This document shows, piece by piece, positions 1 through 26,761 of a DNA stretch of 26,761 nucleotides. The stretch spans positions 1 to 26,761 of IMG/VR virus record IMGVR_UViG_3300013014_000110; one strand, 5' to 3'. Made by a program: the position numbers and the translations under genes. This DNA is from a virus. The stretch's first letter is position 1; every line of letters starts with the position of its first letter. A model generated the notes under the pieces. The model was not told where the DNA came from and did not search any database. It worked only from the letters and a program-made list of their open reading frames with translations.

Positions 1-2625
1 AGCATTTCCTCTAACAGGAACAAAATGTGCATATCCTCCACCAAACATTACATTTTCTAACTTAAGAATATTTCCTAAAAAAGGTTGTGAGAATGATGTA
101 TCAGGAGAATTAAATACTTGTCTATATGCAGATTCAGGTTTATCAATTGCAGGTAATGGTTTTGATATTCCACAAAAATCATTTAACGGAGATTTTCTAC
201 TCCATGCATTACATTCAGGATAATAACCAGTATTAACAAATGTTGGAGGAATTTCTCCTAAAGTAGTTATAGGATAATAAGGTGCTATTGAAGATTCATT
301 TTGTGCACTTCCAGCATAATCATTAGTTTGTTCATTTAAATAATATGGCCATGTTCCTGGAGTAAGTTGTCTAACTACAATACCACCACAAGCATTACTT
401 TCAGGAGAACTACAAAGAGTACATGTTCCTTGTGAAGTATAAGGAACTCTTCCATAACTTAATGTTGCTAATGCTGAATTATCACATGTCCATTCTGTAT
501 CAGCTTTCATTTTGAAAGTACTTATTGGTGAAGTAATATTATATATTACAGTGTCATAATTACCAGGACCTATACATGCACTACCGCTTAAATACTTTGG
601 TCTTGTTAAAGAACAAAACTCATAATTTTGACCAGCTATCATAGGAACACAACTTACCACCTTTCCTGTATCAGAATCTGTATATTCGTATGTACCTGTT
701 TCTTTACATTGTACTATCCAAACTCTAGATTGTCCTAATACACTATATGCATTAGAACTTACATTAATGAAAGGATCTTCATTAAGATCATTATATGGAT
801 AGTTTGGATAATAAAGAGTTTGGTTTTCTCTTACATATGTTCCTACATTACGTAGCATTCCTTTAGCTACAATAGATTTATTTGTATTTCTATTTCCTCT
901 TACAATTTTAAATCCAGCTATATTATCTTTTTGTTCTTGTGTAAGAGAAGAAGTTTGTATTAAAGATTGTATTCTAGATATATCCACTTTAACACCAATT
1001 GGATACACAGCATCATTTTGAGGTGTTGGTTGAAAACCTGCAGTGAGTGAATACACAGGACTTTCAAATATAGGACTAACTAATACATCAGGAAACTTGT
1101 GATGTCTAATATTTTGACCAGCAAGATCTCCCCACACATCTACATTACAAGGATATTCTTCTATGGATTCCCAATAAGCAAATTCACCATATTGATACGG
1201 TGTAGCATTACCTATAGGAGCACTTTCAGCTTGTCCTATTACAGATGCTGTATTATATATCTTCCAATAAGGACTATATCCTATTCCTGTAGAAGGATCA
1301 GTATATGTAGGCTCACCTATAAAATCAGCATTAGTATCTGGAACATCTGGAAATTGTGTATCATTATAATTTAATTTTCTTCCAGGAATATGGAATCCAT
1401 CTGTTTGTTTTCCATTCTTTAATAAGAATACTAATTCAAATGCATACACTTCATCACGTAAATATCCACGTAGGTTTGTAGCATTGAACTCATCAGCATA
1501 GTTTTCTGTAGAAGGGATTTTATATGTTTCCCATAATAATTGCACCTTAGATGCAATACCTTGATAATTGATTCTATCTATAGATGTAAGATTATCCCAC
1601 ATAAGAACATCTTGTGCTGTGGTAAGATCTTGAGCTATATCATAATAAGGATATTTCTCAAATATATCTGTAATAGATAATTTAATTAATGTATTATTTT
1701 GTCCTGTATATGTTACTGTATCAACTTGATCTTCAATTGAGAATGTACCAACTAATTCTACAGATGCAATATTATTAATTGTTTTAATAACAGCTATATT
1801 GTAATATGTATATAATCCTGTTGTATCTAAATTAGTAATAGTTAATTGAATAGATCTACCCACCTTATAATCAAATATAGCAGTGGTTAACTGTGTATCA
1901 GCTATAGGTGTAGGATTAGTAATAGAATAATAAGATGTGTATGGATTACCTGAAGCATCAGAATACTGTATAGCAAATTGATATGTACCAGCAGTGATAT
2001 CACCACCATTAAATATATCAGTTACAGCAAGTTCAGGAATATTAAAATTAGGTTGTATTTTAAGTTGATTACAATCTAATTCATCTGTATATGTAGGGTT
2101 ACAAGGATCTGAATAAGGAGATTCTAAATAAGGAATGTTTTCAATATCTAAATATCTTCTAGAATTATATCCATCTGTCCAATATATTTCTGTTATACAA
2201 TTTCCAATCTTATGTACTACTTTATGTATAGGATATTCAATATTAAAATTTAAACATGGAGCATTAACTAACTTACGATAAATGCAATCATTGTTTTCCA
2301 TATATCCTATTTCAGAACTACTTGTAGTAGGATTTGCTAAAAAGAATATATGTTTGTTTTTTTCATTAATAAAATAAGTACCTATTAAAGAATAGCCTGA
2401 AGGAAACTGTACACAGAATTCATTACCTTGTTCATTCTGATAATTAACAGAACTAGAATCAAAGTTTTCTAAAGCTGCATTCAATGCATAGGTTAATTCT
2501 CCTGGCTTAACTTGGGTTAATGTACTATCCATGTTTAAACCAGAAACAGCAACACCATATTCCATTTTGATATTGCTTTGATCTGTATCAAGTATTTTTT
2601 TAATTTGATCTAATTCGTCTGCCAT
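1..2625 (-). CDS. crAss-like muzzle/nozzle-type tail protein, C-terminus cut by window edge
   Basis: An open frame of 875 codons starts at the ATG at 2625, five bases after the tail-stub gene stop, and runs without a stop through position 1, so the C-terminus is missing. Near the N-terminus it has a signature like GLNMDSTLTQVKPGELTYAL followed by a stretch ending in NEQGNEF. This resembles the opening of the large tail-nozzle proteins of podoviruses (T7 gp12/P22 gp10 type) and the muzzle protein of crAss-like phages. The rest is beta-rich, with many Asn, Thr and Tyr residues and scattered Cys, and no membrane segment. Its place directly after the tail-stub gene at the end of the late tail unit fits a protein forming the distal tail tube. 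The family assignment rests on the N-terminal motif, length and position; no structure was modelled. Confidence 0.75.
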   Translation of the reverse strand, partial: MADELDQIKKILDTDQSNIKMEYGVAVSGLNMDSTLTQVKPGELTYALNAALENFDSSSVNYQNEQGNEFCVQFPSGYSLIGTYFINEKNKHIFFLANPTTSSSEIGYMENNDCIYRKLVNAPCLNFNIEYPIHKVVHKIGNCITEIYWTDGYNSRRYLDIENIPYLESPYSDPCNPTYTDELDCNQLKIQPNFNIPELAVTDIFNGGDITAGTYQFAIQYSDASGNPYTSYYSITNPTPIADTQLTTAIFDYKVGRSIQLTITNLDTTGLYTYYNIAVIKTINNIASVELVGTFSIEDQVDTVTYTGQNNTLIKLSITDIFEKYPYYDIAQDLTTAQDVLMWDNLTSIDRINYQGIASKVQLLWETYKIPSTENYADEFNATNLRGYLRDEVYAFELVFLLKNGKQTDGFHIPGRKLNYNDTQFPDVPDTNADFIGEPTYTDPSTGIGYSPYWKIYNTASVIGQAESAPIGNATPYQYGEFAYWESIEEYPCNVDVWGDLAGQNIRHHKFPDVLVSPIFESPVYSLTAGFQPTPQNDAVYPIGVKVDISRIQSLIQTSSLTQEQKDNIAGFKIVRGNRNTNKSIVAKGMLRNVGTYVRENQTLYYPNYPYNDLNEDPFINVSSNAYSVLGQSRVWIVQCKETGTYEYTDSDTGKVVSCVPMIAGQNYEFCSLTRPKYLSGSACIGPGNYDTVIYNITSPISTFKMKADTEWTCDNSALATLSYGRVPYTSQGTCTLCSSPESNACGGIVVRQLTPGTWPYYLNEQTNDYAGSAQNESSIAPYYPITTLGEIPPTFVNTGYYPECNAWSRKSPLNDFCGISKPLPAIDKPESAYRQVFNSPDTSFSQPFLGNILKLENVMFGGGYAHFVPVRGNA

Positions 2626-2630
2626 AGTGA

Positions 2631-3605
2631 TTAGTTATTACGTCTTCTACCATATCTATTAGTACGGTTAGGAAGTTCATACATGTTAAATCTATTAAGA
2701 TCATTTTTAATTCTTCTTTGCTTCTCCCAAGGAGTTTGTTTCTTCACTTCAATATCAGCCATGATGTAAGCTTCTTCATAAGCTTGTTTGTGGTACATCA
2801 TCTTTTGTTGTAACTGATTAAAAGTTTCATCATTAGTTTGATTAGTAAGCATTTCAAACACTTTAAACTTAATGAATGCTTCTACATATTCTCTTATACG
2901 ATAGTTATCAGGAATCATTTGATTTCCTATTTCATCATATTCTGTAGCATAAAATAATAAATGAACTGTTCCATTTCTGAAATTAGTTACAAACTTATTA
3001 TCTCTAATATCAAAACTATCATAACTAGCAGAACCAGGAGTGAATTCATGAATAGGAGGAGCTTGAGCATACATCTCCCAATTGTTTGTATAGTCTACAC
3101 CACAGTTTTGTCTTGCAGATATATTTCCAGGTCTAAGTAAATACTGATGAACAAATTGTCTAGCTGTACTATTATTTGTTTTATAAACAGCTTGTACTAA
3201 TTCTGGCATACATGTACCATCACATTGTGGAACTTGACAACCAGGTCTATTACAAGGTGTACCTCCAATAGTTAATGGAGAAACTTGTATAGTGGTTGCA
3301 GAAGCTGCTTGTGAATAAAATGAATTAGCATCTTGATATGGAAAACCATTTACTGCTGTACACATCCAAGCTTCTCTTACAGCATAAAAATTATCTGGAA
3401 GCCTAGCTTGAAAATCTTCTATATATAAAATCTCTTCACTTATTACAAATGTAGTTCTTCCTAACTTCTTTAGAGCTTTATCTAAGTAAGTAGGAAATAA
3501 AAGATCATCTATTGCACCTGTATCAAAATAAGATTTTAATTCTTCTTTTACAGTGGAATAAACAGGTTCAGGCGATATAAAATTATATTTATAGTAGTAA
3601 CTCAT
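2631..3605 (-). CDS. Tail stub / head-tail adaptor protein (P22 gp4-like, crAss type)
   Basis: This 324-residue protein has the layout of the conserved crAss-like tail-stub (tail stabilization) protein. An N-terminal helical part (about residues 15-80) has YFDTG, DDLLFPTYLDKALKKLGRT and LPDNFYAVREAWMC. A C-terminal part (about 205-300) has FRNGTVHLLFYATEYDEIGN, IPDNYRIREY and a long helix rich in Gln and Lys. It ends in a basic tail (NRYGRRRNN). A central insert (about 100-170) has a cysteine cluster, C118, C123, C128 and C132, possibly a metal or disulfide knot. In the virion such proteins sit under the portal and attach the tail. The gene is packed tightly between the 159-residue gene (6 bp) and the muzzle gene (5 bp), as expected for a co-translated tail module. 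Confidence 0.8.
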   Translation of the reverse strand: MSYYYKYNFISPEPVYSTVKEELKSYFDTGAIDDLLFPTYLDKALKKLGRTTFVISEEILYIEDFQARLPDNFYAVREAWMCTAVNGFPYQDANSFYSQAASATTIQVSPLTIGGTPCNRPGCQVPQCDGTCMPELVQAVYKTNNSTARQFVHQYLLRPGNISARQNCGVDYTNNWEMYAQAPPIHEFTPGSASYDSFDIRDNKFVTNFRNGTVHLLFYATEYDEIGNQMIPDNYRIREYVEAFIKFKVFEMLTNQTNDETFNQLQQKMMYHKQAYEEAYIMADIEVKKQTPWEKQRRIKNDLNRFNMYELPNRTNRYGRRRNN

Positions 3606-3611
3606 AATTTA

Positions 3612-4091
3612 TTATTTTTTCCATTCATGGTAAATATGTTGGTACTTATCGCTGGTTTTTAAGTAATGTGATAGTAGTCTTGATGTAAGTCTAGAAGGTT
3701 TGAAATACCAAAGATCAGAATGTTTAAATCTTGCTGTGTTCTTAAACCACATCCAACCAAAGAAATATCCTTCTGTGTGATAGTTGAAGTTATAGATAAC
3801 CTTTCCTTTTTCTTTAGTCTTTTGCCAATCTATTGGAAGATTAATAAATTCTTTTCCATCAGCATGTGTAACCTTTCTTCTTTTCTTTTTATTAATAGAG
3901 AACTCTCCAAATCCATAAGGTAGTTTTGCTTTATCACCTGTCTCTAATATATATTCTTTAAAAGATTCATTATAAGTGTAAGTGATGTTTCTCCATTCAT
4001 CATAGGTAAGAGTTATAGATGGATATTTTTTACAAAACAAATTGTAATTATCTTTACTTGAACTTCTCCAATCTACCTTAACTCTACTCAT
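3612..4091 (-). CDS. Conserved crAss-like structural-module protein of unknown function
   Basis: A 159-residue basic protein rich in Lys, Tyr, Trp and Phe. It has well-defined blocks: ITLTYDEWRNITYTYNESFK near residue 30, KLPYGFGEFSINKKKRRK (about 57-74), NLPIDWQKTKEKGK (about 84-97) and a Trp/His-rich end (NYHTEGYFFGWMWF, then FKPSRLTSRLLSHYLK). From memory, proteins with these blocks recur at this position in the tail module of crAss-like phages. That points to a conserved role in virion assembly or DNA handling, but I know of no established function. It is close to the ring-protein gene (3 bp) and the tail-stub gene (6 bp). The high Lys/Arg content would suit DNA contact; this is inference only. 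Confidence 0.7.
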   Translation of the reverse strand: MSRVKVDWRSSSKDNYNLFCKKYPSITLTYDEWRNITYTYNESFKEYILETGDKAKLPYGFGEFSINKKKRRKVTHADGKEFINLPIDWQKTKEKGKVIYNFNYHTEGYFFGWMWFKNTARFKHSDLWYFKPSRLTSRLLSHYLKTSDKYQHIYHEWKK

Positions 4092-4094
4092 TGA

Positions 4095-4823
4095 TTATGC
4101 GGTTGGTCCAGAATTAGGTGCTTGTCCATCTATTCCTTGTTCAGTTTGATCTGTTTTCAAATTGAAATATGTCTGTAAAAGTTTCTTAGATGTTAGTTCA
4201 AGAGTTTGTTGTTCTAAATATCCTGGAAGAGGAAATTCTTTATCTAATGGATTAATACATAATTGTTCATTTGTATAATCTGGAGTTCCACATCCACATT
4301 CTGGATACATTATTTCATTATCTATGTCTTCTTCAAAAAATGCTACTAATCTAATTGATTTAAGCATAGGATTATTTACATATAGATAACCATTAGTTAT
4401 CCAGAAATATTCCTCATTCTTAATTACAGGAAGCTTTAAAAGATTAATATATCTATTGACAGTTATTTCTTTTAACTTCTTTCCTCTACCACTCAAAGCA
4501 TTTATAGAATAAACTCCTTGTATTACATATTGGTAATTACCTTCTGATACACGTGGAAGTTTAAATTTAGTTCTAGATATAGTGCATTCATCTACATAAT
4601 TACAACATTCAGAAATAGATACTTCTGTCATCTCTAAACAAGGAATGGTAGTAAATAATGTATCAGTAGCCCAAAGCTTTCTTAGATTGGTTTCTCTTTT
4701 AATTAATAATAAAGAATTGTTTCTTATTTCAGAAGCAATAGCTCTATCTGTTATTAATGAATCTGTAGAAAGTATCTTGTGGACACTTCTAACATCTGAT
4801 ACTAATTTTCTTAATGTTGCCAT
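4095..4823 (-). CDS. crAss-type ring/neck protein (tentative)
   Basis: A 242-residue protein with the strongly recognisable crAss-like stretch TDSLITDRAIASEIRNNSLL followed by LIKRETNLRKLWATDTLFTT (residues 20-59), then PCLEMTEVSISECC and an EGNYQYVIQGVYSINAL segment. The first 50 residues are helical; the rest looks like beta strands with a Cys-rich part (C62, C73, C74, C80 and a later CGCG near 176). The final 30 residues are low-complexity (QTEQGIDGQAPNSGPTA). In solved crAss-like virions several proteins form stacked rings between portal and tail; position and sequence fit one of these, but I cannot say which ring. The start overlaps nothing, and only 2 bp separate it from the phosphoesterase stop. 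Confidence 0.7.
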   Translation of the reverse strand: MATLRKLVSDVRSVHKILSTDSLITDRAIASEIRNNSLLLIKRETNLRKLWATDTLFTTIPCLEMTEVSISECCNYVDECTISRTKFKLPRVSEGNYQYVIQGVYSINALSGRGKKLKEITVNRYINLLKLPVIKNEEYFWITNGYLYVNNPMLKSIRLVAFFEEDIDNEIMYPECGCGTPDYTNEQLCINPLDKEFPLPGYLEQQTLELTSKKLLQTYFNLKTDQTEQGIDGQAPNSGPTA

Positions 4824-4825
4824 AA

Positions 4826-6037
4826 TTATATTCGTTGTTCAAATTCTGCTATCTTACCTAAGTTAAGATCATACACTAAAGCAAGAGCAGCACGTACTGA
4901 ATGTACAAAGTTATTATCTAAGTGCCATCTATCTGTTCCAGATAAACTAGGCATTTGTTGTATTCTTACTCCTTTAACCTCTTTAGCCATATAATGATGT
5001 TTATCACCTGTATGTACTTCTCTATAAATAGCATCACCAAATTGATGACTATATTTAGGATGTGTTGCAAATAATAATGGTAAGTCTTCTAACTTACAAT
5101 TACCATGGTGCCATCCAATAAATGTATTTCCTAATGTTAATCCTTTAACAACACTATGTTCTCTTATAAATTCTACATCTTCTATATCTTTAAAGAATAC
5201 ATCTAATGCATGTGCTAGATAAAAAGATTTAGTTCTGTCATGATTACCTTGTACCAACACCACCTTTACAGTGCTAGAATGTTTTCTTAACATATTGATT
5301 GTATCTACAAGAATAGCAAATCCTATTTCATACTCATCAGCATAATCCATTATAGTGTCTTGTGGAGTACCGTTTGTAGTTTGATTCTGATAGTTATCAG
5401 TGTGGAAGAAATCATTTGATATAGGAAGTACTACAGTGTTTATGTTGTAACAAGCTTCCACTTTATCAATCAAAGATTGAGCCACAGTCATATATCTTAA
5501 AGATCTTGTAGTTATATCATTATCATAATCAACTGTTCTTTTAGCTAAATGATAATCAGATATAGAAATTTCTACATCTACATAATCTTTAGTATTAGTA
5601 CGATCTACTTTACTAATTGATATATTATTTGGTTTGTAGTTTTCTAAAAACTTAGCAAAGTCTTCAGGAGAATAATCTTTTGGTTGTTTTCTTTTTGAGA
5701 AGATTGAGGAAGTAAACTTCCCACTTGGTAACATCTTAGACCAGTAGTTGGTAATGATGTATTTATCTAGGTTTATCTTATGTAGCTTAGCTAATTCAAT
5801 ATCATCTTTAGGTTCAAAGTCTGATATAATTGTACTTTCTATTGTACCTTTTTCAATATTTACTTTACGTTCTCCTGTATAGTTTACTACAGGTTCATTA
5901 TCTTTTTCTTTAAGCTCTCTCATGAGCTCATTTACTTCATATTCACTTATTCCTAATTTCTCAGCGTAGAATTTTTTACTTTTCTTCTGCGTTAATAACT
6001 CTTCTAATCTGTGTAATAAACTTTGATTTTCAGACAT
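4826..6037 (-). CDS. Calcineurin-like metallophosphoesterase with N-terminal HTH-like segment
   Basis: The 403-residue product carries the metal-binding blocks of the metallophosphatase superfamily: D161-Y-H163 (SISDYHLAK), a second-metal block around N208-D-F-F-H212, the GNHD motif at 264-267 (VQGNHDRTK), then GWHHG (308-312) and HTGDKHH (342-348). This order matches phosphodiesterases/nucleases that bind two metals. Residues 22-43 (KFYAEKLGISEYEVNELMRE) look like a helix-turn-helix. The gene is the first after a strong terminator and a putative promoter, and is followed within 2 bp by the ring-protein gene. Such enzymes are found within the structural block of crAss-like genomes. Its substrate (nucleic acid, nucleotide or cell wall) cannot be read from the sequence. 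The canonical GDxxD block seems altered to NDFFHTD. Confidence 0.8.
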   Translation of the reverse strand: MSENQSLLHRLEELLTQKKSKKFYAEKLGISEYEVNELMRELKEKDNEPVVNYTGERKVNIEKGTIESTIISDFEPKDDIELAKLHKINLDKYIITNYWSKMLPSGKFTSSIFSKRKQPKDYSPEDFAKFLENYKPNNISISKVDRTNTKDYVDVEISISDYHLAKRTVDYDNDITTRSLRYMTVAQSLIDKVEACYNINTVVLPISNDFFHTDNYQNQTTNGTPQDTIMDYADEYEIGFAILVDTINMLRKHSSTVKVVLVQGNHDRTKSFYLAHALDVFFKDIEDVEFIREHSVVKGLTLGNTFIGWHHGNCKLEDLPLLFATHPKYSHQFGDAIYREVHTGDKHHYMAKEVKGVRIQQMPSLSGTDRWHLDNNFVHSVRAALALVYDLNLGKIAEFEQRI

Positions 6038-6065
6038 ACTTATGTATATTAGTTAAAAAATATCG

Positions 6066-6098
6066 TAAAGATAAACAATAGTTTTTATATATTCCAAA
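6066..6098 (-). promoter_or_regulatory. Putative Bacteroidota-type promoter for the phosphoesterase-tail unit
   Basis: Read on the minus strand, TTTG (6098-6095) is followed after 21 nt by TATCTTTA (6073-6066), a 7/8 match to the Bacteroidota -7 element TAnnTTTG with its usual upstream TTTG. It lies about 28 bp before the phosphoesterase ATG and downstream of a strong terminator, where a new promoter is needed. Confidence 0.55.
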
Positions 6099-6122
6099 TA
6101 ATTTTAGTTATCCATGTAATTA

Positions 6123-6145
6123 TTTATAACTAAAATAGTTATAAA
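6123..6145. promoter_or_regulatory. 10-bp perfect inverted repeat, operator-like
   Basis: TTTATAACTA and its exact complement TAGTTATAAA are separated by AAA. The palindrome lies between the terminator (6143-6175) and the putative promoter (6066-6098). A partial repeat of one arm (TTTTAGTTAT) occurs at 6102-6111. It could be a repressor or activator site or a second hairpin; AT-rich sequence makes chance palindromes more likely. Confidence 0.35.
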
Positions 6146-6175
6146 ACAAAAACTTCCCAAGAAGATCTTGAGAAG
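6143..6175 (-). terminator. Strong intrinsic terminator ending the fibre block
   Basis: On the minus strand CTTCTCAAGA, loop TCT and TCTTGGGAAG form a 10-bp stem with one G-U pair, followed at once by TTTTTGTTTT. It lies about 40 bp after the stop of the 94-residue gene. A further inverted repeat (AACTTTGT/ACAAAGTT, 6177-6204) just before it may stop transcription from the opposite direction, since on the plus strand it is followed by six T. Confidence 0.75.
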
Positions 6176-6215
6176 AAACTTTGTAAAACCAACAAAACAA
6201 AGTTTTTTAAATTTG

Positions 6216-6500
6216 TTATCTAGGAATTGTTGTTGTAGTAGTAGTTGTACTTGTATATGATGTAGTAGTAGTAGTAGTTGGTTGAATTAATACTATATCA
6301 AAATAGTTAGTACATTCTCCAAGTGAGAGTAATCTAATAGTTGTTGTACCATCAGGTACTAAATCTGAAGAATAACCAATTATTAAATCTACTGTAGAAA
6401 CACTTGATTCAAATGCTGTTGTATACCCATCAATATTTGAATATAGATTAAATGGACCTACATTAGCTCCAGCTAACGTTAATGTTATGAATACTGTCAT
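6216..6500 (-). CDS. Short stand-alone adhesin-like module with Thr-rich tail
   Basis: A 94-residue protein made of one compact beta-rich domain (about 1-72) and a threonine-rich tail (75-91, ending TIPR). Domain landmarks are FNLYSNIDGYTTAFE, VPDGTTTIRL and GECTNYFDIVL. I recall this type of unit as a repeated domain inside larger phage or metagenomic surface proteins; here it stands alone. It lies 19 bp after the beta-propeller fibre gene and is the last gene before the terminator, so it is probably made with the fibres and may decorate them. There is no signal peptide or transmembrane segment. The function is unknown; a virion-surface role is inferred from context and the shared Thr tail. 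Confidence 0.65.
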   Translation of the reverse strand: MTVFITLTLAGANVGPFNLYSNIDGYTTAFESSVSTVDLIIGYSSDLVPDGTTTIRLLSLGECTNYFDIVLIQPTTTTTTSYTSTTTTTTTIPR

Positions 6501-6519
6501 TTTATTTTAATTTATTGGT

Positions 6520-7764
6520 TTAACCGAATTTATATATTTCTCCATTTCCAATATCATTAGCTTGGCTTGAATAAAATTCACCACCTGCTAATGCATGTAC
6601 TGTGCTCCATCTAACATTTTCATCACAACTTATTTTAACAAATGTATTTGTACCTGCATATATTATCCATATACCTCCAACATATCCTGGTGAAGGTTCA
6701 GCAGTACATATAATATCTCCATTAGGTGCTGCAGATATACTAGTCCAATATCCTGGTGATGTAGGTAATGAAACAAATGCTCCAACTCCTCCTGTTTGTT
6801 TCCACATAGTATATGGTGCACAAACATAAACATCTCCATTAGGAGCTACAGTAATATCTCTTGCTCCTGTACTAGGTGTTGATCCATAATATGTAAATCC
6901 AGTTGCAGACACTGCTCTTGTGCGAATAACACCTGCAGTGTTAATTGTCCATAATGTATCAGCTTGATCAAACGATAATCCTGTCCAAGAATCATTTCCA
7001 GCAAATGGAACAATAGGAGTAAAAGTAGATGCACTAATAGTTTTTACGTATAATGTACCACCATTAACTGCACCATAAACATTACCTAATGAATCTGCTG
7101 CCATTGCAGCATTAATAGCTCCTGAACTACCTACAGTAGACCAAGGACCACCTACAGGATATTTGTAAACAGTTCCACCAAGTGTACATGCATATATAGT
7201 TCCATCAGGAGTAGTAGTTATACCTTTCCAATAATTTGGATTTGTTGATACTATTTCTTTTGGACAATATGTAAATAAAACTGTAGTGGTTGTTGTAGTT
7301 GTACTACTAGTACTTGTAGTACTTGTTGATGTACTACTAGTAGATGTACTTGTTGATGTAGAAGTACTGGTAGAAGTGCTAGTTGAACTACTACTACTTG
7401 TAGTGGTGGTAGTTGGTACAGCAGTTGTACTTGTACTGGTTGTAGATGTACTAGTGGAAGTGGATGTAGAAGTAGATGAAGATGATGATGTTGTAGTGGT
7501 AGTAGGACAACATATATTAAGTTGGTTATTAATATTAATTATCTCTTCTGAAATAATCATCACGTCTTCAGTGATGTTTGTTATATCATATGTAAGTTCC
7601 TTAACATTATCTTTTACATCACATATAATACTTTCAAATTTACTAAGAATGTCATTTAATCCATCACATGTTTGTACACCTGCACAAGGAAGTGGAGCAC
7701 TATTGTATCCAATAGCACTCGTTCCTATTATTGTTGTATTATTTATTTGAGGACAATTAGCCAT
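6520..7764 (-). CDS. Fibre/adhesin: virion anchor, coiled coil, Thr/Ser stalk, six-bladed beta-propeller-like head
   Basis: The 414-residue protein has four parts. Residues 1-50 are an anchor with IGYNSAPLPC, then CDGLNDIL and IIC, shared with the neighbouring 492-residue protein. Residues 51-84 are a heptad-like coiled coil (Ile/Val/Asn pattern) ended by CC (85-86). Residues 88-161 are almost only Thr and Ser with one AVP break. Residues 165-414 hold six units of about 40 residues with the pattern W-x-x-I...P-D/N-G-x-I/V-Y (TPDGTIYACTLGG, DSLGNVYGAVNGG, APNGDVYVCAP, APNGDIIC), suggesting a six-bladed propeller. Such heads often bind glycans, so this is a candidate receptor-binding protein. 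The Thr/Ser stalk may be a rigid spacer or O-glycosylated. The ATG at 7764 follows 13 bp after the upstream gene. Confidence 0.75.
   Translation of the reverse strand: MANCPQINNTTIIGTSAIGYNSAPLPCAGVQTCDGLNDILSKFESIICDVKDNVKELTYDITNITEDVMIISEEIININNQLNICCPTTTTTSSSSSTSTSTSTSTSTTSTSTTAVPTTTTTSSSSSTSTSTSTSTSTSTSTSSTSTSTTSTSSTTTTTTTVLFTYCPKEIVSTNPNYWKGITTTPDGTIYACTLGGTVYKYPVGGPWSTVGSSGAINAAMAADSLGNVYGAVNGGTLYVKTISASTFTPIVPFAGNDSWTGLSFDQADTLWTINTAGVIRTRAVSATGFTYYGSTPSTGARDITVAPNGDVYVCAPYTMWKQTGGVGAFVSLPTSPGYWTSISAAPNGDIICTAEPSPGYVGGIWIIYAGTNTFVKISCDENVRWSTVHALAGGEFYSSQANDIGNGEIYKFG
7282..7503 (-). repeat. Low-complexity Thr/Ser-coding repeat tract
   Basis: About 220 bp of near-repetitive ACT/AGT/ACA/TCT codons encode the Thr/Ser stalk (residues 88-161) of the propeller fibre. 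Shorter similar tracts lie at about 6228-6278, 8324-8425, 8639-8692, 11162-11212 and 12330-12380. These offer homology for slippage or recombination between fibre genes. Confidence 0.8.
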
Positions 7765-7777
7765 TTTATTTTTTTAT

Positions 7778-9256
7778 TTATACAGTTGTGGTGGTGGTAG
7801 TTGTGGTACAAGGTGTAGAATCTTTAACATATGCATTATTAAGAACTAATGTTACTGCATTCATACATCCTGTTTCTTCTGTACCTCCTCCTATAACTGT
7901 TCCAGATATAGGAGTTCCATTACAATCAAATCCTTCCCATGATCCTGATGGAGCATTTCCTTGTATTAAATAGTTAATACAATCTACAACAGTTGTGGTT
8001 GTAGTGGTAGTTGTACAAGAAGGAAAGTCAACAATCACACTATTAATAATTTGAACTACAACCCATATACCATCATAATCAATTTGGTAATATCCATCAA
8101 GTCCTGCTAATGTACATCCAGTAGATCCTACATAAGCTACATCACCTAATTCTGGATATTCTTGATTCCAATATACTATAAAAGATGATGATGTTACACA
8201 AGTAGCATTTTGTAAACAAGCAGCAGCACCACATGCATCAACTAAGAAACTTCCTGAATCAGGAATAGTGTTTGTACCATTTACTACCAAACCAGTAAAT
8301 GGATGAGAAGTAGCAGGATTACATGTAGTTGATGTAGTAGTTGTAGATGTAGATGATGTTGATGTGCTAGTTGAACTAGAACTAGTAGTAGTTGTAGATG
8401 TAGAACTAGTTGTACTAGTTGTAGGTTCTTCAGGGCAACTTCCAAAAATACAATTTGCTCCAATTGTAATACTTACAAATGGATCACTAGCAAATCCTTG
8501 AGATCCACAAACTTTTATAACTTCATGAGAGAAAATTTCTACAGGACCACTAGGATTACCATTACAATCTACATAAGTTATAATATGATTTTCAATATCT
8601 ATATTATTAAATGTTAAACATTCACATGGATAATAAACTGTTGTTGTAGATGTTGTAGTTGAACTACTAGTAGATGTTGTTGTTGTTGTGCCACAAGGAC
8701 CAAATGGTGTTGCAATAACAGTACCTGGAACTGTAAGAGGACTATCTGTTATAACACAAATATTTGTATCTCCTGGTAATAATAGAATAGCAGATGGTAC
8801 ACCTGTAATACAATCAGTAATAGTTATAGCTACTGGATCTTCTCCTGTATTATCTAATGAGAAGCTTTCACAACGATTTCTTGTTGTAGAAGTTGTAGTT
8901 GTAATTACACAACATACATCTAATGTATTATTTATATTAGTTATTTGATTATTAATAATTAATAATTCTGCATTGATATTATTAACTTGAGTCTGTAATG
9001 TAGTTATTTGACCAAGTAATGTACAGATGATTTGATCTATCTTCTGTAATATAACATTAAGTGTATCACATGGTTCAGCTATAATACATGGTAATATAGG
9101 ACCATTATAAATAACATTACTAGAAAGGACAGTGTGTGTAGAACATGGATCATTACTTCCACAACTACTATTAGTAATTGTAGATGTACACCCACAAGGA
9201 CTGTTTAAAACTACATCTGTGCAGCAAGGATTTACTGATAAATAAGGATATGACAT
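7778..9256 (-). CDS. Multi-module fibre/adhesin with Cys-bounded domains joined by Thr/Ser linkers
   Basis: The 492-residue protein opens with a Cys-rich stretch (11-38) and the anchor NVIYNGPILPC, then CDTLNVILQKIDQIIC, which matches the 414-residue neighbour. A coiled coil follows (81-114, INN repeats) ending in CC (115-116). Four small domains come next, three of them flanked by cysteines: 129-188, 211-274, 312-414 and 426-483. Thr/Ser tracts separate them at 119-126, 190-206, 279-311 and 415-422, and the protein ends CTTTTTTTTV. Domains 1, 2 and 4 share a D-C-N/I-G/T centre (TDCITG, VDCNGN, FDCNGT) and a closing Cys before the Thr run, so they look like copies of one module. A surface-adhesin role is inferred. 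It lies 12 bp after the collar fibre gene. Confidence 0.7.
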   Translation of the reverse strand: MSYPYLSVNPCCTDVVLNSPCGCTSTITNSSCGSNDPCSTHTVLSSNVIYNGPILPCIIAEPCDTLNVILQKIDQIICTLLGQITTLQTQVNNINAELLIINNQITNINNTLDVCCVITTTTSTTRNRCESFSLDNTGEDPVAITITDCITGVPSAILLLPGDTNICVITDSPLTVPGTVIATPFGPCGTTTTTSTSSSTTTSTTTVYYPCECLTFNNIDIENHIITYVDCNGNPSGPVEIFSHEVIKVCGSQGFASDPFVSITIGANCIFGSCPEEPTTSTTSSTSTTTTSSSSTSTSTSSTSTTTTSTTCNPATSHPFTGLVVNGTNTIPDSGSFLVDACGAAACLQNATCVTSSSFIVYWNQEYPELGDVAYVGSTGCTLAGLDGYYQIDYDGIWVVVQIINSVIVDFPSCTTTTTTTTVVDCINYLIQGNAPSGSWEGFDCNGTPISGTVIGGGTEETGCMNAVTLVLNNAYVKDSTPCTTTTTTTTV

Positions 9257-9268
9257 GTTGTTAATTTA

Positions 9269-10381
9269 TTAAACTGGTCTATATTGAATGTAATAACAAG
9301 CTGTTACTGGTTGAATATTTGCATGAGGAAGTCCTCCACCTATATTTTCTTTATTAGTTATTGTCACTGTAATACCTGTAGTATTACTACCAATTGTTCC
9401 AGATATAGCTCGACCTGTTGATGCTGGTTCAATTGCTGTAGTTGGACGTGAAACTCCTGATGAACCAAAATTCATGTTTGTATCTGGTGTAAATGGATGA
9501 GTGTGTCCAAGATCTTCAAAATTTATTTCATTAGGGTGTGTATGTACAGGAATTTGTGTAGGTTGAAGTGTAATTTGATTTGCACCAGCAGTGTCATAAA
9601 GACTATAATTTGGATTAGCAGGACTAGCACCAGGATCAACTACAGCATTCATTGCTCCTCCAGGAACACCATTAATAGCTCCTACTAATCCATATCCTCT
9701 TAAATCAGGAGCTACGTTTCCATTACATAAAAATATTCTATCCCATTGACCTATACCAGCTCCTGTAGCATCAAAAAATCCTGTTATAGGTCCAAAATAT
9801 GGAAGTACAGAATAAGGAACCATTTTATTACTAATAAGACTATTTGTTGTACTATTTAAATAATCTTGAATTAAAATATTAAGATCTGCAATAGCTACAT
9901 ATGTATTAGGAAGATCAAATAGCAATTGTTCAAAATTAGAATTTAATTGACAAAGTTTAGTTATTACAGCTTGTACAATAGCATGTGTATCTGAAGAAGC
10001 TGTAACACCTGTTAAACATCCTATTGTGTAATCACCATTTAATATAGCAAGTTCTGCCACAATATCATCAACTTGTTCTTGAAGATCACAAGCAGCTTTT
10101 ATAATAGCTGTTAACATTTCATTCAATGTAAATCCTGTACATGTTGTACATGGAGGAAGATATTGTCTTACAGTTCTACAAATAATGTTGTCAGCTATAA
10201 TTGGTTTAACACCTACACCAGTTAGCACTGGAACAAGAAAATTTACAATTGAACTTTCTACAGAAGATAATGTATCCCCTGTAGTAATTCCTAAAGCAGG
10301 AACATCTATTCCTGTATATCTAACACATCTGTCAGAGATTATCTCTGTACATCCGTTAAAACAATTTGTGCAATTGGACAT
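9269..10381 (-). CDS. Tail fibre with tail-collar domain and His-rich tip
   Basis: The 370-residue protein begins with Cys-rich residues and an anchor RYTGIDVPALGITTGDTL that corresponds to the YNGP-LPC-CDTL motif of the two downstream fibre genes. Helical and coiled regions cover about 85-180. A phage tail-collar domain spans about 193-240 (VLPYFGPITGFF, then IFLCNGNVAPDLRGYGLVGA). The tip holds H280, H282 (PVHTHPN) and H293, H295 (GHTHPF), a HxH pattern known to bind metal in some T4-like fibre tips. The end, GGGLPHANIQPVTACYYIQY, is typical of collar/microcystin-dependent-type fibres. It is probably a trimeric receptor-binding fibre. The gene follows the LRR gene by 42 bp. Confidence 0.8.
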   Translation of the reverse strand: MSNCTNCFNGCTEIISDRCVRYTGIDVPALGITTGDTLSSVESSIVNFLVPVLTGVGVKPIIADNIICRTVRQYLPPCTTCTGFTLNEMLTAIIKAACDLQEQVDDIVAELAILNGDYTIGCLTGVTASSDTHAIVQAVITKLCQLNSNFEQLLFDLPNTYVAIADLNILIQDYLNSTTNSLISNKMVPYSVLPYFGPITGFFDATGAGIGQWDRIFLCNGNVAPDLRGYGLVGAINGVPGGAMNAVVDPGASPANPNYSLYDTAGANQITLQPTQIPVHTHPNEINFEDLGHTHPFTPDTNMNFGSSGVSRPTTAIEPASTGRAISGTIGSNTTGITVTITNKENIGGGLPHANIQPVTACYYIQYRPV

Positions 10382-10423
10382 AGTTTTTTATTTTAAAAGT
10401 TTATTAATATTTTGTTATTAGTA

Positions 10424-11548
10424 TTATCCGTTTGTAGACCAACCTTTAGAATATAATATAGTTGCTAAATTTGTACCTGCTATTGAATCTATATTATTTT
10501 GAAAATCTATATTACCTCTTCCTGTTATAGTAGTCATTGCATTAGCCCATGTTTCAGACTGTGTATAACCAGCTGTTGTCATTAGATTATTAACTAATGA
10601 TAAATAATCTAATAAATTTGGTAAAGGAATTAATGGATTAAAATTAACTATTTGATTATTAGATAATTCTAATTGTTTTAATTCACTTGATAAAGGAATT
10701 AATGGATTAAATGTAATAATTTTATTTCCTGATAAGTCTAAATATTCTAACAATGGTGGTAATGTAGATGGGTTAAAATTAACTATTTCATTATCTGATA
10801 AACTTATATATTCAAATGTTGCAGGCCAAATAACATCATTAACATCAGATATTAAATTATAACTTAAATCTGCACCAAATATATTTGTTACATTTCCAAA
10901 AGATTTAACAGCTGTTATTTCAAGTGCACTTAAATTAAATATACGAAATTTTGAAGAAACACCTAAAATTATAGCAGTTAAATTACATTGAAGTCTACCA
11001 TTTATTAAAGAAAAATCAGAAATATCAACATCTCTAAATCGGTTTAACTGATCATCTCCATCATATCCACTTTCTAAAAATGTTCTAAATGATGCTTCAT
11101 CTACTACTGGAGGAGTTGTAAGATTCCAATTTCCTGTTATATCAAAATTAAAAGAAGGTAGAGTAGTTGTAGATGTAGTAGTGGAACTAGAACTAGTTGT
11201 AGATGTAGTAGTTGGATTAGGAACTATTGTAACATTACATGGAACCTCTATACAAGGTGGTGGTGTATTACATCTACTAACACATCCCACTGTAAGACGT
11301 ATCACTCTACTAGCTATCATGTTTATTGTATATCTACTAGCGTAATTTGGGTTTATATATTTATATTGTAATATTCTTCTATAACCTATTAACTGAAGAA
11401 TGTCATCAGCAGGAACAGGTTTGTTCAACATATATGAAATATTGTTGTACAAATTATTACCAAGCTCTGCTAACTTGCAATCTATTTTTCTAAGTAAAGA
11501 AGGAATGTTAGCACATTCTGGGCAATTAGTTAATCTTGGTGATAACAT
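10424..11548 (-). CDS. Virion-associated leucine-rich-repeat protein with Thr/Ser linker
   Basis: A 374-residue protein. Residues 1-105 form an N-terminal domain with Cys pairs (C9, C12; C89, C93) and helical SLLRKIDCKLAELGNNLY, probably an anchor to the particle. Residues 113-129 are a Thr/Ser linker. Residues 130-210 are an LRR cap-like part. About five LRRs follow at 224-323 with a 22-23 residue period (LEYLDLSGNKIITFNP, LKQLELSNNQIVNFNP). A C-terminal cap follows (330-374, ending SKGWSTNG). LRRs usually bind proteins or glycans, so it could act as an adhesin. Adjacent repeats share a 21-base identical stretch, a sign of recent duplication. The ATG at 11548 lies 13 bp after the 31-residue gene. 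Confidence 0.75.
   Translation of the reverse strand: MLSPRLTNCPECANIPSLLRKIDCKLAELGNNLYNNISYMLNKPVPADDILQLIGYRRILQYKYINPNYASRYTINMIASRVIRLTVGCVSRCNTPPPCIEVPCNVTIVPNPTTTSTTSSSSTTTSTTTLPSFNFDITGNWNLTTPPVVDEASFRTFLESGYDGDDQLNRFRDVDISDFSLINGRLQCNLTAIILGVSSKFRIFNLSALEITAVKSFGNVTNIFGADLSYNLISDVNDVIWPATFEYISLSDNEIVNFNPSTLPPLLEYLDLSGNKIITFNPLIPLSSELKQLELSNNQIVNFNPLIPLPNLLDYLSLVNNLMTTAGYTQSETWANAMTTITGRGNIDFQNNIDSIAGTNLATILYSKGWSTNG
10622..10711 (-). repeat. Direct repeats within the LRR coding region (69-bp period)
   Basis: A 21-base stretch containing AAGGAATTAATGGATTAAA (plus-strand reading) occurs identically at 10622-10642 and 10691-10711, exactly 69 bp (23 codons) apart, one LRR unit. A further shared word, TTAAAATTAACTATTT, occurs at 10638-10653 and 10773-10788, 45 codons apart. 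This points to repeat expansion by duplication. Confidence 0.85.
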
Positions 11549-11561
11549 AATATCTATTTTT

Positions 11562-11657
11562 TTATTTATTCACTTTAGATGCACAGTGTCCACATAATCC
11601 ATTGGTTAGTTGACATCCACACCCTACATTAGCTCCACATGAATTACATTGTGCCAT
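11562..11657 (-). CDS. Small Cys-rich zinc-ribbon-like protein (31 residues)
   Basis: A 31-codon frame starts at the ATG at 11657, two bases after the stop of the 187-residue gene, and ends with TAA at 11562, 13 bp before the LRR gene. It fills the gap exactly. It begins MAQCNSCGANVGCGCQL and ends CGHCASKVNK, with six cysteines at 4, 7, 13, 15, 22 and 25 and one His at 24. The CxxC...CxC...CxHC order suits a single bound zinc or a tight disulfide knot. The leader is A/T-rich like its neighbours. I recall similar tiny CxxCG...GCxC...CxxC proteins in Bacteroidota phages, but no known function. Its place among virion genes suggests a structural or assembly role; this is inference. Confidence 0.7.
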   Translation of the reverse strand: MAQCNSCGANVGCGCQLTNGLCGHCASKVNK

Positions 11658-11659
11658 AA

Positions 11660-12223
11660 TTAATAAAAGTTTATTAAGTAGTTGTTACCTGAACAACCAC
11701 AGTTAGATCTTAAGAAACCATCTAACATATTATCTGCTTGAGCATATAATGTATTAGACTCATATTCTGCGCAGTTATTAGCTGCTGCAATAGCTCCTTG
11801 TATGAAGAAGTTTATTGTATTTAATTGTACACTAGATTGTGTTTTAAGTGCTCTGTCACACTCCATCATATTTAATTGTAAAAACGCATTGTCAAACTTC
11901 TCTTGAAGTCTATCAACACGTAATATTGTTTTCTCTACATAGTTCTGATATGCAGGAGCTACAGAATATTTTAATCTATACACTCCATCAGGAAGAGGTT
12001 GATTACAACCAGGTTCTGAAAGTCCTAAATTAGATGATGTAAATACATTTAATTGGTTAGGAATAAATGGTAAAAATTTGATTCCGAATCCTGGTATATC
12101 AATCTCAATAGTAGGTGCAGAGACCACTGGAGGATTGGTAGGATATACAGAAGCATCTGCAACACCAAGAGTATTAACATCGTAAGTAGGTACTACTAGT
12201 ATATCTAATTGTAAGTTTGCCAT
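11660..12223 (-). CDS. Conserved virion structural protein (187 residues)
   Basis: The N-terminal half is beta-rich (MANLQLDILVVPTYDVNTLG, then a Pro-rich part and IDIPGFGIKF). The middle has PLPDGVYRLKYSVAP. The C-terminal half is helical with conserved-looking features: a Lys/Arg/Asp-rich helix RVDRLQEKFDNAFLQLNMME, C122, then FFIQGAIAAANNCAEYESNT, and a final CGC. From memory, this domain plan (beta part followed by helices with FIQGAIAAAN) recurs in structural modules of Bacteroidota crAss-like phages, at the border between neck and fibre genes. It may link fibres to the particle. I cannot assign a specific virion location. An inverted repeat (12241-12280) sits just upstream of its start. 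Confidence 0.7.
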   Translation of the reverse strand: MANLQLDILVVPTYDVNTLGVADASVYPTNPPVVSAPTIEIDIPGFGIKFLPFIPNQLNVFTSSNLGLSEPGCNQPLPDGVYRLKYSVAPAYQNYVEKTILRVDRLQEKFDNAFLQLNMMECDRALKTQSSVQLNTINFFIQGAIAAANNCAEYESNTLYAQADNMLDGFLRSNCGCSGNNYLINFY

Positions 12224-12240
12224 GTTTGTTTTAAATAATT

Positions 12241-12280
12241 ATGCCAGAGGAATATGAGTTTATCCTCTTTCCCCTGGCAT
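12241..12280 (-). promoter_or_regulatory. Structured 5' leader of the 187-residue gene
   Basis: ATGCCAG (12241-12247) and CTGGCAT (12274-12280) form a perfect 7-bp stem. An inner helix AGAGGA/TCCTCT (12246-12251 with 12262-12267) competes for one or two base pairs. The 88-bp gap holds no open frame longer than six codons and no T-run after the stem on the minus strand. It looks more like a processing, stability or translation-control element than a terminator. Confidence 0.45.
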
Positions 12281-12311
12281 AGGTTATTATTAATTTCTAT
12301 TTCTTTTATTC

Positions 12312-13487
12312 TTAAGGAATTTGAGTAGAAGTAGAAGTTGTTGTTGATGTAGGAGTACCTGTTGTAGTAGTTGTAGTTGTGATACAAGGAATACCTTGAT
12401 CTACTACACTTCCTAAAGCAGCTACTAAAATTGCTTCAAATGCAGAAGTAAGATTAGAACCACCTTGAGGAATAGCAAGAATCACTGTAGAATCTTCCAT
12501 GATATAATCACCCCATTGGTATTCAGATTTGTTATACTCATTGAATTTGATATAGAATGTATTGTAAGTAGAACCATCAGATACATAAGACTCAAAGTTT
12601 TGATTGTATCCATTCATTCTATATAAATGTTTCAAGTAACCAGCTTGGTAGCTGTAGAAGTTTTTCTCTAATTGAGCAATTTCTGCAGATGTACCAGTAG
12701 CATAAGAAGCACGTTGAGTGATGATTGGTTGAGCAACAATGTTACAAGCATCAGCAACAATAAAGTCAGCAGTGGTAGCAGGACCAGCATATACAAATGT
12801 TCTGAAAGACATTCTATCATATTCAAATGGGAACGCTGCGATATCACAAGGTTGACCATATTTAGTTAATGGTTTTCCTATAATACGTAAGATTGTACCA
12901 CCTATATTTTCAAATGTAAAGAATGTGTTGAAGCTAATGTTATCAGGGTTGTTACCTGGAGCTTGTTGAGTTAATTTAGCAATCAATAAGTTGATGATTG
13001 TGTTATCACTTACATCAGCACATGGATTTTCGTCACAACCACAACAAGGAGCTTGAATAGTTACTGAACGAGTGAAACCATTGAAATACAATGTATCAAT
13101 GTAAGAAGAGTGAGCACGTAAAGTTAACGTGATAGTTTCTCCACATTGTACAGTGAAATTAGTTACATCTGTAATTTGATTAGCAGCAGTTGGACATCCT
13201 GATACTTTGTACCATTCTGTTACATTTTGACCTGTACCAGCATTGTTTTTACCAGAAATCTTGTCAGATCTTTTAGATCCTTGAAGATAAGTGTTTTGTC
13301 TAGATTGTGCAATGTAGAAATAAGGAGAAGAAGCAATTGGATTTGTACCAGAAGCGGTTACATAAGCATAATTACTACCAAAAATTCCAACATTACCATT
13401 TGTTAGATTTTGTGTTGAGCCAGAGCTAGGGACAGAAGCTTGCCCTACTGGAACCACGAATACCGTGGTTAATGAAAAATCAGCCAT
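12312..13487 (-). CDS. Virion structural protein with Thr-rich C-terminal tail
   Basis: A 391-residue, mostly beta-rich protein starting MADFSLTTVFVVPVG. It has a Cys cluster near residues 148-156 (APCCGCDENPC), a middle part rich in Phe and Ile, and conserved-looking late segments (QAGYLKHLYRMNGYNQNFES, NEYNKSEYQWGDYIMEDST). It ends with CITTTTTTTG and a Thr/Ser tail finishing TQIP, like the linkers of the fibre proteins. It has no signal peptide or membrane segment. Its position between a ring-like protein and the 187-residue protein indicates a virion component, possibly a head-decoration or neck protein. I do not recognise its fold. The start at 13487 follows the previous stop by 26 bp, with an A/T-rich leader. 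Confidence 0.65.
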   Translation of the reverse strand: MADFSLTTVFVVPVGQASVPSSGSTQNLTNGNVGIFGSNYAYVTASGTNPIASSPYFYIAQSRQNTYLQGSKRSDKISGKNNAGTGQNVTEWYKVSGCPTAANQITDVTNFTVQCGETITLTLRAHSSYIDTLYFNGFTRSVTIQAPCCGCDENPCADVSDNTIINLLIAKLTQQAPGNNPDNISFNTFFTFENIGGTILRIIGKPLTKYGQPCDIAAFPFEYDRMSFRTFVYAGPATTADFIVADACNIVAQPIITQRASYATGTSAEIAQLEKNFYSYQAGYLKHLYRMNGYNQNFESYVSDGSTYNTFYIKFNEYNKSEYQWGDYIMEDSTVILAIPQGGSNLTSAFEAILVAALGSVVDQGIPCITTTTTTTGTPTSTTTSTSTQIP

Positions 13488-13513
13488 TTTGTTTTATTTA
13501 TTAAGTTAAAAAT

Positions 13514-14245
13514 TTATTCGTTTGTTTGTATTCTGTAAGCTGCGCTTTGTGCAGCAGATTGGTTTTCAGTATACATTGCTAAATTTTGAACTGTAAGATC
13601 TAAAAGTTCATCTTCTAGATATGTTTCAAGTTCACAATCAGCATCATATGATGGCTCTCCATCCATCATAATATACCCTGTTTTATTTATATACACTGGG
13701 TATCTCATGTACATAATCTGTATATTCTTAGGTGTGAATGTACCATCAGTGAATATACTGATTTCATCTGAGGCTAAGAAATTAAATGTTTCTTGGTATT
13801 CAAATGAAGGTTTATAATGATCATTGTTTAATATAAACTGAAGATCACCATGTTTAGCAAGATCTCGATTTATCCAAATCTTTCTGTCTTTACATCTTCC
13901 TTTGTCTGCTAATACATAACTATCTACATAGAACATGTATTTTGGTTCAAGATCATGAACATTTGCAGACCATTGATTTAAATTAGGATCCTTTAATGTT
14001 AATGTTAAAGGTTGATGATTATAATCTAATACAAGACTTTGTAAGTCTTCATAACGCTTTTTAAATGAATCAAGCCCTAATTGATTAGCAGAACTAATTC
14101 CATCAACTTTTTGTTTTATCAACTTAATCTGAGCTTCATTCAAAGCTAAGATCTTGTCTTCTAATTGAATCTGTTGGTGCTCATTAGTTGATAGCTTATT
14201 CAATCTTTGGTCAATCTTGTATAATAAACTATCTACTGGTATCAT
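13514..14245 (-). CDS. Probable neck/ring structural protein (243 residues)
   Basis: Residues 1-70 form a long amphipathic helix or coiled coil (LLYKIDQRLNKLSTNEHQQI and onward). The middle (75-190) is beta-rich with MFYVDSYVLADKGRCKDRKI and PKNIQIMYMRYPVYINK. The C-terminus is a conserved-looking helix, ELLDLTVQNLAMYTENQSAA, then YRIQTNE. From memory, this ending is found in a protein encoded shortly after the capsid gene in crAss-like phages, where ring proteins joining portal and tail are located. Assignment to a specific ring is not possible from sequence alone. The gene begins 28 bp after the 322-residue gene, just past an attenuator-like hairpin. Confidence 0.6.
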   Translation of the reverse strand: MIPVDSLLYKIDQRLNKLSTNEHQQIQLEDKILALNEAQIKLIKQKVDGISSANQLGLDSFKKRYEDLQSLVLDYNHQPLTLTLKDPNLNQWSANVHDLEPKYMFYVDSYVLADKGRCKDRKIWINRDLAKHGDLQFILNNDHYKPSFEYQETFNFLASDEISIFTDGTFTPKNIQIMYMRYPVYINKTGYIMMDGEPSYDADCELETYLEDELLDLTVQNLAMYTENQSAAQSAAYRIQTNE

Positions 14246-14261
14246 ATGCTTTTATATTTTT

Positions 14262-14292
14262 AAAACTAGCCTCTTAAATAGAAGCTAGTTTT
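14262..14292 (-). terminator. Attenuator-like hairpin overlapping the stop of the 322-residue gene
   Basis: On the minus strand AAAACTAGCTTCT, loop ATTTA and AGAGGCTAGTTTT form a 13-bp stem with one G-U pair. The TAA stop of the upstream gene spans the loop. Only four T follow on the minus side, then AAAAATAT; on the plus side six T and then five T follow. No promoter was seen before the next gene, which starts 17 bp beyond, so partial termination with read-through is likely. Confidence 0.55.
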
Positions 14293-15242
14293 TTAGTTTT
14301 TAATTTACCTTCTAATGTCAATAACTCATCTTGGTTATCATCATCTGCAAGGAATTTAATTAAATCATCTTCATCTTTAGCTATTTCAAACTCACCTTCA
14401 TAAACCTTACCGTTAGGTTTGATTCTATAAACTGAATGTGCTACAGCTTGTTTTACTAAATCTTTAATATGGAGTAAAGCTTCTTTCATGTCAGCAAATC
14501 TATTGAACACTTCAACTGGATTCAATCCTGAATATTTACCATTCTTGAATTCTGTTTGTTTCAATACATTATCTACTAAGTTGTAAACTACTTCTTCTTT
14601 TGAATCTTCTGAAACTGGAAGTCCTAAAAGTCTTGCAACTTTACGTTTCTTCTCAGGAGTCATACTATCAAACTTAACAATTGCTTTATTGATCAATTGT
14701 TTTTTCTTGAAAATCACTGCACTCTCTATCTCATCATCAACAACATAAAATTGTGTTTCTGCTGGATATTCTCCTCTTTCCCAAGATTGGTAAGAAGATG
14801 CAATTGTTGGATGTACTCTCAACCATGAAAAGGCTATCTCTTGAAAAGGAACTGATAGATCAAAATAATTATCACCATCTAATAACTTTACTGCTTGCAC
14901 GTGTGTTTGGTCATCTGTTGAAGTTGATAATCCATAGTTCCAAAATTTAGAACGTGGTCCAAGATCAATATCACCAATCTCATCTTCAAGTCTTTTTTTA
15001 AGAGCTGTTACTCTTTCGATTTCTAATTCTTTCTCAAGTGGATCTTGAATACGTTTGATGTAAGTAGCATCTGGATCTAATCCTGTTCTATACTTACCAT
15101 CTAATTCTTTGTAAGGATATTTAAAAACTCCTGTACCAGGAATTCTTGTCATACCTTTTTGTGATAATCCACTATCCATTGTTTGAAGTTGTGAATTGTT
15201 GTACTCACGTTTTATCGTAGAGATTTTGCCTGTCTTACCCAT
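14274..15242 (-). CDS. Conserved protein encoded after the capsid gene, probable head or packaging-related
   Basis: A 322-residue, charged, mainly helical protein. N-terminal basic residues (MGKTGKISTIKREY) are followed by RIPGTGVFKYPYKELDGKYR, a helical ERVTALKKRLEDEIGDIDLG, and PRSKFWNY. The centre has PFQEIAFSWLRVHPTIASSY. The last 160 residues are Lys/Glu-rich helices with MTPEKKRKVARLLGLPVSED. It ends in an acidic patch (AKDEDDLIKFLADDDNQDEL) and a basic tail (KTKKLASI). It lacks a recognised enzyme motif. It is placed between the capsid gene and the ring-like genes, separated from the capsid stop by a structured 199-bp gap. A minor head or portal-vertex protein is plausible, but this is inferred from position only. 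Confidence 0.6.
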   Translation of the reverse strand: MGKTGKISTIKREYNNSQLQTMDSGLSQKGMTRIPGTGVFKYPYKELDGKYRTGLDPDATYIKRIQDPLEKELEIERVTALKKRLEDEIGDIDLGPRSKFWNYGLSTSTDDQTHVQAVKLLDGDNYFDLSVPFQEIAFSWLRVHPTIASSYQSWERGEYPAETQFYVVDDEIESAVIFKKKQLINKAIVKFDSMTPEKKRKVARLLGLPVSEDSKEEVVYNLVDNVLKQTEFKNGKYSGLNPVEVFNRFADMKEALLHIKDLVKQAVAHSVYRIKPNGKVYEGEFEIAKDEDDLIKFLADDDNQDELLTLEGKLKTKKLASI

Positions 15243-15279
15243 AATGTAGTTAATTTAATAAAGTTTGGTTTATTTTAGT

Positions 15280-15429
15280 AGAGTGTTCCAATTGAATGGA
15301 ATGCGACTGGTTTACACCAATCCATCACTCTGGGTTGAGAATCATCCCCTCTAGGAGGGAGAGGAGGTGAGGGGATTTTTCTCGGAAATAAGAGATGTAT
15401 TCTGTTCTATAATGGGAAGTAATACATCT
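15280..15429 (-). ncRNA. Multi-hairpin structured RNA downstream of the capsid gene
   Basis: Three structures stand side by side in the minus-strand transcript. First, AGATGTATT/AATACATCT (15393-15401 with 15421-15429), 9 bp. Second, an 8-bp stem ATCCCCTC/GAGGGGAT (15344-15351 with 15369-15376), extended by a 2x2 internal loop and 5 bp GAGAA/TTCTC (15337-15341 with 15379-15383). Third, a three-way junction: closing stem AGAGTG/CACTCT (15280-15285 with 15326-15331), a 7-bp arm with a GUAA tetraloop (15305-15322) and a 5-bp arm TTCCA/TGGAA (15286-15301). The region is visibly GC-richer than its surroundings and codes for nothing on the minus strand. No known riboswitch or ribozyme core was recognised. 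It could be a discrete RNA or a 3' stabiliser of capsid mRNA. Confidence 0.55.
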
Positions 15430-15441
15430 ACAATTTTATTA

Positions 15442-16995
15442 TTAGAATTGTGGGATTTCCTCGATCAACACAGTTCTTGATAAATCTTCGATGAATACAT
15501 CACATCTGTCTTTCATCCAGATTTCGTATCCTGGGAATTTGTTAGCTGAACTCATACCTTGAGACTTAGCAAAACCTAAGTGGTGACGAGTACCATCAAT
15601 ATAACCCCATGTCATAGAAGGAGCACCTTTCATACGCACTTCTCTAATGTTGTTTACCATTGAACCATCAGACATTGGAGAAACATCAAACACCATAAAT
15701 ACTGGAGTAGATTTTTTGTTTTGTCCAAACTCTAAGTTAGTTTGTGGTAAATCTAATTCTTTTAAGTGAATTAATTCAACTCTACCAGTCTCACGTGTAA
15801 CCATTGCATCAAATGCAAAGTTGTAAGTGATATGTTGTCCTTCACCTTGCATATATCTGTTTCCAGAATCAGCCATGAAAGTTAATCCAGAGTTTAATGC
15901 ATCTGTTTTTAAAGCTTGTTGGAATACATCGAATCCAGCTTCATTAGTATACATTTTAACACTTCTGTCTTTAACATCCACTCTTCTGTAGAACAAGTCT
16001 CCAAATACTGAACGGATTAAGTTAGCAGAGAATTCACCTCTGTTATATTGTACTAAGTTTCCATTGTTTCTCATTCTGTGGTAAACACCAGCAGATGTAC
16101 GTTTCAATTCTTGTTTAGAACCATTAGTTTTAACTGTACCAGGCTTAGCCCAGATCATACGTTTAACTTTTAATTCTAACATTGATTTACGCATCCAGAA
16201 TTCAATGAATGGCTCCCATTTAACATCATTACGAGTTAAAGGTAATTGGTTACGTCTTTGTGGAGCATATACTAAAATATCTAATGGTTTTCCAGAAGAA
16301 TCTCTCATCATTTTATCATCAGCCCACTCAGTGATTTTGTGCTCATATCCATATGCAGAACCTAAAGATTCAAACATTGTGATTTGCTCACCTAATCTTG
16401 GAAGACCTAATAAGTCTTGATCAAATTCACCAATAGCAGCATCAACTAATTCTAGTTCAATACCATACTGTAAGAATGTAGGATTAACAAAATCAATAGT
16501 TGGGTTATCAGTTACTAATGTAAATGAATACAAGTAACCCATATTCCAAGGCACAGGATCTTTTATTACATAAAATCTAGGACCATATTGACGAGTACCT
16601 ACAGAAATGATAGCATTTTTAGAGAACTCATTAGTATCTAATACTAAAGTGAATTCTTGACCATCGATACCTGGTTTAGATAGCTCTTGCGTAGAAGCAG
16701 GAATGTCAATAATTTTTGGGAATTTGTAAGGAACTGCTACTTGCCATTTCCATGCATCACTATTATTATCGATGTAATAAGGTGTGCTTTTGTTGATCAT
16801 GTCCAAAAAGTCATTACTGTATAATGAGCTTTGTGTGTACAAGCTGATGATTTTTTTATCATAGTCAGCAGGCTCAGTAGAGTGAAAACTCTCTAAGTGA
16901 TTAGAGTCTGTAAGTTTACCTACTGCACGCTTATCCATAGAAGCTACTCTAGCGTAAGTAAAACCTGTTAACCCAGGGATTGTTTGAATTGCCAT
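15442..16995 (-). CDS. Major capsid protein (crAss-like, HK97-fold family)
   Basis: The 517-residue product has the size and blocks expected of the crAss-like major capsid protein: an N-terminal arm (MAIQTIPGLTGFTYARVASM), a segment SLYTQSSLYSNDFLDMINKS, a beta-rich domain with WQVAVPYKFPKIIDIP, a central EPFIEFWMRKSMLELKVKRM helix, and a C-terminal domain with GAPSMTWGYIDGTRHHLGFA and YEIWMKDRCDVFIEDLSRTV. It lies directly after a scaffold-like gene and after TerL and portal, the standard order. The HK97 fold is known for this family, not visible directly. The ATG at 16995 has an A-rich leader without Shine-Dalgarno. A small stem (ACAATT/AATTGT) straddles its stop, followed by the structured RNA region. 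Confidence 0.88.
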   Translation of the reverse strand: MAIQTIPGLTGFTYARVASMDKRAVGKLTDSNHLESFHSTEPADYDKKIISLYTQSSLYSNDFLDMINKSTPYYIDNNSDAWKWQVAVPYKFPKIIDIPASTQELSKPGIDGQEFTLVLDTNEFSKNAIISVGTRQYGPRFYVIKDPVPWNMGYLYSFTLVTDNPTIDFVNPTFLQYGIELELVDAAIGEFDQDLLGLPRLGEQITMFESLGSAYGYEHKITEWADDKMMRDSSGKPLDILVYAPQRRNQLPLTRNDVKWEPFIEFWMRKSMLELKVKRMIWAKPGTVKTNGSKQELKRTSAGVYHRMRNNGNLVQYNRGEFSANLIRSVFGDLFYRRVDVKDRSVKMYTNEAGFDVFQQALKTDALNSGLTFMADSGNRYMQGEGQHITYNFAFDAMVTRETGRVELIHLKELDLPQTNLEFGQNKKSTPVFMVFDVSPMSDGSMVNNIREVRMKGAPSMTWGYIDGTRHHLGFAKSQGMSSANKFPGYEIWMKDRCDVFIEDLSRTVLIEEIPQF

Positions 16996-17031
16996 TGTTA
17001 TTCGTTTTTGTTAATTATTATTATTTTTTTG

Positions 17032-18309
17032 TTATAAGAACCATGATTTTGAATTAGCTCCTGAACCACCAGTAACACCTGAAGACTTAGCTTTGGTTAC
17101 TTGTCTTGCAACTTCTCCAAACAGTTCGTTAGATTTCTTCGTAACACCTGTTCTTTGTATAGTTGATAATGTAGGATCTTTTTCTAACATTTTAAGTAGA
17201 AGACCAATCTTCACTTTCTGTGCATGATTCTCTGGTCTTTTAAGATCCAAAATAGCACGATCAAAATCTGTTAGTGTTTCTCCTGTAGGAGTTTTCCACT
17301 TATCAACTAATAAGAAGTCTTGTAGTTCTGTTGCTAATTTTGGATTGATAGGAATACCATCAAACTCTTTTGCTTTCACCTTATCTTGTAAGATGGTTTG
17401 TACATTATTTATATACTGATTTTTAACAGCTTGTTTTTGTTGCAATTCTTGTTGAGAATTAGCTTCCATTTCTTGTAACTTAGCTGCTTCTTTTTTAACT
17501 AGCACTTTATGGTTTTTTGTTGCTACGCTTTCAAGATCACCATAATTTTTAAGTCTCTCAACTTCTGTTTCTATATCTTCTGGATCAAATCCTTGATTTG
17601 ACAAAGCTTGCTTCATTATCCTCACTTGATTACTTTCATCAGAAAGATCCATCTCAGCAAAGTTTACAACTTCATTATATGTACCAAAGTAATCTTTTGG
17701 ATTAACTCCTTTTACAAATATGGCATCAAAAGCTTCCTGGTAATCTTCTCCAAATTGTCCTATGAAGTTTTGTACTATTTCACTAGCACCTTTTTTCTTC
17801 TCTTCATTAAATCTTTCTAAGAATTCTTCTGCAGTATTTACTGGTTCTTGATCTTCATCATCAGATGTAAAAACTCCTAGTTTATAAAGATCATTTGCAA
17901 GAGCAGTGAATTGTGTTCCTTGTGGAGCATCTTCATCATTATCATCTGCATCATCATTATCAACACTTGCAGATTTTGCAGGTTTTGATACTGGAGGAAC
18001 ATCATCTTCCTCATCTTCATCTTCACTATCACTTAAGAAGTCAGAGATCATTGATTGTCCATCTAATTTCTCTTCATCTGTTTTTCCATCAACGCTTTTA
18101 GGAGGAACAATATCCTTACCTTTTTTTACTTCTGGTGCTTCTGGAGCAGCAGGTGCGTTAGCTTCTTTTATAATTGCAGTGACATCTTCTGGATTAGAAG
18201 TAGATGTTTCAGGGGAGAATAAATCATTTAATAATTCTTGATTACCCATTCCCATGTCCATAGTATCTTGGATACTAAAATTACCCATAGTTTCTAAATT
18301 ATCAGCCAT
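17032..18309 (-). CDS. Acidic scaffold-like head assembly protein (candidate)
   Basis: The 425-residue product sits between portal and capsid genes, where tailed phages place scaffold or scaffold-protease genes. Residues 1-150 are low-complexity and strongly acidic, with Met- and Pro-rich parts and runs such as SDSEDEDEEDDVPP and DNDDADDNDEDAPQ. Residues 150-330 are helical with a Gln/Glu/Lys coiled-coil stretch (EEAAKLQ-like region followed by SQQELQQKQAVKNQ). The C-terminal 90 residues are basic and helical, ending TKAKSSGVTGG and SWFL. No serine-protease motif was seen, so self-cleavage is not indicated. The composition matches scaffolds functionally, but not by a recognised family. A putative promoter lies just upstream. 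Confidence 0.65.
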   Translation of the reverse strand: MADNLETMGNFSIQDTMDMGMGNQELLNDLFSPETSTSNPEDVTAIIKEANAPAAPEAPEVKKGKDIVPPKSVDGKTDEEKLDGQSMISDFLSDSEDEDEEDDVPPVSKPAKSASVDNDDADDNDEDAPQGTQFTALANDLYKLGVFTSDDEDQEPVNTAEEFLERFNEEKKKGASEIVQNFIGQFGEDYQEAFDAIFVKGVNPKDYFGTYNEVVNFAEMDLSDESNQVRIMKQALSNQGFDPEDIETEVERLKNYGDLESVATKNHKVLVKKEAAKLQEMEANSQQELQQKQAVKNQYINNVQTILQDKVKAKEFDGIPINPKLATELQDFLLVDKWKTPTGETLTDFDRAILDLKRPENHAQKVKIGLLLKMLEKDPTLSTIQRTGVTKKSNELFGEVARQVTKAKSSGVTGGSGANSKSWFL

Positions 18310-18341
18310 ATGTAGTTGTATTTATGTTTGGTTTTATTATG

Positions 18342-18372
18342 TAAAAGTATAATAAGACTTTATAATATCAAA
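18342..18372 (-). promoter_or_regulatory. Putative promoter before scaffold and capsid genes
   Basis: On the minus strand TTTG (18372-18369), a 19-nt spacer and TACTTTTA (18349-18342) match TTTG-N19-TAnnTTTG at 7 of 8 bases in the downstream box. It is about 32 bp before the scaffold ATG, in the only long gap (143 bp) between portal and scaffold genes. An internal promoter here would raise scaffold and capsid output above portal and TerL. Confidence 0.5.
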
Positions 18373-18452
18373 GTGTTATTGGTCTATATGATCCAATTTT
18401 TAAGATAATATAGCATTAATATATTTTTTCTTCTTCTAAGAAAAGAAGTTTT

Positions 18453-21038
18453 TTAACCTTTTTTGTTATTACGTCCTTTAGCATTCTCTTTAGCAACAGC
18501 AAGATCGTTTGCCATATTCTCTCTAGCTACCTGTAATTTCTCTTTTTCTATAGACATTTTATCAGAAGCTTGTTTATTTTTAGATTGTAAATCAGCCATC
18601 TTAGCTTGATAATCTTTAGAAGCTTTATCTTGATCATTAGCTAATCTACTCACTTCTAATACATCAGGAACAGTATTTTCATTTACATCTTCACTTTCCA
18701 CTTTACCAAATCCTGTAGCTTGTATAATAGCAATCTTTTCTTTAGATAATCTATCAAGTTGTTTTTGATAATCATCATGAGCTTGATCAGCTTGCTTCAT
18801 TTGAATAGCTTGTTGTAATTGTGCTTGTTGAGATTCTTGTGCTTGTTGAAGTTTTTGTTGTTCAAGTTGTTGAGCTTGATCTTGTTGAGCAATTTGTCTA
18901 TCTCTAAGATCTTTGAATGTTTTCTTCATTTCTCTCATAGACTTAGTAGAATATAATTCTATTACATCATAAAGCGTGCCACCATTTTGAATAATAGCTT
19001 GAGAAAGTTGTCTAAGTTCATTAAACATCTGAGTATCTTCTGGTCTATTGGTTAAGAACACTTTTAAATCACGTAAAGAAAGATCTGAACCATTAACTTG
19101 TACAAATGCAGATTCTCCTTCAGATGTAATATATGATAGAGTTGATTGTGGTTTAGCACTCTCTACATATAATGCAGCATCTACAATAGCTTGATACAAC
19201 TGTCCAAGTACATATTCATGAGCCACAAATAAAGGCTCTGTTTGAGAGTAACTCTGTTGCATAGCAGTGTTAGTACCTGTAGCACTTTCAGAGGCAGAAA
19301 CAGACCCCATTCTTTGTCTAGACATACCTATAAGTTCCCAACACTCAGCTTTAAGCTGTTGTGCTAATGTATATCTAGATTGTATCTCTTGTGTACGTGT
19401 AAGATCAAGAGCTGTAAATTGATTGAACGAACTAGGAGATTTCATATTCTCTGGAGAGTCATCAATAAATACCACTCCTCTATTACGTGCTTCCATTTCC
19501 CATATGTCAAGAGCATCTTGTGCATCTCCATCTTTAGGAATTGGTATATGACGTAATGACATTAACTGCACCTTACCCACTTCTTTTTCTAGAAGTTTGT
19601 ATAATTGGTTCATACATACATTATATAACACTTGAAAAGGTTTCATAAGATCTACTAAGCTTTTTGCTTCTGTATTCTTCACCTCGTGTGTTGTTCCTAT
19701 AATAGGACAATAGTTTAATAATTTAAATGGTTTGATATGATATATATCTGGACCTATTTTAGTTCCTTGATACCATTGATTAATCCATCCCCATTCTAAT
19801 GATTGTTGGGTAGGCATAGTGCCTGATTTGTAATTTTCATCAACAAGTGTTGATTGTTCATTACCCATTTCATCTATGTAGATTAATTTACCTATTTTCT
19901 TTTTAGATATCCAATATGATCTAACAACAACATACTTATATCCAAAACTACTAACATTATTAGTAAGTCCTAAGAAGTCTTTTAATCCATCATTGTTCTC
20001 TTTCATCTCTGATTCAATAACCATACGAGTTTGAAGAACTAATGGATCAAATGTATCATATTGTACAGAGTCTTGACCTGGTATAGCATTAGGATTACCT
20101 AAATTAGATTCTCTAACGTTAATTAATCCATAGTCTTGTAAGGATGAACGTAAGTGGTCAATCTCCTCTTTCGTAAGATCTGGTATGCTTTCAATGATCT
20201 CTGAAAGCTCCATAACTTCAACTGTCCCAGCTGCATAAGCACCCTGAGCTCTTCCTGTGGGATCTGATATATACTTTCTATCAGGAGTAGTGAGAAACCA
20301 AGTGTTCTTTGGGTTAGCAACTTCGATGTTGAAACCAAGTTTTGAGTTGTCTTCATATATATGATAAAATTCTCTAGCAGATATTAACATATCTCTAAAT
20401 GCATCTTCTGATTTTTCTTTTAAATTAAATTCAGCTTTTTGACAAGTAAGTACATGATTAGCCCATTTTTCTGCAATAGATGTGTAGCTATCTAACTCAT
20501 CTTTAACTTGTTCCATTGTTAATTGCTCCAATTGTTCATCAGGAATATCTACTCCTTCCATTGCAGCTTTTTCAATTATCTGTTGTTTTGCTTGTGCAAT
20601 AACATACTTCTGAAGAGTTTCTGTTTTGAATTGTAATTCTTCTGCCTTACTATCATCATCAAAAGCTTTCACTCTAAATGCATCAGGACGTTTACTGATT
20701 TCTCCTACCAACTCATTAACAGGAGTGGTGATGATTGAATACATCTTTACATAAGCAGGAAGTTCAAGATCAGATGTTAATACATCTGTAAAGCTTCTCA
20801 CCTCTGGTTCTTGATAGAAATCTTCCATACGTAAGATTCCTTTCATAAGATCGTAATTCTTAACAAATGTATCTCTGTTCTTTACATATTCAGCATATGC
20901 TTTGTTAGAGAAATAGTCCATTGTATTCTTTATCCAACTCTCATCTTTCTTTTCCTTATCTGTTTTAAACTGATCAGGGAATATGTTCAGATAAGCGTAT
21001 CTGATAGTTGCATCTTTTGTATATCTAATTATTGCCAT
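18453..21038 (-). CDS. Portal protein (crAss-like)
   Basis: An 861-residue protein directly after TerL, overlapping its stop by one base (TAATG). N-terminal blocks include RYTKDATIRYAYLNIF, a YFSNKAYAEYVKNRDTF helix, and VKMYSIITTPVNELVGEISK (about 97-116), typical of the large portals of crAss-like phages. The central region has IEVANPKNTWFLTTPDRKYI and FKLLNYCPIIGTTHEVKN. The stem-like helical part includes LYNVCMNQLYKLLEKEVGKV, and the clip/barrel part MSRQRMGSVSASESATGTNT. The last 190 residues are a Gln/Lys-rich coiled coil ending in KGRNNKKG, far longer than in small portals and probably reaching into the head. It forms the dodecameric DNA channel and the terminase docking site. Confidence 0.88.
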   Translation of the reverse strand: MAIIRYTKDATIRYAYLNIFPDQFKTDKEKKDESWIKNTMDYFSNKAYAEYVKNRDTFVKNYDLMKGILRMEDFYQEPEVRSFTDVLTSDLELPAYVKMYSIITTPVNELVGEISKRPDAFRVKAFDDDSKAEELQFKTETLQKYVIAQAKQQIIEKAAMEGVDIPDEQLEQLTMEQVKDELDSYTSIAEKWANHVLTCQKAEFNLKEKSEDAFRDMLISAREFYHIYEDNSKLGFNIEVANPKNTWFLTTPDRKYISDPTGRAQGAYAAGTVEVMELSEIIESIPDLTKEEIDHLRSSLQDYGLINVRESNLGNPNAIPGQDSVQYDTFDPLVLQTRMVIESEMKENNDGLKDFLGLTNNVSSFGYKYVVVRSYWISKKKIGKLIYIDEMGNEQSTLVDENYKSGTMPTQQSLEWGWINQWYQGTKIGPDIYHIKPFKLLNYCPIIGTTHEVKNTEAKSLVDLMKPFQVLYNVCMNQLYKLLEKEVGKVQLMSLRHIPIPKDGDAQDALDIWEMEARNRGVVFIDDSPENMKSPSSFNQFTALDLTRTQEIQSRYTLAQQLKAECWELIGMSRQRMGSVSASESATGTNTAMQQSYSQTEPLFVAHEYVLGQLYQAIVDAALYVESAKPQSTLSYITSEGESAFVQVNGSDLSLRDLKVFLTNRPEDTQMFNELRQLSQAIIQNGGTLYDVIELYSTKSMREMKKTFKDLRDRQIAQQDQAQQLEQQKLQQAQESQQAQLQQAIQMKQADQAHDDYQKQLDRLSKEKIAIIQATGFGKVESEDVNENTVPDVLEVSRLANDQDKASKDYQAKMADLQSKNKQASDKMSIEKEKLQVARENMANDLAVAKENAKGRNNKKG

Positions 21039-23062
21039 TATGTAAACAATTTATTTCTTGGTGTGTTAAACATTGATCTGCTTTCTGTAAAAAGCGTTTT
21101 CTTTTTATTCTTTGTGAACATTGATTTCATTCTTACATCTTGTTCTCCTCCTATCTTACCCATTATAGGATCTAGTTTCATTGCTAAAGCTATTGCAAGC
21201 TCTGCAGCAATGATTCTATCAAAGTTACCTTGCTCATTATACTGAATCATTTCTTCCAGTAGAACAGGATCAAATACCTTTGACATTCCTTTTATCTCTG
21301 ATATGATGTTACCATCTTCATCTTTCTCTACATGTATAGCTTCTTCTGAATATTTCTTAAGACATCCATGTAAGAAGTCTCTGATTTTTTCAGAAGATCT
21401 ATGTATTCCATAATCCCTTCTAACTGTAGTGTTTGGAACTATTTCTTTTAACCAGTCTGGTTGTCTCTCTAAATAATGAGCATCTCCCTTAGCTATCATG
21501 TAATCTATAAAAGATATCTCGTCATTCTCACATAGAGCTCTAGCATTGTAATACTTAATGAGGTAACGAGCTTGTTCTTCCCATGTTTCTTTCTTATCTG
21601 GTCTAGCACAATAGCTAGCTACAAACATATCTTGATACTTCTCTCCAGAAATAGCATGCATACGTTTGTATATGTAGACAGATCCTAATGAACTTGAGTA
21701 TGCAGATTTACCTTGTCTATAAGGGTCAATCCCTGCTACATATAATCCATATGGAGGACTTTCAACTGGAAACTCATATATCACTACAGGAGCATCTTTG
21801 TTATCACTATTCTTTAAAGGGAAGTTTGATATAGGAAGTTTATCTGTAAACTCATGTTTCACTCCTTGACCATCATCATAGAGAATAACAGGTGTTCCTG
21901 TTCTTTCTTGATTTAATAATCTTGTCTTTTGACGTTTAGCTGCTTCTATATCAAATATGTTTGTATCTTCATTTAAGAATATATCATCCACTTCTTGTGG
22001 GTAATACATCTTCTCTTTTAAATAAGCTAGTCTGTCACCAGCTTTCTTTAATCTTTCAAGATTGTCATTTGTAATCTTATCTGCTATGTCTTGATTAGAG
22101 ACTAACATCTTTACATTATGTAGCTCTGATTCTTTTGGTTGTTCTAGATAAGCTCCTAAAGAAGAATCTTCTTTAGCTTCCATTCTATATTTATGAGAGA
22201 TGAATAGTCCATGGATTCTTTGATCATCCTTTGCACTATTGTATTCCAGGAAGTTGAAATTCTGTACATCGAACATTAAGCTCTTTGCATCCATGAAGTT
22301 TTGCATATCTCCACCTGTTCCTGTAAGAATAGGAGAACATCCCCAACCAAATGGTGTGGTGAAACCTGGTGTAGCAGCTTGTAATCCTCTTAAGAAATTA
22401 CCCTTACCTATCTCATCAATAATAAGCCTTCTAGGTTTTGTACCTGCAATAGCTTCTTCATTATTACCACCATCTAAGTTACGAATAAGGATCTGAGAAA
22501 AGGGGATTCTCTCTCCTGCTTTTGTCTTGATCCCTAATGTAACTTGGTTTTTCCAATTGTCTTCTACCCTCTGCCATCTCCATGCTTCTGGTAAGAAGTT
22601 TAATCCTTTGTCAATCTTATCTGTAATAAGCTTTATATCGGGAGCATTTAGTCCTGCAATAATGTTCTGGGAGTTTTCATCGAATGTTGCACCATGACCT
22701 ATATAGGAGCTCTCAATTACACTCTTAGCCAAACGTCTAATGCCTAGTATTACTAAGCCTTTCTTTTCGTTATGTGCTCTATCTATTTCGTTTGTTATTA
22801 TCCACTCGTTATCACGTAGATATGGGTTAGCATATTTCTGTGATATACGTCCTCTATCATCTATAATATCCACCTCTGTATTCCAGAAGTTCAAATGCCA
22901 ATATAAGAAAGGATTAATGTATACACCACCCATCATACAACCATCAATACATAATTGTTTATGATAGGCATAGAATGCTCTATATTCATCTGAGTCTTTT
23001 TGAGGAACTCTTTTCTGATTTATAAACCAATCTTTATAATCAATACTTTGTAAGCCTTCCAT
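21038..23062 (-). CDS. terL: Terminase large subunit (packaging ATPase and nuclease)
   Basis: The 674-residue protein has both terminase domains. In the ATPase part, the P-loop-like segment is GIRRLAKS (107-114), a departure from GxxxxGKS with Ala before Lys. Walker B is LIIDE (213-217), and the coupling motif is ILTGTGGD (245-252). In the nuclease part, acidic residues expected for a RNase H-like metal site appear in VAGIDPYRQGKS (D446), ENDEIS (E512, D514) and NFDRIIAAELAIAL (D615). The N-terminal NPFLYWHLNFWNTEVD block resembles other crAss-like TerL proteins. It cuts and translocates phage DNA through the portal. The ATG overlaps the upstream stop by one base, and its own stop overlaps the portal start, suggesting coupled translation. 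Confidence 0.9.
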   Translation of the reverse strand: MEGLQSIDYKDWFINQKRVPQKDSDEYRAFYAYHKQLCIDGCMMGGVYINPFLYWHLNFWNTEVDIIDDRGRISQKYANPYLRDNEWIITNEIDRAHNEKKGLVILGIRRLAKSVIESSYIGHGATFDENSQNIIAGLNAPDIKLITDKIDKGLNFLPEAWRWQRVEDNWKNQVTLGIKTKAGERIPFSQILIRNLDGGNNEEAIAGTKPRRLIIDEIGKGNFLRGLQAATPGFTTPFGWGCSPILTGTGGDMQNFMDAKSLMFDVQNFNFLEYNSAKDDQRIHGLFISHKYRMEAKEDSSLGAYLEQPKESELHNVKMLVSNQDIADKITNDNLERLKKAGDRLAYLKEKMYYPQEVDDIFLNEDTNIFDIEAAKRQKTRLLNQERTGTPVILYDDGQGVKHEFTDKLPISNFPLKNSDNKDAPVVIYEFPVESPPYGLYVAGIDPYRQGKSAYSSSLGSVYIYKRMHAISGEKYQDMFVASYCARPDKKETWEEQARYLIKYYNARALCENDEISFIDYMIAKGDAHYLERQPDWLKEIVPNTTVRRDYGIHRSSEKIRDFLHGCLKKYSEEAIHVEKDEDGNIISEIKGMSKVFDPVLLEEMIQYNEQGNFDRIIAAELAIALAMKLDPIMGKIGGEQDVRMKSMFTKNKKKTLFTESRSMFNTPRNKLFT

Positions 23063-23394
23063 TATTTTCTACCCTTTAAGAAATCTTCTGCCATACTTCC
23101 AAGCTCAGCACCACCTCTTACAGGCACCACCTTTGCTTCTTCTTTCTCACGTAGTTTCTCAACTTGTTCTAATAGAGCTAGGTAGTTTTTCATTGTCTCT
23201 TGTACAAACTTACCTTGAGCTTCAATACTTGCAATCACCATAGGCATAGCACCACCAGCTTTAGTTTCTTTCCATTTGATTCTATCCTCTAATGTATGTA
23301 AGGGATTAGCATCAACGTATTGTTTCCAGCTTGATAATTGTTCCTCAGCCCAATCAAGTTCTGTATTAATGTATGTAGTTTTCTTTATTGCCAT
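23062..23394 (-). CDS. Candidate small terminase subunit or TerL partner
   Basis: A 110-residue, mostly helical protein ending one base inside the TerL start. It has TELDWAEEQLSSWKQYVDAN, a linker with WKETKAGGAMPMVIASIE, a long helix (GKFVQETMKNYLALLEQVEK) and a C-terminal LREKEEAKVVPVRGG followed by SMAEDFLKGRK. Size, charge, position and helical pattern suit a small terminase, which recognises the genome and feeds TerL. I see no clear helix-turn-helix, so the call rests largely on gene order. The alternative is an unrelated packaging cofactor. Confidence 0.5.
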   Translation of the reverse strand: MAIKKTTYINTELDWAEEQLSSWKQYVDANPLHTLEDRIKWKETKAGGAMPMVIASIEAQGKFVQETMKNYLALLEQVEKLREKEEAKVVPVRGGAELGSMAEDFLKGRK

Positions 23395-23406
23395 TGTATT
23401 GTTATT

Positions 23407-23679
23407 TTAATCTTCCTCTTCATCAAGGAATAGCCTCTCCAAATTCATGCCATCTTTTATTATCTCCTCTATTTCTTCATCATCTATATGTGGATGATCT
23501 ATGTTTAGCTCTATTTCATATTTCTGTAAAGCAAATAACATCTCTTTATCATCTAGGCCCCATAGATTAGATTCATCTAAAGCTATGGCAAGATGTCTTC
23601 CCATATTATATGTGGGATGAGCTTTATGTAAACGATCTAAAGCTTTTAATATCTGGCGATAATAGTTTGGTTGTTTCAT
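23407..23679 (-). CDS. Conserved small acidic protein of the packaging operon (90 residues)
   Basis: The protein has an N-terminal basic helix (YYRQILKALDRLHKAH), then YNMGRHLAIALDESNLWGLD, DKEMLFALQKYEIELNIDHP and an acidic C-terminus (HIDDEEIEEIIKDGMNLERL, ending LDEEED). I recall similar NMGRH...DKE-LFALxKY proteins in the same place in related phages but know no function. The ATG at 23679 shares one base with the upstream stop (TAATG), so translation is probably coupled. The absence of a metal-binding or enzymatic motif leaves the role open. Confidence 0.65.
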   Translation of the reverse strand: MKQPNYYRQILKALDRLHKAHPTYNMGRHLAIALDESNLWGLDDKEMLFALQKYEIELNIDHPHIDDEEIEEIIKDGMNLERLFLDEEED

Positions 23680-23957
23680 TATATAAGATCATTTATATCC
23701 TCTTCAGAAAGACTTATGTTTGTAGATTTCTTATTATCTATAACATCATCCTCATCTTCATCCTCACAATCTATCTCTATTCTTCTCATAGTGTCTAGAT
23801 CTTCAGACAAATATTCAGGCTTAACTGTTATCTTCATTTGATCTGGTTCATTTGTCTCTGTTGGTTCAGCTATTATATCAATATAATCAGCACCTCCATC
23901 ATATAGATCTGCTAATAAATTAATAAGACTTTCTAAAGGAATTTTACGTAGTTTCAT
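23679..23957 (-). CDS. Conserved small acidic protein of the packaging operon (92 residues)
   Basis: The protein begins MKLRKIPLESLINLLADLYD and continues GGADYIDIIAEPTET, then PDQMKITVKPEYLSED. The C-terminal half is highly acidic (IEIDCEDEDEDDVIDN) and ends SLSEEDINDLI. The pattern of a small alpha/beta domain plus acidic tail is shared, from memory, with other Bacteroidota phages at this position. Its start overlaps the zinc-ribbon gene by 14 bp and its stop overlaps the next start by one base. No catalytic residues are evident. It may bind a partner or act as a DNA mimic; both are speculation. Confidence 0.6.
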   Translation of the reverse strand: MKLRKIPLESLINLLADLYDGGADYIDIIAEPTETNEPDQMKITVKPEYLSEDLDTMRRIEIDCEDEDEDDVIDNKKSTNISLSEEDINDLI

Positions 23958-24207
23958 CTGGTATAGATTCAGGAAGCCATTTCTTTAATGGACATTCACA
24001 TGTTAAACATTTTGTTTTTGCAGATAGAGTACATCCACATTCTATGCAATGTACATCAGGTCTTATTGTTTTATGTTTTGTAGAAACATGTTCACATGAA
24101 TTGCATATAGCCATTCTTTGATTGCTAACATGTTCTATAAAAGCTTTATTTCTTTCTTCAGGAAGAAGATGATTCTTCCATCCCTCTATTATTTGTCCCA
24201 GGCTCAT
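23944..24207 (-). CDS. Zinc-ribbon protein
   Basis: An 87-residue protein with eight cysteines: C35 and C38 (CNSCE), C54, C57, C59 (CIECGC), C67, C70, C72 (CLTCEC). The CxxC...CxxCGC-x-L-x-x-K-T layout followed by CPLKKW is a known small zinc-ribbon type in phages, probably binding two zinc ions. The N-terminal 30 residues are helical (QIIEGWKNHLLPEERNKAFI). It could act in transcription or packaging as a nucleic-acid or protein adaptor; the sequence does not decide. It overlaps the IHF-like gene by 50 bp and the next gene by 14 bp. The ATG at 24207 is the only start that keeps the helical part. Confidence 0.75.
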   Translation of the reverse strand: MSLGQIIEGWKNHLLPEERNKAFIEHVSNQRMAICNSCEHVSTKHKTIRPDVHCIECGCTLSAKTKCLTCECPLKKWLPESIPDETT

Positions 24208-24547
24208 TTGTTTTTGGTTTTAATGTTTTAATACTGGAATGTATTATTTGTAATTTAAGCTCTACAGCATTTCTTTTTGTAGCTGTAATGTTTTCATCTA
24301 ATAACATATTCTGATATGCCTTCTGTATGGCTAATAACTTATCATATTGTTTCTGAGCTTTCTTTGTATTGAAATAAAACTTACCAAATCCAGAAATCTC
24401 CACTGTCTTATTAGTATTAAGAGCATCATTAGCTGAATCAAACTGATGTGTTACAACAGAATCAATTATCTTCTCTGATATCACCATGTTGATGGACATC
24501 TTCTTTATTATCCACTCCTTCACTGTCATTGATTGTGGCTTCTCCAT
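24158..24547 (-). CDS. IHF/HU-like DNA-binding protein
   Basis: The 129-residue product has a HU/IHF-like layout: N-terminal helices (MTVKEWIIKKMSINMVISEK and DSVVTHQFDSANDALN), then the characteristic TVEISGFGKFYF (48-59) that in this family precedes the DNA-bending arms. Here the arm region is replaced by a helical extension (QKQYDKLLAIQKAYQNML) and a polar tail ending EESSSS, so DNA bending by the usual arms may be lost. IHF-like genes next to the structural block are a known trait of crAss-like phages. It overlaps the upstream gene by 86 bp if it starts at 24547; starts at 24529 or 24499 would shorten the overlap. The 24529 start (MTVKEW) fits HU N-termini best. Confidence 0.7.
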   Translation of the reverse strand: MEKPQSMTVKEWIIKKMSINMVISEKIIDSVVTHQFDSANDALNTNKTVEISGFGKFYFNTKKAQKQYDKLLAIQKAYQNMLLDENITATKRNAVELKLQIIHSSIKTLKPKTNEPGTNNRGMEESSSS

Positions 24548-24881
24548 GTAATAGTTTTATGTCTAATGTTAAATCTTTAGTAAAATCTATAGAATTGATA
24601 ATTGGATTAACCTTCACCTTTCCATTATCCTTGATGAATATTCCAATCTTCTTAAGTTTTGATATAATGTTGTTAATAGAAGGAGATGTACTATTATATG
24701 TATTGCAGAATTCTTCTCTTACATTAGCATATGTAATGTTCCCTTTAATAGCTGTAAAAGAAATCAATTGAATCTCTCTTTCTGTTAAATGTAGATTGTT
24801 TACAGCAGATAGAATAGTATAGTAAAGAATAGACATATCCATGTCACTATCAACTATCTTCTTAAGTCTTTGTATTATCAT
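24462..24881 (-). CDS. Winged-helix-like DNA-binding protein, first gene of the late operon
   Basis: The 139-residue product begins with a helix (MIIQRLKKIVDSDMDMSILY). Its core LHLTEREIQLISFTAIKGNI, then TYANVREEFCNTYNSTSPSI and NNIISKLKKIGIFIKDNGKV, has the helix-turn-helix-wing order of small transcription factors. The last 35 residues are acidic and polar (NDSEGVDNKEDVHQHGD). It lies directly downstream of the putative late promoter, so it could regulate the operon it heads; that is inference. It overlaps the IHF-like gene by up to 86 bp, which suggests joint expression. No ligand or enzyme domain was seen. Confidence 0.6.
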   Translation of the reverse strand: MIIQRLKKIVDSDMDMSILYYTILSAVNNLHLTEREIQLISFTAIKGNITYANVREEFCNTYNSTSPSINNIISKLKKIGIFIKDNGKVKVNPIINSIDFTKDLTLDIKLLHGEATINDSEGVDNKEDVHQHGDIREDN

Positions 24882-24903
24882 CGTTATTTAGTTTTAATAT
24901 TGA

Positions 24904-24934
24904 CAAAGATATATAATAAACATTTACAATCAAC
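24904..24934 (-). promoter_or_regulatory. Putative late promoter for the packaging and head operon
   Basis: On the minus strand GTTG (24934-24931), a 19-nt spacer and TATCTTTG (24911-24904) match the Bacteroidota promoter pattern, with a perfect TAnnTTTG box. It lies about 23 bp before the first gene of a 22-kb run of same-strand genes. It would need only the host sigma factor. Confidence 0.6.
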
Positions 24935-25120
24935 ATATATAAAAGAAATATTTTATTCTATGCTATATTATGAAACATTTCTTATATAGACTTATATAAA
25001 AGACCAAGCCCAACCACCGCCCCAAAGGTATAATATAATTTTTATACTTTCCAAAATTTTTTTAAAATTTTTTTTCCAAAATTTAGGAACCCTTTATATA
25101 TGTACTGGTAATGACCTATC

Positions 25121-25142
25121 CACACCAAAACCCCCCATAACA
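25121..25142 (+). promoter_or_regulatory. CCAAAACC element, copy 1 (upstream of the 25-residue gene)
   Basis: CACACCAAAACC followed by CCCCATAACA resembles copies at 25316-25336 and 26062-26082, with the same CCAAAACC core and trailing AACA. It lies 68 bp before the ATG at 25200. This is the weakest of the three copies; the spacer is C-rich and one base longer. Confidence 0.35.
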
Positions 25143-25199
25143 TTTTGAGAGTTGGGGGTAGCCCCCTAACAACGAATGCTAAAGCTAAAAAACAAAAAG

Positions 25200-25277
25200 A
25201 TGACACAATCAAGAGATGATTATGACCAGTATGATGAGCAATACTCACAATGGTTATTAGAACAAGAACAGGAGTAA
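25200..25277 (+). CDS. Short acidic protein of 25 residues with its own terminator
   Basis: ATG at 25200 opens a 25-codon frame (MTQSRDDYDQ, then YDEQYSQWLLEQEQE) ending with TAA at 25277. The leader AAAAAACAAAAAG is A-rich like other starts here. The stop codon lies inside the loop of an intrinsic terminator (25265-25295), which supports a real transcription unit. The product is very acidic and rich in Gln, Tyr and Asp, with a likely single helix. I do not recognise it. Small acidic phage peptides sometimes inhibit host proteins or mimic DNA; nothing here proves that. An overlapping minus-strand frame of 90 codons exists and was judged less likely. Confidence 0.5.
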   Translation: MTQSRDDYDQYDEQYSQWLLEQEQE

Positions 25278-25295
25278 AATCCTGTTTTGTTTCTT
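25265..25295 (+). terminator. Intrinsic terminator after the 25-residue gene
   Basis: AGAACAGGA and TCCTGTTTT pair over 9 bp (one G-U) around the loop GTAAAA, followed by a T-rich stretch GTTTCTTTCTC. It overlaps the end of the small gene and separates it from the next plus-strand gene. Confidence 0.65.
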
Positions 25296-25315
25296 TCTCT
25301 CGTGCTTGGGACATT

Positions 25316-25336
25316 CATCCCAAAACCTTCTCAACA
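25316..25336 (+). promoter_or_regulatory. CCAAAACC element, copy 2 (upstream of the 114-residue gene)
   Basis: CATCCCAAAACCTT followed by CTCAACA matches copy 3 at 26062-26082 at 19 of 21 bases. It lies 33 bp before the ATG at 25369. An overlapping hairpin TTGGGA-CATTCA-TCCCAA (25306-25323) could present it in the RNA or help define it. Candidate early promoter or operator. Confidence 0.5.
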
Positions 25337-25368
25337 TACTAAATAATTAACCCTTAATAATTTAAATT

Positions 25369-25713
25369 ATGTTACACATTAAAATGCCCTTCGGTTACAA
25401 CTCTATCTGTTTGGATAGAACATTCGTACTACACACTGGTAAGATACGAATCAAAGCTGATTATGCTTCTATTACTAAATCTCTTAATCATTGCACACAG
25501 TTGCAATACAAAGTGAGCGGTAATGATAGCCAATACACAACAGTTAGCTTTGCAACTACTTGCTCACAGACTAACGACCATTTGATTATGGAAATTAATG
25601 CTGTTCTTTGCAAGATAATGCACCAACGCATTGATGCAAAATATGCACCAAAGGTTTGGGAACCTGCAATGGTTGAGTATGATTATGAAGGATTCATTAA
25701 TTCTACTCTGTAA
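25369..25713 (+). CDS. Unrecognised protein of the plus-strand unit (114 residues)
   Basis: The product starts MLHIKMPFGYNSICLDRTFV and continues LHTGKIRIKADYASITKSLN, with a mixed alpha/beta pattern (VSGNDSQYTTVSFATTC; MEINAVLCKIMHQRIDAKYA). Four cysteines (about 14, 42, 65 and 81) do not form a CxxC motif. It has no membrane segment or signal peptide. The gene has its own leader element (25316-25336) and a strong terminator 10 bp past its stop, so it is a single-gene unit. I do not recognise a family. Position on the divergent arm with other short genes suggests an early, host-facing role, by inference only. Confidence 0.7.
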   Translation: MLHIKMPFGYNSICLDRTFVLHTGKIRIKADYASITKSLNHCTQLQYKVSGNDSQYTTVSFATTCSQTNDHLIMEINAVLCKIMHQRIDAKYAPKVWEPAMVEYDYEGFINSTL

Positions 25714-25720
25714 TAATAAT

Positions 25721-25765
25721 AAGGGAACGTAACTGCTAACAACAGTGCGTTCCTTTTTCTTTTTT
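25721..25765 (+). terminator. Strong intrinsic terminator after the 114-residue gene
   Basis: AAGGGAACG pairs with CGTTCCTTT (9 bp, one G-U); inside it ACTG pairs with CAGT around CTAACAA. TTTTTCTTTTTT follows. A GTG at 25745 inside this stem can open the next reading frame on paper but cannot be a sensible start. Confidence 0.85.
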
Positions 25766-25774
25766 ATTAACTTA

Positions 25775-25984
25775 ATGAATAATCATATGGAAAAAAGATT
25801 CACAGTAGCAGAGATGCTTGACTTTGCATTATACTACAACCATCATCATAAAGATAGTGGTGTTGAGTTAGAAGAAGCATTTACCAATTGGCACTTGAAA
25901 ACATCTAACCAACGAATGGGTGAAGAGATGCAAGCAGTCACTGCTGAAATGGTAAAGTTTGGAAATGGATTAGAGAGCGTGTAA
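25775..25984 (+). CDS. Unrecognised small helical protein (69 residues, start revised)
   Basis: The frame is open from a GTG at 25745, but that codon lies in the upstream terminator stem. The first sensible start is ATG at 25775 (MNNHMEKRFTVAEMLDFALY), with an alternative at 25787 (MEKRFTVAEM). The product is helical and charged, with a His-rich stretch (YNHHHKD) followed by LEEAFTNWHLKTSNQRMGEE and MQAVTAEMVKFGNGLESV. I do not recognise a family. It carries a bulged hairpin at its stop codon that acts as a terminator. It lacks an obvious CCAAAACC element, so it may be read from the 114-residue gene by read-through, or from a promoter I cannot identify. Confidence 0.6.
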   Translation: MNNHMEKRFTVAEMLDFALYYNHHHKDSGVELEEAFTNWHLKTSNQRMGEEMQAVTAEMVKFGNGLESV

Positions 25985-26000
25985 TACACTCTCTTTTCTT
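25972..26000 (+). terminator. Intrinsic terminator overlapping the stop of the 69-residue gene
   Basis: AGAGA (25972-25976), a GC bulge, then GTGT pair with ACAC and TCTCT around the loop AAT, which holds the stop codon TAA in part; TTTCTTC follows. A second hairpin TTCTCCT/AGGAGAA (25999-26021) lies immediately downstream. Confidence 0.65.
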
Positions 26001-26032
26001 CTCCTATATATATAAGGAGAACTTATCATTCT

Positions 26033-26082
26033 ACCAAAACCTATCAAGTTTGCTCATCATCCATCCCAAAACCTTTTTAACA
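26033..26082 (+). promoter_or_regulatory. CCAAAACC element, copy 3 with a degenerate tandem copy
   Basis: CATCCCAAAACCTT followed by TTTAACA at 26062-26082 nearly repeats copy 2. A related word, CTACCAAAACCTATCAA, lies about 30 bp upstream, near 26033. The element is 51 bp before the ATG of the 133-residue gene. The tandem arrangement is more like a regulated promoter than a chance word. Confidence 0.5.
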
Positions 26083-26133
26083 CACGGAGTATATAACTCA
26101 AATATAAATCATTAATTAAAAACAGAAAACAGA

Positions 26134-26535
26134 ATGAAAAATTACGTAATCAACAATGGTGCTTTTACAGCAAATGGAAATTTTAGTGGCTACACAGCTT
26201 TAGGTGTTAGAGTACACCTTCACAAGCGTCAAATGTCAGCTTTAGGTTGGGAACAAACAGCAGACGTTACTTTCCCATTCTTTTGCATTGCAGAAGAAAA
26301 ACAAATTGGTGCTTTGAATGCAGACGGTAGCACAGTGGTTGATGTTAATGGTGTTGCTATTACATCACCAAGACTTACAGCGTTAAGTGCTTTCAAAACT
26401 AAAAACGAAATCACACAAGCACACGCTGATAGTGCATTGCTTGACGTGGAAATTGCACAAGCAATCCAAACACAAGCAACAAGTGCAGGCTTAAGCGATA
26501 AAGCAATTGCTACACTTGCTAACGCTTCTTTCTAA
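26134..26535 (+). CDS. Unrecognised, possibly abundant early protein (133 residues)
   Basis: The protein starts MKNYVINNGAFTANGNFSGY and has a beta-rich first half (TALGVRVHLHKRQMSALGWE, TADVTFPFFCIAEEKQIGAL) and an Ala/Gln/Thr-rich helical end (DVEIAQAIQTQATSAGLSDK, ending ATLANASF). The leader AATTAAAAACAGAAAACAGA is strongly A-rich, which in Bacteroidota favours translation. The small beta-rich core with aromatic and basic residues would suit an OB-like nucleic-acid binder, but no defining motif is visible, so this is a guess. Gene context: own CCAAAACC element upstream and a 13-bp hairpin 10 bp after the stop. No signal peptide. Confidence 0.7.
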   Translation: MKNYVINNGAFTANGNFSGYTALGVRVHLHKRQMSALGWEQTADVTFPFFCIAEEKQIGALNADGSTVVDVNGVAITSPRLTALSAFKTKNEITQAHADSALLDVEIAQAIQTQATSAGLSDKAIATLANASF

Positions 26536-26544
26536 TCATTACTA

Positions 26545-26576
26545 ATAGGCTACTCTCTGTTGAGAGGGTAGTCTAT
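26545..26576 (+). terminator. Long hairpin after the 133-residue gene
   Basis: ATAGG, CTA and CTCTC pair with GAGAG, TAG and TCTAT (13 bp with one G-U and a GG bulge) around the loop TGTT. The following TATTATTACTATTAT is T-rich but interrupted. Likely a terminator or 3' stabiliser. Confidence 0.6.
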
Positions 26577-26761
26577 TATTACTATTATATATAAGGGTGG
26601 GATTAATAAATCATTGGGTGGGTCTTAATATAACACTACATTGCATTATTCATAAGTTTTTACGGAGACCATATGAGAATAATGTAATCAAATGTTCTAT
26701 TTACTAATAATCTTTCAAGAATTATATGTTTCTTGAGTGTTTAATGATGGTAGTGTGTACC
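26577..26761. other. Right-end stretch without a gene
   Basis: About 185 bp with no convincing frame. Visible items: a direct repeat GGGTGGG followed by a similar TTAAT word (about 26594-26630), a distant inverted repeat CATTATTC/GAATAATG around 26644-26687, and a hairpin TCAAGAA/TTCTTGA (26715-26736). It may be the leader of a plus-strand gene lying past the window edge. Confidence 0.4.

Follow-up and report, generated by a model that had tools for sequence, protein, structure and literature searches.

The DNA stretch analyzed here (the window) is the virus record IMGVR_UViG_3300013014_000110 over 26,761 nucleotides (26.8 kb), in which the virion genes are located on the minus strand. Along this strand, a 425-aa gene (17032-18309) is followed by the major capsid protein gene (15442-16995, 517 aa; Pfam PF23898 Crass_capsid, 8.4e-27; PHROG 11589, major head protein), a gap of 199 nt (15243-15441) and a 322-aa gene with no assigned function (14274-15242; PHROG 16383). 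No DNA homologue of the window was obtained among named phages using blastn, while protein search revealed Leptolyngbya phage Lbo-JY46 as the sole named-phage relative, with 25% identity. The GC content at 15280-15429 is 0.43 versus 0.32 for the whole window, and the minus strand of the gap contains no ORF of at least 50 aa, as a sequence-only reading of the window had described when it called this region GC-richer than its surroundings and non-coding on the transcribed strand.

The gap RNA was folded on the minus strand with a minimum free energy (MFE) of −50.5 kcal/mol (z = −5.5; 0 of 200 shuffles were as good), while the opposite plus strand reached z = −2.8 only. The MFE fold consists of a hairpin D1, a hairpin D2 and a three-way junction D3 separated by linkers of 9 and 5 nt, and these are the three folds that the sequence-only reading had placed there. 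D1 (15393-15429, minus strand, as for all features of the gap) is a 9-bp hairpin with the core CUUCCCAUUAUAGAACAG. In the hairpin D2 (15337-15383), helices of 5 and 8 bp (13 bp in all) flank a 2x2 internal loop, and a pyrimidine-rich loop of 17 nt caps the stem. D3 (15280-15331) is a tRNA-like junction with a GUAA loop, which scores 66 bits in the window with the covariance model R1 described below. Its acceptor-like stem P1 is formed by the 5' strand AGAGUG (15326-15331) and the 3' strand CACUCU (15280-15285), of which AGA and UCU are invariant. The arm P2 (15301-15325) starts with 3 bp, followed by a bulged G (15304), 7 more bp and the GUAA loop; it is variable and stands where a tRNA has its D and anticodon arms, while P3 (15287-15300) is a T-arm-like hairpin with the conserved loop UUCAAU at 15291-15296. 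Between D3 and the 322-aa gene (15243-15279) lie an R-C-W-A tail (ACUA) and the A-rich 5' leader of that gene, AAACCAA...ACUACAU. No Rfam family, including ribozymes and pRNA, matched the gap at the gathering threshold and only chance-level matches appeared at E ≤ 10, in agreement with the earlier remark that the fold does not resemble known ribozymes.

Other sites of the window were also recorded. The D2 loop contains CACCUCCU, which resembles the anti-Shine-Dalgarno end of 16S rRNA; it is restricted to the lineage of the window and was judged a chance occurrence in a pyrimidine-rich loop. The gap at 12224-12311 (minus strand, z ~ −7), before the gene at 11660-12223, forms a long hairpin of high stability, AUGCCAGGGGAAAGAGGAU...AUUCCUCUGGCAU, and the gap at 6038-6215 (minus strand, z −3.9) carries hairpins and a terminator-like CUUCUCAAGAUCUUCUUGGGAAG with a run of U behind it. 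Several virion-region genes at 6216-11548 (minus strand) have long Thr/Ser repeats (TTTTTSS...), which are possibly fibre linkers or sugar-modified stretches.

Conservation and covariation of D3

Capsid-based searches returned at least 599 matching stretches, from which 214 capsid-downstream gaps of crAss-like phages including that of the window were collected, 142 of them distinct. The homologous gaps range from about 110 to 800 nt, with ten distinct gaps longer than 450 nt. D3 was found in 142/142 distinct gaps, 138 by a pattern finder, which succeeded in 0.5% of trials on shuffled gaps, and the remaining four (L100, L139, L161 and L186) by R1. This model was built without P1, since the 3' arm of P1 was misplaced by MAFFT, and P1 was counted separately using sequence-anchored arms. 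R1 detected one strong D3 copy in the window and one in each of 13 related records (90-118 kb); the model was trained partly on these D3s, and the informative point is that no second strong copy appeared elsewhere in the related genomes of ~110 kb. R1 found no D3 in Lbo-JY46, and the gaps of Lbo-JY46 are without it.

To score the covariation, 44 diverse D3 sequences were aligned with MAFFT (alignment A1) and evaluated against a 22-pair structure. Paired cells amounted to 87.7% compared with 67.3% after shuffling, and 192 double-change cells were counted versus 53 ± 7.5 in shuffled alignments (0/500), with double changes at 19 of the 22 pairs. When the pairing partners were slid, the double-change cells fell to 34-66. 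The inner pairs of P1 vary among homologues (GUG:CAC, UGG:CCA, AUG:CAU and others), while AGA:UCU is constant among the anchored D3s, for which the anchor itself demands AGA and UCU (136/138 have both). The absence of compensatory changes from homologous gaps had been set beforehand as the outcome speaking against selection on the fold; such changes were found and, together with z = −5.5, they agree with the earlier claim that folding is under selection. That the gap encodes a real structured RNA is near certain.

The three domains are not conserved to the same extent, and the proposal of a three-domain unit holds for D2 and D3 only. A long D2-like hairpin lies upstream of D3 in nearly all relatives, mostly at a distance of 3-13 nt and farther where extra hairpins are inserted. 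Its conservation was determined from per-sequence folds rather than by alignment, in which D2 covariation is weak because the helices shift register. D1 is lineage-specific: most lineages have other hairpins in its place, and its CUUCCCAU..AGAACAG core occurs in 17 of the 142 distinct gaps. D1 and the additional hairpins are modular. D1 hairpins with differing stems (window 15393-15429; L152, L180 and others) have a common CUUCCCRU..A(G)AACAG core, which looks in sequence as if it were recognised by a protein. The GUAA (GNRA) tetraloop, which the sequence-only reading had emphasized, is present in the window and was rejected as the key feature, as it is not conserved among homologues and the conserved loop is UUCAAU in P3.

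Resemblance of D3 to tRNA and tRNA genes in the same slot

The likeness of D3 to tRNA is well supported. Judged from sequence and predicted structure, D3 would behave as the upper half of a tRNA does, yet it is not a tRNA. A P1 stem of 6-8 bp (6 bp plus C.A in the window) abuts a P3 arm of 4-5 bp with a T-loop-like UUYRAU loop, and the R-C-W-A tail follows. The UUCRNU hexaloop occurs in nearly all of the 138 elements (UUCGAU 67, UUCAAU 29, UUCGGU 26 and others, in a search that favoured UUC), and UUUGAU or UUUAAU is found in more distant relatives. No linker separates P3 from the 3' strand of P1 in 78/138. The P3 loop and the end of P1 are 12 nt apart in 71 and 11-13 nt apart in 117 of 118 distinct D3s, and the T stem and acceptor stem of tRNA likewise add up to 12. 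The D3 family thus has the arrangement typical of tRNA, a 7-bp acceptor stem and a 5-bp T stem stacked without linker, and D3 presents the T-arm/acceptor-like stack of ~12 bp found in RNase P substrates.

Other properties differ from those of tRNA. The P3 loop has 6 nt versus the 7-nt UUCRANY T-loop of tRNA, and it often carries G at the fifth position (UUCGGU). The third arm begins with 3 bp and a bulged G, continues with 7-8 bp and ends in a variable loop; comparison of sequence and structure among homologues revealed no D arm and no 7-nt anticodon loop. The tRNA model RF00005 did not match in the window, nor over the gap at E ≤ 10, and ARAGORN detected no tRNA in the window. Bacterial RNase P favours an RCCA 3' tail and a G1. 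R-C follows P1 in ~121/124 D3s, with RCWA in 98/124 and RCCA in 2/124, so the 3' RCCA of RNase P substrates is not a property of D3, and P1 is also without G1.

In some relatives, real tRNA genes occupy the same place. A tRNA-Met(CAU) gene with a C-W-A 3' end was detected by ARAGORN between D3 and the leader in 14 loci, and its distance to the AAACCA leader is 5-6 nt, the same as for D3 elsewhere. The tRNA-Met(CAU) genes of L010, L040, L056 and L070 carry a C1.A72 mismatch, which is a hallmark of bacterial initiator tRNA. In the distant relative L248 (capsid 85% identical), D3 is absent and its place, flanked by a D2-like hairpin and the leader, is taken by a tRNA-Thr(UGU) (Rfam 54.5 bits, E 2.7e-11), while L236 has the D2-like hairpin only, without D3. 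Between D3 and the 322-aa gene, L010 (5885-6331), L106 (4668-5072) and L187 (4746-5063) carry small inserted ORFs in which cysteines and histidines follow an HNH-like pattern, CxxC...H...CxxCH; from this pattern they are probably homing endonucleases, and Pfam gave a single helix-turn-helix match to them and nothing else. The capsid gene of crAssphage cr50_1 (L252 11392-13700) is annotated as two pieces flanking an HNH endonuclease, which suggests an intron or insertion within the capsid gene.

Since D3 is retained beside real tRNAs, it may serve for more than cleavage. A mimic of shape alone could do without the invariant AGA:UCU, which hints at sequence-specific recognition. Both the retention and the invariant pairs favour an added trans-acting or protein-binding role.

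The shared leader and a candidate processing module

The leader AAACCAA...ACUACAU is common to the 322-aa gene, where it lies behind D3, and the 425-aa gene, where it follows a promoter TTTG-N19-TACTTTTA (18310-18380, minus strand) that served as comparison site. Upstream of the leader of the 425-aa gene, TTTG-N19-TAnnTTT[AG] is present in 108/111 distinct sequences and fits the Bacteroidetes promoter consensus TTTG/TANNTTTG (PMC6847099); this promoter type suggests that the host of the window phage belongs to Bacteroidota. The −7 box of the 425-aa gene is separated from AAACCA by 6-9 nt, and P1 of D3 is separated from AAACCA by the same 6-9 nt in 100/124. No Bacteroidetes-type promoter box precedes the leader behind D3 (0/139). 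Intrinsic terminators were absent from the gaps (0/131), including the minus strand of the window gap, and no U tract follows the hairpins. With the leader spacing matched and neither box nor terminator present, cleavage at the 3' edge of D3 would, on the simplest reading, yield nearly the 5' end that initiation makes at the 425-aa gene.

In other crAss-related phages, cr10_1 and Cellulophaga phi4:1, this gap holds a terminator-like hairpin with a U tract, and terminator-like hairpins with U tracts were read by eye in the gaps of the Lbo-JY46 group (L229, L230 and L233). This fits a slot that serves to end the capsid message. In the cultured Cellulophaga phage phi4:1 (L254 16842-16994), the gap comprises an intrinsic terminator and then a hairpin abutting an AAACCAA leader, with a UCGAA tail.

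We propose, with a probability of about one half and on the basis of sequence comparison, that D3 is a tRNA-like processing element which separates the capsid and downstream mRNAs in the manner of punctuation. The gap would be a processing and punctuation module within a co-transcribed capsid operon, and D3 a minimal tRNA mimic with an acceptor-like stem on a T-arm-like arm and one variable arm. Host tRNA-maturation nucleases would cut at the edges of D3, with RNase P acting on its 5' side and RNase Z, or a 3' enzyme like it, on its 3' side. The upstream cut would leave a capsid mRNA ending behind D2, which may shield it from 3' exonucleases, while the downstream cut would produce a 322-aa mRNA with nearly the same A-rich leader as initiation gives the 425-aa gene. 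RNase P measures the T-arm/acceptor stack (PMC4919913) and processes the phage M3 and C4 RNAs (PMC11143913), so that the model needs no new enzyme. Points against it are the RCWA tail, the 6-nt P3 loop, the lack of G1 in P1, the retention of D3 next to real tRNAs, the invariant AGA:UCU and the absence of D3 from L236. The sequence-only reading had linked the structure to the 3' end of the capsid mRNA and to the ratio to downstream genes; a role at this 3' end and in separating it from the downstream genes is probable, while the tRNA-likeness of D3, the tRNA in the slot and the shared leader had been missed.

Among the alternatives, D1 to D3 could form a passive structured 3' UTR that blocks 3' exonucleases and stabilises the capsid mRNA without specific cleavage, the downstream gene being read from the same message or from another promoter type. 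We consider this unlikely: the modular extra hairpins accumulating in the gap and the stability of D2 everywhere are in its favour, whereas it does not account for a loop resembling a T-loop, for the 12-nt geometry, for the tRNA that stands in for D3 in L248 or for the constant distance to a leader which, at the other gene, begins at a transcription start. Rather unlikely is also that D3, alone or with D2, is an abundant free phage RNA riding on the capsid transcript and acting in trans, for example as a decoy that draws off proteins binding tRNA or host defences directed against tRNA. A specific partner is suggested by the invariant AGA:UCU and UUCR positions, and D3 is kept beside real tRNAs with one copy per genome; however, D3 has no anticodon-like loop, the shared mRNA leader begins directly behind it, and it is replaceable by tRNA-Thr in L248. 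It is improbable that D3 belongs to the 5' UTR of the 322-aa mRNA, serving 5'-end protection or translation control, and is transcribed from an unrecognised promoter; although D3 and the leader are tightly spaced and a hairpin adjoins the leader in Cellulophaga phi4:1 too, D2-D3 linkers of mostly 3-13 nt leave no space for a promoter outside D2, and the Bacteroidetes −7 box is found before the leader in 0/139. That the gap is an ordinary intrinsic terminator or a chance fold is very improbable, since, even though other members of the order carry an intrinsic terminator here, no U tract and 0/131 terminator-like sites were seen, while the covariation, which already excludes chance folding, z = −5.5 and D3-like matches in only 0.5% of shuffled gaps speak against chance.

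Returning to D3 as a processing element, we tentatively suggest, at somewhat below even odds, that a minimal tRNA mimic, which either descends from a real tRNA gene or can be swapped with one, took the place of the capsid terminator. Host tRNA enzymes would then split the virion operon, and the new 5' end would copy the promoter-made leader. If the processing model is true, the tRNA maturation of the host determines in these phages in what ratio the virion mRNAs are present and how long they last, and the occupants of the slot (terminator, hairpin, real tRNA and tRNA mimic) would record how a tRNA-like structure can arise.

Comparison with known systems

D3 represents a covariation-supported RNA family that is absent from Rfam and present in 142/142 distinct gaps of a large and widespread, uncultured crAss-like group, and a search of open-licence papers returned no report of this gap RNA. 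Compared with tRNA (RF00005), D3 has in common the acceptor-like stem, the abutting T-arm-like arm, the T-loop-like loop and R-C after the stem, and a real tRNA substitutes for it in L248, but D3 is without D arm and anticodon loop, has a 6-nt loop and does not match the tRNA model. The phi29 pRNA is, like D3, a tailed-phage RNA with a three-way junction; D3 differs from it in having no Rfam match, in being far smaller and in its conserved loop, whose common form UUCAAU is not self-complementary. The plant-virus 3' tRNA-like structures, known RNase P substrates (PMC11143913), also place a non-tRNA sequence in a tRNA-like shape, while D3 is internal in a DNA phage operon, with no pseudoknot seen and no RCCA end. 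Phage RNAs cut from longer transcripts by tRNA enzymes, as proposed for D3, include the phi80-type M3 RNA and the P1/P7 C4 antisense RNA (PMC11143913), which differ from D3 in sequence and genes and are small or antisense RNAs. In mitochondrial tRNA punctuation, a tRNA or tRNA-like fold is likewise located between genes and cuts at its edges give both mRNA ends, while in the phage capsid operon the fold is a non-tRNA mimic and the cleavage is predicted.
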